In this document: positions 1-64,000 of the stretch, in pieces
Numbering within the stretch: position 1 is the stretch's first letter
Layout: each line of letters starts with the position of its first letter
DNA from: Flavobacterium panacis
GTDB lineage: Bacteria > Bacteroidota > Bacteroidia > Flavobacteriales > Flavobacteriaceae
DNA length: 64,000 bases
Reading direction: 5' to 3'
Assembly: GCF_024649945.1 (NCBI RefSeq)
Contig: NZ_JANKMS010000008.1
Span: 62,001-126,000, forward strand
Translations under genes and position numbers: made by a program
Notes under the pieces: generated by a model
Database searches by the model: none
The model's input: only the letters and a program-made list of their open reading frames with translations
Told to the model about the DNA's origin: nothing

Positions 1-314
1 TATTAGTAATGGGAACTATTTCTAAAAAAATGGCTCCTATTTTAAGACAAGTTTACGAGCAAATGTCAGAACCTCGCTGGGTAATTGCTGTTGGAGCTTG
101 TGCTTCTTCAGGAGGAGTTTTTGATACGTACTCTGTTCTTCAAGGAATTGACAAAGTAATTCCAGTTGACGTTTATGTACCAGGATGCCCACCAAGACCA
201 GAACAAATTGTTGATGGAGTTATGAGACTTCAGGACTTAGTGAAAAGCGAATCTGTGAGACGAAGAAGCTCACCAGAATACCAAGAATTATTAGCTTCAT
301 ATAATATCTCATAA
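1..314 (+). CDS. nuoB: NADH-quinone oxidoreductase subunit B, 5' end missing
   Basis: This is the C-terminal part of NuoB, the peripheral-arm subunit of complex I that carries cluster N2, the last Fe-S centre before quinone. The reading frame is open from the first bases of the window, so the N-terminus with the paired cluster cysteines lies outside. What remains shows the NuoB stretches [17 protein letters not shown] (third cluster Cys) and VPGCPPRPE (fourth cluster Cys). The stop codon is one base before the nuoC start, so the two are clearly co-transcribed. The Met at base 9 is internal and is not the start. nuoA is expected just upstream. Confidence 0.96.
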
Positions 315-315
315 G

Positions 316-837
316 ATGGCCTTAGAAAATACCCAAATTCAAGACAAACTTGTAGAAACATTCAGTAACGATGTTTTTAACTTTCAACAAGAGAGAGATA
401 TTTTTTCTTTAGAAGCTTCGGCTGATAAAATCACACCGTTGATTCTTTTCCTTAAAAACGATCCAGAATTACGTTTTCATTTCTTAACAGATTTGTGCGG
501 TATTCATTATCCAGATAACGAAACAGAACGTCAGTTTGCAGTTGTTTATCATTTACACAACTGGTACGAAAACAAAAGATTAAAAATCAAAGTTTTCTTA
601 AATGGCGAAAAACCAGAAGTAAAATCGATTTCAAATATTTTCTTGTCTTCGAACTGGATGGAAAGAGAAACTTTTGATTTCTACGGGATTGACTTTAAAG
701 GACATCCTCAATTGAAACGTATTTTAAATATGGACGAAATGCAGTCTCACCCAATGAGAAAAGAATTCCCAATGGAAGACAGCGGAAGAACAGATAAGGA
801 TGACCGATTCTTCGGAAGAACAACAACAAATTGCTAA
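316..837 (+). CDS. nuoC: NADH-quinone oxidoreductase subunit C
   Basis: NuoC (30-kDa type) is a hydrophilic subunit of the complex I connecting module and works with NuoB and NuoD. The protein has 173 residues. It carries the family signature around ERETFDFYGIDFKGHP and the following DEMQSHPMRKEFPM, near residues 115-153. It is a separate protein here, unlike the fused NuoCD of enterobacteria. It starts one base after the nuoB stop and ends 21 bases before nuoD, which places it inside the operon. The C-terminus is short and polar. Confidence 0.96.
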   Translation: MALENTQIQDKLVETFSNDVFNFQQERDIFSLEASADKITPLILFLKNDPELRFHFLTDLCGIHYPDNETERQFAVVYHLHNWYENKRLKIKVFLNGEKPEVKSISNIFLSSNWMERETFDFYGIDFKGHPQLKRILNMDEMQSHPMRKEFPMEDSGRTDKDDRFFGRTTTNC

Positions 838-858
838 AAAATAATTCAACATTATAAA

Positions 859-2097
859 ATGTCAGAACTATTATTACCACCAGAGCATCGTTATGCTAAA
901 ATAATTAAGGAGAGACTAAACGACGACGGAAGCGAACTTTCTGTACTGAATTTAGGTCCGACTCACCCTGCAACGCACGGTATTTTCCAAAATATCTTGT
1001 TGATGGATGGTGAAAAAATTCTTGAGGCTGAACCAACTATTGGTTACATCCACAGAGCATTCGAAAAAATTGCCGAAAATCGTCCTTTTTATCAAATTAC
1101 ACCGCTTACAGACCGTATGAACTATTGTTCATCTCCTATTAATAATATGGGATGGTGGATGACGGTTGAAAAACTATTAGGTATTGAAGTTCCGAAAAGA
1201 GCTCAGTATTTAAGAGTTATCGTTATGGAGTTGGCTCGTATTACGGATCACATTATCTGTAACGGAATCTTAGGTGTAGATACTGGTGCGTATACTGGTT
1301 TCTTATACGTTTTTCAATTTAGAGAAAAAATCTACGAAATCTACGAAGAAATTTGTGGAGCTCGTTTGACTACAAATATGGGAAGAATCGGTGGTTTTGA
1401 AAGAGACTGGTCTCCAGAAGTTTTCAAAAAACTAGATAAATTCCTTGAAGAATTCCCACCAGTTTGGCAAGAATTCCAAAACTTATTCGAGAGAAACAGA
1501 ATTTTCTTGGATAGAACTGTAAACGTAGGTGGTATTACTGCTGAAAAAGCAATGGCTTACGGATTTACAGGTCCAAACTTACGTGCTGCTGGCGTTGATT
1601 ACGACGTACGTGTTGCACAACCTTACTCTTCTTACGAAGATTTCGATTTTATTGTTCCTGTTGGAAAATCAGGAGACACTTACGATCGTTTCTGTGTTCG
1701 TAACGCTGAAGTTTGGGAAAGTTTAAGCATTATTCGTCAGGCTTTAGAAAAAATGCCTGCAGGAAACGAATATCACGCTGAAGTTCCAGATTACTACCTT
1801 CCTCCAAAAGAAGATGTTTACACTTCTATGGAATCTTTAATTTATCACTTTAAGATCGTAATGGGAGAAGTTCCTGTACCAGTTGCAGAAATCTATCACC
1901 CAGTAGAAGGAGGAAATGGAGAACTAGGTTTTTATTTAGTAACAGACGGAAGTAGAACTCCATATAGATTACATTTCAGAAGACCATGCTTTATTTATTA
2001 TCAAGCATTCCCAGAAATGATTAAAGGTGCCATGCTTTCTGATGCAATTATCATTCTTTCAAGTTTGAACGTTATTGCAGGAGAATTAGACGCCTAA
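859..2097 (+). CDS. nuoD: NADH-quinone oxidoreductase subunit D
   Basis: NuoD (49-kDa type) forms the quinone-reaction cavity of complex I together with NuoB and is related to the large subunit of NiFe hydrogenases. The 412-residue protein shows NLGPTHPATHG near residues 31-41, the IGYIHRAFEK helix and the TTNMGRIGGFERDW segment typical of the family. The C-terminus ends in SSLNVIAGELDA, close to the conserved family C-terminus that lies against cluster N2 and ends in DR in many species, but here it ends in DA. A 190-base repeat-rich gap separates it from nuoE. Confidence 0.96.
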   Translation: MSELLLPPEHRYAKIIKERLNDDGSELSVLNLGPTHPATHGIFQNILLMDGEKILEAEPTIGYIHRAFEKIAENRPFYQITPLTDRMNYCSSPINNMGWWMTVEKLLGIEVPKRAQYLRVIVMELARITDHIICNGILGVDTGAYTGFLYVFQFREKIYEIYEEICGARLTTNMGRIGGFERDWSPEVFKKLDKFLEEFPPVWQEFQNLFERNRIFLDRTVNVGGITAEKAMAYGFTGPNLRAAGVDYDVRVAQPYSSYEDFDFIVPVGKSGDTYDRFCVRNAEVWESLSIIRQALEKMPAGNEYHAEVPDYYLPPKEDVYTSMESLIYHFKIVMGEVPVPVAEIYHPVEGGNGELGFYLVTDGSRTPYRLHFRRPCFIYYQAFPEMIKGAMLSDAIIILSSLNVIAGELDA

Positions 2098-2287
2098 CAG
2101 ATTTTAGAATTTAGATTTTAGATTGCTGATTGAGGATTCAGATTTTAGAATTTAGATTTAAAAATTATAATTACGAATTGAAAAATTCAGATTGAAGAAT
2201 CTAAAACTTAAACAATGATTGAAGAATCATAGATTATAGATAAAGATTGAAAAATCAGAAATCTAAAATCAGAAATCTAAAATTAAA
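2098..2287 (+). repeat. AT-rich degenerate direct and inverted repeats between nuoD and nuoE
   Basis: This gap holds no gene. It is built from variants of AGATTTTAGAATTTAGATTT on its left side and of the complementary AAATCTAAAATCAGAAATC on its right side, with intermediate copies of GATTGAAGAATC. The two sides can pair into a long AU-rich stem in the mRNA. It interrupts an otherwise tightly spaced operon and has no U-tract terminator, so transcription may continue through it. It could affect mRNA processing or the ratio of subunits, but that is inference. Confidence 0.7.
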
Positions 2288-2818
2288 ATGGAACGTAAAC
2301 ATTACAAACAAGAAATAAACATGACTGAGGCATTGATGAACCGCATCAATGAATTGATCAGTCATTATCCTGAGGGCAAACAAAAATCGGCTTTATTGCC
2401 TGTTTTGCACGAAGTTCAGGATGCGCATAACAACTGGCTTAGTACTGAATTGCAAGATAAAGTTGCCGAGATTCTTCAGATCAAACCAATCGAGGTTTAT
2501 GAAGTGGTTACTTTCTATACAATGTTCAACCAAAAGCCAATTGGTAAGTACATGTTTGAGTTTTGTCAAACTTCTTGTTGTTGTTTAAGAGGTGCCGAAG
2601 ATTTAATGGATTACACTTCTGAAAAACTAGGCATTAAAATGGGAGAAACAACTCCAGACGGAATGTTTACCATTGCTGGTGTAGAATGTTTAGGTGCTTG
2701 CGGATACGCTCCGATGATGCAGTTGGGAGATTTCTACAAAGAAAAACTGACAGAAGAGAAAATCGATCAGATTATTGCTGATTGTAGAGATGATAAAATA
2801 ATATTACACGATAAATAA
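2288..2818 (+). CDS. nuoE: NADH-quinone oxidoreductase subunit E
   Basis: NuoE (24-kDa type) is a thioredoxin-like subunit of the NADH-oxidising module and carries the [2Fe-2S] cluster N1a. The cluster cysteines are visible in CQTSCCCLRGAEDL and in VECLGACGYAPMMQL, in the second half of the protein. The helical N-terminal part starts at TEALMNRINELI. The first ATG gives 176 aa. An ATG at 2321 (MTEALMN) would give 165 aa and fits the start of the conserved region better, so the first 11 residues are uncertain. The stop is one base before nuoF. Confidence 0.95.
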   Translation: MERKHYKQEINMTEALMNRINELISHYPEGKQKSALLPVLHEVQDAHNNWLSTELQDKVAEILQIKPIEVYEVVTFYTMFNQKPIGKYMFEFCQTSCCCLRGAEDLMDYTSEKLGIKMGETTPDGMFTIAGVECLGACGYAPMMQLGDFYKEKLTEEKIDQIIADCRDDKIILHDK

Positions 2819-2819
2819 G

Positions 2820-4190
2820 ATGTCACAAAAAATATTATTAGATAAAATCAATGTTCCTGGAATTAAAACCTACGAAGTGTATCGCCAAAATGGTGGTTAT
2901 GCTTCTGTAGAAAAAGCTTTAAAAACTCTTACTCCAGATGAAGTTACTGAAGAAGTAAAAAAATCAGGATTACGTGGCCGTGGTGGAGCTGGTTTCCCTG
3001 CGGGAATGAAATGGAGCTTTATTGACAAAAAATCAGGAAGACCAAGACACTTAGTTTGTAACGCCGACGAATCGGAGCCTGGAACATTTAAAGATCGTTT
3101 CTTGATGGAATATATTCCTCACTTATTGATCGAAGGAATGATTACTTCAAGCTACGCTTTGGGTGCTAACCTATCGTATATCTACATTCGTGGAGAATAT
3201 ATGTGGGTTTTCAAAATATTAGAAAGAGCAATCGCCGAAGCAAAAGCTGCAGGTTGGTTAGGAAAAAATATATTAGGATCAGGTTATGACTTAGAACTTC
3301 ACGTACACTGTGGAGCTGGAGCCTATATCTGTGGAGAAGAAACAGCATTAATCGAATCATTGGAAGGTAAAAGAGGAAATCCTCGTATTAAACCACCTTT
3401 CCCAGCGGTTTCTGGTCTTTGGGCAAATCCAACTGTGGTAAACAATGTTGAAACAATTGCGACTGTGCCTTGGATTGTAAACAATTCTGGTGATGATTAT
3501 GCTAAAATTGGAATTGGACGTTCTACTGGAACTAAATTAATTTCTGCTTCAGGACACATCAAAAATCCTGGTGTCTACGAAATTGAATTAGGTTTAAGTG
3601 TAGACGAATTCATGAATTCTGACGAATATTTAGGAGGAATGTCTTCAAGCAGACCTTTGAAAGCATTTGTTCCTGGAGGTTCTTCTGTGCCAATTTTACC
3701 AGCTGAATTAATTTTCAAAACAGCAAACGGTGAGGATAGATTAATGACTTACGAATCTCTTAGTGATGGTGGTTTTGCTACTGGATCTATGTTAGGTTCT
3801 GGAGGATTTATCGTTTATAATGACACAGCTTGTGTGGTAAGAAACACTTGGAACTTTGCTCGTTTCTATCACCACGAATCTTGCGGACAATGTACTCCTT
3901 GCCGTGAAGGAACTGGATGGTTGGAAAAAATCTTATGGAGAATCGAAAACGGTCAAGGCCGTGAAGAAGATATCGAATTATTGTGGAGCATTCAAAGTAA
4001 AATTGAAGGTAATACAATCTGTCCTCTTGGTGACGCCGCTTCTTGGCCAGTAGCTGCAGCAATTCGTCACTTTAGAGATGAATTCGAATATCACGTTCGT
4101 TTCCCAGAAAAAATTAAAAATAGAGATCACTTTGTTGCCGAGCCTTTCTCACAAGTTAAGCATTTAGTTGGCGGTAAAGTAATCGTATAA
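2820..4190 (+). CDS. nuoF: NADH-quinone oxidoreductase subunit F
   Basis: NuoF (51-kDa type) binds NADH and FMN and carries the [4Fe-4S] cluster N3. It is the electron entry point of complex I. The 456-residue protein has the glycine-rich nucleotide site LRGRGGAGFPAGMKW at residues 51-65, CGEETALIESLEGKRG near 180, and the cluster motif SCGQCTPCREGTGW near 353 with the fourth Cys in NTICPLGDAA near 400. Its length is normal. Its presence with nuoE and a short nuoG argues that this complex I uses NADH rather than only ferredoxin. Confidence 0.97.
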   Translation: MSQKILLDKINVPGIKTYEVYRQNGGYASVEKALKTLTPDEVTEEVKKSGLRGRGGAGFPAGMKWSFIDKKSGRPRHLVCNADESEPGTFKDRFLMEYIPHLLIEGMITSSYALGANLSYIYIRGEYMWVFKILERAIAEAKAAGWLGKNILGSGYDLELHVHCGAGAYICGEETALIESLEGKRGNPRIKPPFPAVSGLWANPTVVNNVETIATVPWIVNNSGDDYAKIGIGRSTGTKLISASGHIKNPGVYEIELGLSVDEFMNSDEYLGGMSSSRPLKAFVPGGSSVPILPAELIFKTANGEDRLMTYESLSDGGFATGSMLGSGGFIVYNDTACVVRNTWNFARFYHHESCGQCTPCREGTGWLEKILWRIENGQGREEDIELLWSIQSKIEGNTICPLGDAASWPVAAAIRHFRDEFEYHVRFPEKIKNRDHFVAEPFSQVKHLVGGKVIV

Positions 4191-4281
4191 AAATATATAG
4201 AGAAAGTTATAAAGTTAAAAATATTAAAAGGACAGCAACTCTTTTGAATATTCCGACTTTCAACATTCAAATCAATAAGAG

Positions 4282-5310
4282 ATGAAAGTAACCATAGACG
4301 GTCAAAGTATAGACGTAGAACCAGGAACAACGATCCTGCAGGCTGCACGTATGATTGGTGGAGATTTAGTTCCGCCAGCCATGTGCTATTACTCAAAATT
4401 AAAAGGCAGCGGCGGTAAATGTCGTTGTTGTTTAGTTGAAGTTTCTAAAGGTAGTGAAGCTGACCCACGACCAATGCCAAAATTAATGGCATCTTGTGTA
4501 ACAGGATGTATGGATGGTATGGAAGTAAACAGTAAATCGTCTGCAAGAGTAACTGAAGCTCGTAAATCTGTAACAGAATTTTTATTAATCAATCACCCAC
4601 TAGACTGTCCTATTTGCGATCAGGCTGGAGAATGTGATTTACAGAATTTAAGTTTTGAGCACGGAAATCCGAAATCACGTTACATTGAAGAAAAGAGAAC
4701 ATTTGAACCAGAAGATATTGGTCCAAATATTCAACTTCACATGAACCGTTGTATTTTATGTCAAAGATGTGTACAAGTTGCAGATCAATTGACAGACAAC
4801 AGAGTTCACGGAGTATTAGATCGTGGAGATCACGCTAATATTTCAACTGGTATTTCTAAAGCTATTGACAATGAGTTCTCTGGAAACATGATTGATGTTT
4901 GTCCTGTTGGAGCTTTGACTGATAAAACTTTCCGTTTTAAATCAAGAGTTTGGTTCAACAAACCTTATAATGCACACAGAGAGTGTACAACTCCAGGATG
5001 TTGTGGTAAAACTACAGTTTGGATGTTTGGTGGAGAAATTCAGCGTGTAACTGGTCGTAAAGATGAGTACCATGAAGTTGAAGAATTCATTTGCAACAGC
5101 TGTCGTTTTGATCACAAAGACGTGAAGGACTGGGTAATTGAAGGACCAAGAGAATTTGAAAAAGACTCTGTAATCAACCAAAATAATTACACTCAAAAAT
5201 TAGAGAAAGTTACCATCGATACTGAAAAGAATATCCTTTTAGGTAGAGATATTGACCGTAAAAAAATTAGTATGGCAGCAATTCCATTACCTAATAATGA
5301 TCAAAAATAG
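4282..5310 (+). CDS. nuoG: NADH-quinone oxidoreductase subunit G, short form
   Basis: NuoG is the Fe-S wire of the NADH module. Residues 1-80 form a [2Fe-2S] ferredoxin domain with Cys in MCYYSKLKGSGGKCRCC. HPLDCPICDQAGECDLQ near 102-118 is the His/Cys cluster site. RCILCQRCV near 156 and IDVCPVGALTD near 206 form a [4Fe-4S] site. ECTTPGCCGKTT and NSCRF add further ligands. The protein is only 342 aa and stops where the large molybdopterin-oxidoreductase-like domain begins in the roughly 900-aa enterobacterial NuoG. The frame is intact and nuoH starts 6 bases later, so this is a natural short form, as I recall for other Bacteroidota. Confidence 0.94.
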   Translation: MKVTIDGQSIDVEPGTTILQAARMIGGDLVPPAMCYYSKLKGSGGKCRCCLVEVSKGSEADPRPMPKLMASCVTGCMDGMEVNSKSSARVTEARKSVTEFLLINHPLDCPICDQAGECDLQNLSFEHGNPKSRYIEEKRTFEPEDIGPNIQLHMNRCILCQRCVQVADQLTDNRVHGVLDRGDHANISTGISKAIDNEFSGNMIDVCPVGALTDKTFRFKSRVWFNKPYNAHRECTTPGCCGKTTVWMFGGEIQRVTGRKDEYHEVEEFICNSCRFDHKDVKDWVIEGPREFEKDSVINQNNYTQKLEKVTIDTEKNILLGRDIDRKKISMAAIPLPNNDQK

Positions 5311-5316
5311 TAAGAA

Positions 5317-6369
5317 ATGGAAAGTGCATTTATTATAGAAAAAAGTGTTGTTATTGTAGTCGTTTTTGCGGTTACGATGATTATGGCAATGTATTCTACT
5401 TGGGCAGAGCGTAAAGTTGCTGCTTTCTTGCAAGATCGTGTTGGACCAAACCGTGCTGGATGGGGAGGTTTATTACAACCACTTGCAGATGGTATGAAAT
5501 TATTCTCTAAAGAAGAGTTTTTCCCAAATACACCAAATAAATTTTTATTCGTAGTTGGACCGGCAATTGCAATGAGTACTGCTTTAATGACTAGTGCTGT
5601 AATTCCGTGGGGAGATCGTTTACACCTTTTTGGTAGAGACATTATTCTTCAGGCTACAGATGTAAATATTGCTTTATTATACATTTTTGGAGTTCTTTCT
5701 GTTGGAGTTTACGGTATCATGATTGGTGGATGGGCTTCTAACAACAAGTTCTCTTTAATGGGAGCTATTCGTGCTGCTTCTCAAATGGTTTCTTACGAAG
5801 TTGCAATGGGATTATCAATAATCGCTTTATTGATGATGACTGGAACAATGAGTTTAAAAGAAATCTCATTACAGCAACAAGGAATGAACTGGAATGTTTT
5901 TTATCAGCCATTATCATTCTTAATTTTCTTAATCTGTTCATTTGCAGAAACAAACAGAACACCTTTCGATTTAGCAGAATGTGAAAACGAGTTAATTGGA
6001 GGTTACCATACAGAATATTCATCAATGAAAATGGGATTCTATTTATTTGCTGAATATGCGAGTATGTTTATCTCTTCAACTATTATTTCTGTTTTATTCT
6101 TTGGTGGATACAACTACCCAGGAATGCAATGGATGGTAGAAAATGTAGGTGTAAATGCAGCTAACTTATTAGGAATTGCAGCATTGTTTGCAAAAATATG
6201 TTTCTTCATATTCTTTTATATGTGGGTACGTTGGACGATTCCAAGATTTAGATATGACCAATTAATGCACTTAGGTTGGAGAATTTTAATTCCACTTTCG
6301 ATCATTAATATCATGATTACGGGTGTTGTTATTTTAAGACACGAAATCTTAGCCGCTTTAGGATTCTAA
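5317..6369 (+). CDS. nuoH: NADH-quinone oxidoreductase subunit H
   Basis: NuoH is the membrane subunit at the joint between the peripheral and membrane arms and lines the quinone tunnel. The protein has 350 residues with about eight to nine membrane segments. It shows the family sequences WAERKVAAFLQDRVGPNRAG near residue 30 and ETNRTPFDLAECENELIGGY near 212, both conserved acidic or charged loops of the quinone site. It follows nuoG by 6 bases. A 158-base gap with a hairpin repeat separates it from nuoI. Confidence 0.97.
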   Translation: MESAFIIEKSVVIVVVFAVTMIMAMYSTWAERKVAAFLQDRVGPNRAGWGGLLQPLADGMKLFSKEEFFPNTPNKFLFVVGPAIAMSTALMTSAVIPWGDRLHLFGRDIILQATDVNIALLYIFGVLSVGVYGIMIGGWASNNKFSLMGAIRAASQMVSYEVAMGLSIIALLMMTGTMSLKEISLQQQGMNWNVFYQPLSFLIFLICSFAETNRTPFDLAECENELIGGYHTEYSSMKMGFYLFAEYASMFISSTIISVLFFGGYNYPGMQWMVENVGVNAANLLGIAALFAKICFFIFFYMWVRWTIPRFRYDQLMHLGWRILIPLSIINIMITGVVILRHEILAALGF

Positions 6370-6381
6370 GAAACCGTAATG

Positions 6382-6455
6382 CCCTAGCCCTGATAGAAGC
6401 GGCATCCTTTTGTGGTGGGGTTCACCACAAAAGATATAGCGGATAGCAGGATTAA
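6382..6455 (+). repeat. Conserved interspersed hairpin element, copy 1 (possibly Flavo-1-type RNA)
   Basis: The element reads TAGCCCTGATAGAAGCGG, then CATCC, then a perfect 11-bp hairpin (CTTTTGTGGTG at 6407-6417 with CACCACAAAAG at 6423-6433), then GATATAGCGGATAGCAGGA. A second copy at 37463-37536 keeps both flanks almost base for base but has an unrelated hairpin in the middle, which suggests a conserved structured RNA or a repeat with a variable stem. It lies between nuoH and nuoI in the direction of transcription. From memory it resembles elements common in flavobacterial intergenic DNA. Assignment to the Rfam family Flavo-1 is a guess. Confidence 0.65.
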
Positions 6456-6527
6456 GCTTCAAATAAAAAACAAATAGATTTTAATTTGATTGATTCAGAT
6501 TGTAAATCATAAACTATAATAGTAAAA

Positions 6528-7073
6528 ATGTCAATAGAAACTATATCATTATCGGGTAGAAAAAAGGTGGTGTCAAATAAAGACATGTCTTTTGTTGAAC
6601 GATTGTATCTTGTGGCGATTGTAAAAGGTTTGGTTATTACCGTAAAACACCTTTTTAGAAAAAAAGTTACCATTCATTATCCTGAGCAGGTTCGTGAAAT
6701 GAGTCCGGTTTACCGTGGTCAACACATGTTGAAACGTGATGAGCAAGGCCGTGAAAACTGTACTGCTTGTGGATTATGTGCTTTATCTTGTCCTGCAGAA
6801 GCAATCACTATGAAAGCTGCTGAACGTAAAGCTGACGAAAAACACTTATACAGAGAAGAGAAATACGCTGAAATCTACGAAATCAATATGCTTCGTTGTA
6901 TTTTCTGCGGTTTATGTGAAGAAGCTTGTCCAAAAGACGCTATTTACTTAACAACTTCAAAAGTATTAGTTCCTGCTAGCTACAACAGAGAAGATTTCAT
7001 TTTCGGGAAAGATAAATTAGTAATGCCTTTAGAAATGGCTATGAAAAACGCTCAACTTAATAACGCTAACTAA
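6528..7073 (+). CDS. nuoI: NADH-quinone oxidoreductase subunit I
   Basis: NuoI carries the two [4Fe-4S] clusters N6a and N6b that pass electrons to NuoB. The 181-residue protein has two ferredoxin motifs of the form CxxCxxCxxxCP: CTACGLCALSCPAEAIT near residue 78 and CIFCGLCEEACPKDAIY near 124. An amphipathic N-terminal helix (FVERLYLVAIVKGLVITVKHLF) tethers it to the membrane arm. The stop codon abuts the nuoJ start with no spacer. Confidence 0.96.
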   Translation: MSIETISLSGRKKVVSNKDMSFVERLYLVAIVKGLVITVKHLFRKKVTIHYPEQVREMSPVYRGQHMLKRDEQGRENCTACGLCALSCPAEAITMKAAERKADEKHLYREEKYAEIYEINMLRCIFCGLCEEACPKDAIYLTTSKVLVPASYNREDFIFGKDKLVMPLEMAMKNAQLNNAN

Positions 7074-7613
7074 ATGATACATATTCCTGATTTTGCACAC
7101 GCAACAACTGTTCAAATTATCTTTTGCTTTTTAGCGTTTATTACCGTTATTACTGCTTTCTTGACTATTTTCAGCAGAAACCCGATTCATAGTGCCATCT
7201 ATTTGGTAATTTGTTTCTTCTCAATTGCTGGTCATTATTTACTATTAAATTCTCAATTCTTAGCTGTTGTTCATATAATAGTCTACTCCGGAGCTATTAT
7301 GATTTTGTTCCTGTTTACCATCATGTTAATGAACTTGAACGAACAACGAGAAGTTCACCGTCCTAGAATTACACGTTTAGGAGCTATTGTTTCTTTCTGT
7401 TTAATATTGATTGTTTTAATTACAATCTTTATCAACTCGAAACCAATTGTGGGTGAATACGATTCTACTGGAGAAGATTTCCAATCAATTAAAGTTTTAG
7501 GTAAAATTTTATTGGACGAATATATGGTTCCTTTCGAATTTGCTTCGATCTTACTTTTGGTTGCTATGATTGGAACAGTTCTATTGTCTAAAAAAGAAAA
7601 ATTAAATAAATAA
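7074..7613 (+). CDS. nuoJ: NADH-quinone oxidoreductase subunit J
   Basis: NuoJ is a membrane-arm subunit with five predicted transmembrane helices in 179 residues. The conserved third helix region [20 protein letters not shown], with its pi-bulge glycine, is present near residues 65-84, preceded by [14 protein letters not shown]. The stop codon shares its last base with the nuoK ATG (TAATG arrangement), so the two are probably translationally coupled. Confidence 0.95.
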
Positions 7614-7933
7614 TGGGTAATATATTAAATCAAATAGGTATTGAAAACTACATCTTTTTGAGTGTTGTACTTTTCTGTATTGGTATTTTTGGTGTATTGT
7701 ACAGACGAAATGCTATTATCGTTTTCATGTCTATCGAAATTATGTTGAATGCGGTAAACCTTTTATTTGTTGCTTTTTCAACTTATCATCAAGATGCGCA
7801 AGGACAAGTTTTTGTGTTCTTCTCGATGGCGGTTGCTGCAGCCGAAGTTGCGGTAGGATTGGCCATTTTAGTTTCTATCTTTAGAAATATCGGATCAATT
7901 AGTATCGATAATTTAAAAAATTTAAAAGGATAA
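7613..7933 (+). CDS. nuoK: NADH-quinone oxidoreductase subunit K
   Basis: NuoK is a small three-helix membrane subunit related to MrpC and forms part of the proton path. At 106 residues it is of normal length. The second helix carries the conserved Glu in [18 protein letters not shown], and the third helix shows [15 protein letters not shown] with its second conserved Glu. The start overlaps the nuoJ stop by one base and nuoL follows after 6 bases. Confidence 0.95.
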
Positions 7934-7939
7934 TCAGAA

Positions 7940-9823
7940 ATGGATACCAATTTAGCTTTAATTTTAGTTTTAACTCCTTTACTAGGATTTCTAGTAAATG
8001 TCTTTTTTGGAAAAAGCTTAGGAAAAACAGTTTCTGGTGCAATCGGAACTATTGCCGTAGCGATTTCTTTTGTAGTTTCTCTTTTACTTTTTAATCAAAT
8101 AACTTCAACTGGAAAAGGAATTGAAGTTACTTTATTTGATTGGATTCAAATTAGCAACTTAAAAATCAATCTTGGATTTTTATTAGATCAATTATCTGTT
8201 CTTTGGTTACTTTTCGTAACTGGAATTGGATCTTTGATTCACTTATACTCTATCAGTTACATGCACGATGATGAGAATATGCACAAGTTTTTTGCGTATT
8301 TAAATCTATTCGTATTCTTTATGATTACGCTTGTAATTGGAAGTAACTTATTAGTTCTTTTCATTGGATGGGAAGGAGTTGGACTTTGTTCTTACCTATT
8401 AATTGGATTCTGGCATAAAAACCAAGATTACAATGATGCTGCGAAAAAAGCTTTCATCATGAACAGAATTGGAGATTTAGGTTTATTAATCGGAATGTTC
8501 ATCATCGGATCGATGTTCTCTACATTAGATTATGCAACTTTAAAAACTGCAATTGCTGGAGCTTCTAACTTAAACTTACCATTACTTTCTTTAGCGGCTT
8601 TATGTTTATTTATTGGAGCTTGTGGTAAATCGGCTCAAATTCCGCTATATACTTGGTTACCTGATGCGATGGCTGGACCAACTCCTGTTTCCGCATTAAT
8701 TCACGCGGCTACGATGGTAACTGCAGGTATCTTTATGGTTACAAGATTAAACTTTGTTTTTGACTTAGCTCATGATGTTCAAAATGTAATTGCAATTATT
8801 GGAGCTATCACTTCATTAGTAGCTGCTACAATTGGATTAGTGCAAACGGACATCAAAAAAGTATTGGCTTACTCTACAGTTTCACAATTAGGATTAATGT
8901 TTTTAGCATTAGGATTTGGAGCTTATGAAGTAGCTGTTTTTCACGTAATCACTCACGCTTTCTTTAAAGCTTGTTTATTCTTAGGTTCAGGATCTGTAAT
9001 TCATGGATTACACGGAGAACAGGATATGCGTAACATGGGAGGTTTGCGTAAAGCAATGCCAATCACTTTCTGGACAATGTTGATTTCTTCATTGGCAATT
9101 TCTGGAGTTCCATTCTTCTCTGGATTCTTTTCTAAAGACGAAATCTTATTGACAGCTTTCCACCACAGTATTCCATTATACGTTGTTGGATCGGTTGCTT
9201 CTATCATGACAGCTTTCTATATGTTCCGTTTAATGTTCTTAACTTTCTTCAAAGAATTTAGAGGAACTGAAGAGCAAAAACATCATTTACACGAAAGTGG
9301 TTCATTAATCACTATTCCACTTATCATCTTAGCAATTTTAGCAACTTTTGGTGGATTAATTAGTTTACCTGGAAATAGCTGGTTGAATCATTACTTAGCT
9401 CCTCTTTTCACAAAAGTAGCTGGCGAAGAACACCATTTAGGTGCAACTGAATACACTTTAATGAGTGTTGCAGTTCTTGGTGGATTATTAGGAATTTTAA
9501 TTGCTTACGTAAAATACTTTAAACAAGATAATGTTCCAGAATCTGATGAAAACATTACTGGTTTAAGCAAAGTGTTATACAACAAATATTATGTAGACGA
9601 AGTTTACGATGCTGTATTTGTTCAGCCAATTAATAGTTTATCTAAATTCTTTAGAGACTATATCGAGACAGGATTATCTGCGCTTGTTTTTGGATTAGGT
9701 AAGATAGCAAGCGAAATTGCTTTCCAAGGAAAAAAATTACAAACCGGAAGTATAGGATTATATCTATTTGTATTTGTTTTAGGACTTTGTGCAATTGTTT
9801 CCTATATATTTTTAGCTCAATAA
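7940..9823 (+). CDS. nuoL: NADH-quinone oxidoreductase subunit L
   Basis: NuoL is the distal antiporter-like proton pump of complex I, related to MrpA and MrpD. The 627-residue protein has about 16 membrane helices. It shows GWEGVGLCSYLLIGFW near residue 143, PLYTWLPDAMAGPTPVSALIHAATMV near 236, and HVITHAFFKACLFLGSGSVIH near 333, which carry the conserved Glu, Lys and His of the proton channel. The C-terminal extension (roughly residues 530-627) provides the long lateral helix. Spacing on both sides is short (6 and 10 bases). Confidence 0.97.
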   Translation: MDTNLALILVLTPLLGFLVNVFFGKSLGKTVSGAIGTIAVAISFVVSLLLFNQITSTGKGIEVTLFDWIQISNLKINLGFLLDQLSVLWLLFVTGIGSLIHLYSISYMHDDENMHKFFAYLNLFVFFMITLVIGSNLLVLFIGWEGVGLCSYLLIGFWHKNQDYNDAAKKAFIMNRIGDLGLLIGMFIIGSMFSTLDYATLKTAIAGASNLNLPLLSLAALCLFIGACGKSAQIPLYTWLPDAMAGPTPVSALIHAATMVTAGIFMVTRLNFVFDLAHDVQNVIAIIGAITSLVAATIGLVQTDIKKVLAYSTVSQLGLMFLALGFGAYEVAVFHVITHAFFKACLFLGSGSVIHGLHGEQDMRNMGGLRKAMPITFWTMLISSLAISGVPFFSGFFSKDEILLTAFHHSIPLYVVGSVASIMTAFYMFRLMFLTFFKEFRGTEEQKHHLHESGSLITIPLIILAILATFGGLISLPGNSWLNHYLAPLFTKVAGEEHHLGATEYTLMSVAVLGGLLGILIAYVKYFKQDNVPESDENITGLSKVLYNKYYVDEVYDAVFVQPINSLSKFFRDYIETGLSALVFGLGKIASEIAFQGKKLQTGSIGLYLFVFVLGLCAIVSYIFLAQ

Positions 9824-9833
9824 TATTATAACT

Positions 9834-11273
9834 ATGAACGTTTCTACTATATTAATTATACTTTTAATTGGTGCATTTGCCACTTATTTTTCTGGTGACA
9901 AACTAGCTTCAAAAGTTGCTTTACTATTTAGTTTAGCTGCTTTAGGATGTTCAATTGTATTATTGAATAATTATAATGCTGGTGAAAATATCAGCGTAAT
10001 CAGCAACTGGATTACTCAGCCTAAAATTTCTTTCGCTTTAAATGCTGACGGACTTGGGCTTGCAATGGTTTTATTAACTGCGGCTTTAACTCCGATTATT
10101 ATATTTTCTTCTTTCGGAAATGAATATAACAATGCAAAAGGTTTTTATGCTTTGATCTTATTTATGGCTTTTGCCATGACAGGAACTTTCTTAGCTTCTG
10201 ATGGTCTTTTGTATTACATTTTCTGGGAGTTAGCACTTATTCCAATCTACTTTATTGCGTTAATTTGGGGTAATGGCGATGCTGAAGAACGCAGAAAAGC
10301 AGTGGTTAAATTCTTTATTTACACACTTGCTGGTTCGTTATTCATGTTAACTGCTTTCATTTACTTATACCAAAAAGCAGGTTCTTTCTTAATTGAAGAT
10401 TTATATAAATTAGAATTATCTGCTTGCGAGCAATTCTGGATTTTCTTGGCTTTCTTCTTAGCTTATGCTATCAAAATTCCAATTATTCCTTTCCATACTT
10501 GGCAGGCAAACGTGTACCAAAAAGCACCAACTGTCGGAACAATGCTTTTATCTGGTATCATGCTAAAAATGGGATTGTATAGTGTACTTCGTTGGCAATT
10601 GCCACTTGCACCAATCGCTGCAAAAGAATACCTATATATCTTTATTGGTTTAGGAATTGCTGGTGTTATCTACGGTTCAATTGTAGCTTTGAGACAAAAA
10701 GATTTAAAGAAATTATTAGCTTATTCTTCTCTTGCTCACGTTGGATTAATCGCTGCAGGATCTTATACTTTAACTCTTGACGGTTTAAGAGGTGCTGTTC
10801 TGCAAATGATTGCTCACGGTTTTGTTGTAGTGGGATTATTCTTTGCTGCTGAAGTAATTTTCAGAAGATTTGAAACTAGAGAAATTGAAGCCTTAGGTGG
10901 TATTCGTACACAAGCTCCAAAATTCACATCAATGTTTTTAATCTTAGTATTAGCTTCTGTTGCTTTACCAAGTACCTTTAACTTTGTTGGTGAGTTTACA
11001 GTATTATACAGTTTATCTCAAATCCATATTTGGTTTGCAATTCTTGGTGGAACAACTATCATTCTAGGAGCTTACTATATGTTAAGAATGTTCCAACATG
11101 TAATGTTAGGAGAAACTAATTCTAAAACATTTGCAGATGTTACAGTTAATGAAGGAATTTCATTTGCGGTAATTATTGCTGTTTTATTATTCTTTGGTTT
11201 CTATCCAAAACCAATTACAGATTTGATTACACCAAGCTTGGAAACTATTTTACAAGTTATCAATAAGAACTAA
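9834..11273 (+). CDS. nuoM: NADH-quinone oxidoreductase subunit M
   Basis: NuoM is the second antiporter-like proton-pumping subunit. The protein has 479 residues and about 14 membrane helices. The key channel Glu is in YYIFWELALIPIYFI near residue 130, followed by KIPIIPFHTWQANVYQKAPT near 217 with its Lys and His, and QMIAHGFVVVGLFFAAEVI near 325. It follows nuoL by 10 bases. A 63-base gap leads to nuoN. Confidence 0.97.
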   Translation: MNVSTILIILLIGAFATYFSGDKLASKVALLFSLAALGCSIVLLNNYNAGENISVISNWITQPKISFALNADGLGLAMVLLTAALTPIIIFSSFGNEYNNAKGFYALILFMAFAMTGTFLASDGLLYYIFWELALIPIYFIALIWGNGDAEERRKAVVKFFIYTLAGSLFMLTAFIYLYQKAGSFLIEDLYKLELSACEQFWIFLAFFLAYAIKIPIIPFHTWQANVYQKAPTVGTMLLSGIMLKMGLYSVLRWQLPLAPIAAKEYLYIFIGLGIAGVIYGSIVALRQKDLKKLLAYSSLAHVGLIAAGSYTLTLDGLRGAVLQMIAHGFVVVGLFFAAEVIFRRFETREIEALGGIRTQAPKFTSMFLILVLASVALPSTFNFVGEFTVLYSLSQIHIWFAILGGTTIILGAYYMLRMFQHVMLGETNSKTFADVTVNEGISFAVIIAVLLFFGFYPKPITDLITPSLETILQVINKN

Positions 11274-11336
11274 TATTTTAAACAAAAAATAAATTAGGAT
11301 TACAGTTAAATGAAATCCTAAATCAAAAAGATAAAA

Positions 11337-12728
11337 ATGAATACATTAATAGCTATAACAGGATTGGGTATTTTCTGCCTATTGTTTGAGATTCTTAATT
11401 TAAGAAAAGCCATCGTTCCTATTACCATTTTAGGTTTAATAGGTGTTTTGGCACTTAATTACTGTGAATTTGGAACAGAACAAAGTTATTACAACAATAT
11501 GATAGCAGTGAGCAAGTTTTCTACAGCTTTTTCATCACTGTTTATTGTCTTGACTATTTTCCTTGTAGCATTAAGTCACAATTTTTACCAAAATCATCCA
11601 ACGAAAATTTCAGATTATGTAGCTATTAAAATCTTCTTACTAGCTGGAGCTGTAGCAATGGTTTCATTTGGAAACTTAGCCATGTTCTTTTTAGGAATTG
11701 AAATTTTATCTATTGCATTATATGTATTAGCGGCGAGCGATCGTTTGAATATAAAAAGTAACGAAGCCGGAATGAAATATTTCTTAATGGGATCTTTCGC
11801 TTCTGGAATTATCCTTTTCGGAATCTGTTTAATTTACGGTGCCATGGGAAGTTTCGATATCAGCGATATTCACGAAACAGCACTTTCTGCAGAGTTACCA
11901 ATCTGGTTTCCAATCGGAATGATTTTAATGATTGTTGGAATGTTATTTAAAGTTGCTGCAGTTCCTTTCCACTTCTGGGCTCCAGACGTTTATGAAGGTT
12001 CACCAGCTTTAACAACAGCTTTAATGAGTACGTTGGCAAAAGTTGTAGCAATTGCAACTTTATTTAAATTGGTTTCAGGAATGAACTTAATTGCTTCTTT
12101 AGAAAACCAAGATCTTCTACATACTTTCGAAATTATTGTTGTAATTATTTCAATTGCTTCTATGTCTGTTGGTAATATTATGGCATTAAGACAAGTAAAC
12201 GTAAAACGTATGCTTGCATTTTCTGGAATCTCTCATGCAGGTTTCATGTTAATGACATTATTAACTGTTTCTGCATCAGCTGGTGTTTTATTATACTACA
12301 CTGCTGCTTATGCATTATCTGGTATTGCTGCTTTCAGTGTAATCTTATATGTATGCAGAGATCGTGATAACGAAGACATTACAAACTTCCACGGTTTAGG
12401 AAAAACAAATCCGTTATTGGCTGCTGTTCTTACAGCTTCATTATTGTCAATGGCTGGGATTCCAATTTTCTCTGGATTCTTTGCTAAGTTGTTTTTATTC
12501 AATCAAACAATTCAAGCAGGATACATTGGTTTAGTAATTGTTGCTGTAATCAACTCTATCATTAGTGTTGGATACTATTTCAAACTAATTATTGCAATGT
12601 ATTCTAAAGAACCAAATCAGGAAAGAACAGGAAAACCTTTTCTTATTTACGCTACAGCTGTTGTATCAATTGCTTTAAATATTGCATTAGGTTTATTTCC
12701 ATCATTAGTTTTAGACTTATTGAAATAA
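11337..12728 (+). CDS. nuoN: NADH-quinone oxidoreductase subunit N
   Basis: NuoN is the third antiporter-like subunit of the complex I membrane arm. The 463-residue protein has about 14 membrane helices and shows AMFFLGIEILSIALYVL near residue 118 (channel Glu) and FKVAAVPFHFWAPDVYEGSP near 204. It is the last gene of the operon, because a strong terminator follows 27 bases after the stop. Confidence 0.97.
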   Translation: MNTLIAITGLGIFCLLFEILNLRKAIVPITILGLIGVLALNYCEFGTEQSYYNNMIAVSKFSTAFSSLFIVLTIFLVALSHNFYQNHPTKISDYVAIKIFLLAGAVAMVSFGNLAMFFLGIEILSIALYVLAASDRLNIKSNEAGMKYFLMGSFASGIILFGICLIYGAMGSFDISDIHETALSAELPIWFPIGMILMIVGMLFKVAAVPFHFWAPDVYEGSPALTTALMSTLAKVVAIATLFKLVSGMNLIASLENQDLLHTFEIIVVIISIASMSVGNIMALRQVNVKRMLAFSGISHAGFMLMTLLTVSASAGVLLYYTAAYALSGIAAFSVILYVCRDRDNEDITNFHGLGKTNPLLAAVLTASLLSMAGIPIFSGFFAKLFLFNQTIQAGYIGLVIVAVINSIISVGYYFKLIIAMYSKEPNQERTGKPFLIYATAVVSIALNIALGLFPSLVLDLLK

Positions 12729-12754
12729 GATAATTTCTTAAATTAAAATAATAG

Positions 12755-12790
12755 AAAATCCATCAAATTTAGCTTTGATGGATTTTTTTT
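12755..12790 (+). terminator. Rho-independent terminator of the nuo operon
   Basis: A perfect 13-bp stem pairs AAAATCCATCAAA (12755-12767) with TTTGATGGATTTT (12774-12786) around a 6-base loop and runs into a T-tract. Confidence 0.9.
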
Positions 12791-12837
12791 ATAGAAATAA
12801 AGAAGAGAAATTCATGTTAAAAATTTCTTCTATACAA

Positions 12838-12866
12838 TTGCACTTCAAAAAATCTCCATATATTTG
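12838..12866 (+). promoter_or_regulatory. Promoter of the Bax1-inhibitor-like gene
   Basis: The sequence has a TTG at 12838-12840 and a perfect Bacteroidota -7 box TATATTTG at 12859-12866, with an 18-base spacer. The start codon is 24 bases further on. Confidence 0.6.
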
Positions 12867-12889
12867 AGTTCAATTAAATGTATTAAATT

Positions 12890-13663
12890 ATGAACTTTAA
12901 TTCAAAAAATCCATTTTTAAACAGTAAGCGTTTTTCATCTAATGCTGAACCAAGAACTGAAGTACACCAAGCTCAGATTATTGATTACAATCAAGAAATG
13001 ACGGTGTCTGGAACAATTAACAAAACAGCAATCTTATTCCTAATTTTATGCGGTGCTGCTATGGTAACATGGTGGATGGCTTTTAATGGAATGAATCCAA
13101 TGCTTCCTACAATTGGAGGTGCAATTATTGGTTTTATTTTGGTAATCGTTTCAGCTTTTAAACCTCAGGCTTCACCATATTTAGCACCAGGATATGCTCT
13201 TTTTGAAGGTTTATTTATAGGAGGAATTTCTGCAATATTTGAATTAAAATTTCCAGGAATTGTAATTAATGCCGTTGGAGCAACTCTTGTTACTTTCTTA
13301 GTTTGTCTTGGTTTATATAAATTTAGAATCGTTAAAGTTACAGAACAATTCAAATCTGTTGTTGTCGCTGCAACGCTAGCAATTGCAACTTATTATTTAA
13401 TCTCTTGGATTGTTTCAATGTTTGCTTCAAGTTATGTTCCTGTTCATTACGGAAATTCTATGATGAGTATTGGAATCAGCGTTTTTGTGATCATCATTGC
13501 TGCTCTTAACCTTTTCTTAGATTTTGATTTAATTGAAAAAGGAGCAAGTGAAAGAATGCCAAAATTTATGGAATGGTATGGAGCAATGGGATTAATGATT
13601 ACTTTAGTTTGGTTATACATCGAATTCTTAAGACTTTTATCAAAACTATATAGTAGAGACTAA
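12890..13663 (+). CDS. Bax inhibitor-1/YccA family membrane protein
   Basis: The 257-residue protein has a polar N-terminus of about 45 residues followed by seven hydrophobic segments, matching the bacterial YccA/BI-1 family. Typical features are the GYALFEGLFIGGISAIFE helix near residue 100 and DFDLIEKGASERMPKFMEWYGA near 205-226, which contain the family's conserved acidic residues. Related proteins are pH-sensitive calcium leak channels or modulators of membrane proteases. No specific role can be read here. It stands alone between its own promoter and terminator. Confidence 0.9.
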   Translation: MNFNSKNPFLNSKRFSSNAEPRTEVHQAQIIDYNQEMTVSGTINKTAILFLILCGAAMVTWWMAFNGMNPMLPTIGGAIIGFILVIVSAFKPQASPYLAPGYALFEGLFIGGISAIFELKFPGIVINAVGATLVTFLVCLGLYKFRIVKVTEQFKSVVVAATLAIATYYLISWIVSMFASSYVPVHYGNSMMSIGISVFVIIIAALNLFLDFDLIEKGASERMPKFMEWYGAMGLMITLVWLYIEFLRLLSKLYSRD

Positions 13664-13683
13664 TTGTCCTAAATATAAAATTG

Positions 13684-13719
13684 AAGCCCTTTTGAGTAAA
13701 ATCAAAAGGGCTTTTTTTT
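13684..13719 (+). terminator. Rho-independent terminator after the Bax1-inhibitor-like gene
   Basis: A 12-bp stem pairs AAGCCCTTTTGA (13684-13695) with TCAAAAGGGCTT (13102 bases into the 13 kb region, 13702-13713) around 6 bases, followed by eight T residues. Confidence 0.9.
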
Positions 13720-13821
13720 ATGCTTTTTTTTAAATTTTCTACTAAATAATTTCTAAGAAATTATACCAAATAAATTCAATAACTGAAACAAAAAGCCCTT
13801 GGGCCTCCCTGTTTTATTGGC

Positions 13822-13958
13822 ATGTAATAAATTACATTAAAAATGCAATTTATTACATATTCCATAATTAAATACATATATTTTTACACTATAAATTTAT
13901 TTATGTTAAAAATAATGAGAATGTAAAAAATTTACATAAATTCGTGTAATCGATTACA
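13822..13958 (+). promoter_or_regulatory. Four operator-like inverted repeats upstream of the pectate lyase gene
   Basis: Four related inverted repeats lie in this stretch: TGTAATaaATTACA (13823-13836), TGCAATttATTACA (13844-13857), TGTAAAaaaTTTACA (13922-13936) and TGTAATcgATTACA (13945-13958). The first pair starts 21 bases apart and the second pair 23, close to two helical turns. The fourth has the central CG typical of LacI-family operators. A LacI-type or similar regulator binding two pairs of sites with a loop between them is a reasonable inference. The rest of the 363-base gap before the lyase gene is AT-rich, with no clear promoter boxes. Confidence 0.6.
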
Positions 13959-14026
13959 ATAAATCTTAAAAACCACAATTAGGAAACCACAAAAAACCAC
14001 TTATTAACTTTCTAACTTAAACAACA

Positions 14027-16501
14027 ATGAAAAAAAAATTACTCATTCTAAGCTTTTTTTGCATAGCCCTGCAAACATGGGCGCAACAAATTACCGAAGC
14101 CAAAGGCTGGCTTGAATCTGCTTTTGTACAATGGACACCTGTTTCTGGTGCAGATAGTTATAATGTATATTATACAGGAGGAGGGCAAACAAACAAAAAG
14201 ATTGATAATGAATTAATCCGTAATTATGGATCTTACTTTCGCGCTGACGTACCTGGACTTGCATCAGGAAATTATACGATTACCATTAAACCCGTTACAG
14301 CCGGAACAGAAGCAACAGGATCTACAACCTCTAGTTTAACCGTATTGTCACATGATCGAAGCGGTTTTGCTTTTGCCAACTCCCGCATACCCGGTGCTTA
14401 TAAAGCCAATGGAACTCCAAAAGATAATGCCGTTATAATCTACATTACCCAGCAAACCAAAAACACAATCTCATTAAATGTTACTGGTGCAACTTCAAAT
14501 CCATGCATTGGATTACAAACTATCTTGGACGGATTTAAAAAAGGAAGTGATACCAGACCACTAATTATCCGTATGATTGGCCAGATTACTGATTTATCTT
14601 ATATGTTAAATGGAGATTTAGTTATTGAAAATAAAAAAAATGCTAATGCCTACATTACACTAGAAGGAATAGGAAATGATGCTACAGCTGACGGATGGGG
14701 AATAAGAGTTAAAAATGCTTCTAATATTGAAATTAGAAACATCGGAATCATGAATTGCGACAGCGACGAAGCCGACAATATCGGATTGCAACAAGACAAT
14801 GATTACGTTTGGGTTCATAATTGTGATTTCTTTTATGGAAAACCAGGGAAAGATGCTGACCAGATTAAAGGAGATGGCGCATTGGACTGTAAAAAATCAA
14901 CTTACGTAACTTTTTCATACAATCATTTTTGGGATTCTGGAAAGTGTAATCTCTTGGGATTAAGCGAAGCAACAACTGAAGGTTTATACATCACCTATCA
15001 TCATAATTGGTACGATCACTCCGATTCTAGACATCCTCGAGTTCGTTATTATTCTGCGCATGTTTACAACAATTATTATGATGGAAATTCAAAATATGGT
15101 GTTGGTTCAACTCTTGGATCATCTGTTTTTGTTGAAGCAAATTATTTTAGAAACTGTAAATACCCAATGCTAACTTCTATGCAAGGAACGGATATTTTTT
15201 ATGGTACTGGTGGAACATTCTCAAGTGAAGACGGCGGAACAATAAAAGCTTTTAACAATGTAATAAGCGGACAAACTCGCTTTGTTGCCTATGATCCTTC
15301 AACTTATCCTGTTGAATTTGATGCCTATGTTACTACTTCCAGAGACGAAACGATTAGCAACACAATTAAATCGAAAAAAGGTGCAAAAACGTATAATAAT
15401 TTTGACACAAATTCAAGCGTCATGTATGCTTATACACCAGATAGTCCTGAAATAGCAAAAACAAATGTAACGCAATATGCTGGCCGTATTTCTGGAGGCG
15501 ATTTTCAATGGACATTTAATAATGCTACAGACGATACTTCAGATGCCGTAAATACAGCTCTTCAAACCAAATTATTAAGTTATCAAACAAGTTTAGTTAA
15601 TGTCCAGGGCGAAACTCCAGCTACACAAAATTGGCAAACTTTAACAACCGAAACAGATAACAATCAAACAGTAAACACTGGCACCGCAATAGAACCAATG
15701 ATTTTTACTTGGGGCGGAGATGCTACAAATGCTACTGTAACAGGATTACCAGCTTCAGGCATAAGCTTTGTAAAAAACACTACAGATAAAACCATCACAA
15801 TATCAGGAACTCCAACCGCCAATGTATCTTTTTCAATTGCTACTAGCGGAACAAGCGGATCTGCTGCAAATGCTACTGGAACGATAACTGTAGAAGGTAC
15901 GCCAACGACACCGCCAGGAGACCAAATACACAATTTTACTCTATCTGGTACAAATAGTCAATTTTATACTATTAGTGGAAATTTAGCCACCAATAAAGGA
16001 ACTGTAACTTATGACGGATTAACTCTTACACAGTGTTTAAAACTTGAAACAGCAACTAACATTACCTTTACCACAACACAGACAAGTACACTAACACTTG
16101 TATTTGTTGAAGCTGCAGGAACAGCCAAAATTGATGGCACAAATTATAGTGCTACAGCAGGAATTATAACAGTAAGTCTTGCTGCAGGCTCCCATAGTAT
16201 TGCTAAAAAAGACACCGCAAATCTCTTTTATATGAAAACAACGTATAGCGGAACTTTAAAAGTAGATCAACACGCTGAAGTGCAACAATTACTTCTTTAT
16301 CCAAATCCAGTTGCAAATCAGATGCATATTTCTAGTGACAATGTCCAAAAAGTTGAAATCTATAATATGCTGGGAACTTTAGTAAAAACCGTTGAGAAAA
16401 ATACAGAATCAATTGATATTAGTCATTTATCTTCTGGTCAATACATCGTTAAAATAAAAACAGACAACGGCAGTTTTACGAGAAAAATTATGAAAAAATA
16501 A
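14027..16501 (+). CDS. Secreted PL1-type pectate lyase with T9SS sorting domain
   Basis: This enzyme is predicted to cleave pectic polysaccharide by beta-elimination outside the cell. Residues 1-19 are a signal peptide ending TWA/Q. Residues 20-112 look like a fibronectin-III-like domain. The right-handed beta-helix lyase domain follows to about residue 520. It contains VWVHNCDFFYG near 260, an Asp-rich GDGALDCKK stretch (Ca binding) near 285, and HHNWYDHSDSRHPRVRYY near 325-342, with the conserved Arg of family PL1. Residues 634-743 form a small beta domain often found after such lyases. Residues 757-824 (YPNPVANQ to the C-terminal MKK) are a type A T9SS sorting domain. Upstream inverted repeats suggest substrate-responsive control. 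Confidence 0.92.
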   Translation: MKKKLLILSFFCIALQTWAQQITEAKGWLESAFVQWTPVSGADSYNVYYTGGGQTNKKIDNELIRNYGSYFRADVPGLASGNYTITIKPVTAGTEATGSTTSSLTVLSHDRSGFAFANSRIPGAYKANGTPKDNAVIIYITQQTKNTISLNVTGATSNPCIGLQTILDGFKKGSDTRPLIIRMIGQITDLSYMLNGDLVIENKKNANAYITLEGIGNDATADGWGIRVKNASNIEIRNIGIMNCDSDEADNIGLQQDNDYVWVHNCDFFYGKPGKDADQIKGDGALDCKKSTYVTFSYNHFWDSGKCNLLGLSEATTEGLYITYHHNWYDHSDSRHPRVRYYSAHVYNNYYDGNSKYGVGSTLGSSVFVEANYFRNCKYPMLTSMQGTDIFYGTGGTFSSEDGGTIKAFNNVISGQTRFVAYDPSTYPVEFDAYVTTSRDETISNTIKSKKGAKTYNNFDTNSSVMYAYTPDSPEIAKTNVTQYAGRISGGDFQWTFNNATDDTSDAVNTALQTKLLSYQTSLVNVQGETPATQNWQTLTTETDNNQTVNTGTAIEPMIFTWGGDATNATVTGLPASGISFVKNTTDKTITISGTPTANVSFSIATSGTSGSAANATGTITVEGTPTTPPGDQIHNFTLSGTNSQFYTISGNLATNKGTVTYDGLTLTQCLKLETATNITFTTTQTSTLTLVFVEAAGTAKIDGTNYSATAGIITVSLAAGSHSIAKKDTANLFYMKTTYSGTLKVDQHAEVQQLLLYPNPVANQMHISSDNVQKVEIYNMLGTLVKTVEKNTESIDISHLSSGQYIVKIKTDNGSFTRKIMKK

Positions 16502-16539
16502 CCTCAATTCCTTTTTCTAAAAAGTACAAACACTATACT

Positions 16540-16941
16540 TTATCTATTCCTATTTCTAAATTCTTGTTGTTCACTCATCTTATTAAATTCTTTGAAAAAA
16601 CTTTTAATCGTTTCTAGATTAAATATTACAAACAAAAGCATTCCGAGGAAAATAGCAATCCAGCTGTACACCATTTTTACTCCCGAAACCTCTGAAGCAA
16701 CTACATAAAAAACAATTGTTGGAAATATCGCCACCAATAGGGTCAAACCTAATGTTAACATTAAAGGATTAATAAAAAAACTATTCACTGAATTTAAACC
16801 TATCTTTCGAAGAATTATAGCCATAATCAATAACCCAACAATTCCAAAAACTATAGTGCCAAAACCATAAATCAGCACCCGATCACTTAACGCATTAATT
16901 TCATGTTCGTAACCAAAAAAAGTATTAAAACTGAATTCCAT
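16540..16941 (-). CDS. Small membrane protein of the LemA cluster
   Basis: I do not recognise this 133-residue protein. It has four hydrophobic segments: near residues 25-45, 58-78, 80-95 and 88-107 by rough inspection. The C-terminus is polar (EFNKMSEQQEFRNRNR). Its start lies inside the end of the lemA gene (17-base overlap), so the two are translationally coupled and probably act together. It is the last gene of a four-gene minus-strand cluster. It converges with the pectate lyase gene over a 38-base gap with no strong terminator. Confidence 0.75.
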   Translation of the reverse strand: MEFSFNTFFGYEHEINALSDRVLIYGFGTIVFGIVGLLIMAIILRKIGLNSVNSFFINPLMLTLGLTLLVAIFPTIVFYVVASEVSGVKMVYSWIAIFLGMLLFVIFNLETIKSFFKEFNKMSEQQEFRNRNR

Positions 16942-17488
16942 CGTATTTCTTTTCTTCTGGTTTTACATCAAATAATGACTGCGTTTTATAACCCATCATT
17001 TTCGCTAAAATAAAATTAGGAAACTCCTCGATTCCAACATTATATAAGTTTATACTATCATTAAAAAATTCTCTTCGATCTGCGATTTTATCTTCCATTT
17101 GGGAAACTCTTTTTTGCAATTCAAGAAAATTACTATTAGATGAAAGTGTTGGATAATTTTCTGAAACTGCAAATAAGCTTTTCATTGATTTCGAAAATTC
17201 ATTCGCATTCTCTATTTTTTCTTCTACCGTTTTAGCATTTAAAAAATCGGTTCTCAATTTGGTTAAATTCGTCAGCATTGCTGTTTCATGCTCCATAAAT
17301 TTAGAAGCGACTTTTACTAATTCAGGAACTTCTTCTGCTCTCTGCATCAAAATAACATCAATATTTCTAAAAGCTTTTTCATAGTTATTCTTTAAGGCAA
17401 CCAGCTTATTGTAAATTCTGATAAAAAAATTAAAGAATATAAAAATCAGAAGGATTCCGGCAATTAATGCAATGGTTTGAATGGTCAT
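16925..17488 (-). CDS. lemA: LemA family protein
   Basis: LemA proteins have one N-terminal membrane helix and a four-helix bundle. Their molecular role is not settled. The 187-residue protein has the helix at residues 5-28 (ALIAGILLIFIFFNFFIRIY), the family start YNKLVALKNNYEKAFRNIDVILMQRAEEVPELVKV, and LYNVGIEEFPNFILAKMMGYK near the C-terminus. The GIDE-like gene ends 6 bases upstream and the next gene overlaps by 17 bases. LemA next to a GIDE-like protein is a recurrent bacterial neighbourhood as far as I recall. Confidence 0.92.
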   Translation of the reverse strand: MTIQTIALIAGILLIFIFFNFFIRIYNKLVALKNNYEKAFRNIDVILMQRAEEVPELVKVASKFMEHETAMLTNLTKLRTDFLNAKTVEEKIENANEFSKSMKSLFAVSENYPTLSSNSNFLELQKRVSQMEDKIADRREFFNDSINLYNVGIEEFPNFILAKMMGYKTQSLFDVKPEEKKYDGIQF

Positions 17489-17494
17489 AATTTC

Positions 17495-18538
17495 TTAATT
17501 TAAAATAATATAAAGGAGTAATAGCGAAATGAAAAATAATGTTGCTAAAAACGAATTCAATAACGGTTTATATTTATTTCTGAACGAAATACTTCTTGGA
17601 ATTGCAATACCAAATACATTATCAGAACTTCCTTTCTGGATAATTGTATTTCCGTTATCTGATGTTGCATTTCCTATCAAAAGCATATAATCGTTAGGTT
17701 GTAAATAGGTTTCGCTGTATCTCATTTTTCCTCCTGCTTGTTTGTCAACACGATCAAAATAAAACTCTAATCCTTCGCCATCAACTATTACAGATCCTGT
17801 TTCGTCTTTGATTTTAAACTTTCCTGTTTTACATTCTGTAAAAACGGTACTGTAAGTTGTTCTTCCATCATCATCACGAGGGCTTTCTTTTTCAATTTTA
17901 TAAAAATATCCAATACACGGTTTACTGAAATAAGGCGAAACAATAGGCTCGATTTGTTCTAAATCACCTTCAATTTCAACCTGTCCCATTGCAATCGAAT
18001 TTACTTTAGAAGTCGGCAAAATAGACTGCAAACGCATAAATTTGCTTTTATTACTCGGAAAAAAAATATTCTTAATTAGAATAAAACCAGGAATAAGTAA
18101 AAAAAGAAGTTTCAGGTTTTCTGTCTTAACAAGTAGAATAAATGTCCCGAAGATTCCCGCAAAAACAAAAAGTCCCATTATTTTTTGAATAAATGTCGTT
18201 TTAGGAATATTATGTTTACGATTGAATTTTTCTCTTTCTAATTTTTCCTCTTTACTACTTCTAATACCAGAAAAAATCATTCCGGTGATACCAAAGAAAA
18301 AAACAGACACAAATAGAAGCAACAGAACCAGAATTGGAAACCTGTCATCAATCACAAAACCAACACTAATTAGCAAAGGACATACAACAAAAAAGAGCCA
18401 ATTGGGAAATTTTAAATTGAATAATCCGCCAAAAATTATGGTCAAAAACAAAGCAATCCCCATACTAAAAAGCATCAAAAAGATTACCATACCAACATCT
18501 GCTCTGCTTTGATCTAAAAACTCTAAAAATTCATTCAT
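17495..18538 (-). CDS. GIDE-domain-like membrane protein
   Basis: The 347-residue protein has several N-terminal membrane segments (to about residue 155), a soluble beta-rich region at about 165-300 and a C-terminal membrane helix at 322-346. The soluble part (SIAMGQVEIEGDLE, KPCIGYFYKIEKE, FKIKDETGSVIVDGEG) resembles the GIDE domain also found in the mitochondrial E3 ligase MUL1. The bacterial protein has no RING finger here, so a ubiquitin ligase activity should not be inferred. It lies between an LRR membrane protein gene (17-base gap) and lemA (6-base gap). A role in sensing or handling membrane stress is inference. Confidence 0.75.
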   Translation of the reverse strand: MNEFLEFLDQSRADVGMVIFLMLFSMGIALFLTIIFGGLFNLKFPNWLFFVVCPLLISVGFVIDDRFPILVLLLLFVSVFFFGITGMIFSGIRSSKEEKLEREKFNRKHNIPKTTFIQKIMGLFVFAGIFGTFILLVKTENLKLLFLLIPGFILIKNIFFPSNKSKFMRLQSILPTSKVNSIAMGQVEIEGDLEQIEPIVSPYFSKPCIGYFYKIEKESPRDDDGRTTYSTVFTECKTGKFKIKDETGSVIVDGEGLEFYFDRVDKQAGGKMRYSETYLQPNDYMLLIGNATSDNGNTIIQKGSSDNVFGIAIPRSISFRNKYKPLLNSFLATLFFISLLLLYIILN

Positions 18539-18555
18539 ATATTAAAAATTCTTTA

Positions 18556-19368
18556 TTAGAAAACAATTTCAATTTCTTTAGAAAGCAATCTTCTAATTCT
18601 ATTTTTCTCCTGATCCGAAATTGGATTATTTCTCAAATCTATTCCAATAAGAAACTGTAATTTATTAATTTCATTCGGTATTTCACTAATCTCATTATTA
18701 CTCAAAGTAAGGAACTTCAAATTTCTGAACTTTAAAATTTCTTCTGGAAAAACCTTAAGTTTAGTATCTGCCAAATCTAATTCTATTACAGATTCTGGTT
18801 TTAGTTTTGCTTTTTCCAGATCGTAAAATGTTGTTTTTTCTTTCTTCTTCTCTTCTTTATTTCGATTTAAAAGACCTATTCCTGCCAGAATAAGCCCAGC
18901 TATAAAAAAGATACACAAAAAAGCGGGCCACACTGGATCTCCTTGTTTTTCGGTTGTAAAAAGTCTCTGGTAAACATAAAAGATCATTCCAAAAAATAAG
19001 ACTAAAAACAAACCTAGAAATATCAGACCTATCAAATATTTTAGAATTGTAAAAATGAATTTCTTTACACTGGTTGTGTTTTTCGCTAATAGAAAATAAG
19101 CAACTAAACCTAGCAACAAAACCCAAAAAACGATCAATCCAATTTTAGCTGTTGCATTTCCGTTTTCAATGATTGAAAAAGTAAAAAAGGTAGGAAACAT
19201 CAAGACAAACCAAATTAAAAGCCCCGTAAATCCGACTGCTAAACAGCCTATTTTTTCTCCTTTTTTAGAAGATCTGAGCCACAAATAAGCCAACAAGAAA
19301 GACAAAAGAAGGACTCCTATAAATCCGTATCCAAAAGGTGTAAGTCCAGCTAAAAAAATTAAAGTCAT
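18556..19368 (-). CDS. Membrane protein with C-terminal leucine-rich repeats
   Basis: This is the first gene of the minus-strand cluster with the GIDE-like protein and LemA. The 270-residue protein has about five membrane segments in residues 1-165, a charged linker (NRNKEEKKKEKTTFYDLEKAK) and two to three leucine-rich repeats at about 190-255 (FRNLKFLTLSNNEISEIP and LQFLIGIDLRNNPIS). The repeats are of the cytosolic-type LRR consensus and unlike those of the giant secreted proteins further along. They probably bind a partner on one side of the membrane. I know no named family for the whole protein. Confidence 0.8.
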   Translation of the reverse strand: MTLIFLAGLTPFGYGFIGVLLLSFLLAYLWLRSSKKGEKIGCLAVGFTGLLIWFVLMFPTFFTFSIIENGNATAKIGLIVFWVLLLGLVAYFLLAKNTTSVKKFIFTILKYLIGLIFLGLFLVLFFGMIFYVYQRLFTTEKQGDPVWPAFLCIFFIAGLILAGIGLLNRNKEEKKKEKTTFYDLEKAKLKPESVIELDLADTKLKVFPEEILKFRNLKFLTLSNNEISEIPNEINKLQFLIGIDLRNNPISDQEKNRIRRLLSKEIEIVF

Positions 19369-19435
19369 TGGTATTTACGTATCAATTAAAGTCTTGGCAA
19401 ATAGAAATTAAAAATAAAAATACTACAAATTACCG

Positions 19436-19475
19436 CATAAAAAAACCGCTTTTTCAGAAATTGAAAAAGCGGTTT
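19436..19475 (-). terminator. Terminator of the ALDH7-type gene
   Basis: A 14-bp perfect stem pairs AAACCGCTTTTTCA (19443-19456) with TGAAAAAGCGGTTT (19462-19475). Read on the minus strand it ends in a T-tract, 22 bases after the aldehyde dehydrogenase stop. Confidence 0.88.
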
Positions 19476-19497
19476 ATAGATTTTAGAACTCTAAGTT

Positions 19498-21051
19498 TTA
19501 TAAGTCAAATTTAATTCCTTGTGCCAAAGGAAGATTCGTCGTGTAATTAATTGTGTTGGTCTGACGTCGCATATAAATTTTCCAAGCATCAGATCCTGAT
19601 TCACGTCCCCCTCCGGTTTCTTTTTCTCCCCCAAAAGCACCTCCAATTTCTGCTCCTGAAGTTCCAATATTTACGTTTGCAATTCCACAATCAGAACCTG
19701 TTGCAGATAAGAATCTTTCAGCTTCACGTAAGTTATTCGTCATAATTGCAGACGACAATCCTTGGGCAACACCATTTTGAATTTCAATTGCATTTTCAAC
19801 TTCACCAGAATATTTAATTAAATATAAAACTGGAGCAAAAGTTTCGTATTGTACAATTTCAAAAGAATTTTCAGCCTCGGCAATTGCTGGTTTAACATAA
19901 CAACCACTTTCGTAACCTTGTCCAGAAAGCACGCCTCCTTCAACCAAAATTTTTCCGCCTTCAGCAACCACTTTATTCAAAGCTGCAGCATACATCTCAA
20001 CTGCGTGAACATCAATTAGTGGTCCAACATGATTGTTTTCATCAAGCGGATTTCCGATTCGTAATTGTTTGTAAGCTGCCACTAAAGCATCTTTTACTTT
20101 ATCATAAATACTTTCGTGAATGATCAGTCTTCGAGTTGAAGTACATCTTTGCCCAGCTGTTCCAACAGCTCCAAAAACAGCTCCTATAACAGTCATTTTT
20201 ATATCTGCATCTGGAGTAACAATAATGGCATTGTTCCCTCCTAATTCTAATAATGATTTCCCTAATCTTCCTGCTACTTTTTGAGCTACAATTTTACCCA
20301 TTCTAGTTGAACCAGTCGCTGAAATAAGCGGAATACGAGTATCTGCAGTTAATAATTCTCCTATTTTGTAATCTCCATTTAGTAGACAAGAAATTCCTTC
20401 CGGAAGATTGTTTTCTTTAATAACCTGAGCAATTATGTTCTGGCAAGCAATACCACAAAGAGGTGTTTTTTCTGAAGGTTTCCAAACACAAACATCTCCA
20501 GAAATCCATGCTAAAGCAGTGTTCCAAGACCAAACCGCAACTGGGAAATTAAATGCCGAAATAATTCCGACAATTCCAAGCGGATGATATTGCTCATACA
20601 TACGATGTCCCGGTCTTTCAGAATGCATTGTCAAACCATGTAATTGTCGAGATAAACCAACGGCAAAATCACAGATATCAATCATTTCCTGAACTTCTCC
20701 GTAACCTTCCTGCAATGATTTTCCCATTTCATAAGAAACCAATTTTCCTAAAGCTTCTTTATTTTGTCTCAATTTCTCTCCAAACTGACGCACAATTTCA
20801 CCACGCTGTGGTGCAGGAATCAATCTGAAAGTTTTAAAGGCTTCTGCAGCTGTTTGAATTGCTTTCTCATAATCTTCTGCAGTTGACATTTTTACCGAAG
20901 CAATTAATTTTCCATCAACTGGTGAGTAACTTTCTAGAATTTCTCCAGAAGAAAAGTTATTTACTCCTGTTGATGTTCCTTCGTTTATCGTTTTGATGCC
21001 CAATTTTTCCAGAGCTTCCTTCATTCCAAATTGTGATGCTATTGTTGTCAT
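19498..21051 (-). CDS. Aldehyde dehydrogenase, ALDH7/AmaB type (alpha-aminoadipic semialdehyde dehydrogenase)
   Basis: The 517-residue protein is a full-length NAD(P)-dependent aldehyde dehydrogenase. It carries ELGGNNAIIV near residue 268, with the general-base Glu, and GAVGTAGQRCTSTRRLIIHE with the nucleophilic Cys near 302. Both stretches have the wording typical of the ALDH7 branch, whose members oxidise L-2-aminoadipate semialdehyde (in equilibrium with piperideine-6-carboxylate) in lysine breakdown. GGAFGGEKETGGGRESGSDA near 475 is also typical. No lysine-catabolic neighbour is in the window, so the substrate rests on family resemblance alone. It is a single-gene unit with its own terminator. 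Confidence 0.88.
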   Translation of the reverse strand: MTTIASQFGMKEALEKLGIKTINEGTSTGVNNFSSGEILESYSPVDGKLIASVKMSTAEDYEKAIQTAAEAFKTFRLIPAPQRGEIVRQFGEKLRQNKEALGKLVSYEMGKSLQEGYGEVQEMIDICDFAVGLSRQLHGLTMHSERPGHRMYEQYHPLGIVGIISAFNFPVAVWSWNTALAWISGDVCVWKPSEKTPLCGIACQNIIAQVIKENNLPEGISCLLNGDYKIGELLTADTRIPLISATGSTRMGKIVAQKVAGRLGKSLLELGGNNAIIVTPDADIKMTVIGAVFGAVGTAGQRCTSTRRLIIHESIYDKVKDALVAAYKQLRIGNPLDENNHVGPLIDVHAVEMYAAALNKVVAEGGKILVEGGVLSGQGYESGCYVKPAIAEAENSFEIVQYETFAPVLYLIKYSGEVENAIEIQNGVAQGLSSAIMTNNLREAERFLSATGSDCGIANVNIGTSGAEIGGAFGGEKETGGGRESGSDAWKIYMRRQTNTINYTTNLPLAQGIKFDL

Positions 21052-21231
21052 TGTAACTTTTTTAGTTAAAATTGTTATGTTTTTATGTAAAGATATTATT
21101 TTAGAATTAATTTCTGAATGAAGTTAATTTATAAATAGACGTAAATTTAAGTTTATTTAATGCTTTTAATGAAAATCAAACCTGATTTATTCCGTTTATT
21201 TGATGAAATTTGCATTCTCAAATAAAAAATT

Positions 21232-22188
21232 ATGAAATTTTTCAATTCGCTTTTACTTTGTTTTCTTTTGCTTTCTTTGAATGTCTTTTCTCAAAAAGAA
21301 AAAACTTCTTTTCAGGTAGTTCCTTTAGGAGTTATGGGCGGAATTGACGAAAAAAATCTTTCAGCTTATTTAATAGCTCCATCCAATACAAATGATTTTA
21401 TTTCACTTGATGCTGGAACTATAAATGCTGGAATTGAAAAGGCAATCGAAAAGAAAACTTTTAAAGTTTCTACAAACGAAGTTTTAAAAAAATACATCAA
21501 AGGATATTTGATTTCGCACGCACATTTAGATCATGTTTCCGGTTTAATAATTAATTCTCCTGCAGATTCTTCAAAAACGGTTTATGCTACTAGCAAATGC
21601 ATGGAAATGATGGAAAACCATTATTTTAACGATCAGACTTGGGCAAATTTTGGGGATGAAGGTCCTGGTTTTCATATCAAAAAATACCATTTTCAAACTT
21701 TAGATTTGGCAAAAGAAACTCTTTTGACCAATGCCAAAATGACGGTTAAAGCATTTCCTTTAAGCCATGTTAATCCGTTTGAAAGTACCGCTTTCTTAAT
21801 TAAAAACGATAATGATTATGCTTTATACTTAGGTGATACAGGTCCAGATGAAGTAGAAAAAAGCAATAATCTTCGTGATTTATGGACTGCAGTTGCGCCA
21901 TTAGTTAAAGAAGGACAATTAAAAGTAATTTTTATTGAAGTTTCTTTTCCAAACGAACAGCCTGACAAGTTTCTATTTGGACATTTAACTCCAAATTATT
22001 TGATGAAAGAGCTTCATGTTTTGGAAGATTTGGCTGGAAAAGGTTCTTTAGAAAACTTCAAAATCATTATTACGCATTTAAAACCGCCTGCAAAAAATAT
22101 TGCTAAAATTAAAGAGCAATTAAAAAATCAAAATGATTTAAAGCTGAAGATTATTTATCCTGAGCAGGGGAAGAAGATTGAATTATAA
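21232..22188 (+). CDS. Periplasmic 3',5'-cyclic-nucleotide phosphodiesterase, class II (MBL fold)
   Basis: The 318-residue protein begins with a signal peptide (residues 1-20, ending VFS/Q). The metal-binding motif ISHAHLDHVSGL gives H96, H98, D100 and H101. SHVNPFESTAFLI near 180, YLGDTGPDE near 199, and FIEVSFPNE and THLKP further on match class II cAMP phosphodiesterases rather than generic beta-lactamases. It would hydrolyse cyclic nucleotides outside the cytoplasm. The gene is divergent from the aldehyde dehydrogenase gene over a 180-base gap. Confidence 0.88.
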   Translation: MKFFNSLLLCFLLLSLNVFSQKEKTSFQVVPLGVMGGIDEKNLSAYLIAPSNTNDFISLDAGTINAGIEKAIEKKTFKVSTNEVLKKYIKGYLISHAHLDHVSGLIINSPADSSKTVYATSKCMEMMENHYFNDQTWANFGDEGPGFHIKKYHFQTLDLAKETLLTNAKMTVKAFPLSHVNPFESTAFLIKNDNDYALYLGDTGPDEVEKSNNLRDLWTAVAPLVKEGQLKVIFIEVSFPNEQPDKFLFGHLTPNYLMKELHVLEDLAGKGSLENFKIIITHLKPPAKNIAKIKEQLKNQNDLKLKIIYPEQGKKIEL

Positions 22189-22243
22189 TCAAATATTTGT
22201 AAGTTATTTTTTTATGTTTTAGCCAAGTAATTAAATTTAAGTA

Positions 22244-22531
22244 ATGGGAATTATTTGGTCAAAGAGAGCTAATTATACTTTTTACAATATTCGAAATTAT
22301 CTTGAACACTTTTGGTCTCCAACAGTAGCTCAAAAATTTATCAAAGATGTTTTACATATCATTGCACTTTTAGAAATAAACCCTATGCTTGGTAAATACA
22401 ATTCAGATTTAATATGTCGAGAGATACTAATTTTAAAACATATCTCACTGTATTATAGAATCCAGAAAGATAAAATAGAGTTGATTACCTTCTTCAACAA
22501 TCGCCAAAAGCCAATAAAAATGTTTATATAA
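22244..22531 (+). CDS. RelE/ParE-superfamily toxin
   Basis: The 95-residue protein has the order of elements of ParE-type toxins: an N-terminal strand IIWSKRANY, two helices (IRNYLEHFWSPTVAQKFIKDVLHII), the LLEINPMLGKY turn, then strands REILILKHISLYYRI and IELITFFNNRQKP. The last phrase is a hallmark of the bacteroidotal ParE-like branch. No antitoxin gene lies on the same strand. Instead a small HTH protein gene converges on it and overlaps its last 8 bases. The target (gyrase or ribosome-bound mRNA) cannot be told from sequence. Confidence 0.82.
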   Translation: MGIIWSKRANYTFYNIRNYLEHFWSPTVAQKFIKDVLHIIALLEINPMLGKYNSDLICREILILKHISLYYRIQKDKIELITFFNNRQKPIKMFI

Positions 22532-22847
22532 GGTTTTTACTTTTTAATTCAGCCAACATTTGTTCATGTGTTATAAAATCTCCATTTTCTAAATCACGTT
22601 TTCCTTGCTCAATGTCAGCTTTTAATTCAAGCATAAAATTTTCTTCTGGAGAAAGGATTTTAGCAATTGAAAGAACTTCATCTGGAGTAAATGTTTGCGT
22701 TTTTAATTTACGATAGAATGTAGGACTAGGAATTCCTATTTTCTCAATGATATAGTTCTTTTTAAAAGGTGATTTATTTATCAAATCTTCAATATCATTA
22801 ACTATGTTTTTATAAGCGATAATTTCTCGTATCATAATTGAAGTCAT
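22524..22847 (-). CDS. Putative HTH antitoxin, convergent with the toxin
   Basis: The 107-residue protein has a helix-turn-helix-like region (YIIEKIGIPSPTFYRKLKTQTFTPDEVLSIAKIL) at about residues 31-65 and a C-terminal tail GDFITHEQMLAELKSKN. Such a tail is like the toxin-binding ends of many small antitoxins. Its last 8 bases overlap the end of the ParE-like gene on the other strand. An ATG at 22835 is an alternative start. A perfect -7 box and a palindrome lie directly upstream, which fits autorepression. Pairing with the toxin is inferred from position and architecture. Confidence 0.75.
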   Translation of the reverse strand: MTSIMIREIIAYKNIVNDIEDLINKSPFKKNYIIEKIGIPSPTFYRKLKTQTFTPDEVLSIAKILSPEENFMLELKADIEQGKRDLENGDFITHEQMLAELKSKNLI

Positions 22848-22851
22848 TTTA

Positions 22852-22873
22852 TATCATTTATGATACAAATATA
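22852..22873 (-). promoter_or_regulatory. Promoter and palindromic operator of the putative antitoxin gene
   Basis: Read on the minus strand, a perfect -7 box TATATTTG occupies 22873-22866 and is followed at once by the palindrome TATCAT-N2-ATGATA (22852-22865). The palindrome would cover the transcription start, and the start codon is 5 bases beyond it. This is the expected place for an autoregulatory site. Confidence 0.65.
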
Positions 22874-22921
22874 GATAAAAATTAAGACTAAAAGTTAAAT
22901 TGAATGAAAATTCATCCAAAA

Positions 22922-22960
22922 TAAAACCCGACAGGTTTTAAAAATCTGTCGGGTTTCAAA
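22922..22960 (-). terminator. Terminator of the 3-hydroxyanthranilate dioxygenase gene
   Basis: An 11-bp perfect stem pairs AAACCCGACAG (22924-22934) with CTGTCGGGTTT (22946-22956) across an 11-base loop. It ends 21 bases beyond the stop of the minus-strand gene. Confidence 0.8.
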
Positions 22961-22977
22961 ATATTTAAGAAGATAAA

Positions 22978-23517
22978 CTATTTCTTAGCCACAAATCTCG
23001 GATCTGTTTTCATTACAGTCCCACATTTATCGCAAGTTCTTAGTTCTTCTGAGTTGTAAAAATGTTCGAAATGAGGAAGAAAATCTTTCTCGATATTATG
23101 AAGTTCAAAATACACTTCATACAATTTATGATTGCAGTTATCACAATGCCAAAGCAATCCATCTGTATAACCAAGTCCGGCACGTTTTCTTTCGATTACT
23201 AAACCAATTGATCCTTCTGAGCGAACAGGCGAATGCGGCACTTTAGCAGGATGAAGATACATATCTCCTGCATTTAGTTCCATTTCCTTGCGCTGACCAT
23301 CTTCCTGAATCACTACTTTTATGCTTCCTTCTAACTGATAAAAAAGTTCTTCTGTTTCATTATAATGATAATCTTTTCGAGCGTTTGGTCCTGCTACAAT
23401 CATTACGATATAATCTCCGGAATCAACATACAGATTTTTATTTCCAACTGGTGGTTTTAGTAATTGTCGGTTTTCTTCAATCCATTGCGTAAGATTGAAA
23501 GGTTTTGCTATAGCCAT
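22978..23517 (-). CDS. nbaC: 3-hydroxyanthranilate 3,4-dioxygenase
   Basis: This cupin enzyme opens the ring of 3-hydroxyanthranilate to give the quinolinate precursor in tryptophan breakdown (kynurenine route). The 179-residue protein has the active-site iron ligands H51, E57 and H95 and the substrate-binding R47 and R99. It also keeps the second, rubredoxin-like metal site found in bacterial enzymes, with CDNC at 125-128 and CDKC at 162-165. No other kynurenine gene is in the window. The repeat array behind it separates it from the upstream minus-strand gene. Confidence 0.95.
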   Translation of the reverse strand: MAIAKPFNLTQWIEENRQLLKPPVGNKNLYVDSGDYIVMIVAGPNARKDYHYNETEELFYQLEGSIKVVIQEDGQRKEMELNAGDMYLHPAKVPHSPVRSEGSIGLVIERKRAGLGYTDGLLWHCDNCNHKLYEVYFELHNIEKDFLPHFEHFYNSEELRTCDKCGTVMKTDPRFVAKK

Positions 23518-23561
23518 TTTTTTAATACTAAATTTTGAAAAGCTAAGTTAGTGAAAAGTTT

Positions 23562-23687
23562 TTAGTCTCAGTCTCAGTTTACAGTCTCAGAAAAACTGAA
23601 AACCGAGACTGAAAACCGAGACTGAAAACTGAGACTGAATACTGAGACTGAATACTGAGACTGAATACTGAGACTGCGACTGAATAC
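23562..23687. repeat. 13-bp tandem repeat with an inverted half-copy
   Basis: Six head-to-tail units of CTGAAAACCGAGA or CTGAATACTGAGA occupy 23596-23673 and are followed by a partial unit. The first 30 bases (AGTCTCAGTCTCAGTTTACAG) are the complement of the unit, so the array can fold back on itself. It starts 45 bases upstream of the dioxygenase start and ends exactly at the stop codon of the next minus-strand gene. Related fragments lie at 27203-27223 and 60157-60185. Confidence 0.85.
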
Positions 23688-24797
23688 TTACCTAAACTCT
23701 TTTATCAGATAAATATAAACCGGAAAGTGATCGCTGAAGCCAGCTTCCGATAATGTATTTCGTAACGGATAACCTTTGTATGCTCCAGAAGTCTGAACAA
23801 GATAAGGTTTATTAAAAATTCCAGCTTTCCAAAAACTAAAAGTAGAGAAATCAGATTTTGTTAAAGATTCAGTTATTATAATCTGATCGAAAATGCTCCA
23901 GGAATCCCGAAAAGCAATCGTTCCCATTCCTTTATTGGCTAATTCTTCAAACGGATTAAAAACACCAAATTCTGCAACTTCAGCTTTTTTCCCTTTTGTA
24001 CCTAAGGCTATTTTCATACTCTTATTTAGTGGACCATCATTGAAATCTCCCATTGTCATTACTTTTGCAGCAGGATTAATCTGTTGTAACGAATCAATAA
24101 TTTTTCGATTTAATTTTCCGGCCGCTTCCCGAAACGAAGTCGTTGCCTTTTCGCCTCCAGATCGAGATGGCCAGTGGTTCACAATAATATGAATTTCTTC
24201 ATTTTCAAGAAAACCGGAAACCAAAAGTTGATCTCTCGTAAAAACGCGATTATTATTCTCTTTTTTAACTTCAACTTCGTCATCTAAAACTTCCAAATCT
24301 TCCTCTTTTTTCTGAGTATTCTTTTTATAAATAATTAAAGGAATATTAGAAAATGACGTTGGTCTAAAATATTTTTTCTGGTAAAGCAAAGCCACATCAA
24401 TACCACGTTTATCCGGCGAATCAAAATGAATAATTCCAAAATCGAATTGCTGTAGTTTAGGTTCTTTTATCAAATCTTCTAAAACTTCTCTGTTTTCAAC
24501 TTCAGCACAACCTAATAAAACTGGAGCATTAGAATTTTCAGGTGTTCCAATTTCAGAAATTACCTTTGCTAGATTTTGTAATTTTTGTTCGTATTTTTCT
24601 TTTGTCCAATGCTGCACTCCATTTGGAGTCCATTCATCATCATTTGTAAAAGAATCGTCTACGGTGTCATATAAATTCTCAAAATTGTAAAATGCAATGG
24701 TATGTATTTGGTATTTTTTTGACTGTGCATTGACCATTGTACAGCAAAAAAGAAGAAAATAAAAAAGTGAAGTTAAATGGCGCATAATTGTTTTCAA
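23688..24797 (-). CDS. Exported endonuclease/exonuclease/phosphatase (EEP) family protein
   Basis: The 369-residue protein starts with a signal peptide (residues 1-24, ending VNA/Q). The EEP catalytic landmarks are present in order: FYNFENLYD, the metal-binding Glu in GCAEVENREVLE, NHWPSRSGG, TMGDFND (Asp/Asn) and the C-terminal SDHFPVY with the catalytic Asp-His. The fold hydrolyses phosphodiesters, but the substrate (nucleic acid, lipid or sugar phosphate) cannot be read. Export suggests a role in the periplasm or outside the cell, for example nutrient scavenging. Confidence 0.88.
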   Translation of the reverse strand: MKTIMRHLTSLFYFLLFCCTMVNAQSKKYQIHTIAFYNFENLYDTVDDSFTNDDEWTPNGVQHWTKEKYEQKLQNLAKVISEIGTPENSNAPVLLGCAEVENREVLEDLIKEPKLQQFDFGIIHFDSPDKRGIDVALLYQKKYFRPTSFSNIPLIIYKKNTQKKEEDLEVLDDEVEVKKENNNRVFTRDQLLVSGFLENEEIHIIVNHWPSRSGGEKATTSFREAAGKLNRKIIDSLQQINPAAKVMTMGDFNDGPLNKSMKIALGTKGKKAEVAEFGVFNPFEELANKGMGTIAFRDSWSIFDQIIITESLTKSDFSTFSFWKAGIFNKPYLVQTSGAYKGYPLRNTLSEAGFSDHFPVYIYLIKEFR

Positions 24798-24922
24798 TTA
24801 AAAAAAATCAATTTATAAAAAACAATTTAAACTGTAAGAATTTTCTAAATATTTATTTGTTGTTTTTGTTTTTTAAATTTATATTCTCACGTATCTTGCG
24901 ACTTCAATTTCTGTTCTAAAAA

Positions 24923-26011
24923 ATGAAAAAACTCCTATCTGTCTGCAGTTTACTTTTGATCTTTATCTCTTCTTATTCTCAACAAACCAGTCAATTTATT
25001 GATAGTATAAGAATAAAACATACTATTCCTGAAATTGCCTATGCGGTCGTTTCTTCTGATTCTGTTTTAGAAATAAATGCTTTAGGGTATAAGAAAATCA
25101 ATAGTCAATTAAAGGCCGAATTATCAGACCGATTTCGTTTGGGCTCTCTCACCAAAACTATTACAAGTTATTTAGCAGCTAAAATGGTTAAAGAAGGAAA
25201 GCTAAAATGGGAAACCAAATTTTTTGATTTATATCCTGAATTAAAAGCAAAAAGTAATCCTGCTTATTACAACTTTACGCTAAGAGATTTTATAACTTTT
25301 AGAGCACCTATTCCGACTTGGTCTTATGGAAATGAAACGCCAACTCGAAAAGAAATTAAAGGAAATGATGCTGAACAACGTTACGAGTTTATCAAATGGT
25401 TTTTCAAACAAAATAATACTTTTTCTGAAAAGCAAGATGTTTACTGGTCTAATCCCAGTTATGTTGCAGCCGGACTTATGTTGGAAAAGGCAACAGGGAA
25501 AACCTATGAAATCTTAGTACAGGAATTAGGAAAAAGTTTAAATATTGAATTTGAATTTGGCCAACCCAACTTAAAAGACAAAAATCAAACTTGGGGACAC
25601 GATGAAGATCTAACTCCAGAAAAACCGGCTTTAAATTATAAATTAAACTGGCTTTCATCAGCAGGAAATATCAATGTAACTTTACCTGATTATTGCAAAT
25701 TTATTCAAATGCAACTTCAAGGGCTGCAGGGAAAATCAAAACTGTTTACTCAGGAAGAATTTAATTATATGCATTTTGGTCTTTCGGAATTTTCGTTTGG
25801 TTGGTATTCAAAACTTAACAAAAATAATGAGCAACAATATTCATTTCACAATGGAAATCCGGGAACATTTTTAACCAAAGTGTATATTTGTAAAGCCGTC
25901 AACAAAGCTTTTATTCTTTTTGCTAATGTTCAGTCTGAAAAAGCTGACGAAGGATTAATTTTAATTTTAAAAGAATTAGAAACTAAATATGGATGTGCTC
26001 CGTTTTATTAA
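24923..26011 (+). CDS. Secreted serine hydrolase of the beta-lactamase/PBP4-like family, altered YxN motif
   Basis: The 362-residue protein has a signal peptide (to about residue 20, SYSQ) and the fold of class C beta-lactamase-like esterases and peptidases. The nucleophile motif SxxK is S75-L-T-K78. Where relatives have Y-S-N, this protein has W-S-N in VYWSNPSYVAAGLMLEKATGK (near 175-177), so the usual catalytic Tyr may be missing or replaced by a neighbour. HNGNPGTF near 312 fits the third (KTG-like) motif. The LD-carboxypeptidase gene follows after 44 bases on the same strand, so both may act on peptidoglycan peptides. Confidence 0.85.
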   Translation: MKKLLSVCSLLLIFISSYSQQTSQFIDSIRIKHTIPEIAYAVVSSDSVLEINALGYKKINSQLKAELSDRFRLGSLTKTITSYLAAKMVKEGKLKWETKFFDLYPELKAKSNPAYYNFTLRDFITFRAPIPTWSYGNETPTRKEIKGNDAEQRYEFIKWFFKQNNTFSEKQDVYWSNPSYVAAGLMLEKATGKTYEILVQELGKSLNIEFEFGQPNLKDKNQTWGHDEDLTPEKPALNYKLNWLSSAGNINVTLPDYCKFIQMQLQGLQGKSKLFTQEEFNYMHFGLSEFSFGWYSKLNKNNEQQYSFHNGNPGTFLTKVYICKAVNKAFILFANVQSEKADEGLILILKELETKYGCAPFY

Positions 26012-26055
26012 AAACCGGAATTAAATAATGTATAATTTTAAGCAAAAAAGAAAAA

Positions 26056-27060
26056 ATGAACATCAAGAGCTTTAAATACTTTCAAAAACACTTTTCTATT
26101 TATAAAGTCGCATTCCTTATTTTTGCTTTTCAATCATTCACTTGTCAATCTCAACAAAATATGATAACACCACCTTATTTACAAAAAGGAGATACTGTTG
26201 CTCTTTTGGCTACAGCCAGAAAAAATATAGACGATAATTTAAAACCAACCATAGATTTATTGCACAGCTGGGGTTTAGAAGCCGTTGTTGGATCAACAAT
26301 CGGATTGGATTATCATCAATTGGCAGGAACAGACGAGCAAAGAGCTGCCGATTTTCAAAAACAAATGGACAATCCAAATATCAAAGCGATTTGGTGTGTT
26401 CGTGGAGGTTATGGAACGGTTAGAATGTTGGATTTATTAGATTTTACTAAATTCAAACAACATCCAAAATGGGTTATCGGATTTAGCGATGTAACTGTTC
26501 TCCACAATCATTTGAATACAATGGGTTATAAATCCTTACACGGAATTATGCCTGTAACAGTTCCAAGAGCAACTCCAGATGCTGTAAGTTCATTAAAAGC
26601 AAGCTTGTTTGGTGATCCTGTTTCTTATTCTATTAGTCCAACTCCTATGAATCGTTTTGGAAGTGCAACTGGAGAATTAGTTGGCGGTAATTTATCGATC
26701 TTATATAGTTTATTAGGTTCTCCGTCTGCAATTGACTGTCGTGATAAAATATTATTTATTGAAGATTTAGATGAATACCTGTATCATATTGATCGTATGA
26801 TGATGAATTTGAAACGAAATGGATGCATCGAGAATCTAAAAGGAATTATCATTGGCGGCATGACAAGCATGAAAGACAATGAAGTTCCGTGGGGTAAAAA
26901 TGCTTTAGAGATTATTGATGATGTTACCAAAAAATACAACATTCCAGTAATTTTCAATTTCCCAGCAGGTCATATTAGAGACAACAGAGCTTTAATTATG
27001 GGAAATACCGTTTCTATGGAAGTTACTGCAACGGGAAGCACCGTTACTTTTAAAAGATAA
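26056..27060 (+). CDS. LD-carboxypeptidase (peptidase S66)
   Basis: S66 peptidases cut L,D bonds in peptidoglycan peptides, for example removing the terminal D-Ala of the tetrapeptide during cell-wall recycling. The 334-residue protein has the nucleophile Ser144 in IGFSDVTVLHNHL, GELVGGNLSILYSLLG, the Glu-bearing LFIEDLDEYLYHIDRMM and the His in FNFPAGHIRDNRAL, in the family order. Unlike cytosolic LdcA it has an N-terminal hydrophobic segment followed by FTC30, which may be a lipoprotein signal, or the true start may be MITPPYLQKGD (residue 36). The neighbouring serine hydrolase supports an envelope role. Confidence 0.9.
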   Translation: MNIKSFKYFQKHFSIYKVAFLIFAFQSFTCQSQQNMITPPYLQKGDTVALLATARKNIDDNLKPTIDLLHSWGLEAVVGSTIGLDYHQLAGTDEQRAADFQKQMDNPNIKAIWCVRGGYGTVRMLDLLDFTKFKQHPKWVIGFSDVTVLHNHLNTMGYKSLHGIMPVTVPRATPDAVSSLKASLFGDPVSYSISPTPMNRFGSATGELVGGNLSILYSLLGSPSAIDCRDKILFIEDLDEYLYHIDRMMMNLKRNGCIENLKGIIIGGMTSMKDNEVPWGKNALEIIDDVTKKYNIPVIFNFPAGHIRDNRALIMGNTVSMEVTATGSTVTFKR

Positions 27061-27114
27061 AACTGCTCTATTCCTTATTTAAGGAAATCCAACAATACCA
27101 CATAAAAATATCGC

Positions 27115-27166
27115 AAGACGCGAAGTCGCAAAGTATAGTTAAAACTTTGCAACTTCGCGTCTTTTC
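27115..27166 (+). terminator. Large GC-rich hairpin after the LD-carboxypeptidase gene
   Basis: Stems of 12 bp (AAGACGCGAAGT with ACTTCGCGTCTT) and 7 bp (GCAAAGT with ACTTTGC) are stacked with one mismatch around a 9-base loop, and a short T-run follows. It probably ends the upstream transcript. Its GCAAAG/ACTTTGCG wording recurs in the hairpin after sufD at 61569-61621, so it belongs to a dispersed repeat family. Confidence 0.7.
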
Positions 27167-27231
27167 GTGCAATAATTAATTTAAATAAAATCGAAGATTC
27201 ACACTGAAAACTGTGACTGTAAACTAAAAAA

Positions 27232-27603
27232 ATGGCAGAACATAATGACTTAGGAAAATTAGGAGAAGATCTTGCTGTGGCACATCTTGAAGAAAATGGA
27301 TATTTAATTCTAGAACGCAACTTTGTTATTCAAAAGGCCGAAATAGATATAATTGCCAAAAAAGATTCCATTTTAGCAATTGTTGAAGTTAAAACGCGTT
27401 CGAGTTTAGATTTTGGTTCTCCGCAAGATTTTGTAAAACAAAAAAAGATTCAGTTACTCATTAAAGCAGTAAATGCCTACATAAACGATAGGGAAAAGGA
27501 TTTTGAAGAGGATTTAGAAGTCCGTTTTGACATCATTGCGGTCCATAAAAACGGCGAATCATTTGCAATTGAACATCTTACCGATGCATTTTATCACTTT
27601 TAA
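27232..27603 (+). CDS. yraN: YraN family protein (UPF0102), endonuclease-like fold
   Basis: The 123-residue protein has the core of the restriction-endonuclease-like fold: GKLGEDLAVAHLEENGYLILERNF at residues 8-31, then AEIDIIAKKDSILAIVEVKTR at 39-59, in which the Asp and the ExK residues match the active-site pattern. SFGSPQDF-type wording follows (here LDFGSPQDFV). The family is widespread, and no reaction is established to my knowledge. A Holliday-junction resolvase-like role has been suggested from the fold. The start lies 8 bases after a fragment of the 13-bp repeat family. Confidence 0.92.
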   Translation: MAEHNDLGKLGEDLAVAHLEENGYLILERNFVIQKAEIDIIAKKDSILAIVEVKTRSSLDFGSPQDFVKQKKIQLLIKAVNAYINDREKDFEEDLEVRFDIIAVHKNGESFAIEHLTDAFYHF

Positions 27604-27624
27604 CATAATTTTTTATTGTTATAA

Positions 27625-27655
27625 TTGTAACAATTTGTTTTTTTATTTATATTTG
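27625..27655 (+). promoter_or_regulatory. Promoter of the ACT-like protein gene
   Basis: TTG at 27625-27627 and a perfect -7 box TATATTTG at 27648-27655 are separated by 20 bases. The start codon is 64 bases downstream. Confidence 0.65.
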
Positions 27656-27719
27656 CAGAGATTTATAACATCGCAATGTTAAATTAACAACCAACCGAAT
27701 ACAAAAAAAAAAAAGAATT

Positions 27720-28376
27720 ATGAAAACTGTGTCTTCTATTGTAGAAAACTACATTAAAACAAAACCATTTCTACTGAACGCCCTCTCGCTCGGAATTATT
27801 AACCTGACTTCACTTTCGCGAAATATTATGACCGAATTAGAAAGTGAGTTTGGGAAAGAAGTAAAACAAGGAGCTGTTGTAATGTCTTTGAAACGACTTA
27901 CAGAAGAACTAGATTTTAAATTGAATCACAAAATCAATAAAGTAATTAAGAACATTGGTGAAATTACTGTTCGCTCTGAGCTTACAGATTACACTTTCGC
28001 AGCTTCTGAAACTGTTTTAAACAAACAAGCCGATTTAATTTCGGACATTAATGCTTTATCTGATATTTTTTATACCTCATCTCGTGGTGTAAACGAAACC
28101 AATATCGTTGTCAGCAGCAGTGTAAATCATTTAGTTGAAAAACACTTTATGAGAGAAAAATTAATCCAGAAATTGGATAATTTAGCTTCAATTACTGTAA
28201 AATTACCAAAAGAGAACATTGTTGTTCCTGGTATTTATTACTTCATTTTCCAACGTTTGGCTTGGGAAGGAATTATCATTAATGAGGTAATTTCTACTTC
28301 AAATGAATTTACAATTTTAGTTGGAGAAGATCAAGTTGATGTTGCTTTTAAAGTAATTAAAGACCTGAAAAACTAA
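27720..28376 (+). CDS. ACT-like regulatory protein of unknown role
   Basis: The 218-residue protein has an N-terminal helical part (SSIVENYIKTKPFLLNALSLGIINLTSLSRNIM is read as a winged-helix-like or all-helical region, residues 4-37). A C-terminal part (about 150-218) has the beta-alpha-beta pattern of an ACT domain: VPGIYYFIFQRLAWEGIIINEVIST then EFTILVGEDQVDVAFKVIKDL. ACT domains bind amino acids in regulators and kinases. There is no kinase domain here. The gene is conserved in flavobacteria as I recall, but no function can be assigned. It has its own promoter and terminator. Confidence 0.75.
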   Translation: MKTVSSIVENYIKTKPFLLNALSLGIINLTSLSRNIMTELESEFGKEVKQGAVVMSLKRLTEELDFKLNHKINKVIKNIGEITVRSELTDYTFAASETVLNKQADLISDINALSDIFYTSSRGVNETNIVVSSSVNHLVEKHFMREKLIQKLDNLASITVKLPKENIVVPGIYYFIFQRLAWEGIIINEVISTSNEFTILVGEDQVDVAFKVIKDLKN

Positions 28377-28421
28377 TTAAAAAATCAACATTTAAGAATC
28401 AAATTAGAGTTTTTATACCAC

Positions 28422-28463
28422 AAAAATCCTTTTGTCTTCTAGTAAGATAAAAGGATTTTTCTT
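28422..28463 (+). terminator. Terminator after the ACT-like gene
   Basis: A 17-bp stem with one G-T pair joins AAAAATCCTTTTGTCTT (28422-28438) to AAGATAAAAGGATTTTT (28444-28460) around a 5-base loop, followed by CTTTTT. Confidence 0.88.
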
Positions 28464-28649
28464 TTTAAACTCAAGCCTTAAGACCAACTTTCAGATAAGA
28501 ATATTCTCAAAATTCAAATTTTAAAGTAAATTTTATTTTTCTAAAGCGTCAATATGACACTTACTTTAGAAATGGGACTTTACGGCACATTTTACGTCAT
28601 TACTTTAAAACATAGCCTAAAAATCCGAATTAAGTTTTTTTATATATAA

Positions 28650-28679
28650 TTTGTTGCGAATAATATTTTTATATATTTG
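28650..28679 (+). promoter_or_regulatory. Promoter of a candidate small RNA
   Basis: A full-consensus Bacteroidota promoter is present: TTTG at 28650-28653, an 18-base spacer and TATATTTG at 28672-28679. No start codon with a real reading frame follows before the terminator at 28839. Confidence 0.7.
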
Positions 28680-28685
28680 CTAAAG

Positions 28686-28866
28686 AGTCTGATGATCAAT
28701 AATACATTTTGATAATCAAGACGAGTTAATTCCAAAGTCAATTATAAAAACTCGCAAAAAAGAAAACACTTAAATTGATAGACAGTTTTTCAACTTCACT
28801 ATAAAATTATCTAACCAAAACCACAATAATGCCATTAAAAATCACTCTTCGGAGTGATTTTTTTTT
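28686..28866 (+). ncRNA. Candidate independently transcribed small RNA of about 180 nt
   Basis: Between a consensus promoter (28650-28679) and a classic terminator (9-bp stem AAATCACTC with GAGTGATTT closing a cUUCGg tetraloop at 28839-28860, then nine T) there are about 150 bases without a plausible coding frame. Two further hairpins are visible: GATGATCAA with TTGATAATC (28690-28718) and CGAGTT with AACTCG (28721-28752). The upstream gene has its own terminator at 28422-28463, so this is a separate transcript. It does not show an obvious 6S, tmRNA, RNase P or SRP RNA signature. The 5' end is predicted from the promoter only. Confidence 0.55.
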
Positions 28867-29021
28867 GACTTCTTCTTAAAAACTATTTTGGCTTAAAAAA
28901 GCTAATAACACAAAGGAAATTTTCTTTCGTTTTTTACATAAAAATAATCTGCAAATGAGGTTTCCCGTATTGATTTCATCATATAATTCCATTTTTTTGC
29001 AATCAATTTTAATCCCAAAAA

Positions 29022-30344
29022 ATGAATAAAAAATTACTTTTACTTAGCCTTCTATTAGTTGTAGGATTATTTGTTTCCTGCTCTAGTGACGATTCAACTG
29101 AAAAGCCTGTTATTCCAGTAATTAAAGAGCCGTTGCCAATTACCATTAGCGAACTTACTTCTGATTTTTTAATAGTTGGTCAGAATTTAGAAATTAAAGG
29201 AATAAACTTAGCCAATAAAGATTATCCAACAGTAGTATTGTTAAATGATACAGAGCAAGTTATTGCTAAAGAAGTTACAGAAACCAAAATTGTACTTCCA
29301 ATCACAGATGCAATAAAAGTGGGTACTAATTCGGTAAGAATTCAAATTAATAAAACACTAAGTGCTCGTGCAAATTTCTTTGTAATGAAAAAAGGGTGGA
29401 ATAAATTGAATGGTTTAGGGACTTATGATGTTTTAACTTCTAATGTGTTTGACGACAGTAATTCTGTTTTCTCTTTTGCAGACAGTGACACACGTGATTT
29501 TGGTTTTTGGGGCTTTCCTGCAAAATTACAAGGAACAGCAGAAGGTTTAACCAGAACTGCTGTTAAACAAAATGGTGGTAGTTATGGTGCCTTTAAAATG
29601 GTAAATGATAACATAGGCGTTCTAACAAGTACTAATGCCGCGACTTATTCAAATAGTGGTTTTGAAAACAGCAATTCAACAACTGTCGAGCCTTCTTTTA
29701 GTCCCGCAATTAACGGATTAAATATTGGTTATGCAGATCAAAATACAAGTATTGTAACTACATTCAGAGGAGGACAAATTTATACTGCTGATCATGGAGC
29801 TACAGTTATTAAAAGCGAACCTCTAAAGTGGACAGCAAGAGGGAATTATTACAGAGCTTCAATCACAACTTTTAAAAAATCCTCAAACGGCAAATTCTAT
29901 CAGTTAGGAATAATAAATGATTATGCAAAAGAAGGTTCTAATAAACATCGTAACGTAGTTTTAGAATCTGCAACAGGATACAGTGACTGGAACGTGATTG
30001 ATACCATTTCTAAAGCAAACCTAAACATATCTTACATCTATAAATTCTTAAACATCAATACTATTTTGACTATAGATCCGACAAACAAAACTTTGGTCGC
30101 TTCTACTGATATGTTAAAAACTTGGAATGTAATTAAAACTGATGTTAAGAATATATTTCTAAGAACAGAAACGCAATGGTATATTGTTTCAGGTGATAAA
30201 ATTTACGTAACAAAAGATTCTGGAACAACATGGGAACTTGAACTTGAGTTGCCCGCTGATTCGTCTGTAAATGAAATTTCTTTCTCAAAAACAAAAATTA
30301 TTGTTTCAGGAAATAAAGGTTTGCATTATCTAAAATTGGAATAG
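29022..30344 (+). CDS. Lipoprotein with IPT/TIG-like domain and BNR-like repeats
   Basis: The 440-residue protein begins with a lipoprotein signal peptide (lipobox FVSC, Cys20) followed by SSDDST, the acidic stretch typical of surface-exported Bacteroidota lipoproteins. Residues 37-120 resemble an IPT/TIG (Ig-like) domain (ITISELTSDFLIVGQNLEIKG, then GTNSVRIQI). The remainder has repeated beta-strand pairs with phrases such as TKDSGTTWELELELP and VASTDMLKTWNVI, which resemble Asp-box/BNR propeller repeats. No ligand is known. A CCCGTA element 57 bases before the start is shared with two of the LRR genes. Confidence 0.8.
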   Translation: MNKKLLLLSLLLVVGLFVSCSSDDSTEKPVIPVIKEPLPITISELTSDFLIVGQNLEIKGINLANKDYPTVVLLNDTEQVIAKEVTETKIVLPITDAIKVGTNSVRIQINKTLSARANFFVMKKGWNKLNGLGTYDVLTSNVFDDSNSVFSFADSDTRDFGFWGFPAKLQGTAEGLTRTAVKQNGGSYGAFKMVNDNIGVLTSTNAATYSNSGFENSNSTTVEPSFSPAINGLNIGYADQNTSIVTTFRGGQIYTADHGATVIKSEPLKWTARGNYYRASITTFKKSSNGKFYQLGIINDYAKEGSNKHRNVVLESATGYSDWNVIDTISKANLNISYIYKFLNINTILTIDPTNKTLVASTDMLKTWNVIKTDVKNIFLRTETQWYIVSGDKIYVTKDSGTTWELELELPADSSVNEISFSKTKIIVSGNKGLHYLKLE

Positions 30345-30360
30345 TTTCGTACAAACTAAA

Positions 30361-30396
30361 AAACAAAAGGCGCATGATAACTCATGCGCCTTTTGT
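30361..30396. terminator. Bidirectional terminator between convergent genes
   Basis: A perfect 16-bp stem joins AACAAAAGGCGCATGA to TCATGCGCCTTTTGTT around a TAAC loop. T-runs exist on both strands, and it serves the convergent genes ending at 30344 and 30400. Confidence 0.92.
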
Positions 30397-30399
30397 TTT

Positions 30400-30954
30400 C
30401 TAAAATGAATAATTGAGGGCAAATCCAAAATTATTACTTAGTGTAATATCATTTTTTATGACAGTCGGTTTAAACGCTAATTTATCGTCTACATTAAATT
30501 GTGATAAAGCAGCGTCAATATTAGCATCAATGATATTTAGGACATAGAAACCAACCATAAACAAGGCTGATAAATCACGGTTTCTTTGAAATCCCTTCTG
30601 AATACGAATCAACCTGTCATCATCTAATCCGGCCAAGCTTGAGTTAGCGTTTGCGTTTCCAGCAAGTCTGCTTTTATATTCGTCCCGATACAAATGATAA
30701 TTTTTCTGATTGTCAATGTATAAATAAGTGCTCGTTCCGATTGCACCGTAAACCAAAGGAACTTTCCAGTATTTTTTATTGTAAACTTGCCCCAGACCTG
30801 GTACAATTGCCGAGAAAAATGATGCTTTTGCTGGTCTGAGCGGATCAATTGCTTCTGATGTCAGTGTATCTTTTAAAATAATTTTAGGTTTTTCTTGTGC
30901 GAAAATTGAAGTTAATCCAAAAAATAAAAATAGTAGAACGAGGTGATTCTGCAT
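30400..30954 (-). CDS. DUF5683 family protein
   Basis: The 184-residue protein starts with a signal peptide (to about residue 19, IFAQ). The characteristic core KASFFSAIVPGLGQVYNKKYWKVPLVYGAIG lies near residues 42-72, and RNRDLSALFMVGFYVLNIIDANIDAAL near 124-150. Both are short amphipathic membrane-associated stretches. It then ends in a beta-strand tail NNFGFALNYSF of the outer-membrane type. The family is common in Bacteroidota and uncharacterised. It is a single-gene minus-strand unit. Confidence 0.88.
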   Translation of the reverse strand: MQNHLVLLFLFFGLTSIFAQEKPKIILKDTLTSEAIDPLRPAKASFFSAIVPGLGQVYNKKYWKVPLVYGAIGTSTYLYIDNQKNYHLYRDEYKSRLAGNANANSSLAGLDDDRLIRIQKGFQRNRDLSALFMVGFYVLNIIDANIDAALSQFNVDDKLAFKPTVIKNDITLSNNFGFALNYSF

Positions 30955-31057
30955 AAAAGTTGGCTTTGAAAATTTTGGTTCAAAGAAAACTTTTTAGTTC
31001 TAAGATTTTTCTTAAATAAAAGATAAATAAAACTTAATTATGAATACGGTCGTAAAT

Positions 31058-31933
31058 TTAAAAGTATTCGAAGACTTTTTCGTCAGAAGTTAAAGAGTGA
31101 TTTTTACCATCTTCATAAATATAACGGATCTGACTTACCGGAAAGTTTTGTGCATTATAAATTAGTTGGTCTTTTACATAAGTTAACCCGTGCATTTTTA
31201 TTGCAACTAAATTATTTGGAGAGAAGTCTCTAAGCGAATTTGTTGATTCTGTATAAATTAAATAATATAGGCTTTTATTCAGCTTTTCATAACTGTAGTA
31301 TAATGGATTTCTTTTATCATCATATTGATACTCTGTAACTGAATCTCCTCCACTTGTTGTTTTTATGACATTACCTCTTTCATCATAAGTAAATTCAGTA
31401 AACGGGTAAAATTCATTGCCATCACTATCAACGAAACCTTTTGTTCTTACTGCTTTCAAAATTCTTCCCGTCGCATCGGTATCAAATTCGGTAACAAGTG
31501 TTGTCGGCACATCAAAACGCTTTTCGTAATAGCTTGTAACTTTGACTTTATTTTTTCCGTATTCTAATAATGCATAGTCATTTGTGTTTACATTCGTTTG
31601 TTTTACCAAACGATTTTCTTTATCGTAGGAATAAGAATAAGTATACACTGGAGAAAATACTGTTGAATTAAATATCTGCCTTAGTAGTTTTCCGTCGGCA
31701 TCGTACTCATATTGATAACGATTATATTGAAGTGGAGTCCAATTAAAAGTTGCTTCTACTAAAAATCCATTTTCGTATTTATAAGTTTCTACATAACTTT
31801 GTTTTGAAACTTTTACCGATTTCAATAAATGTTTGCTAAAATCCTGATTCTCCAAATTACTAGAATCTTCGGAACTGCAACCTAAAATAGTAGTAATTAT
31901 AAGTATGTAAACTAATTTGATTTTTTCCTTCAT
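31058..31933 (-). CDS. Lipoprotein with YD-repeat-like strands
   Basis: The Met at 31933 gives 291 aa and a proper lipoprotein signal (KLVYILIITTILGC, Cys at about 19) followed by SSEDSS. The ATG at 31960 would overlap the mfd stop and put an unusual charged extension first, so I prefer 31933. The mature part contains repeated strand pairs such as YQYEYDADGKLLRQ, YSYDKENRLVKQ, FTYDERGNVIK and EYQYDDKRNPLYY, which follow the YD/RHS-repeat pattern. No RHS core or toxin domain is attached. The gene follows mfd by 16 bases, so it may be in the same transcript, though no functional link is apparent. Confidence 0.82.
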   Translation of the reverse strand: MKEKIKLVYILIITTILGCSSEDSSNLENQDFSKHLLKSVKVSKQSYVETYKYENGFLVEATFNWTPLQYNRYQYEYDADGKLLRQIFNSTVFSPVYTYSYSYDKENRLVKQTNVNTNDYALLEYGKNKVKVTSYYEKRFDVPTTLVTEFDTDATGRILKAVRTKGFVDSDGNEFYPFTEFTYDERGNVIKTTSGGDSVTEYQYDDKRNPLYYSYEKLNKSLYYLIYTESTNSLRDFSPNNLVAIKMHGLTYVKDQLIYNAQNFPVSQIRYIYEDGKNHSLTSDEKVFEYF

Positions 31934-31949
31934 ATAAAAATAATTGCCG

Positions 31950-34900
31950 CTATTCCTCAAACAACTCCATCAATTCCAATGCTCGTTTTATCGACTTCAC
32001 ATTTTCAAAAGTCAATAATAAGCGTAATCCGTTTACGGTTTGTTTTTCTTTCATTTTGCAAAGGTTGCTGTGTTTTTGAACAAAGTTTAAAACGTTTCTG
32101 AACTTCACAGACTGATAATAATCTGATTGTTGATCTGAAACGAAATAACCAATCATTTTGCCTTGCTTCAAGACTAATTTTTCGATTCCGACTTTCGTTG
32201 CAATCCATTTAATTCTGATGCTGTTTAATAACGCAACAGCAGGTTTTGGTAGTGGTCCGAAACGGTCAACTAGTTTTTTCTCAAATTCCTGTAAACCGGC
32301 TTCGTCTTTTATCGCACCTAATTCGTTGTATAAAACCAAACGTTCTGAAACGTTATTGATATATTCATCTGGAAATAACAATTCGAAATCGGCATCGATT
32401 TGAATGTCTTTTACGTATTCTTTTGTATCGATGTCGTTTTCTTCAGGATATAAATCTTTGAATTCGTTTTCCTTCAATTCTTCAATCGCTTCATTCATGA
32501 TTTTTTGGTACGTATCAAAACCAATTTCATTAATGAAACCGCTTTGTTCTCCACCTAATAAATCTCCTGCTCCACGAATCTCCAAGTCTTTCATGGCAAT
32601 ATTGAAACCGCTTCCCAACTCGCTGAATTGCTCCAATGCCTGAATACGTTTTCTCGCATCTTCTGTCATGGATGAATACGGTGGACAGATGAAATAACAA
32701 AATGCTTTTTTATTGCTTCGCCCAACGCGCCCACGCATTTGATGCAGATCTGATAATCCAAAATTATTGGCGTTGTTGATGAAAATCGTGTTGGCATTCG
32801 GAACGTCCAATCCGCTTTCGATGATTGTTGTGGCAACCAAAACATCAAAATCTCCGTTCATGAAACCTAACATCAATTCTTCGAGCTTCGCACCGTCCAT
32901 TTGTCCGTGTCCAATTCCAACTCTTGCATTTGGAACCAAGCGCTGAATCATTCCAGCAATTTCTTTAATATTTTCAATTCGGTTATTGATAAAGAAAACC
33001 TGTCCGTTTCTTTGAATTTCATACGAAATCGCATCGCGAATAATTTCTTCATTAAAACCAACTACATTTGTTTCAATCGGATAACGATTTGGCGGAGGCG
33101 TTGTAATTACCGATAAATCTCGCGCTGCCATTAACGAAAACTGAAGCGTTCTCGGAATTGGCGTTGCTGTTAACGTCAATGTATCGACATTTGCAGCAAT
33201 GGTTTTGAGTTTATCTTTTACGTTTACACCAAATTTTTGTTCCTCATCGACAATCAATAAACCAAGATCTTTAAAAACCACATTTTTGTTTACCAATTGA
33301 TGCGTTCCAATTACGATATCTAGTTTCCCTTCGGCTAAATCTTTTAACGTCTGCGTTTTTTGTTTCGCAGTTCTAAATCGGTTTAAATAACCAATTGAAA
33401 CCGGCATATCTTTTAAACGTTCAGAGAAAGTTCTGTAATGCTGATAGGCCAAAATTGTCGTCGGAACTAAAACTGCCACTTGTTTGCTATTATCAACCGC
33501 TTTAAAAGCTGCACGAATCGCAACTTCCGTTTTTCCGAAACCAACGTCACCACATACCAAACGATCCATTGGGCGATCGCTTTCCATATCGGCTTTTACT
33601 TCTGCCGTCGATTTCATTTGGTCTGGTGTATCTTCGTAAATAAAAGAACTTTCCAATTCGTTTTGAAGATAACTGTCTGGCGCAAACTGAAAACCTTTTT
33701 CCAAACGACGTTTCGCATACAACTGGATTAAGTTGAATGCAATATGTTTGACACGCGCTTTGGTTTTCTGTTTTAAAACCTTCCAAGCGTTTGAGCCAAG
33801 TTTATAAATTTTCGGAGGTGTTCCGTCTTTTCCGTTGTATTTTGAGATTTTATGAAGCGAGTGAATACTCACATACACAATATCATTATCGGCGTAAACC
33901 AATTTTATGGCTTCCTGCGTTTTGCCTTCCACCTGAATTTTCTGTAAGCCGCCAAACTTCCCAATTCCGTGATCTATGTGCGTTACATAATCGCCAACAG
34001 AAAGTGCAGTTAGTTCTTTTAAAGTGATATTCTGCTTTTTAGAATACCCATTTTTGATGTTGAATTTATGATAACGCTCAAAAATCTGATGATCGGTATA
34101 CGCCGTTATCTGATTTTCTTCGTCAATAAAACCTTGATACAAAGGCAGTACAACAGTATTGTATTGTTTTCTAATATTCTCTGAATTAGCTTCATCCAAA
34201 GATTCAAAAATATCATGAAAACGTTTTGCCTGCGTTTCATTTGAACAGAACAAATAATTTTTATAGCCGTTAAAATGATTGTCACTCAGATTGTTCAACA
34301 ACAAATCAAACTGTTTGTTGAATGATGGCTGAGGCTGAATATGAAATTCGAATTTTTTAGTTGTTTTAAAGATTGGTTTTGAAGCCAATTCTACAATCGA
34401 AAAATCCAGTGCGCGCTTGATAAACGAAGCTTGATTTAAAAACAATTGCTCTGGCTCGGCATGTTTTATTTCTTTCGAAAGTTTTTCAAAAGCCTCTTCT
34501 GCTCTCGCAAATTGTTTGTCTAACTGACTAAAAAGTCCGTCTGTATTTTGAATGAAAAGAACTGTTTTTTCGGCAATATAATCCAGAAAGCTTTCTCTGT
34601 TTTCTTGAAACAACTTGTTCTCAACATTCGGAATTATAGTAATTTTTTTGTGTGTTTCAACAGATAATTGTGTTTCGACATCAAAACTTCTGATACTGTC
34701 TACTTCATTTCCAAAAAACTCAATTCTGTATGGATGATCGTTTGAAAAAGAAAAGACATCGACAATTCCTCCACGAACTGAAAATTCTCCCGGTTCTGTA
34801 ATAAAATCAACTCTTTTAAATTCGTATTCAAACAAAACTTCGTTGATAAAATCGATCGAAATTTTATCGTTTAAAGCAACTTTTAAAGTGTTTTTATCTA

Positions 34901-35315
34901 ATTCTCTTCTCGTCACCACTTTTTCGAAAATGGCTTCGGGATAAGTTACAATTATTGCTGGTTTTTTTCGCGAATTGATTCGGTTTAAAACCTCAGCGCG
35001 AAGCAGTACATTGGCGTTGTCGGTTTCTTCAATTTGATACGGACGACGAAAAGAAGCAGGGTAAAACAAAACATCCTGTTCGCCAATCATTTGTTCCAAA
35101 TCGTTTAAATAGTAAGCGGCTTCTTCTTTGTTATCTAAAATAATCAAAAAAGGCAGCTCGTTTTTTTTAAAAACAGAACGAATAATAAAGGAAACCGAAG
35201 ATCCCAGTAAACCGCTAAGGTTCATTTTTATCTGATTTCCTTCCAGTAAACTTTTAGCAATCTGCTCTGCTTTTGGCAAATTGTCATAGATGGTATATAG
35301 GGCGTTTTTACTCAA
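31950..35315 (-). CDS. mfd: Transcription-repair coupling factor
   Basis: Mfd removes stalled RNA polymerase from DNA lesions and recruits UvrA. At 1121 residues it is of normal length. The UvrB-like damage-recognition part is N-terminal. The CarD-like RNA-polymerase interaction domain begins at LSVGDYVTHIDHGIGKFGG near 430. The helicase part has Walker A GDVGFGKTEVA near 590, the DEEQ box in LLIVDEEQKFGV near 690, and TATPIPRTLQ. RGRVGRSNKKAF carries motif VI. A TRCF C-terminal domain follows ELFPDEYINNVSERLVLYNE. The 5' end overlaps the preceding lipoprotein gene by 8 bases. Confidence 0.97.
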   Translation of the reverse strand: MSKNALYTIYDNLPKAEQIAKSLLEGNQIKMNLSGLLGSSVSFIIRSVFKKNELPFLIILDNKEEAAYYLNDLEQMIGEQDVLFYPASFRRPYQIEETDNANVLLRAEVLNRINSRKKPAIIVTYPEAIFEKVVTRRELDKNTLKVALNDKISIDFINEVLFEYEFKRVDFITEPGEFSVRGGIVDVFSFSNDHPYRIEFFGNEVDSIRSFDVETQLSVETHKKITIIPNVENKLFQENRESFLDYIAEKTVLFIQNTDGLFSQLDKQFARAEEAFEKLSKEIKHAEPEQLFLNQASFIKRALDFSIVELASKPIFKTTKKFEFHIQPQPSFNKQFDLLLNNLSDNHFNGYKNYLFCSNETQAKRFHDIFESLDEANSENIRKQYNTVVLPLYQGFIDEENQITAYTDHQIFERYHKFNIKNGYSKKQNITLKELTALSVGDYVTHIDHGIGKFGGLQKIQVEGKTQEAIKLVYADNDIVYVSIHSLHKISKYNGKDGTPPKIYKLGSNAWKVLKQKTKARVKHIAFNLIQLYAKRRLEKGFQFAPDSYLQNELESSFIYEDTPDQMKSTAEVKADMESDRPMDRLVCGDVGFGKTEVAIRAAFKAVDNSKQVAVLVPTTILAYQHYRTFSERLKDMPVSIGYLNRFRTAKQKTQTLKDLAEGKLDIVIGTHQLVNKNVVFKDLGLLIVDEEQKFGVNVKDKLKTIAANVDTLTLTATPIPRTLQFSLMAARDLSVITTPPPNRYPIETNVVGFNEEIIRDAISYEIQRNGQVFFINNRIENIKEIAGMIQRLVPNARVGIGHGQMDGAKLEELMLGFMNGDFDVLVATTIIESGLDVPNANTIFINNANNFGLSDLHQMRGRVGRSNKKAFCYFICPPYSSMTEDARKRIQALEQFSELGSGFNIAMKDLEIRGAGDLLGGEQSGFINEIGFDTYQKIMNEAIEELKENEFKDLYPEENDIDTKEYVKDIQIDADFELLFPDEYINNVSERLVLYNELGAIKDEAGLQEFEKKLVDRFGPLPKPAVALLNSIRIKWIATKVGIEKLVLKQGKMIGYFVSDQQSDYYQSVKFRNVLNFVQKHSNLCKMKEKQTVNGLRLLLTFENVKSIKRALELMELFEE

Positions 35316-35934
35316 CTTTTGGTGCGTTTTGATCTAATGGTTGTATGGGAACCTGTGGCGCAGCCGAATTCGGAATTGCACGTGTGGTATCTAACATTCT
35401 TAAGAAATCTTCTTCTCCTTGTTCTTTTGGTATTTTGGCTTTTTCGACAATTTTATCCATTTGTCTTTCCAGTGAAATCAGTTCTTTATTGATTTCCTGA
35501 ACCAGAAAAACTACTTTATCATCTGGAATTTGATTTAAATGAATAAATAAATCCAGCATTTTAATTTTAGTAATCAAAATAGAAATACGACTTCTAATTT
35601 GAGGCTGATTGAAATCTGTTGGAATATTATTGTTTAAAGCCATGGCTTTCTTAGAAATCGCAGCCGATTTTTTCTGAAATGCTCCAATAGTTTTTCTTGG
35701 TTTATCGCCAATCTCTTTTATAAACTCACGCCACTCTGTCCATGAATTTAATTGTGATTCTGATATTTCGTTGATCGGCTCGTTAAGAAACGTCCAGCCT
35801 TTGTTTATATTATTAAAAATAGCTTCTTTCTTTTTTGCTTCTTTTGCATTTTCTGCACGTCGTTTTTCATCTTCATTTTGGCAAGAAAACAATACAAATG
35901 TTAAAAGCAGAAAAAGAGATATTTTATATTTCAT
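35308..35934 (-). CDS. Small lipoprotein of unknown function upstream of mfd
   Basis: The 208-residue protein has a lipoprotein signal peptide (FVLFSC, Cys18) and then the highly charged QNEDEKRRAENAKEAKKKE. The rest is mostly helical (for example IRSRISILITKIKMLDLFIHL and LISLERQMDKIVEKAK), with a Pro-rich C-terminus (APQVPIQPLDQ). I recognise no domain. Its last 8 bases overlap the mfd start, so the two are translationally coupled, although one product is exported and the other cytosolic. The -7-like box TAACTTTG lies at 35961-35954 on the minus strand. Confidence 0.8.
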   Translation of the reverse strand: MKYKISLFLLLTFVLFSCQNEDEKRRAENAKEAKKKEAIFNNINKGWTFLNEPINEISESQLNSWTEWREFIKEIGDKPRKTIGAFQKKSAAISKKAMALNNNIPTDFNQPQIRSRISILITKIKMLDLFIHLNQIPDDKVVFLVQEINKELISLERQMDKIVEKAKIPKEQGEEDFLRMLDTTRAIPNSAAPQVPIQPLDQNAPKVE

Positions 35935-36242
35935 TTAGTAAAATGTTAGACGGCAAAGTTACAAAGTAAATTTACAATTACGAATTCTGTTTTTTGCTAA
36001 AGATTCTATAAATCATCGTTATTTTTTTATCATTTAAAAAGCCAGATAAGAGGATTTTTTTCGTTTTTATTTTCTTTAGAATACACTTCAATACTGAAAA
36101 TAAAAAGGCACAAAGGCACACCCTTGCAAAAGAGAATAATCCAATAAACAAACTTTTTAATTATTGAATCTATAATTTATGATTCTAAAAAGCATTAGTA
36201 ATTGCGAAAACGTTATATTTGTGTCTCTAAAAATCATTCGAA
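35935..36242. promoter_or_regulatory. Divergent intergenic region with two -7 boxes
   Basis: This 308-base gap between divergent genes has the minus-strand -7 box TAACTTTG (35961-35954), 20 bases from the lipoprotein start, and the plus-strand -7 box TATATTTG (36214-36221), 22 bases before the SDR gene. Clear -33 boxes are not visible at the right distance. No other feature was seen. Confidence 0.5.
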
Positions 36243-37181
36243 ATGAATCCTAAAATATTAATCATTGGTGCCTGTGGTCAGATTGGAACAGAGCTGACAC
36301 AAAAACTGCGTAAATTATACGGAACCGAAAATGTTATCGCTTCTGATATTCGAAAATTAAATACTGATGTTGTTAATTCGGGACCTTTTGAAGTCGTCAA
36401 TGCTTTAGATTTTAACCAGATTGAACATTTGGTTGAAGTGCATCAAATTACAGATGTTTACTTGATGGCTGCGCTTTTATCTGCTACGGCTGAAAAGAAC
36501 CCTGCTTTTGCTTGGGATTTAAATATGAATTCTCTTTTTCATGTTTTAAATTTAGCGAAAGCAAAAAAGATTCAGAAGATTTTTTGGCCATCCAGTATCG
36601 CCGTTTTCGGACCAACAACTCCTAAAGAAAACACGCCACAATATACGGTAATGGAACCTTCGACAGTTTACGGAATTAGCAAACAAGCTGGAGAAAGATG
36701 GTGCGAATATTACCATAATATTTACGGTGTTGATGTACGCAGTATCCGTTATCCAGGCTTAATCAGCTGGTCTACTCCTCCAGGCGGCGGAACTACAGAT
36801 TATGCAGTTGATATTTTTTACAAAGCTATTGCTGATAAAAAATACGAGTGCTTTTTATCATCTGAAACCAAAATGCCAATGATGTACATGGATGATGCAA
36901 TTGATGCCACTATCAATATTATGAAAGCTCCGGTTGAAGAAATCAAGATTCATTCTTCTTATAATTTGGCTGCAATGAGTTTTACGCCAACTGAAATTGC
37001 TGCTGAAATCAAAAAACATATTCCTGAATTTGAAATTACTTATAATCCAGATTTCCGTCAGAAAATTGCGGACAGCTGGCCGGCAAGTATTGATGACAGC
37101 GCTGCAAGAGAAGACTGGAACTGGAATCATAAATTTGATTTGGAAACTATGACAAAAGATATGATTGAGCATTTGAGTTAA
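36243..37181 (+). CDS. NAD-dependent epimerase/dehydratase-like L-threonine 3-dehydrogenase
   Basis: The 312-residue protein is an extended short-chain dehydrogenase. It has the nucleotide-binding GACGQIGTEL at residues 9-18, the active-site Ser in PSSIAVFG near 118, and Y143-x3-K147 in STVYGISKQAGE. The phrases SIRYPGLISWSTPPGGGTTDYAVDIFY and PMMYMDDAIDATI are typical of the SDR-type L-threonine dehydrogenases of bacteria and animals, which oxidise threonine to 2-amino-3-ketobutyrate. A UDP-sugar epimerase is less likely from this wording. The partner gene (2-amino-3-ketobutyrate CoA ligase) is not in the window. Confidence 0.88.
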   Translation: MNPKILIIGACGQIGTELTQKLRKLYGTENVIASDIRKLNTDVVNSGPFEVVNALDFNQIEHLVEVHQITDVYLMAALLSATAEKNPAFAWDLNMNSLFHVLNLAKAKKIQKIFWPSSIAVFGPTTPKENTPQYTVMEPSTVYGISKQAGERWCEYYHNIYGVDVRSIRYPGLISWSTPPGGGTTDYAVDIFYKAIADKKYECFLSSETKMPMMYMDDAIDATINIMKAPVEEIKIHSSYNLAAMSFTPTEIAAEIKKHIPEFEITYNPDFRQKIADSWPASIDDSAAREDWNWNHKFDLETMTKDMIEHLS

Positions 37182-37219
37182 ATTCTTTTCTGCACAATCT
37201 AATTATCATATTTGAATTG

Positions 37220-37297
37220 CCTCCAGCTTTAGCTGGAGGTTTTTTTTGTGATAAATGATAGGGCTTTAGCCTAACTGTGAAAGTTAGGCTAAAGCCC
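37220..37297 (+). terminator. Two tandem terminator hairpins (A and B) after the SDR gene
   Basis: Hairpin A pairs CCTCCAGCT with AGCTGGAGG (37220-37239) and is followed by eight T. Hairpin B pairs GGGCTTTAGCCTAACT (37261-37276) with AGTTAGGCTAAAGCCC (37282-37297), a perfect 16-bp stem, and is followed by seven T. Both have mirror-image copies at 37615-37694 that serve the convergent gene. Confidence 0.9.
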
Positions 37298-37303
37298 TTT
37301 TTT

Positions 37304-37407
37304 TGTCATTTCGACCGAAGGGAGAAATCACACACGGAATTCTACAAAGACTGGAGATTTGCGTTGTGGAGTTTCTTGTGCGATTTCTCCCTTCGGTCGA
37401 AATGACA
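37304..37407. repeat. 26-bp perfect inverted repeat with 52-base centre
   Basis: The arms lie at 37304-37329 and 37382-37407. They begin TGTCATTTCGACCGAAGGG on the left, and the right arm is the exact complement. The centre is AT-rich and carries no gene. The arm wording (CGACCGAAGGGAGAAATC) is one I recall as frequent in flavobacterial intergenic DNA. A 74-codon open frame runs across the right arm but has no coding character. Confidence 0.9.
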
Positions 37408-37462
37408 AAACTGGCGCGAGAAGTTCTAAATCTCAATCTCTAAAAGAAGCCAATTGTTTGTA

Positions 37463-37536
37463 TCTAGCCCCGATGGAGGCGGTATCCTTGCTGGCCCGAC
37501 GTCGGGCAACAGCGAGATATAGCCGAGAGCGGGAAA
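37463..37536 (+). repeat. Conserved interspersed hairpin element, copy 2 (possibly Flavo-1-type RNA)
   Basis: This copy reads TAGCCCCGATGGAGGCGG, TATCC, a hairpin based on GCTG/CAGC and the palindrome CCCGACGTCGGG, then GATATAGCCGAGAGCGGGA. The two flanks match the copy at 6382-6455 at most positions, while the hairpin between them is different in sequence. It lies inside the symmetrical intergenic region 37220-37694. Confidence 0.65.
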
Positions 37537-37614
37537 CCTTGTTTACTAAAATGCCTTTTGTGTTGCTCCTGATTATTAAATAAACCTTAATTGCCTTCAG
37601 ATGAAAACAAAAAA

Positions 37615-37694
37615 GGGTTTTAGCCTAACTTTCACAGTTAGGCTAAAGCCCCTATACATTTATAACAAAAAAAACCTCCAGCTAAAGCTGGAGG
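37615..37694 (-). terminator. Two tandem terminator hairpins (B' and A') after the M1 peptidase gene
   Basis: Hairpin A' (CCTCCAGCT with AGCTGGAGG, 37675-37694) and hairpin B' (GGGTTTTAGCCTAACT with AGTTAGGCTAAAGCCC, 37615-37651, one G-T pair) are the reverse complements of A and B, including their T-tracts. They serve the minus-strand M1 peptidase gene, which ends at 37735. Confidence 0.9.
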
Positions 37695-37734
37695 CAATTG
37701 AATTTTATGCTAAAAAAGCAAAGTTATTTAAAGC

Positions 37735-39615
37735 TTATTTCACTTCAAAAACATTATTTGCTTGTTTTACATCAGCCATTAATCCGCTTGGATCGATAGT
37801 GATTTTTTTGATTGACGTTTTGTTTTTGTCAATTGTAAAACTATAGTTTTGTTGTGCCCAAGCCCAATCTTCCAGAACTGTTCTTTTTTGATTTGGGTTT
37901 GGATTTGGTTTAATGAAATTCATCATTCTTAACGGAATGTAGAACGTTTCAGAAGTTCCGTCTGTGTAATCTACTTTTAAATCGATTGGCATTGGCATTC
38001 TTCCAATTCTTTCTAAAGAGATTGTTGTTTTTCCTGCATTGTCAGCCACATCTTTGATTCCGTAATCAATTGTATTGGTTGTTTGCGCCCAATCTGTCAA
38101 ATACCAGTCTAACTCAGCTCCAGAAACTCTTTCAGCTGTTCTCTTGATATCGTTTGGTGTTGGATGTTTGAATTTAAAATCGTTGAAATATCTTTTTAAA
38201 GTCGCATCAACATTGTCTTTTCCAATTACATATTCTAGCTGAGAAAGGAAAATACTTCCTTTAACATAAGATGAAATACTATACGGACGGTTTTCATCAT
38301 AACGATCTCCGTGAGTAGTTTGTGGCTGCTCTTTACCAGAATTTACTAAGCTGTAGTAAGCATTGTAATTTCCTTTGAATGGATTGACTTCTTTTTTATC
38401 TCCTTTTAGTTCATTCAAAGCACTGTCTTCGATGTAAGTTGTAAAACCTTCGTCCATCCAAGGGTGTTTTGATTCGTTTGAAGCTAAAATATGCTGGAAC
38501 CAAGAGTGTCCTAATTCGTGCGTTGCAGTTCCAAGAATTCCTTCAAGAGTTCCGTTTCCTAGCATTAAAGTACACATTGCGTACTCCATTCCTCCGTCGC
38601 CACCTTGAATAAATGAATATTGTTTGTATGGATATTGTCCAACTCTATTGTTGTAATAATCCATAACTTTTACCATTAAAGGCTCTAGCTGTTTCCAGTT
38701 TTCTGCTACTTTAGGAGTATTTTTGTAGAAGAAATGCAAATCGACATCGTTTGGTCCTTTTACAATATCATGTGCATAATCTTTGTCGGCTGCCCAAGTA
38801 AAATCGTGAACGTTTGGCGCAATAAAATGCCACGTTAATGTTTTTGCTTTTTTAGGATAAACTACTGTTACACCTGCATCTTCATAACCGTGTCCGATAG
38901 CATTTTTGTCTTGTAAATATCCAGAACCTCCAATTGTATATTCTTTGTCGATTGTGATTTTTACATCAAAATTACCCCAAACACCGTGAAATTCTCTCGC
39001 AATGTATGGATCTGCATGCCAGCCTTCGAAATCAAATTCGGCTAATTTTGGATACCATTGTGACATTGAAAGTTCGATTCCTTCGGAATTATTTCTTCCA
39101 GAACGACGAACCTGAACTGGAACCTGTCCGTCAAAATCTAAAGTGAAAGTTGTTTTAGAATTTGGTAAAATTGGTTTAGCCAAAGTCACTTCCAAAATGG
39201 TTCCAGAAACTCTAGTTTGAGCAACAGCACCATCTTGTTTGAAGTTTGTAATTTTTAAATATCCAATTTCATTTGGTTTTAAAGTTTCGATACGGCTTTG
39301 TTTTACATCTTTCCCATCAGCGCCTTTTACTTTATTTACCATTCTTCCATCAGGATCTTTAATAAAATGTAGACGTGCATCCATTTCGCTTCCCGGTTGA
39401 AAAGCGTTTGGAAATAAATGATAAAATACCTTTTTTAAAGTATCAGGAGAATTATTGGTATAAACCAATTCCTGTTTTCCTTTGTACTGATAGTTTTTTA
39501 CATCCATCGAAACCTCCATTTTATAGTCAGCGTGTTGCTGCCAATACGGAGCGCTTTGTGCAAAAGCCGAGCTAAACCCCAAGCTTAAGAAAGAAAGTAA
39601 AATAATTTTTCGCAT
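37735..39615 (-). CDS. Exported M1 family zinc metallopeptidase
   Basis: The ATG at 39615 starts a clean signal peptide (MRKIILLSFLSLGFSSAFAQ) and gives 626 aa. An ATG at 39657 would add 14 residues and run into the preceding terminator, so it is rejected. The zinc site is HELGH near residues 361-365, and the third ligand Glu lies in WMDEGFTTYIEDS. GGMEYAMC near 340 is the exopeptidase motif (GxMEN-like) of M1 aminopeptidases. The enzyme would trim peptides in the periplasm or outer layers. It lies 64 bases downstream of the S8 protease gene on the same strand. Confidence 0.9.
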   Translation of the reverse strand: MRKIILLSFLSLGFSSAFAQSAPYWQQHADYKMEVSMDVKNYQYKGKQELVYTNNSPDTLKKVFYHLFPNAFQPGSEMDARLHFIKDPDGRMVNKVKGADGKDVKQSRIETLKPNEIGYLKITNFKQDGAVAQTRVSGTILEVTLAKPILPNSKTTFTLDFDGQVPVQVRRSGRNNSEGIELSMSQWYPKLAEFDFEGWHADPYIAREFHGVWGNFDVKITIDKEYTIGGSGYLQDKNAIGHGYEDAGVTVVYPKKAKTLTWHFIAPNVHDFTWAADKDYAHDIVKGPNDVDLHFFYKNTPKVAENWKQLEPLMVKVMDYYNNRVGQYPYKQYSFIQGGDGGMEYAMCTLMLGNGTLEGILGTATHELGHSWFQHILASNESKHPWMDEGFTTYIEDSALNELKGDKKEVNPFKGNYNAYYSLVNSGKEQPQTTHGDRYDENRPYSISSYVKGSIFLSQLEYVIGKDNVDATLKRYFNDFKFKHPTPNDIKRTAERVSGAELDWYLTDWAQTTNTIDYGIKDVADNAGKTTISLERIGRMPMPIDLKVDYTDGTSETFYIPLRMMNFIKPNPNPNQKRTVLEDWAWAQQNYSFTIDKNKTSIKKITIDPSGLMADVKQANNVFEVK

Positions 39616-39627
39616 GTTGATATGTAA

Positions 39628-39658
39628 TAGAAAATGGAAGAGCGCGAACTCTTCCATT
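39628..39658 (-). terminator. Terminator of the S8 protease gene
   Basis: A perfect 10-bp stem joins AATGGAAGAG (39633-39642) to CTCTTCCATT (39649-39658) around a 6-base loop. On the minus strand it is followed by TTTTCTATT. Confidence 0.8.
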
Positions 39659-39679
39659 AGATTAATAGTGTATTATTTT

Positions 39680-41317
39680 TTATTTTTTTGACATCTTTTC
39701 TGCCATCAATAAAGCATTATAAGCATTTACCATTTTTGCTGTTTTTGATGATTCTACAGAAGAAACTGCTGGTGCTTTTTCGCCTGGATTTTCACTTTTT
39801 CCTAAAACAACTTTAGAAGGAAGTGCCACTCCTGAATCCATCAAAATCTTTTTAACCTGAGCCGCTTTTAATTTTGGGTAATACGAACGAATTAACGTCG
39901 CTACACCAGCCGCGTTTGGAGATGCCATTGAAGTTCCTTGCAAATATTTGTATTTGTTGTTTGGAACTGTTGCATAAATTTCTTCACCTGGAGCAAAAAC
40001 GTCAACGTTAATTTTTCCGAAGTTTGAAAATGATGCAATTACATTTTCTCCATATTCTTTATTGATTGCTCCAATTGTGATTACGTTATCTGCAAATTCT
40101 TTTACGTTGTCTTCTGAGTCATTTGGATAATTGATGTTTTTTGTTTCATCAATATTATAACCATCATTACCAGCAGCGTGAACAATTAAAACGTCTTTTT
40201 TAGCAGCATATTTAATCGCATCGTAAACCCATTGTTTGTGCGGAGAAAAACTTTTTCCGAAACTTCCGTTAATTACTTTTGCTCCATTATCTACTGCGTA
40301 ACGAATTGCCAAAGCGATATCTTTATCATACTCATCACCGTCTGGTACAGCTCTCACAGTTAAAATCTCAACATTTGGTGATGCTACTCCATCTCCTCCT
40401 AAATTATTACCACGAATTTGAGCAATAATTCCAGCCACGTGAGTTCCGTGAAGTGCTTTTTCTTTGTCTGGACCAAATACTACATTATTTCCATAATTAG
40501 TATCTTTAATATCTTCTGGATTATCACCTACGATTTTTCTACCGTCAAAATCTTTATTCAAATTGTAGTTTAACTGATCGTAAACTTGTTCTTTATATTC
40601 ACCGAAATCTGCTTCAGGATCAAAAGTTGGTCCAGCATTTGTGAAAATTTGAGTCATTACAGCTTTACTTCTAGCCACTTTTGGATCTGTTGAAGTAATT
40701 GCCTTTAAATCTTCAATTTTATAATCTGATTTATTCAGTTCTTTTTTGATTGTATTATGAACATCAAGTAAAAAATCTACTTGTTCTTTGTCTTTAAGAG
40801 CTTCTTCATATTTCTCAGTATATTGAGCCAAAGCTTCTTTGTACTGAGCAGAACCGTCATCGCCTTTTTTAACGATACGTGTCATTTCAAGGTTTTCATT
40901 AACGGCATTTCCTAAGAAATTCCATCCGTGAATATCGTCAATAAAACCGTTTTTATCATCATCAATTCCGTTTCCTGGAATTTCTTTAGTGTTCGTCCAG
41001 ATCATTCCTTGAAGATCTTCGTGCTCGATATCTACACCAGAATCTACAATACCTACAATAACTTTTTGTCCTTTTTTACCTTGCAGTAATTCAGTTAAAG
41101 CTCTGTCTACACTCATTCCCGGGATAGAATCTTTTACTAAATCTAAATGACTCCATCTTTTTAATTCATTTTCACTAACTGGTGCTTTTTTCACCACTGT
41201 CAAAGGAGCAACAACTGGTTGTTTTGGTGCTGCTTTTTGTGCCTGCAAACTTGCGCTGCAACCTGCTAAAACAAGTAGTGCGAAAGCGGATAATTTAATA
41301 GGTTTTATATGACTCAT
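39680..41317 (-). CDS. Subtilisin-like S8 serine protease, lipoprotein
   Basis: The 545-residue protein has a lipoprotein signal (LLVLAGC, Cys20). The catalytic triad is complete: Asp in VGIVDSGVDIEHEDL near residue 91, His in HGTHVAGIIAQ near 290 and Ser in GTSMASPNAAGVA near 460. About 200 residues, partly coiled and charged, separate Asp from His, far more than in classical subtilisins. This insertion is common in Bacteroidota S8 proteins. The last about 60 residues (SGVALPSKVVLGKSENPGE onwards) are a polar tail with no sorting domain. It probably acts as a cell-surface or periplasmic protease. Confidence 0.92.
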   Translation of the reverse strand: MSHIKPIKLSAFALLVLAGCSASLQAQKAAPKQPVVAPLTVVKKAPVSENELKRWSHLDLVKDSIPGMSVDRALTELLQGKKGQKVIVGIVDSGVDIEHEDLQGMIWTNTKEIPGNGIDDDKNGFIDDIHGWNFLGNAVNENLEMTRIVKKGDDGSAQYKEALAQYTEKYEEALKDKEQVDFLLDVHNTIKKELNKSDYKIEDLKAITSTDPKVARSKAVMTQIFTNAGPTFDPEADFGEYKEQVYDQLNYNLNKDFDGRKIVGDNPEDIKDTNYGNNVVFGPDKEKALHGTHVAGIIAQIRGNNLGGDGVASPNVEILTVRAVPDGDEYDKDIALAIRYAVDNGAKVINGSFGKSFSPHKQWVYDAIKYAAKKDVLIVHAAGNDGYNIDETKNINYPNDSEDNVKEFADNVITIGAINKEYGENVIASFSNFGKINVDVFAPGEEIYATVPNNKYKYLQGTSMASPNAAGVATLIRSYYPKLKAAQVKKILMDSGVALPSKVVLGKSENPGEKAPAVSSVESSKTAKMVNAYNALLMAEKMSKK

Positions 41318-41618
41318 CTATCTATAAATATGTGTAAGTTAAAATATGGGTCTAAATTATGCTTTTTTGTTACAAAATACTAACCATTAACAATGTGTTA
41401 TGAAATTTTAATCAAAAGTAGTCCTGACGACATACAATATAAACAACTAAAACACAAACCCTTACAACTAAACATACCATAAAACAAGACTTCCTGAAGA
41501 TCCTACATTTTTATACTAAGTATATGATAAACAATAAATAACACCTCTTTACGGCTTCCCGTAAGGAATCTTCATATTTATGCCTTAAAATTGCGCGAGC
41601 TAATCCTAAATCTATTCT
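41318..41618 (+). promoter_or_regulatory. Intergenic region before the first LRR gene, with a CCCGTA hairpin
   Basis: This 301-base divergent gap is AT-rich. An 8-bp hairpin, CTTTACGG-cttc-CCGTAAGG (41547-41566), lies with its CCGTA 60 bases before the LRR start. A similar TACGTCTTTCCGTAA lies at the same distance before the second LRR gene, and a CCCGTA lies 57 bases before the lipoprotein at 29022. This suggests a shared regulator site or promoter element. Nothing else was recognised here. Confidence 0.5.
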
Positions 41619-44600
41619 ATGAAGACAAAACTACTCTTGTTGCTTTTATTAGCAAATTTTTCTATTTATGCGCAAACCAACTTAGTTCCAAATGGGAATT
41701 TTGAGACTTGGAATTCGTCATCTAAACCAGATAACTGGTATCAGTATTTTAGCGGTTATATTTCTAAAAGTACTGTTGCCCAAAATGGCTCATCAAGTGT
41801 CAATATGATGGTTGCCAGCGGAACTTTTAACTTTATTAATAGTGAATATTTTCCGGTAACTGCCGGTAAAACTTATAAAGTAACATTATACCACAAACTT
41901 GCTAAAGGAACATTTTCTTCTATTGATTTTAGCATATATCATAAACCAGGTACGTTTAAAGAAGAAATAACTAAAAAATCTGATGTTACTTTCTCTACTA
42001 CAGAATGGCGAAAAATTGAATTTGATTATACGCCAACAGTAAGCGAAAATATCGAAGTTGATATCTGGACTTATGGAAGTCTAAATTCTGAAATTTTAGT
42101 TGACAATGTTTCTGTTGTAGACGTTAACGAAGTACCTGTTCAATATACCCAAATTCCTGATGCCGAATTTGAAAATTATTTGGCTTACTTGGGGTATGAC
42201 AAAGACGGCATTAATGGAAAAGTACTCACAAGTAACATTTCTTCAATAAAAACTCTAGAAGTTTCTTACAGTGCTCGAAAAATTACAAACTTAACTGGTA
42301 TCGAAGATTTTACTGCCTTAGAAAGTTTAATTTATAGAGGAAACACGGGCAAGATTTCTGCTTTGGATGTTTCTAAAAACACGAAACTTAAAACTTTGGA
42401 TGTCAGCTCCAATTTATTAACAGCCTTGAACATTTCTAACAACCTAGAATTAGAAACTTTAATAGTTGACAGTAATAAGATAACAGATCTAGATGTAACC
42501 CAAAATACCAAACTTAAAGTACTTAAATTTGAATCTAATCAGTTAAGTGCTATTTCTGTCTCAAACAATAAAGAGCTGACTACTTTTAACTCTTACTACA
42601 ATAATAAAATTGCCAGTTTAGATTTGTCTCAGAATGTATTACTTACAGATTTAAACTGTGCATCCAATCAATTAACAACACTGGAAATTTCTAAAAACAC
42701 ACTGCTAAAAAGTTTATATTGTGATGGTAATAAACTAACCGTATTAAATATTTCTAAAAATACACTGCTAGAAACTCTAAGAACGGCTACTAATAATCTA
42801 ACAGCATTAGATATCACTAATCAGCCTAATTTAAAGATATTTCAATGTTATAGAAATAAAATTACAAGTTTAGATCTATCTAAAAATACATTGTTAACGA
42901 GCATTGCTTGTTACAATAATGAATTAACAGAATTAAATACTTCTAAAAATCCTGAACTTACTAGTATAGATGCTCTGTCTAACAAAATAACAACTTTAGA
43001 TTTTACTCAAAATACAAAATTACACAGCGCTTATTTACACTATAACAGTTTAACTAAGATTGATGTATCTAAAAACCTTGCACTTAAGAATCTTACGGTT
43101 AATAATAATCCAATAGCAGTAATAGACTTAACAAACACTATCAATTTAGAGTACTTTAGCGGAAGTAAGACAGGTATAAAAAGTTTAGACCTTACTAAAA
43201 ATGCCGCTTTAATTACTTTGAGCCTGGAAGAAACCAAAATTGAAAGTTTGGATTTATCAAAGAATACAAAACTAACTGATGCATCCCTTTCCTCTAACAG
43301 ATCTTTGTATGATCTTAATTTAAAAAATGGAAACAATACCGTATTAAACGTTTCCTTATTAAACGATTTATCTTTGAACTGCGTTCTTGTAGACAATAAA
43401 TCTAATGCAGATTCTAAATGGTCTGCAAAAAAAGACAGCTGGACTAGATTTTCTGAAGACTGCAGGCCTTACACAGCTATTCCTGATCCCAATTTTGAAG
43501 ATAAATTAATTGCTTTAAATATTGATCTTGACGGAAAAAATGGTCAGGTTTTAACGGCAAACATTGCTCAAATCAAAACTCTTGATGTATCAGCAAGTTC
43601 TATTGCAAACTTAACTGGAATTGAAGATTTTGCTAGTTTAGAAACCTTAAACTGTAAAGACAATCAGTTATTGTTCTTAGATTTATCTAAGAACACTGCT
43701 TTAACTTCTCTAAATGCTTCAAACAATAAACTGGTAAGTTTAGATTTGAAAAATGGAAAGAACACACTGCTTAACAAAAACACTTCCACTTTTACAGGAA
43801 ATGCTAATTTAAAATGCATACAAGTTGATGACGAAAATTATGCTAATACAAACTGGGTCGCTTTAAAAGATGCATCGGCAAATTACAACACACTTTGTAA
43901 TGCTTTTGTTTCTATTCCTGATGCTAATTTTGAAAACAAATTAATCGCTTTAGGAATTGACCTTGACGGGAAAAATGGAAGAGTGTTAACTTCAAACATT
44001 GCTTCTGTTACAACTCTAGATGTTTCTGCAAGTTCGATCTCAAACTTAACTGGAATTGAAGGATTTGTTTCTTTAAAACAATTGAATATTTCTTCCAATA
44101 ATTTAAAAGCGGTTGATTTAAATAAAAACGTTTCATTGACAACATTAAACGCTAAATCAAACCAATTATTAAATTTAGATTTATCCAAAAATACTGCTTT
44201 AATAGAAGTAGATTGTTCAGCAAATAATTTATTTAGCTTGAACCTAAAAAATGGAAACAATGCTAAAATGCAAAACATGGTTGCTGGAAATTTTAAAAGC
44301 AATCCAAATTTAACCTGCATTCAGGTTGATGATAAAGCTTATTCAGATGCGAACTGGGCAAATGCAAAAGAAACTGCTGCTTCGTACAATACAACTTGCG
44401 ACAACAATGCTTTTACCGTAATTCCAGATGCGGTTTTTGAAAGCAGATTAATTGAACTTGGGATTGACAAAGACGGTGTTAACGGAGGTGTTTTAACCTC
44501 TAGTATTTCTTCAATAAAAGAATTGAATATCTATCTTCCACAAGGTTCATTAAATCCAACCATAAAAGATTTAACAGGAATACAAGGTTTTAAAGCATTA

Positions 44601-46160
44601 GAAAAACTAAGTATTGATAATAATCAATTAAGAGAATTAGATTTAAGCTCAAACACCGCCATTAAAGAAGTAACTTGCAGAAACAATCGATTGACCACTG
44701 TCAACCTTTCTAAAAATACGCAGCTTAGCAAATTGGATTGTTCGAACAACTTTTTAACTAAATTAGATTTTTCTAATAATCCGGCATTGTATCAAGTTGA
44801 TTGTTGGGAAAATAGTTTAACTTCTCTTGATTTTTCAAACAGCCCTAATTTTTATTATTTGGCTGCTCAAAATAATAAGTTAACTAGTTTAAATTTCAGT
44901 AAAAACCCAAGCTTAAATTACTTGAATTGCGGCAATAATTTATTGCCAAATTTAGATTTGTCCAACAATAAATATGTAATGTATTTATTTTGTTCAAGCA
45001 ATAAATTTAAAACGTTAGATGTTACAAAAGTTTCTTCATTATCTCAATTTGGGTGTGATGATAATCAACTAACGACTATTGATGTTTCTCAAAATAAGTC
45101 GCTTTCTCATTTCTCTTGCAGTAAAAACCAGCTGACATCTTTAGAGCTGACAGGTACTACTAATTTATGGACATTAAATTGTTCAGAGAATAAATTAACG
45201 ACTTTAAATCTTTCTAAAAACAAAAAATTAGGTGCGGTAAATTGCAGTTGGAACAATCTTACGAGTGTAAACATAAAAAATGGTAACAACGAAGCTGGGT
45301 TTACTCAATTTTTAGGAAATGATAGTTCTATAAATTTTAAAAACAATCCTAATTTGACTTGTATTCAGGTTGATGATATCACTTTTGCTACTACAAAAAT
45401 GGCGACAAACAAAGACGCAACAGCATCTTACAACACGAACTGCGGTATTTCTATAGTTTTACCAGCCGATAATTTTACTGTTGAAACAAAAGGAGAATCT
45501 TGCCAAGGACAAAACAATGGAGAAATTAACCTGACAGCAAAAGGATCTTACACATATGAAGCTTTATTAAACGGAAAAACATATCCATTGAACAATAACA
45601 ACCTGAAAATTGATGGTTTAGCTCCAGGAGAATATACTATTTCTGTTATAATTGCCGACGAAAATTTTGAACAGCTTTTTAATTTTACAATTCAAAAAGC
45701 AGCAACTACTACTGGAAAATCGACAGTAAGCTCTAAGAGTGTAAATGTTGAAATTACAGAAGGAACTGCGCCTTTTACAGTATTCATTGATGGAGCCGAA
45801 CAATTTCAGACTACCGATACCAATTTTAGTGTAGAACTTAATAAAGCTGGATTAGTTGAAGTTGCAACAGCTAAAGCTTGTGAAGGTATTTTTGCTAAAA
45901 AAGTAACTTCTTACGAAATAGGCTCAGTACTTTCAGCTTATCCGAATCCGACTTCTGGAATTATTGAAATTGAAATTCCTAGTACGAAAACTGAAGTAGC
46001 TATCGAGCTTTACAATTTTGGAGGTCAATTGGTTTCAAAAGGAATTTATAATACTGAAAGCGGAAGAGCTCTTTTAGATCTACAAAATCTGCCATCAGGA
46101 ATTTACGCAGCTAAAATCAATTTAGAAACTCCAGAATACATTAAAATTATAAAAAAATAA
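41619..46160 (+). CDS. Giant T9SS-exported leucine-rich-repeat protein 1 (1513 aa)
   Basis: Residues 1-18 are a signal peptide (ending IYAQ). Residues 20-165 look like a carbohydrate-binding jelly roll (NLVPNGNFETW, FPVTAGKTYKVTLYHKL). Four copies of an LRR module start near residues 175, 618, 763 and 931. Each module opens with IPDxxFExxL, an Asp/Gly loop (DxDGxNGxVLT) and LTGIEDF, continues with 21-residue repeats of the type LTSLDISKNTALTxLxCxxN, and closes with NPNLTCIQVDD and a W/C pair. Residues about 1280-1435 contain a SprB-like segment (GESCQGQNNGEINLTAKG). The end (YPNPTSGIIEIEI onward) is a T9SS sorting domain. The protein is probably a surface adhesin. The lipoprotein gene follows after 2 bases. 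Confidence 0.93.
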   Translation: MKTKLLLLLLLANFSIYAQTNLVPNGNFETWNSSSKPDNWYQYFSGYISKSTVAQNGSSSVNMMVASGTFNFINSEYFPVTAGKTYKVTLYHKLAKGTFSSIDFSIYHKPGTFKEEITKKSDVTFSTTEWRKIEFDYTPTVSENIEVDIWTYGSLNSEILVDNVSVVDVNEVPVQYTQIPDAEFENYLAYLGYDKDGINGKVLTSNISSIKTLEVSYSARKITNLTGIEDFTALESLIYRGNTGKISALDVSKNTKLKTLDVSSNLLTALNISNNLELETLIVDSNKITDLDVTQNTKLKVLKFESNQLSAISVSNNKELTTFNSYYNNKIASLDLSQNVLLTDLNCASNQLTTLEISKNTLLKSLYCDGNKLTVLNISKNTLLETLRTATNNLTALDITNQPNLKIFQCYRNKITSLDLSKNTLLTSIACYNNELTELNTSKNPELTSIDALSNKITTLDFTQNTKLHSAYLHYNSLTKIDVSKNLALKNLTVNNNPIAVIDLTNTINLEYFSGSKTGIKSLDLTKNAALITLSLEETKIESLDLSKNTKLTDASLSSNRSLYDLNLKNGNNTVLNVSLLNDLSLNCVLVDNKSNADSKWSAKKDSWTRFSEDCRPYTAIPDPNFEDKLIALNIDLDGKNGQVLTANIAQIKTLDVSASSIANLTGIEDFASLETLNCKDNQLLFLDLSKNTALTSLNASNNKLVSLDLKNGKNTLLNKNTSTFTGNANLKCIQVDDENYANTNWVALKDASANYNTLCNAFVSIPDANFENKLIALGIDLDGKNGRVLTSNIASVTTLDVSASSISNLTGIEGFVSLKQLNISSNNLKAVDLNKNVSLTTLNAKSNQLLNLDLSKNTALIEVDCSANNLFSLNLKNGNNAKMQNMVAGNFKSNPNLTCIQVDDKAYSDANWANAKETAASYNTTCDNNAFTVIPDAVFESRLIELGIDKDGVNGGVLTSSISSIKELNIYLPQGSLNPTIKDLTGIQGFKALEKLSIDNNQLRELDLSSNTAIKEVTCRNNRLTTVNLSKNTQLSKLDCSNNFLTKLDFSNNPALYQVDCWENSLTSLDFSNSPNFYYLAAQNNKLTSLNFSKNPSLNYLNCGNNLLPNLDLSNNKYVMYLFCSSNKFKTLDVTKVSSLSQFGCDDNQLTTIDVSQNKSLSHFSCSKNQLTSLELTGTTNLWTLNCSENKLTTLNLSKNKKLGAVNCSWNNLTSVNIKNGNNEAGFTQFLGNDSSINFKNNPNLTCIQVDDITFATTKMATNKDATASYNTNCGISIVLPADNFTVETKGESCQGQNNGEINLTAKGSYTYEALLNGKTYPLNNNNLKIDGLAPGEYTISVIIADENFEQLFNFTIQKAATTTGKSTVSSKSVNVEITEGTAPFTVFIDGAEQFQTTDTNFSVELNKAGLVEVATAKACEGIFAKKVTSYEIGSVLSAYPNPTSGIIEIEIPSTKTEVAIELYNFGGQLVSKGIYNTESGRALLDLQNLPSGIYAAKINLETPEYIKIIKK

Positions 46161-46162
46161 AA

Positions 46163-46861
46163 ATGAGAAATTCTATATATCTTTCAATTGCTTGTTTAAT
46201 ACTAACAGCCTGTGGTGGTGGAAGCGATGATCCAGAATCTGCTCCAGTTGTTAACACAGCTCCATCTGTACCCACATTAAGACTTCCTGCTGATAATAAA
46301 TTATGTTTAGATAACAATGTTTCTTTTGAATGGAACGCTTCTAAAGACGACCAAAAAGATGCAATTGTTTATCAGATTCAAATTGCTAAAGACAATTCTT
46401 TTGCGCAAATCGTTAAAACTTTAGACAATTCGTCTCCTGCAACAAGCAGTTTAGCTTTAGACAAAAACACCGCTTATTATTGGAGAGTAAAAGCTACAGA
46501 TGCCAAAGGTTTATCGAGTGAATATTCATCTACATTTAAATTTTATACTGCTGGAGCTGCTGTTGTAAATCATCTGCCATTTGCTCCAGAATTGGTGCAG
46601 CCTGTAATAAATGCTACTATAAATCCTGGTACTGCGACTCTAAAATGGAGCGCTTCGGATGTGGATACAGAAGATGTTTTAACTTATGATGTTTATTTTG
46701 GAACTGCTAATCCTCCTACAGTAAAAGCAGCTGAAAATGCAACCAGCACATCATTAAATGTTACGCTAGAAGCAACAAAACAATACTATTGGAAAGTTGT
46801 TGTAAAAGACAATAAAGGCGGCGAAACTGTTGGTCAGGTTTGGAAATTCAAAACTAACTAA
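46163..46861 (+). CDS. Lipoprotein with two fibronectin-type-III-like domains
   Basis: The 232-residue protein has the lipobox LTAC (Cys17), then GGGSDDPES, an acidic stretch typical of surface export in Bacteroidota. Two similar domains follow, residues about 35-130 and 135-232. Each starts APxxPxLxxP and contains SFEWNASKDDQKDAIVYQIQI or TLKWSASDVDTEDVLTYDVYF, and then AYYWRVKATDAKG or QYYWKVVVKDNKGG, the strands of Ig-like/FN3 folds. It starts 2 bases after LRR protein 1, so it is co-translated and may anchor or receive that protein at the outer membrane (inference). Confidence 0.88.
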   Translation: MRNSIYLSIACLILTACGGGSDDPESAPVVNTAPSVPTLRLPADNKLCLDNNVSFEWNASKDDQKDAIVYQIQIAKDNSFAQIVKTLDNSSPATSSLALDKNTAYYWRVKATDAKGLSSEYSSTFKFYTAGAAVVNHLPFAPELVQPVINATINPGTATLKWSASDVDTEDVLTYDVYFGTANPPTVKAAENATSTSLNVTLEATKQYYWKVVVKDNKGGETVGQVWKFKTN

Positions 46862-46888
46862 ACACTTAGAATTAAAATTTGTTACACT

Positions 46889-46927
46889 AAACTCCTATTT
46901 TCAAAATTCACGAAAATGGGAGTTTTT
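46889..46927 (+). terminator. Terminator after the FN3-like lipoprotein gene
   Basis: The stem AACTCCTATTTTC with GAAAATGGGAGTT (46890-46924, one G-T pair, 9-base loop) is followed by T-rich sequence. Confidence 0.85.
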
Positions 46928-46962
46928 TATTTAAAAAACACATTATATCAATTATTTTTTTA

Positions 46963-46978
46963 GTACGTCTTTCCGTAA
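46963..46978 (+). promoter_or_regulatory. TACG-CCGTAA element before the second LRR gene
   Basis: TACGTCTTTCCGTAA occupies 46964-46978, with CCGTAA 60 bases before the start codon, exactly as in LRR gene 1 (41559-41564). The spacing identity supports a common control element. The rest of the 105-base interval is AT-rich. Confidence 0.45.
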
Positions 46979-47032
46979 TAAAACTCAGAATAGTTATTGT
47001 ATTATTGTAACGCCAAAATGATAAACTAGCCT

Positions 47033-50000
47033 ATGAAAACAAAACTACTTTTTCTGCTATTATTAGCAAATTTTATTGTTCAAGCTCAAAATCTACCATC
47101 ATACTTGTCTACAAATGGACTGTTATTTTATTATCCATTTAACGGAAATACAATTGATGCAAGCGGAAACAATATTAATCCATATCCACAAAACCTTACT
47201 TTAACTACTGATCGATTTGGGAATACTAATTCGGCTTGTTCCTTTAATGGAACTAGCAGTAGTATGAGTGCTTATCTAGCCAATCATCCACAAAACAATA
47301 ATTCTAGAACCATTACAGGATGGTTTAAAGCCAGTACTCCTGTTAAGTCTTCAGAATTTGACTTTTGTTTGATCAATTATGGAAGTGAGGCAGATTCATT
47401 TACGATAAGTTTATATCTAAAAGGTTATTTAAATGTTTTGTTTGGTGGTCAGCTTATCTCTTCTCAAAAAAACTATTTTAATAACAAATGGACCTTTTTT
47501 GCAATGACATTTGATGACAACACTGATATTTTTTCATTGTATATCAACGGTGTTCTTGAATTAACTGAAAAAATCAATTCATTTCCAAAAGGATTTTCTG
47601 GTATTTGTACCATTGGAAAAAACAATCAGAATAATTATTTTGAAGGTGATTTGGATGATCTGGGACTTTGGAACAGAGTTTTGAGTGCAGAAGAAATCTC
47701 AATTTTATACAGCTCTTCAAAACCAATTGCTTATACTTCTATTCCAGATGTTAATTTTGAGAAAAAACTAATAGCATTAGGTCTTGATTCGGGGCCGATT
47801 GATGGAAAAGTGCTAACAGAAAATATTGCTTCTATTGGAATTCTTGATCTTTCATCATCAAATATTACTGATTTAACCGGAATTGAAGACTTTACTTCCT
47901 TAACTTATTTATACTTTCAGTCGAACAACATAACCAGTGCTGACCTTTCAAAAAATGCAAAACTTATTGTAGTGAATGGACAAAATAATCAATTGTCATC
48001 AATTAATCTTTCAGGAAATAGTAGCCTAAGGGAGATTTATGTTGATCGTAATAAGTTAACAAGTCTTGAAGTTTACACATGTACATCGCTGACACATTTA
48101 AGCTGTACAACCAATCAAATAACGTCTATTAATCTCGCTGAAAATAAAAATTTAACGAATATTTATTTAGATCAAAACAAGCTGACTAATCTAAATCTTT
48201 ACAAAAATACACTTTTAAAAACGCTTTGGTGTGGCGAAAATCAATTGAGTTCGATTACACTTCCTCCTGAAAGCAATAATCTGGAAGTATTGTATCTGAA
48301 TGCAAATAACTTTACAGTTCTTGATATTTCAAGATATACAAGCTTAAAACAATTTGTTTGTTCTACAAACAAGTTAACCAGCATAAATATTAGTAAAAAT
48401 ACTGCTTTGACTTTTTTACATTGTCAGGAAAATAATTTAACTACTCTTGACATTTCAAAAAACAAAGAGATAAACAGTTTGTATTGTTTTGACAATCAAT
48501 TAAAAACTTTAGATGTTTCTCAACAAAAAGCTTTAACCACTTTATGGTGTCATTCTAATCAACTGACAAATCTCGATCTTTCTCAAAATCCAGTGTTAAG
48601 TACTTTAACTTGTGACAAAAATAAATTAACAACACTGAACGTAAAAAATGGTAACAATGCCAATTTGAATATTTTCAATTCCGGATTTAAAAATAATCCT
48701 GATTTAACATGTATTCAGGTTGATGATGTGAATTTTGCCAATACAAACTGGGCTACAAAAAAAGAGGCTATCGCAAGTTTTGATACAAATTGTACATCAG
48801 GATACACCTTAATCCCTGACGTTAATTTTGAAAAAGCTTTAATTGAAAAGGGAATTGATTCAGGAGTTCCAGACGGAAAAGTTCTCACCTCAAAAGTGTC
48901 TTCTGTAACTGATTTATTTATTAGTTCAAAATCAATTACTAATTTATCAGGAATCGAAGACTTTACTTCTTTAATAAATTTAGATTGCGATAATAATCAA
49001 TTGACCAACATAAACGTTTCTAAAAATACCTCATTAAATTTTTTGTCTGTCGGAAACAATCAAATCAAAAGCCTAGATGTTTCTAAAAATATTGCTTTAG
49101 TAGACTTGTATTTCCACGAGAACCAAATTACGAGTATAGATGTCTCTAAAAACACCAATTTAAGGATGTTGTATTTTACCAAAAATGCTATAACAACTTT
49201 AGATGTTTCTAAAAATACAGCTTTGACGCATTTATATTGCAATTCTAACCTATTAAAAGTTTTGGATATTTCTCAAAATACTGTTTTAACAAATTTATTT
49301 TGCGATCATAATCTATTGACGGATTTAAATGTTTCTAAGAATATATATCTAGATGGTCTTTTTTGTAACAGCAACCAAATTAGAAACTTAGATGTTTCTA
49401 AAAATACTTTCTTGGTAAGATTGGAATGTGACACCAATCAACTGACAAGTTTAAATGTTTCAAAAAACACTTTACTTGGTGGATTAAACTGTAATTCTAA
49501 CGCAATAATCAATCTTGATCTTTCTAAAAATCCCGCTCTAAATTATCTAAGATGTGCCTCTAACAAATTAGAAACTCTTAACTTAAAAAATGGCAATAAT
49601 GCTAATTTTACAAGGATGGATAATAATTTGAAAGACAATCCAAACTTAACTTGTATTCAGGTTGACAATGTTAGTTTTTCAAATACAAATTGGTCAATAG
49701 CAAAAGACAATACAGCTTCTTTTAGTACTTCATGCGGATATCCTGATATTACTTATACTTTAATTCCTGACGCAAAATTTGAACAAAAATTAATTGCATT
49801 GGGAATTGACAGCGGTACTTCTGACGGAAAAGTTTTAACATCAAAAATCTCCAATCTCTCTTCATTAAATGTAGCGGAAAGCAATATTTCTGATTTAACA
49901 GGAATTGAAGATTTTGTGGCTTTAAAAACTTTAGATGTTTCTAATAATTCATTGACTAAATTAGATGTTTCCCAAAACATTTCATTGGTTGAATTAACTT

Positions 50001-51289
50001 GTAGAATCAACAAATTAGATTCTTTAAATGTGTCGAAAAATCTTTTACTAAAAAAGTTGATTGCTGATAACAACAACATGTCTAAAGTAACTATTTATAA
50101 AAATATGGCTTTAGAAACAGCACACCTTGGATTTAATAAACTTACTTCTTTAGAATTGGGAGTCCAACCTTCATTAACGCAGTTAACATTAGAATCTAAT
50201 AGAATCAAAGTAATTGATGTTTCAAGAAATACGTCATTGGTTTATTTCATTTGTAACAATAACCTGTTAACAAACTTGGATGTTTCTAAAAACACTTCTT
50301 TGAAATATTTCATTTGCGACGGTAATAACTTATCATCTCTGAATTTAAAAAACGGAAAAAACACTTTATTAGATAATATTATTAATTTAAAAAACAATCC
50401 CAATTTGACTTGTATACAAGTTGATGATGTTGCGTATTCAAATAAAAACTGGGCCAACGCTATAGATGCTACAGCTTCTTTTAATACTAATTGTGAGATA
50501 AAATATGTATCTGTACCTGATAGTAGTTTTGAACAAAAATTAGTAGATCTGGGAATTGATACAGATGGTGTAAATGGAAAAATCACAATCGGAAACATCA
50601 GTTCTATTACAACTTTAGATCTTTCAAATAGTAACATTAAAGATTTAAGCGGGATAGAATATTTTACTTCATTGAAAACTTTGGATATCAGCAATAATCA
50701 ATTAACCAAATTAGATTTGAGTAAAAATAGTGAATTAGAAATATTAGACGCTTCTTCAAACAAACTTACAACATTAGATATATCAAAAAACACTAAGCTT
50801 AAAGTTGTATATGTAGTTAATAATCCTTTGGTTTTATTAAACCTGAAAAATGGAAACAATGCTAACTTTATTCTGCCATCAAATACTGGCAGAAAATCAG
50901 CTTCAGGATTATATACTTCTTTCTTAGGTCTTACAACCCTAAGCTGTATACAAGTTGATGATGAGAATTATTCAAATACAAATTGGTCAAGTATCAAAGA
51001 ATCAACTACCATTTATGCCAATACTTGTAAAAGTCTAAGTGTTGATGAATCTACTTTTAACCAAGCGATACTTTATCCTATTCCAACAAAAGGAGAAATA
51101 AACATTACTAACGTTTTTATAGAAAAAGCAACAGTTTATAATTCATTAGGACAATTGGTAAAATCGTTTATTTTAAATTCTGCAAATACAGATCATACAA
51201 TTAATTTGTCTGGTTTGCCAAAAGGAGTTTACTATGTTTACTTGATTAACGGAGATGCGGCTTCGGCGAAAAAAGTTATAGTTGAATAA
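47033..51289 (+). CDS. Giant T9SS-exported leucine-rich-repeat protein 2 with LamG-like domain (1418 aa)
   Basis: After a signal peptide (1-18, VQAQ) residues 22-230 form a concanavalin/LamG-like domain (LLFYYPFNGNTIDASGNN, WTFFAMTFDD, FEGDLDDLGLWNRVLSAEE), of the kind that binds sugars or mediates adhesion. Four LRR modules start near residues 234, 591, 908 and 1157. The first three open with the loop DSGxxDGK and the fourth with DTDGVNGK, so they are of mixed origin. Modules close with NPxLTCIQVDD. Residues about 1338-1418 (YPIPTKGEINITN to KKVIVE) are a T9SS sorting domain nearly identical to that of LRR protein 3. Terminators lie on both sides, so it is a single-gene unit. Confidence 0.93.
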   Translation: MKTKLLFLLLLANFIVQAQNLPSYLSTNGLLFYYPFNGNTIDASGNNINPYPQNLTLTTDRFGNTNSACSFNGTSSSMSAYLANHPQNNNSRTITGWFKASTPVKSSEFDFCLINYGSEADSFTISLYLKGYLNVLFGGQLISSQKNYFNNKWTFFAMTFDDNTDIFSLYINGVLELTEKINSFPKGFSGICTIGKNNQNNYFEGDLDDLGLWNRVLSAEEISILYSSSKPIAYTSIPDVNFEKKLIALGLDSGPIDGKVLTENIASIGILDLSSSNITDLTGIEDFTSLTYLYFQSNNITSADLSKNAKLIVVNGQNNQLSSINLSGNSSLREIYVDRNKLTSLEVYTCTSLTHLSCTTNQITSINLAENKNLTNIYLDQNKLTNLNLYKNTLLKTLWCGENQLSSITLPPESNNLEVLYLNANNFTVLDISRYTSLKQFVCSTNKLTSINISKNTALTFLHCQENNLTTLDISKNKEINSLYCFDNQLKTLDVSQQKALTTLWCHSNQLTNLDLSQNPVLSTLTCDKNKLTTLNVKNGNNANLNIFNSGFKNNPDLTCIQVDDVNFANTNWATKKEAIASFDTNCTSGYTLIPDVNFEKALIEKGIDSGVPDGKVLTSKVSSVTDLFISSKSITNLSGIEDFTSLINLDCDNNQLTNINVSKNTSLNFLSVGNNQIKSLDVSKNIALVDLYFHENQITSIDVSKNTNLRMLYFTKNAITTLDVSKNTALTHLYCNSNLLKVLDISQNTVLTNLFCDHNLLTDLNVSKNIYLDGLFCNSNQIRNLDVSKNTFLVRLECDTNQLTSLNVSKNTLLGGLNCNSNAIINLDLSKNPALNYLRCASNKLETLNLKNGNNANFTRMDNNLKDNPNLTCIQVDNVSFSNTNWSIAKDNTASFSTSCGYPDITYTLIPDAKFEQKLIALGIDSGTSDGKVLTSKISNLSSLNVAESNISDLTGIEDFVALKTLDVSNNSLTKLDVSQNISLVELTCRINKLDSLNVSKNLLLKKLIADNNNMSKVTIYKNMALETAHLGFNKLTSLELGVQPSLTQLTLESNRIKVIDVSRNTSLVYFICNNNLLTNLDVSKNTSLKYFICDGNNLSSLNLKNGKNTLLDNIINLKNNPNLTCIQVDDVAYSNKNWANAIDATASFNTNCEIKYVSVPDSSFEQKLVDLGIDTDGVNGKITIGNISSITTLDLSNSNIKDLSGIEYFTSLKTLDISNNQLTKLDLSKNSELEILDASSNKLTTLDISKNTKLKVVYVVNNPLVLLNLKNGNNANFILPSNTGRKSASGLYTSFLGLTTLSCIQVDDENYSNTNWSSIKESTTIYANTCKSLSVDESTFNQAILYPIPTKGEINITNVFIEKATVYNSLGQLVKSFILNSANTDHTINLSGLPKGVYYVYLINGDAASAKKVIVE

Positions 51290-51308
51290 TCACAATGAGT
51301 TAAATTAA

Positions 51309-51347
51309 AAAATCCCATTTTCAATATTTAGAAAGTAGGATTTTTTA
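51309..51347 (+). terminator. Degenerate terminator after LRR gene 2
   Basis: The stem AATCCCATTTTC with GAAAGTAGGATT is imperfect and runs into TTTTTT. It matches, with base changes, the perfect terminator at 54813-54850 after LRR gene 3, which fits duplication of the whole unit. Confidence 0.7.
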
Positions 51348-51364
51348 TGCTTACATTTTTCTCA

Positions 51365-51582
51365 TTAAAGGTTTTCTTCGCAAGTAAAAACTTCTTTCGA
51401 ACACCTTTTCGGTATGTTCAAGGTTTATAATCTAATTGTGTCGATCATGTTCCAAAAACAAATAATGATTTTGATCTGCCTGCCATATTCAAAAATTTTG
51501 ATTTTTCAGGCATTGTCAATAATGTTCTTATATCATAAACCTAATTCGTTTGAAAAACCAAAATCAGAATTTGGTCTTTCAA
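51365..51582 (-). pseudogene. Decayed copy of the MBL-fold hydrolase gene
   Basis: This stretch aligns, base by base over long runs, with the 3' part of the MBL-fold gene at 54870-55727. It keeps the same stop codon position (51365-51367, preceded by codons for TCEENL where the intact gene has TCEEIF), the TTTTGATCTGCC and TTTTTCAGGCAT stretches, and AAAAACCAAAATCAGA. About 130 bases corresponding to 55052-55180 are missing, single-base indels break the frame, and the metal-binding half is absent. It lies in the same position relative to LRR gene 2 as the intact gene does to LRR gene 3. Confidence 0.85.
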
Positions 51583-51733
51583 TAAATACAATTGAACGTT
51601 TCATACGTTTTTTGTATTTGCTTAAAATACAATGTAAATAAATACTTACATTTGTGATTCGGTTTTTAAATTTTAAATGCTTTATTCTTATTTTTTTTAC
51701 AAAAAATTATTTACAATATTTCAAAAATCAAAT

Positions 51734-54700
51734 ATGAAAACAAAACTACTCTTCTTGCTATTACTAGCAAATTTCTCGATTTATGCACAAACCAATTTAG
51801 TTCCAAATGGGGAATTTGAAAAGTGGACAAGCCCCACAGTATTGCTCGATTGGACAACTCAAAACAATGTTACACAAAACACTACAGAGTATTGGGAAGG
51901 ATTTAATAGCGCGAAATTATCTTTTACAAGCAGTGCTTCGATTCCAAAAATTACAACACAAGTTCCTTTAAAAGCTGGAATTACTTATGTTGTTAAATTC
52001 AAATACAAATATTTAAGCAGCAATTATAACAGTTCCCATCCAATTGTCTTAAACATTAGTAAAAACGGAAGTTCTACAACACTTTCTAATAGTATCTTTG
52101 CTAAAGACAATAACTGGACAACAGTTGAAACTACTTTTACACCAGATCAAAATTTATCTTATGATTTAAGTATTTCTTTAAATACTATTGACAACATCGG
52201 ATTTAACGCAAATATCGATCATGTACAGGTTTATGCTAAAGGAACAGAGCAATATACCCTTATTCCTGATTTGAATTTTGAAAAAAGCTTGATAGCTCTT
52301 GGTATCGACTCAGGTACAACAGACGGAAAAGTTTTAACATCTAACATTTCTACACTAACTTCTTTGAATATATCTGGAAATGGTAATGATCTCATTAAAG
52401 ACTTAACTGGAATTGAAGATTTCAAGGCGTTAACATTACTAATTTGTCAATATCAACGATTGACGACTTTAAATCTAACTAAAAATACCGCTTTAGTTAT
52501 TTTAAATTGCCAGAACAACTTACTGACAAGTTTGAATATTTCTAAAAATCCAGCTTTAACTACTATTATTTGTAATAATAATAGCCTAACCAATCTTGAT
52601 ATTTCTGAAAAATTAGGCTTGACCAATTTACAATGTGGATCTAATAAATTAACAAGTCTTGATATTTCAAAAAATACTGCCTTAATCACTTTAAAGTGTG
52701 AAAAAAACTTACTAACAAGTATTGATGTTACAAAACATACTGCATTAATCACTTTAGATTGTTCAAAGAACTTACTAACAAATCTGGATGCTTCAAAAAA
52801 CACAGCTTTGACATCTTTATATTGTCAAGACAACTCTCTAACCAGTGTAAATATAAAAAATGGAAACAATAAGGCTTTTTACTGGAATTTTATTCATCAT
52901 TTAAGCTTTTATGGGAATAAAGATTTGAAATGTATCACCGTAGATGATCCGGTCTATTCAAGTAAAAATTGGGCGGGAAACAGAGAATATGAGTCTACAT
53001 TTGCTTTAGCTTGTGATGGGCAGTACACCGCTATCCCCGATCCAAATTTTGAACAACATATTATAGATCTAGGGCTAGATTCAGGTAAACTCGATGGAAA
53101 AGTACTAACAGCAAACATTTCTACCCTGAAGACTTTATCTGTATTTGCAAGAAATATCTCGGATCTGACAGGAATTGAGGATTTTACTGCATTAACTTCC
53201 TTATCTTGTAATAGTAATAAGTTGTCTTCGTTAGATATTTCAAAAAATATTGCTTTAACAGAATTACGTTGCTCAGATAATCCTCAATTAAGTTCTCTGA
53301 ATGTTTCTAACAATGTTAATTTAAACTATTTATATTGTGATAATTTAAACCTAAAAACTTTAAACCTAAAGAATAATTTGAAACTGATTGAACTCAAATG
53401 CAGCAACAATTATTTGACCTCTTTAGAAATTCCTCATAATCCTGATTTTACTTATCTCGATTGTTCTTTTAATCGATTATCAAATCTGGATGTTTCTAAA
53501 AATTTTAAACTCAATTATCTTGATTGTTCATATAATAAAATAATTGCTCTTGATCTTTCAGAAAATTATTTATTAACTACTCTTAGATGTAGCAAAAACA
53601 ATCTATTTAACCTGAATTTGAGAAGTGGAAACAACGTAATAATGAAGATCCACAACCTTGGTAGCAATCCTAATTTAAAATGCATCAGCGTCGACAAGGA
53701 AACTGTCAATAACTCTCTTTGGGAGACTTCTAAAGATCCAAAAGCTTCTTACTATAATGGAGTTTGTTCTGAAAATATTCCTTATACTCTTATCCCTGAT
53801 CCTTCTTTTGAAGAAAAATTAATAGCATTAGGAATTGATACCGATGGTAAGAATGGAAAAGTACTTACTTCTAACATTGTTTATGTCGAAACCTTAGATG
53901 TTGCTTCTAGCAATATTTCAAATTTAAAAGGAATTGAAGATTTTACATCTCTAACTTACTTAGATTGCGGTTCAAATAAAATTAACTCACCCGATTTTTC
54001 AGAAAATATCCTCTTAACCACTTTATATTACTCCAAGAATTCTGCAAAAACTTTAAATCTGTCTAAGAATGAATTTTTAACTTTTTTAGATTGCAACACA
54101 AATGAATTAACCCGCCTCGATCTCTCTACAAATAGAGCTTTGACATATTTAAATTTGAGTAAAAACTCTTTTACTACTTTTGATGTTACCAAAAATACAG
54201 CTTTGCAAACTTTCAATTGTACAAATAATAAATTGACAAATTTGGATGTAGCAAAAAATCTTTCTTTAACCACCTTTTATTGCAACGACAATTTATTAGA
54301 AGGTTTAGATATTTCTAAAAATACTGCCATCAATACATTTAACTGTTATAATAATAAGATGACGAATTTGAATTTAAAAAATGGAAATAACAAAAATTTT
54401 AATCTGACTGATTCTAATTTTACAAACAATCCTCTCCTTACTTGCATAAACGTAGACGACGAAAATTATTCAAATAAAAATTGGTCGGGTAAAAAAGATG
54501 CGAAAGCAGTTTATTCTTCAAATTGTACCGCTTTAGGTGTTGAAGATTCTGTTTTTGATAAAGCGGTAGTGTATCCGAATCCTACAAAGGGTGAAGTAAA
54601 CATCAATAATATTACTTTAGAAAAAGCAACTGTTTATAACGCATTAGGACAATTGGTAAAAACATTTGTTTTTGATAATGGTGAGACCAATAATACTATT

Positions 54701-54787
54701 GATTTAGCTGGTTTGCCAAAAGGTGTTTATTATGTCTATTTAATTAATGGAGATGCCGCTTCTGCGAAAAAAATAATTGTAGAATAA
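51734..54787 (+). CDS. T9SS-exported leucine-rich-repeat protein 3 (1017 aa)
   Basis: The ATG at 51734 begins the signal peptide MKTKLLFLLLLANFSIYAQ, which is almost identical to that of LRR protein 1. An upstream ATG at 51677 would add 19 residues and hide it. Residues 20-170 resemble the jelly-roll domain of LRR protein 1 (NLVPNGEFEKW). Three LRR modules start near 174, 430 and 683. The first two have the DSGxxDGK loop and the last DTDGKNGK. The C-terminal sorting domain (YPNPTKGEVNINN onward, about 939-1017) is close to that of LRR protein 2. So the N-terminus resembles protein 1 and the C-terminus resembles protein 2. Confidence 0.92.
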   Translation: MKTKLLFLLLLANFSIYAQTNLVPNGEFEKWTSPTVLLDWTTQNNVTQNTTEYWEGFNSAKLSFTSSASIPKITTQVPLKAGITYVVKFKYKYLSSNYNSSHPIVLNISKNGSSTTLSNSIFAKDNNWTTVETTFTPDQNLSYDLSISLNTIDNIGFNANIDHVQVYAKGTEQYTLIPDLNFEKSLIALGIDSGTTDGKVLTSNISTLTSLNISGNGNDLIKDLTGIEDFKALTLLICQYQRLTTLNLTKNTALVILNCQNNLLTSLNISKNPALTTIICNNNSLTNLDISEKLGLTNLQCGSNKLTSLDISKNTALITLKCEKNLLTSIDVTKHTALITLDCSKNLLTNLDASKNTALTSLYCQDNSLTSVNIKNGNNKAFYWNFIHHLSFYGNKDLKCITVDDPVYSSKNWAGNREYESTFALACDGQYTAIPDPNFEQHIIDLGLDSGKLDGKVLTANISTLKTLSVFARNISDLTGIEDFTALTSLSCNSNKLSSLDISKNIALTELRCSDNPQLSSLNVSNNVNLNYLYCDNLNLKTLNLKNNLKLIELKCSNNYLTSLEIPHNPDFTYLDCSFNRLSNLDVSKNFKLNYLDCSYNKIIALDLSENYLLTTLRCSKNNLFNLNLRSGNNVIMKIHNLGSNPNLKCISVDKETVNNSLWETSKDPKASYYNGVCSENIPYTLIPDPSFEEKLIALGIDTDGKNGKVLTSNIVYVETLDVASSNISNLKGIEDFTSLTYLDCGSNKINSPDFSENILLTTLYYSKNSAKTLNLSKNEFLTFLDCNTNELTRLDLSTNRALTYLNLSKNSFTTFDVTKNTALQTFNCTNNKLTNLDVAKNLSLTTFYCNDNLLEGLDISKNTAINTFNCYNNKMTNLNLKNGNNKNFNLTDSNFTNNPLLTCINVDDENYSNKNWSGKKDAKAVYSSNCTALGVEDSVFDKAVVYPNPTKGEVNINNITLEKATVYNALGQLVKTFVFDNGETNNTIDLAGLPKGVYYVYLINGDAASAKKIIVE

Positions 54788-54812
54788 ACAAAAAACACAA
54801 TTTAGTTCAATT

Positions 54813-54850
54813 AAAAAATCCCATTTTCAAAACCGAAAATGGGATTTTTT
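54813..54850. terminator. Bidirectional terminator between LRR gene 3 and the MBL-fold gene
   Basis: A perfect 16-bp stem joins AAAAAATCCCATTTTC to GAAAATGGGATTTTTT around a 6-base loop, with T-tracts on both strands, between convergent genes. Confidence 0.92.
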
Positions 54851-54869
54851 ATATGATTTCTTTTTTCGT

Positions 54870-55727
54870 TTAAAAAATTTCTTCGCAAGTAAAAACCTCT
54901 TTTAAGCGAACACCTTTTTCAGTATGCTCAACGGTTATAATCTGATTGTGTGCATCATGTTCCAAGAACAAATAATGATTTTGATCTGCCGCTGCGTTTA
55001 AAAATTTTGATTTTTCAGGCATGGTCAGCAAAGGTCTTGTATCATATCCCATAACATATGGAAGTGGAATATGTCCAGCTGTAGCCAATAAATCGGCACA
55101 AAAAACAATGGTTTTATCTTGGTATTTGATATACGGAATCATTTGTTTTTCGGTATGGCCGTCAACGTAATAGATGTCAAAATTTAGTTCTTTCGAAAAA
55201 CCAAAATCAGATTCTGGTCTTTCAGCAAAATTCAGTTGCCCGCTTTCTTGCATGGGCAAAATATTCTCAGACAAAAAAGAAGCTTTTTCTCTGGCATTTG
55301 GTTTTGTCGCCCATTCCCAATGATTTTCATTGGTCCAGAATTTTGCATTTTTAAAAGCGGGTTCATAACCCGTTTTATCCGAATTCCATTGAACACTCCC
55401 ACCACAATGATCAAAATGCAGATGTGTCATAAAAACATCTGTAATATCATCTCGATGAAAACCATATTTTGCTAGTGATTTATCTAAAGAATGTGAACCC
55501 CAAAGGGAATAATAACCAAAGAATTTCTCAGATTGTTTATCGCCCATTCCGGTATCTATTAAAATTAAACGATTGCCGTCTTCAATTAATAGGCAACGCG
55601 CAGCAATATCAATAAGATTATTGGCATCGGCAGGATTGGTTTTATTCCAAATCGTTTTAGGAACAACGCCAAACATGGCACCTCCATCTAACTTAAAATT
55701 TCCGGATTCTATTGGGTAAAGTTTCAT
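54870..55727 (-). CDS. MBL-fold metallohydrolase
   Basis: The 285-residue protein has no signal peptide and so is probably cytosolic. The metal motif THLHFDHCGG supplies H102, H104, D106 and H107. LILIDTGMGDKQ near 55-66, DGHTEKQMIPYI near 194 and FCADLLATAGHIPLP near 212 complete the fold. The spacing resembles lactonase-type and related quorum-quenching hydrolases, but the substrate is not identifiable. It converges with LRR gene 3. A decayed copy occupies the same position after LRR gene 2. Confidence 0.88.
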   Translation of the reverse strand: MKLYPIESGNFKLDGGAMFGVVPKTIWNKTNPADANNLIDIAARCLLIEDGNRLILIDTGMGDKQSEKFFGYYSLWGSHSLDKSLAKYGFHRDDITDVFMTHLHFDHCGGSVQWNSDKTGYEPAFKNAKFWTNENHWEWATKPNAREKASFLSENILPMQESGQLNFAERPESDFGFSKELNFDIYYVDGHTEKQMIPYIKYQDKTIVFCADLLATAGHIPLPYVMGYDTRPLLTMPEKSKFLNAAADQNHYLFLEHDAHNQIITVEHTEKGVRLKEVFTCEEIF

Positions 55728-55804
55728 GAGAATGATTTTCTAAAAAAACAAAGCTAGAAAATTCAAACTCCTTTTGCTAAAATTTAAGGTTAAAAACTTT
55801 CAGA

Positions 55805-56725
55805 TTATTCTAATGTAATCGAAGTACTTCCCATTATTTCCTGTTTATCAAAATAATTCACAAAATAAGTTCCCTTCTTAAACTTATCTGCATTTAAAAT
55901 TCCGTAAGCGTTTAAAGATTTCCCCTGAAAATCCGTACTAACGATAAAACTGTAAACCAAAGCCTTATCATTCCCAAATTCAATTAGTTTATTGTCTCCC
56001 AAAACAGTGTTCTTTTGATCTAAAACCTGAACATAAAAAACTCTTTTACCCGTTTTGGCAACACCATTTCCATTGACTGTAAAACTAACTTTAAGTTTTT
56101 TTGTGTTCTTTGCTTTCGTTGTTTCCAATTCTGTCCCTGAACTTTTTTCACGAAGTGCAATCACTTTAAAGGTGCTCAAATAAAGTTTTGATGCATCTTT
56201 CAAAGTAGACTCTAATTTCTTTTGTTTTAAAATTAAAGTATCATTTTCAGCCTTTTGTTTGTACATAACCACATTTTGGCTTTCAATTTCAGTCAGTAGG
56301 TTTTTATTCTGAGATTTTAGTTTTTTAATCTCCATCATTTTATTCTCTAATGACAATTTTGAATCTGAAAGCTGTGACCTAAACACCTTAAGCTGAGCCA
56401 ATGATGGATTTTGAGAAGCCTGAATAATCTCCATCAAGTTTTGAACATTCTTACGTTCTAGTTCCAACTGCTCAGAAAGTGCTGTTTTTTCCTGAATCGC
56501 AACATCATAAGCTGCTTTTAATGTAATCAATGAATCTAAGATGTTTTTTTGATCACTTGTTTCTTTATTTTCAGTCGAGATTTCTTTAGCAATACTTTCT
56601 TTTTTAATCTCATTTTCATTCTCATTCATCTCACTGCTAAAAACCAATACCGAAGCACCTACTCCTAAAACAAAAATTAATGCAAACAAGGGTTTAAACC
56701 ACTTAATATTATTTTGTTTTTTCAT
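55805..56725 (-). CDS. Membrane-anchored coiled-coil protein
   Basis: The 306-residue protein has one N-terminal membrane helix (FKPLFALIFVLGVGASVLVF, residues 10-29), a charged linker, and a long coiled coil at about 60-170 (LITLKAAYDVAIQEKTALSEQLELERKNV and ENKMMEIKKLKSQNKNLLTEIE are read as heptad-rich stretches). The C-terminal part, residues 200-306, is a beta domain (KLKVSFTVNGNGVAKTGKRVFYVQVLD) of the kind seen in flavobacterial envelope proteins of unknown function. I know no named family. It is monocistronic and divergent from the suf locus over a gap of about 330 bases. Confidence 0.72.
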   Translation of the reverse strand: MKKQNNIKWFKPLFALIFVLGVGASVLVFSSEMNENENEIKKESIAKEISTENKETSDQKNILDSLITLKAAYDVAIQEKTALSEQLELERKNVQNLMEIIQASQNPSLAQLKVFRSQLSDSKLSLENKMMEIKKLKSQNKNLLTEIESQNVVMYKQKAENDTLILKQKKLESTLKDASKLYLSTFKVIALREKSSGTELETTKAKNTKKLKVSFTVNGNGVAKTGKRVFYVQVLDQKNTVLGDNKLIEFGNDKALVYSFIVSTDFQGKSLNAYGILNADKFKKGTYFVNYFDKQEIMGSTSITLE

Positions 56726-56953
56726 AATTACTCACAATTTTTCGCAAAATTACCAATTAAATATTCCTGAGAATGAGTATAAATACTTGTTTTTTAACAT
56801 TTAGGAGCGATATTTGCAATTTCAAAGAGACAAAAAATATTTTTTTCTAATTTTCAGTCTCTTTTTCAGGTTTGCTTTTATTAAAATAAGTAATATCTAT
56901 TTTAACATTTGTTATAATAATGTGAACCGTTATGGAAAAAGGTTTTTAAGTCG

Positions 56954-57022
56954 TATCTTTGCAGACAATTTCTATTTAACATTGAAAACTAGCGTTTTAA
57001 ATCTGTACTAAATTCAGTACAG
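56954..57022 (+). promoter_or_regulatory. suf promoter -7 box and downstream palindrome
   Basis: TATCTTTG at 56954-56961 fits the TAnnTTTG -7 box. No good -33 box is visible. The inverted repeat CTGTACT-N6-AGTACAG lies at 57003-57022, 37 bases before the sufA start, and so within the expected leader. It could be an operator for an Fe-S or redox regulator, or an RNA hairpin. Confidence 0.5.
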
Positions 57023-57059
57023 AATCAAAATGCTCATTAAAAACAAACATCTAAGAACA

Positions 57060-57389
57060 ATGATAAAAGTTTCAGATACTGCCAAAAAGAAAATCATCGA
57101 CTTGATGACTGATGATGGTTTTGACGCCGCAAGCGACTACGTAAGAGTAGGTGTGAAAAGCGGTGGATGCTCTGGTTTGTCTTACGATTTAAAATTTGAC
57201 AAAACCAAAGGAGAAGACGACAAAATATTCGTTGACAACGATATACAAATTGCTGTTGAGAAAAAATCATTCCTTTATTTAGCCGGAACAATTTTAGAAT
57301 TCTCTGGAGGATTAAACGGAAAAGGATTTGTTTTCAATAATCCTAACGCAAGCAGAACTTGCGGATGTGGAGAATCATTTTCTTTATAG
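57060..57389 (+). CDS. sufA: SufA/IscA-type iron-sulfur assembly carrier
   Basis: The ATG at 57060 starts MIKVSDTAKKKIIDLM, the usual beginning of A-type carriers, and gives 109 aa. An in-frame ATG at 57030 would add ten unusual residues. The three conserved cluster cysteines are C37 (KSGGCSGLSY) and C101 and C103 (RTCGCGESF). The protein receives a cluster from the SufBCD scaffold and passes it to client proteins, possibly including the Nuo subunits encoded nearby. It is the first gene of the suf operon. Confidence 0.95.
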   Translation: MIKVSDTAKKKIIDLMTDDGFDAASDYVRVGVKSGGCSGLSYDLKFDKTKGEDDKIFVDNDIQIAVEKKSFLYLAGTILEFSGGLNGKGFVFNNPNASRTCGCGESFSL

Positions 57390-57400
57390 TCAAAAACTAA

Positions 57401-57429
57401 AAGTCAAAGGCCTTAAAAACCTTTGACTT
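57401..57429 (+). other. Hairpin between sufA and sufB
   Basis: A 10-bp stem (AAGTCAAAGG with CCTTTGACTT) and 9-base loop lie 12 bases after sufA, without a strong U-tract. It may attenuate or stabilise the mRNA so that SufA is made in a different amount from SufBCD. Confidence 0.5.
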
Positions 57430-57472
57430 CAAATTTGGACTTTAAAATTTTAAGACAACATTAAAAAATATA

Positions 57473-58921
57473 ATGAGCAAATACACCGAAGACGATTTAA
57501 AAATCGAACTGGAAACTAAAGAATATGAGTACGGATTTTATACCAATATAGAATCTGAGACTTTTCCTATTGGCTTAAACGAAGAGATTGTAAGAGCTAT
57601 TTCGCTTAAAAAAGAAGAACCTGAATGGATGACTGAATGGCGTATCGAAGCTTTCCGCGCTTGGAAAGAAATGATCGAGCCAGAATGGGCAAACGTAAAT
57701 TACGAAAAACCAGACTTTCAGGCCATATCCTATTATTCAGCTCCAAAAACGGTAGATCCTAATAAAACTTTGGACGATGTAGATCCAGAATTATTAGAGA
57801 TGTACAAAAAGTTAGGAATCTCTGTAGACGAACAGAAAAAAATGAACAATATCGCTATGGATATCGTAGTCGATTCTGTTTCTGTTGCTACCACTTTCAA
57901 GAAAACTTTAGCAGAAAAAGGAATTATTTTCTGTCCAATTTCTGAAGCAATCAAAGAACATCCAGAATTAGTTAAAAAATATTTAGGTACTGTTGTTCCT
58001 CAGAAAGATAACTTTTATGCTGCGCTAAACTCAGCTGTTTTCTCTGACGGAAGTTTCTGTTATATTCCAAAAGGCGTAAAATGTCCGATGGAACTTTCAA
58101 CGTATTTCAGAATCAACCAAGCAGGAACTGGACAATTCGAAAGAACGCTGGTGATTGCTGATGAAGGAAGTTACGTTTCTTATCTTGAAGGATGTACAGC
58201 GCCAAGTCGTGACGAAAATCAATTACACGCTGCTGTAGTGGAACTAATCGCTTTGGATGATGCCGAAATTAAATATTCAACAGTTCAAAACTGGTTCCCT
58301 GGAAATAAAGAAGGAAAAGGTGGAGTTTACAACTTTGTAACGAAAAGAGGTTTATGCGAAACTAACGCTAAAATTTCTTGGACACAAGTTGAAACAGGTT
58401 CTGCTGTAACTTGGAAATATCCTTCTTGTGTATTGAAAGGAGATAATTCAGTAGGAGAATTTTATTCTATTGCTGTAACAAATAATTTCCAACAAGCAGA
58501 TACTGGAACAAAAATGATCCATTTAGGTAAAAACACTAAATCGACTATTATTTCTAAAGGTATTTCAGCTGGAAAATCACAAAATAGCTACCGTGGTTTA
58601 GTGCAAATCTCTCCAAGAGCAGAGAATGCAAGAAACTTTTCGCAATGTGACTCGTTATTAATGGGTAACAATTGTGGTGCGCATACTTTCCCTTACATCG
58701 AAAGTAAAAATCCATCTGCAAAAATCGAGCACGAAGCAACTACAAGTAAAATTGGAGAAGACCAAGTATTTTATTGCAACCAAAGAGGTATTCCAACTGA
58801 AAAAGCGATTGCCTTAATTGTAAACGGTTTCAGTAAAGATGTCTTGAACAAACTTCCAATGGAATTTGCTGTTGAAGCTCAAAAATTATTAGAGATTTCT
58901 TTAGAAGGTTCTGTAGGATAA
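57473..58921 (+). CDS. sufB: Fe-S cluster assembly scaffold SufB
   Basis: SufB forms the SufBCD scaffold on which clusters are built. The 482-residue protein is full-length. Family phrases in order are [11 protein letters not shown] near residue 83, [20 protein letters not shown] near 158, [20 protein letters not shown] near 183, [25 protein letters not shown] near 239 and the C-terminal GMPTEKA-like [15 protein letters not shown] with EALIV-type wording. [19 protein letters not shown] near 394 contains a conserved Cys. It is followed not by sufC but by a toxin/antitoxin cassette. Confidence 0.97.
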
Positions 58922-58936
58922 TTTAAATCAAAAATT

Positions 58937-59134
58937 ATGGATCTAATCTTGAAAAATGTAAAGAAAAAAGATTTTCCGGTTTTAAAATCACTGGCAAAAT
59001 CTCTTGGTTTTGAAATTATTGAAGAGAAAGAAAAGCCATATAATCCTGAATTTGTAAAAGAGATTTTGGATGCCGAACAAAGTATAAAAGATGGTAAAGG
59101 AGTTAAAATAAAAACAGAAGATTTGTGGAAGTAA
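58937..59134 (+). CDS. Small antitoxin-like protein inside the suf operon
   Basis: The 65-residue protein MDLILKNVKKKDFPVLKSLA... has an N-terminal strand-helix followed by an acidic/basic tail (NPEFVKEILDAEQSIKDGKGVKIKTEDLW). This is the pattern of DUF2683-like antitoxins that precede YoeB/Txe toxins in Bacteroidota. It begins 15 bases after sufB. Its last 10 bases overlap the start of the toxin remnant. Since the toxin appears broken, the antitoxin may now have no partner, or may still act against similar toxins elsewhere. Confidence 0.8.
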   Translation: MDLILKNVKKKDFPVLKSLAKSLGFEIIEEKEKPYNPEFVKEILDAEQSIKDGKGVKIKTEDLWK

Positions 59135-59397
59135 TTTATTCTGAAAAAGCGCAAAAAGACAGAGAGTTTTGGAAAAAATCTGGAAATAAAGCGATCATGA
59201 ATAAAATTACTGCCTTGATTCAAGACATACAACTTCATCCATATTAAGGTATCGGAAAACCTGAACCTTTAAAATATGAATTATCTGGAAAATGGTCTAG
59301 AGGAATAAACCAAGAGCATCGGATAATTTACAGAGTAACTGAAGAAGATACAATCGAAATATTAGATATCCTTTCATTGAAAGGACATTATGAATAA
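59125..59397 (+). pseudogene. YoeB/Txe-type toxin with internal stop codon
   Basis: Starting at the GTG at 59125 (in the antitoxin stop region), the frame encodes VEVIYSEKAQKDREFWKKSG... then stops at TAA, 59245-59247 (codon 41). The same frame continues as GIGKPEPLKYELSGKWSRG, NQEHRIIYRVTEED, ending LKGHYE at 59397, 90 codons in all. These are the diagnostic YoeB phrases, including the GIGKPEPLK, WSRRI-like and EHRxxY stretches. Relatives have an acidic residue before GIGKPEPLK, so one G-to-T change (GAA to TAA) explains the stop. A sequencing error is the alternative. Confidence 0.88.
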
Positions 59398-59409
59398 ACA
59401 AAGAAAACA

Positions 59410-60156
59410 ATGTTATCAATAAAAAACCTTCACGCCGCGATTGGTGATAAAGAAATCCTTAAGGGAATTAATATAGAAGTTAAAGCTGGAGAAGTTCACG
59501 CGATAATGGGACCAAACGGTTCTGGAAAAAGTACACTTTCTGCTGTTATTGCAGGAAACGAAAACTACGAAGTTACAGACGGAGAGGTAATTCTTGACGG
59601 AGAAGATCTTGCTGATTTAGCTCCAGAAGAAAGAGCACACAAAGGTGTTTTCCTTTCTTTTCAATATCCGGTAGAAATTCCTGGAGTTAGTGTAACTAAC
59701 TTTATGAAAACTGCTATCAACGAAACTCGTAAAGCAAACGGACAGGAAGAAATGCCTGCAAACGAAATGCTGAAAGTGATTCGTGAGAAATCTGAATTGT
59801 TAGAAATCGACCGTAAATTTTTATCTCGTTCTTTAAATGAAGGTTTTTCTGGAGGAGAGAAAAAAAGAAACGAGATTTTCCAAATGGCAATGTTAGAGCC
59901 AAAATTGGCTATTCTTGACGAAACCGATTCTGGCCTTGACATCGATGCTTTAAGAATTGTTGCAAATGGTGTAAACAAATTAAAAAGCGAGAAAAACGCA
60001 ATTATCGTAATTACACACTACCAACGTTTATTAGATTATATCGTTCCAGATTTCGTTCACGTTCTTTACAACGGAAGAATCGTAAAATCAGGCGGAAAAG
60101 AATTGGCTTACGAGCTTGAGGAAAAAGGATACGATTGGATTAAAGCAGAAAACTAG
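59410..60156 (+). CDS. sufC: Fe-S cluster assembly ATPase SufC
   Basis: SufC is the ABC-type ATPase of SufBCD. The 248-residue protein has Walker A GPNGSGKST at residues 35-43, the Q-loop in FLSFQYPVEIPG, the signature SGGEKKRNEI near 149, Walker B LAILDETDSGLDID near 166 (with the Asp after LDE typical of SufC) and the H-loop in VITHYQRLL near 199. It begins 12 bases after the toxin remnant. Confidence 0.97.
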   Translation: MLSIKNLHAAIGDKEILKGINIEVKAGEVHAIMGPNGSGKSTLSAVIAGNENYEVTDGEVILDGEDLADLAPEERAHKGVFLSFQYPVEIPGVSVTNFMKTAINETRKANGQEEMPANEMLKVIREKSELLEIDRKFLSRSLNEGFSGGEKKRNEIFQMAMLEPKLAILDETDSGLDIDALRIVANGVNKLKSEKNAIIVITHYQRLLDYIVPDFVHVLYNGRIVKSGGKELAYELEEKGYDWIKAEN

Positions 60157-60221
60157 TTTACAGTTACAGTTTACAGTTTATCAAACTCATAACTTATAAC
60201 TCATAACTTATAACTAAAGAA
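60157..60221 (+). repeat. Short direct repeats between sufC and sufD
   Basis: AGTTTACAG is repeated twice in 60157-60180 and is followed by repeats of AACTTATAACTCAT. AGTTTACAG also occurs in the 13-bp array at 23575-23583, and its complement CTGTAAACT lies at 27216, so the three places share one degenerate repeat family. Confidence 0.65.
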
Positions 60222-61538
60222 ATGGATTTAAAAGAAAAATTAGTATCGTCTTTTATGGCTTTTGAAGAGCGTGTTGATGTGCATTCAGACTTGCATGACA
60301 TCCGTACAAATGCTATAAAAAACTTCGAAAATAAAGGCTTCCCAACCAAAAAGGAAGAAGCTTGGAAATACACATCGCTAAATGCCATCTTAAAAAATGA
60401 CTTTACGGTTTTTCCAAAGCAGGAAAGTGCAATCGAATTCAATCAGGTAAAAAAATACTTTTTACACGAAATTGACACCTATAAATTAGTTTTTATTGAT
60501 GGTGTTTTCAGTTCGCATTTGTCTTCTACAACACACGACGGAATCGATGTTTGCTTGATGTCTTCTGCATTAACCAAACCAAAATATAAAATGGTTATTG
60601 ATACTTACTTTAATCAAATTGCAAGTAAAGATGATAGTTTGACTTCATTGAATACTGCTTTTGCGATTGAAGGTGCTTTTATCAATATTCCAAAGAAAAA
60701 AGTGGCAGACAAACCAATTGAGATCATGTATTTCTCAACTGGGAATGAAGCAGCATTAATGGTTCAGCCAAGAAATTTGGTTATTGTGGGTGAAAATTCA
60801 CATGTTCAAATTATAGAGCGTCACCAAAGTTTGAACGAAAATCCAGTTTTAACAAATTCTGTTACGGAGATTTTCGCTCAAAAACGTGCGATTGTTGATT
60901 ATTACAAAATTCAAAACGACAATAGCGAAGCAAACTTAGTTGACAACACTTACGTTTCTCAACAACAAGAAAGCCACGCTTCTGTTCATACTTTCTCATT
61001 CGGAGGAAACCTTACTCGTAACAACTTAAACTTTTACCATTTTGGAGAAAGATTGACAAGTACGCTGAACGGAATTTCTATTTTGAATGACAAACAACAC
61101 GTTGATCATTATACATTGGTAAACCACGCACAACCAAACTGCGAAAGTTTCCAAGATTATAAAGGAATTTTCTCTGATCGTTCGACAGGAGTTTTCAACG
61201 GAAAAGTTTTGGTTGAGAAAGAAGCTCAAAAAACAAATGCTTTTCAAAAAAGCAACAACATTTTATTGAGCGATAAAGCTACAATCAATGCAAAACCGCA
61301 ATTGGAGATTTTTGCTGATGACGTAAAATGTTCTCACGGATGTACGGTTGGACAGCTTGATGAAACAGCAATGTTCTACATGCAGTCTCGCGGAATCCCG
61401 AAAAAAGAAGCTAAAGCTTTATTGATGTACGCATTCTCAAATGCCGTAATCGAAAGCATTAAAATACCAGAATTAAAACAAAGAATTACTAAAATCATTG
61501 CCATGAAATTGGGCGTGAATTTAGGATTTGATTTGTAG
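60222..61538 (+). CDS. sufD: Fe-S cluster assembly protein SufD
   Basis: SufD pairs with SufB in the scaffold and helps iron entry. The 438-residue protein has the N-terminal helical region with KKEEAWKYTSLNAIL near residue 46, the beta-helix core and the C-terminal segment EIFADDVKCSHGCTVGQLDETAMFYMQSRGI, whose Cys/His residues are conserved, and then the terminal helices. sufS lies further on, but on the far side of a minus-strand gene, and a strong terminator follows sufD, so the operon ends here. Confidence 0.96.
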   Translation: MDLKEKLVSSFMAFEERVDVHSDLHDIRTNAIKNFENKGFPTKKEEAWKYTSLNAILKNDFTVFPKQESAIEFNQVKKYFLHEIDTYKLVFIDGVFSSHLSSTTHDGIDVCLMSSALTKPKYKMVIDTYFNQIASKDDSLTSLNTAFAIEGAFINIPKKKVADKPIEIMYFSTGNEAALMVQPRNLVIVGENSHVQIIERHQSLNENPVLTNSVTEIFAQKRAIVDYYKIQNDNSEANLVDNTYVSQQQESHASVHTFSFGGNLTRNNLNFYHFGERLTSTLNGISILNDKQHVDHYTLVNHAQPNCESFQDYKGIFSDRSTGVFNGKVLVEKEAQKTNAFQKSNNILLSDKATINAKPQLEIFADDVKCSHGCTVGQLDETAMFYMQSRGIPKKEAKALLMYAFSNAVIESIKIPELKQRITKIIAMKLGVNLGFDL

Positions 61539-61568
61539 TCGAGGTTTTACCGCAAAGACACAAAGGTT

Positions 61569-61621
61569 ACGCAAAGTTCGCAAGGTTTTTTATTAAGACT
61601 TTGCGAACTTTGCGTTTTTTA
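61569..61621 (+). terminator. Terminator of the suf operon
   Basis: A perfect 15-bp stem joins ACGCAAAGTTCGCAA (61569-61583) to TTGCGAACTTTGCGT (61601-61615) across a 17-base loop, followed by a T-tract. The wording recurs in the hairpin at 27115-27166. Confidence 0.88.
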
Positions 61622-61627
61622 CTTAGC

Positions 61628-61645
61628 TCCCGATAGCTATCGGGA
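61628..61645. repeat. 18-bp perfect palindrome
   Basis: TCCCGATAGCTATCGGGA is a perfect palindrome immediately after the suf terminator and before the 3' end of the minus-strand gene. Palindromes of this wording are, from memory, dispersed widely in Flavobacterium genomes. Its function is unknown. Confidence 0.75.
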
Positions 61646-61660
61646 TTGCGGTTAAAAATT

Positions 61661-63010
61661 TTATTTCCCTACAGAAGCAATCACTTCTTTCAAAAACCCA
61701 TTAAAATCAAATCCCGGTTCTTCTTCTCGCACTCCCATTCTCACGATCACCATATCTTTTGATGGGATAATCGCTACCATTTGACCTTGGTAACCACTGC
61801 AGTAAAACATATCACGAGGAACATCTGGGAATTTTCCGCCTGCGTTTAACCAAAATTGAGCCCCATATTTTCCTTCAGAAGTATTGGTTGGAGTTGCCGT
61901 GTATTTTACCCAGCTTTCGTCAAGAATTTGTTCGCCATTCCAATTTCCTTTATGCAGATATAATAATCCAAATTTCGACCAGTCGCGTGGTGTTGCCCAT
62001 CCGTAAGATGATCCAACAAAAGTTCCGCTCATGTCTTGTTCTACAATCATCGAATTCATTCCGATTTTGTCGATTACGGCGCTGTACCAAAAATCAAGAT
62101 ATTCTTGTTGCGTCTTGAATTGTCTTCTTAAAATCAGAGACAATAAATTGGTTGTTCCTGAAGAATAATTCCAATGTGTATTGGGCTTGAATTGTGCTGG
62201 TTTCTCTAATTGTACTTTTCCCATATCTTCGGCCTGGAAAAGCATTTTTGTAGCATCGCAGATTGTGCTGTAATTCTCTTCCCATTCTAAACCAGAATTC
62301 ATGTGAAGCAAATCGTTTAGCGTAATATTTTTACGTTCATCATTTTTCCATTCTGCAACTGGGGCAGGTTTGTAAATATCGATTTTTCCTTGTTTTGCCA
62401 AAACGCCAAAAGCAGAACTTGTGATACTTTTTGTCATCGACCAACCTAAAATTTTACTGTCTTTGTTAAATCCTGTATCGTATTTTTCAGCGATTAAATG
62501 ATCCTTATATAAAACTACAACGGCACGGGTTCTTTTTATTCTTCCGCCAGTTTTATCAAAAGCATTGTCAGCCGCTTTCTTTAATTTTGAATAATCAACA
62601 TTTGAAAATGAAGTGTCTTTTGGTTCTTTATTTCCATACGGAAAAGGAAGATTGTTTTCTAGTTTCGTTCTTTTTGGAAGTAAATACGGTTTCGAAACAT
62701 CAAAATCATCATTAATCAAAGTTGCTCCAAGACCTTCACGGTAAATCGCTTTTCTCTCCTTCAATCCATAAACCGAAGCAACTGCAAATTTTCCAGCGTC
62801 ATCAATTGAGTTTTTCGCCAAATCAATCATTTTAATATCATTGTCGGTTTTCTCAATTAAATCTAATGGACGATTATCCAAAAAATGTCCAGATGCAACA
62901 CTTTTAGCTGAAAAACCAGAAATCAAATCGAGCTTCGGATAAGTCGTAAATCCGAAATATAAAAAAGCAAGAACCAAAACAAGCAGAAGTACTTTTAGAA
63001 ATTTTTTCAT
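61661..63010 (-). CDS. Membrane-anchored serine hydrolase (beta-lactamase/6-aminohexanoate hydrolase-like)
   Basis: The 449-residue protein has an N-terminal membrane helix (LKVLLLVLVLAFLYFGF, residues 5-21). The catalytic SxxK is S191-M-T-K194 in ILGWSMTKSITSS. The second motif is Y-S-S in HWNYSSGTTNLLSLIL (near 292). LHMNSGLEWEENY near 240 is typical of the 6-aminohexanoate-dimer-hydrolase branch of serine hydrolases. YCSGYQGQMVAIIPSKDMVIVRMG near 412 supplies the third motif region. The substrate is unknown. The gene lies on the opposite strand between sufD and sufS. Confidence 0.87.
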   Translation of the reverse strand: MKKFLKVLLLVLVLAFLYFGFTTYPKLDLISGFSAKSVASGHFLDNRPLDLIEKTDNDIKMIDLAKNSIDDAGKFAVASVYGLKERKAIYREGLGATLINDDFDVSKPYLLPKRTKLENNLPFPYGNKEPKDTSFSNVDYSKLKKAADNAFDKTGGRIKRTRAVVVLYKDHLIAEKYDTGFNKDSKILGWSMTKSITSSAFGVLAKQGKIDIYKPAPVAEWKNDERKNITLNDLLHMNSGLEWEENYSTICDATKMLFQAEDMGKVQLEKPAQFKPNTHWNYSSGTTNLLSLILRRQFKTQQEYLDFWYSAVIDKIGMNSMIVEQDMSGTFVGSSYGWATPRDWSKFGLLYLHKGNWNGEQILDESWVKYTATPTNTSEGKYGAQFWLNAGGKFPDVPRDMFYCSGYQGQMVAIIPSKDMVIVRMGVREEEPGFDFNGFLKEVIASVGK

Positions 63011-63196
63011 AATGATTAGATATTTTTACTGCAATATAAATAATTTATGTTCACGATTTTAAGCATCAAATTAGAAAACTGTTTCAGATAATTCAGAAAA
63101 CCGAATTGATTTTTACGGAATCAGCATTTACGGCTTCAAACAATGGCATCATAAAAGGAAATTATAGAATTGCTGTATAAACAAATTTAGTTTTAG

Positions 63197-63204
63197 TACT
63201 TTTG
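63197..63204 (+). promoter_or_regulatory. -7 box of the sufS promoter
   Basis: TACTTTTG fits the TAnnTTTG box and lies 25 bases before the sufS start. A -33 box at the right distance is not evident. It supports sufS having its own promoter. Confidence 0.45.
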
Positions 63205-63229
63205 TAAATAGATTTTTTCTAAATAAGAC

Positions 63230-64000
63230 ATGCTAGATATTCAAAAAATAAGAGCTGATTTCCCAATACTTTCTCAAACTGTAAACGGAAAGCCATTAGT
63301 ATATTTCGACAACGGAGCTACTTCGCAAAAACCACAAGTTGTAATTGATGCCGAAGTAAAATATTATCAAGAAATCAACGCCAATATTCACCGTGGCGTT
63401 CACACTTTAAGCCAGTTAGCAACTGATGCTTACGAGATTGCTCGTGGAAAAGTAAAAGACCACATCAATGCAAAACATGCTCACGAAGTCCTTTTTACAT
63501 CAGGAACTACACATGGAATTAACTTAGTTGCAAACGGCTTTGCTTCTATTTTAAAACCTGGCGATGAAGTGGTTGTTTCTTCTTTGGAACATCACAGCAA
63601 CATTGTGCCTTGGCAAATGTTATGCGAGAAAACTGGAGCGATTTTAAAAGTTATTCCTATCAATGACAACGGAGAATTGATCATGGAAGAATTTGATAAA
63701 CTGCTTTCAGATAAAACTAAAATCGTTACTGTAAATCATATTTCAAACGCATTGGGAATCATTAACCCAATCAAATACATAATTGACAAAGCTCACGCTG
63801 TCGGTTCTGCTGTTTTAATTGACGGTGCGCAAGCAGTTCCGCATTTAAAACCAGATGTTCAGGAATTAGATTGTGATTTTTATGCTTTTTCAGGTCATAA
63901 AATGTGCGGTCCAACCGGAACTGGAATTCTTTACGGAAAAGAAGCTTGGTTAAACAAACTTCCTCCTTATCAAGGTGGTGGCGAAATGATCAAAGAAGTT
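63230..64000 (+). CDS. sufS: Cysteine desulfurase SufS, 3' end missing
   Basis: The ATG at 63230 starts MLDIQKIRADFPILSQTVNG, the usual SufS N-terminus, and 257 codons are open to the end of the window. NGKPLVYFDNGATSQKPQ near 19-36, the PLP-site His in SSLEHHSN near 122, DGAQAVPH near 199 and the PLP Lys224 in SGHKMCGPTGTG mark a group II desulfurase. It removes sulfur from L-cysteine for SufBCD, normally through SufE. The active Cys and the end lie outside the window. It is separated from sufD by a gene on the other strand. Confidence 0.95.
   Translation, partial: MLDIQKIRADFPILSQTVNGKPLVYFDNGATSQKPQVVIDAEVKYYQEINANIHRGVHTLSQLATDAYEIARGKVKDHINAKHAHEVLFTSGTTHGINLVANGFASILKPGDEVVVSSLEHHSNIVPWQMLCEKTGAILKVIPINDNGELIMEEFDKLLSDKTKIVTVNHISNALGIINPIKYIIDKAHAVGSAVLIDGAQAVPHLKPDVQELDCDFYAFSGHKMCGPTGTGILYGKEAWLNKLPPYQGGGEMIKEV

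What the first reader, a model, noticed from the sequence alone, without database searches (positions are those of the whole stretch)
58937..59397. Toxin/antitoxin cassette inside the suf operon, toxin dead by one stop codon
An antitoxin-like gene and a YoeB/Txe-type toxin lie between sufB and sufC, normally adjacent. The toxin keeps all its family phrases but has TAA at codon 41, best explained by one base change. Insertion into an essential operon would tie the cassette to Fe-S assembly, and loss of the toxin may have been selected. The antitoxin is intact.
Basis: partly seen in the sequence, partly recalled or inferred. Interest (0 to 1): 0.7.

Follow-up and report, generated by a model that had tools for sequence, protein, structure and literature searches.

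The report
Dead toxin at shared suf berth
A small toxin-antitoxin gene pair sits between two iron-sulphur assembly genes in this Flavobacterium; relatives carry versions of it at the same spot, some with the toxin gene broken but the antitoxin kept, so the dead toxin here is one recent case of a recurrent process.

Summary
In detail: an intact DUF2683 antitoxin (58937-59134) overlaps a YoeB/Txe toxin frame (59125-59397) with TAA at 59245-59247, between sufB and sufC. It is not a one-off insertion. In Flavobacterium the sufB-sufC junction is a shared berth for small genes: of 147 junctions in 145 same-genus genomes, 78 are under 300 bp and 69 are longer, most with recognisable cargo. 74 of 75 named relatives of this antitoxin sit there. 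Toxin types alternate (22 changes on a sufBCD tree) while sufB, sufC and the antitoxin's first 27 codons stay similar, as expected of exchange by recombination, which was not formally tested. 12 of 74 named loci have an intact antitoxin with a broken or missing toxin, none the reverse. The window's stop is young: the frame keeps dN/dS 0.03-0.07; a sequencing error is not excluded. Three toxin-less copies keep constrained antitoxins (0.09-0.16), hinting at a use of their own. A functional link to Fe-S assembly is not supported. Ten full-text searches found no description.

The parts
57473..58921 (+). sufB, upstream flank of the berth
   Evidence: TIGR01980 624.9 bits, NF008773 902 bits
58937..59134 (+). 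DUF2683 antitoxin, 65 aa, intact
   Evidence: PF10884 E 1e-20 over residues 1-65; of the 30 strongest matches in 150 same-genus genomes 27 lie between sufB and sufC and one beside sufB on a contig that ends
58937..59017 (+). first 27 codons of the antitoxin: the segment that stays similar whichever toxin type follows
   Evidence: third-position identity 82.9% between toxin types, against 58.5% in the toxin; a similar start precedes a PIN toxin in G055 (78% over 27 residues)
59125..59397 (+). YoeB/Txe toxin frame, interrupted; its first 10 bases overlap the antitoxin's end
   Evidence: TIGR02116/PF06769 in both halves; solved YoeB relatives, best 2a6q E 2e-18 with X at the stop
59245..59247 (+). 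in-frame TAA, codon 41, before the four columns that correspond to catalytic residues
   Evidence: sequence, translation; columns 47, 66, 88, 89 are the same in 59 of 59 full-length relatives; which residues are catalytic is recalled
59410..60156 (+). sufC, downstream flank of the berth
   Evidence: TIGR01978 374.1 bits
60222..61538 (+). sufD; the sufC-sufD junction is a second cargo site in the genus, without cargo here (65 bp)
   Evidence: TIGR01981 280.5 bits; sufC-sufD gap 458-589 bp in 37 of 139 places

Best explanation
The sufB-sufC junction of Flavobacterium is a standing exchange site. Conserved sufB, sufC and the first two-fifths of the antitoxin gene give homology on either side, and small modules between them (DUF2683 antitoxin plus YoeB toxin, an FMN-reductase-like gene, intervening-protein-type genes and others) are gained, swapped and lost by homologous recombination between species (inferred from incongruence and block-wise identity, not from a recombination test). 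The pair in the window is one allele. Its toxin, if whole, would be a ribosome-dependent mRNA endonuclease (family knowledge; PMC11980606, passages seen), held off by the antitoxin encoded just before it. In this lineage an in-frame stop recently truncated the toxin to 40 residues without any catalytic residue, so the pair no longer works as an addiction module. The antitoxin is retained because losing it first would have been harmful, and possibly because it still protects against toxin-bearing alleles entering the same site. Shown: anatomy, site sharing, alternation of types, recurrent toxin loss, the asymmetry between toxin and antitoxin. Inferred: recombination as the carrier, mRNA cleavage, the protective use of the antitoxin.
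For: 147 sufB-sufC junctions split into 78 under 300 bp and 69 longer, with at least six kinds of cargo. 74 of 75 named DUF2683 relatives are between sufB and sufC. On the sufBCD tree toxin types need 22 changes in 63 typed rows, not far from the shuffled mean of 26.5, and the window's sister F. hibisci L232 (94% identical sufBCD) carries, by eye, another toxin type with other lesions. In 25 typed loci of one clade, third-position identity between types is 72.6% (sufB end), 82.9% (antitoxin start), 58.5% (toxin), 78.2% (sufC start). Toxin broken or missing with intact antitoxin: 12 of 74 named loci plus the window; the reverse 0 of 74; in the search by toxin all 25 junctions with a toxin match have an intact antitoxin. 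Window toxin dN/dS 0.03-0.07 in nine comparisons.
Against: No formal recombination test was run. Types are more clustered on the tree than chance (2 of 200 shuffles as low), so part of the pattern is descent, and fast toxin evolution could mimic part of the identity drop. The tree is from the exchanged locus itself, not a species tree. The named loci were found with antitoxin patterns and a capped list, which is biased against antitoxin-less copies. The stop has not been confirmed by reads.
Confidence: 0.73

Rival explanations
1. The stop codon is a sequencing or assembly error, and the pair is an ordinary intact module like those of its relatives.
For: The frame outside the stop is under strong constraint (dN/dS 0.03-0.07 in nine comparisons) and column 41 is a sense codon in all 59 full-length relatives; the genome is a draft of 37 contigs.
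Against: The site is not a homopolymer; column 60 also departs from 57 of 59 relatives; eight named relatives have other stops or frameshifts in the same gene, so a real loss is not unusual.
Confidence: 0.13
2. The antitoxin is kept for a use that needs no partner toxin: guarding the cell against toxin-bearing alleles that enter the berth or against other YoeB copies, or acting as a regulator within the suf operon. This can be true together with the best explanation.
For: Three toxin-less loci with the same-looking deletion end (L250, L263, L264) keep intact antitoxins with dN/dS 0.09, 0.12 and 0.16 at dS 1.27, 1.16 and 0.50. The window's genome holds two further YoeB-like matches (G000:C31 and C36, 63% and 50% identity). 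Antitoxins without toxins have been proposed as anti-addiction genes (PMC7354431, passages seen).
Against: A fourth locus of that look (L270) has a broken antitoxin, and L271 and L272 lost both. The three copies may have lost the toxin more recently than their antitoxins diverged. In the window the loss is too young to tell. The predicted antitoxin structure is of low confidence (mean pLDDT 71.8, pTM 0.35), so no DNA-binding fold can be claimed.
Confidence: 0.3
3. The cassette is functionally tied to Fe-S assembly, its toxin or antitoxin answering to iron or oxidative stress.
For: Strict placement between sufB and sufC. In Riemerella (a related genus, recalled) suf genes and a four-helix-bundle gene whose locus tag falls between those of sufA and sufB are in one table of iron-upregulated genes (PMC5609570, passages seen).
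Against: Unrelated cargo uses the same site and about half of the junctions have none; toxin, and sometimes antitoxin, are lost while suf stays.
Confidence: 0.08
4. A one-time insertion special to this strain.
For: 110 of 150 same-genus genomes have no match to the antitoxin, among them G049, whose SufC matches at 100%.
Against: An antitoxin of this kind lies in the same junction in 28 of 147 same-genus places (one a chimera) and in 74 of 75 named loci.
Confidence: 0.01

Closest known systems
yefM-yoeB / axe-txe type II toxin-antitoxin modules (PMC11980606, passages seen)
   Same: Toxin frame of the YoeB/Txe family, antitoxin gene first and overlapping.
   Different: The antitoxin is DUF2683; no Phd/YefM match at E 0.1 and no credible relative in the PDB by sequence (best E 0.19). 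In the window the toxin is truncated before every catalytic residue.
Modules with a dead toxin and an intact antitoxin (parE pseudogene in Caulobacter, frameshifted yacB in Shigella; PMC7354431, passages seen)
   Same: The end state of the window's pair.
   Different: Here the state recurs at one chromosomal site and can be compared with 59 full-length versions of the same locus.
Core-gene defence hotspots of Pseudomonas aeruginosa (PMC10250203, title and start of abstract seen in a search listing)
   Same: Conserved core genes flank a site with interchangeable accessory cargo.
   Different: The site lies inside an operon, with inserts mostly of 0.4-1 kb, by eye mostly in the direction of the operon, and an antitoxin start that stays while the toxin changes.
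23S rRNA intervening-sequence / four-helix-bundle proteins (PF05635)
   Same: The same family supplies cargo of the sufC-sufD junction and of 23 of 147 sufB-sufC junctions.
   Different: Here the genes lie in a protein-coding operon, not in rRNA.

Membership tests
YoeB/Txe toxin family (PF06769, TIGR02116) | profile match above the curated cut-off | tested here: met
   C-terminal half alone 56.2 bits (cut-off 27) and 57.6 bits (cut-off 51.8); N-terminal half 18.6 and 24 bits, below the cut-offs alone but in register
YoeB/Txe toxin family (PF06769, TIGR02116) | catalytic residues in the translated product (E46, R65, H83, Y84 of E. coli YoeB; recalled) | tested here: not met
   The four columns (47, 66, 88, 89) are kept in the frame but lie after the stop at codon 41; the gene is a broken member
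DUF2683 (PF10884) | full-length profile match above the gathering score | tested here: met
   74.2 bits against 27, residues 1-65, profile 1-66 of 66; no NCBIfam match
Working type II toxin-antitoxin module | both genes intact | tested here: not met
   antitoxin intact, toxin interrupted
Working type II toxin-antitoxin module | antitoxin binds and neutralises the toxin | not testable with these tools
   needs co-expression or a binding assay
Core-gene hotspot of accessory genes | conserved flanks with several unrelated cargoes and empty sites | tested here: met
   147 junctions: 69 of 300 bp or more, at least six cargo kinds, 52 under 79 bp
Core-gene hotspot of accessory genes | exchange by homologous recombination | tested here: inconclusive
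   type changes on the tree and segment-wise identity agree with it; no formal breakpoint test

The most novel reading that the evidence does not exclude
The start of the DUF2683 antitoxin gene is the fixed half of a modular locus: together with sufB it anchors recombination that brings in different toxins (three YoeB types, PIN; HEPN-type genes beside it), and the antitoxin is kept even without a toxin because it immunises the cell against toxin-bearing versions that arrive at the same site. An essential operon would thus carry a genus-wide, antitoxin-led exchange site.
Probability: 0.3. Interest if true: 0.68.

Novelty: new variant of a known kind. Interest (0 to 1): 0.47.

Why it matters
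Toxin-antitoxin pairs are known best from mobile elements. Here one sits at a fixed place in an operon for Fe-S assembly across a genus, with dozens of natural versions: full-length, toxin broken in several ways, toxin gone, toxin replaced, and empty. That makes the order of decay, the swapping of toxins, and the question why an antitoxin outlives its toxin testable by comparison. The finding as first stated (one dead toxin) is ordinary; the setting is the interesting part.

Tried and rejected
Rejected: a strain-specific insertion. Rejected: long decay of the toxin frame (dN/dS 0.03-0.07; several dS values there are above 1 and so near saturation). Not taken as proof of decay: Gly at column 60, because full-length L268 has it too. 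Structure of the antitoxin: predicted from 39 rows, low confidence, so no fold search was made. PDB relatives of the antitoxin: none credible. A search of 199 genomes of the family (198 genera; it includes the window's genome and one more of its genus) for the antitoxin gave, beside the window's own, matches in 3 genomes at 27-43% identity, so the suf-located form looks confined to Flavobacterium in that sample. A repeat seen by eye in some short junctions: a 24-base form with up to 3 mismatches has no match in the window; an 18-base form has exact matches in 4 of 276 loci.

Literature: ten searches. Those that paired Flavobacterium or addiction toxins with suf or Fe-S terms (38, 63, 64) gave 0 papers; one search gave two on other subjects. 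Searches gave 2, 2, 4, 2 and 38 papers (12 of the 38 listed); except for three that I searched for passages they were judged by title and start of abstract only. DUF2683 occurs in one held paper (PMC4520260, one passage seen). Subscription papers are not held, so 'not described' means only not found here.

In the trees one suf-located row was dropped for gaps (75 rows with the window became 74), and 11 rows without a clear toxin type were not counted. The clade used was picked by eye from the tree. Of 37 large sufC-sufD junctions 20 were read.

Full report
What is there. Between sufB (57473-58921) and sufC (59410-60156) lie an intact 65-residue DUF2683 antitoxin (58937-59134) and, overlapping its end by ten bases, a YoeB/Txe toxin frame (59125-59397) with TAA at 59245-59247. 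Each half of the toxin, searched apart, matches the YoeB profiles in register, and of six solved relatives the best is YoeB itself (2a6q, E 2e-18). The four catalytic positions, named from memory of E. coli YoeB, fall on columns 47, 66, 88 and 89; all are the same in 59 of 59 full-length suf-located relatives and all lie after the stop. The predicted product is a 40-residue fragment. No ATG or GTG follows in frame, and the only TTG is seven codons from the end.

The site is shared. The window lies in a 5.96 Mb draft genome of 37 contigs. SufC and the end of SufB were located in the same 150 genomes (145 and 147 with a match) and paired into 147 junctions from 145 genomes, two genomes having two. 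The lengths fall into two groups: 78 under 300 bp (52 of them under 79) and 69 of 300 bp or more. All 147 were fetched and compared with nine representative proteins. They hold: antitoxin plus YoeB 16; the same with an FMN-reductase-like gene 7; with a PemK toxin 2; antitoxin with the FMN-reductase-like gene 1, with a HEPN gene 1, with a PIN toxin 1; FMN-reductase-like gene 18; intervening-protein type 23 in two forms (two of these in short junctions, as remnants); a YoeB remnant with a stop and no antitoxin 1 (G132); other 1; 24 short without recognised cargo; 52 near empty. Further genes in a junction beside the nine representatives are not counted. Family names are from Pfam on one representative each. 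The sufC-sufD junction is a second site: 37 of 139 are 458-589 bp and none lies between 120 and 457; 20 of the 37 were read and by eye all 20 hold intervening-protein-type genes, some broken. In the named carriers the sufA-sufB gap exceeds 300 bp in 7 of 74.

The antitoxin belongs to this site. In the whole-genome search 40 of 150 genomes had some match; of the 30 strongest places (E 1e-16 or better) 27 are between sufB and sufC, one is beside sufB on a contig that ends (G069), and two are elsewhere (G013:C4 and G106:C18). In the named collection, scanned with antitoxin patterns, 74 of 75 loci are between sufB and sufC; the exception is L260, a metagenome bin without suf genes near by. In 199 genomes of the family only 3 beside the window's own had a match, at 27-43% identity.

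Toxins die, antitoxins stay. Of the 74 named suf-located loci, 59 have a full-length toxin and an intact antitoxin; 12 have an intact antitoxin with a broken or missing toxin (frameshifts in L207, L226, L228, L232, L269; stops in L230, L234, L259; deletion with only the last codons left in L250, L263, L264; no YoeB match and, by eye, a gene like G139's HEPN gene behind the antitoxin in L238); 3 have both broken (L270, L271, L272); none has a full-length toxin with a broken antitoxin. The search by toxin is free of the antitoxin bias: all 25 junctions with a toxin match in the 150 genomes have an intact antitoxin, and 22 of those toxins are full length. It used the C-terminal half of the toxin, so toxins that had lost that half would be missed. 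If a random hit fell in proportion to gene length, 13 of 13 one-sided losses in the toxin (12 named plus the window) would have probability 0.0008, or 0.0025 if the three with the same deletion end count once. This order is what addiction predicts and needs no further selection. On a sufBCD tree of 74 rows the broken label (16 rows, window included) needs 15 changes, at least 14 forced by well supported branches, and is not clustered (384 of 500 shuffles as low). These are not 15 separate mutations: L250, L263, L264 and L270 look like one deletion spread over the tree, so about 13 distinct lesions are seen.

Types are swapped. Toxins fall into three types by their first residues (28 Q, 27 E, 9 M, 11 unclear among 75). 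On the tree, types need 22 changes in 63 rows (the least possible is 2); shuffled labels need 26.5 on average and 2 of 200 shuffles were as low. So type follows descent, but weakly. The window's sister by suf genes is F. hibisci L232, 94% identical over sufBCD, whose broken toxin resembles, by eye, the M type (the script left it unscored). In a group of 31 loci picked from the tree, 25 of them typed, third-codon-position identity for pairs of different type is 72.6% at the end of sufB, 82.9% in the first 27 antitoxin codons, 76.7% in the middle of the antitoxin, 58.5% in the toxin and 78.2% at the start of sufC; for pairs of the same type 73.5, 83.9, 78.7, 68.7 and 77.7%. The start of the antitoxin therefore stays with the locus while the toxin behind it changes. 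In G055 a similar first 27 residues (78% identical) are followed by a different tail and a PIN toxin. Recombination through sufB, the antitoxin start and sufC is the simplest reading; it was not tested formally, and the tree comes from the same locus.

The window's loss is young. Ten relatives were tried and nine gave a full comparison: the toxin frame, stop codon skipped, has dN/dS 0.03-0.07, like an active gene; the antitoxin has 0.05-0.14. One near-invariant position (column 60) differs, but a full-length relative shares that residue. So the stop is recent, a polymorphism, or an error; reads are needed.

Does the antitoxin have its own use? L250, L263 and L264 share what looks like one deletion end, yet keep antitoxins with dN/dS 0.09-0.16 at dS 0.50-1.27. 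Against this, L270, of the same look, has a broken antitoxin. The window's genome has two more YoeB-like matches elsewhere, which such an antitoxin might or might not meet. Antitoxins without toxins have been proposed as anti-addiction genes, and single cases of dead toxin with live antitoxin are in print (PMC7354431, passages seen). The predicted structure is too weak to argue from.

Link to Fe-S assembly. Nothing here supports a functional tie: unrelated cargo uses the same site and about half of the junctions have none. Co-transcription is likely from the tight, same-direction spacing (inference). In Riemerella a four-helix-bundle gene whose locus tag falls between those of sufA and sufB stands in a table of iron-upregulated genes with suf genes (PMC5609570, passages seen), so guests of the operon may share its regulation.

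Verdict. The dead toxin is real as sequence and ordinary as a state. The setting, a fixed, genus-wide exchange site inside an operon for Fe-S assembly with an antitoxin start that stays, is a new variant of a known kind and was not found in ten full-text searches of the held library.

Noticed in passing
sufC-sufD junction, 60157-60221 in the window; L178-L197: In 37 of 139 same-genus places this junction is 458-589 bp long; the 20 that were read hold, by eye, an intervening-protein (four-helix-bundle) type gene, sometimes broken.
   Followed up: partly
L103-L109, L113, L115, L116 (short junctions): By eye, several short sufB-sufC junctions begin and end with inverted copies of a repeat like GTTTCAAGTTTC...GAAACTTGAAAC, perhaps a small dispersed element; a 24-base form was not found in the window.
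   Followed up: partly
L033, L034 (G106, G138): A PemK-type toxin with a small gene before it stands ahead of the DUF2683-YoeB pair in the same junction: two modules in a row.
   Followed up: partly
L047 (G055), L035 (G139), L238: An antitoxin-like start is followed by a PIN toxin (G055), or an intact antitoxin by a HEPN-type gene (G139; L238 by eye): partner replacement at the same locus.
   Followed up: partly
L255: A contig titled as a Lentimicrobium bin carries a Flavobacterium-like suf operon with the pair and falls among Flavobacterium rows on the tree; probably mis-binned.
   Followed up: no
G044 and G147: Two genomes show a second, more distant sufB-sufC locus with a short junction (41 and 31 bp); contamination or a real second operon.
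   Followed up: no
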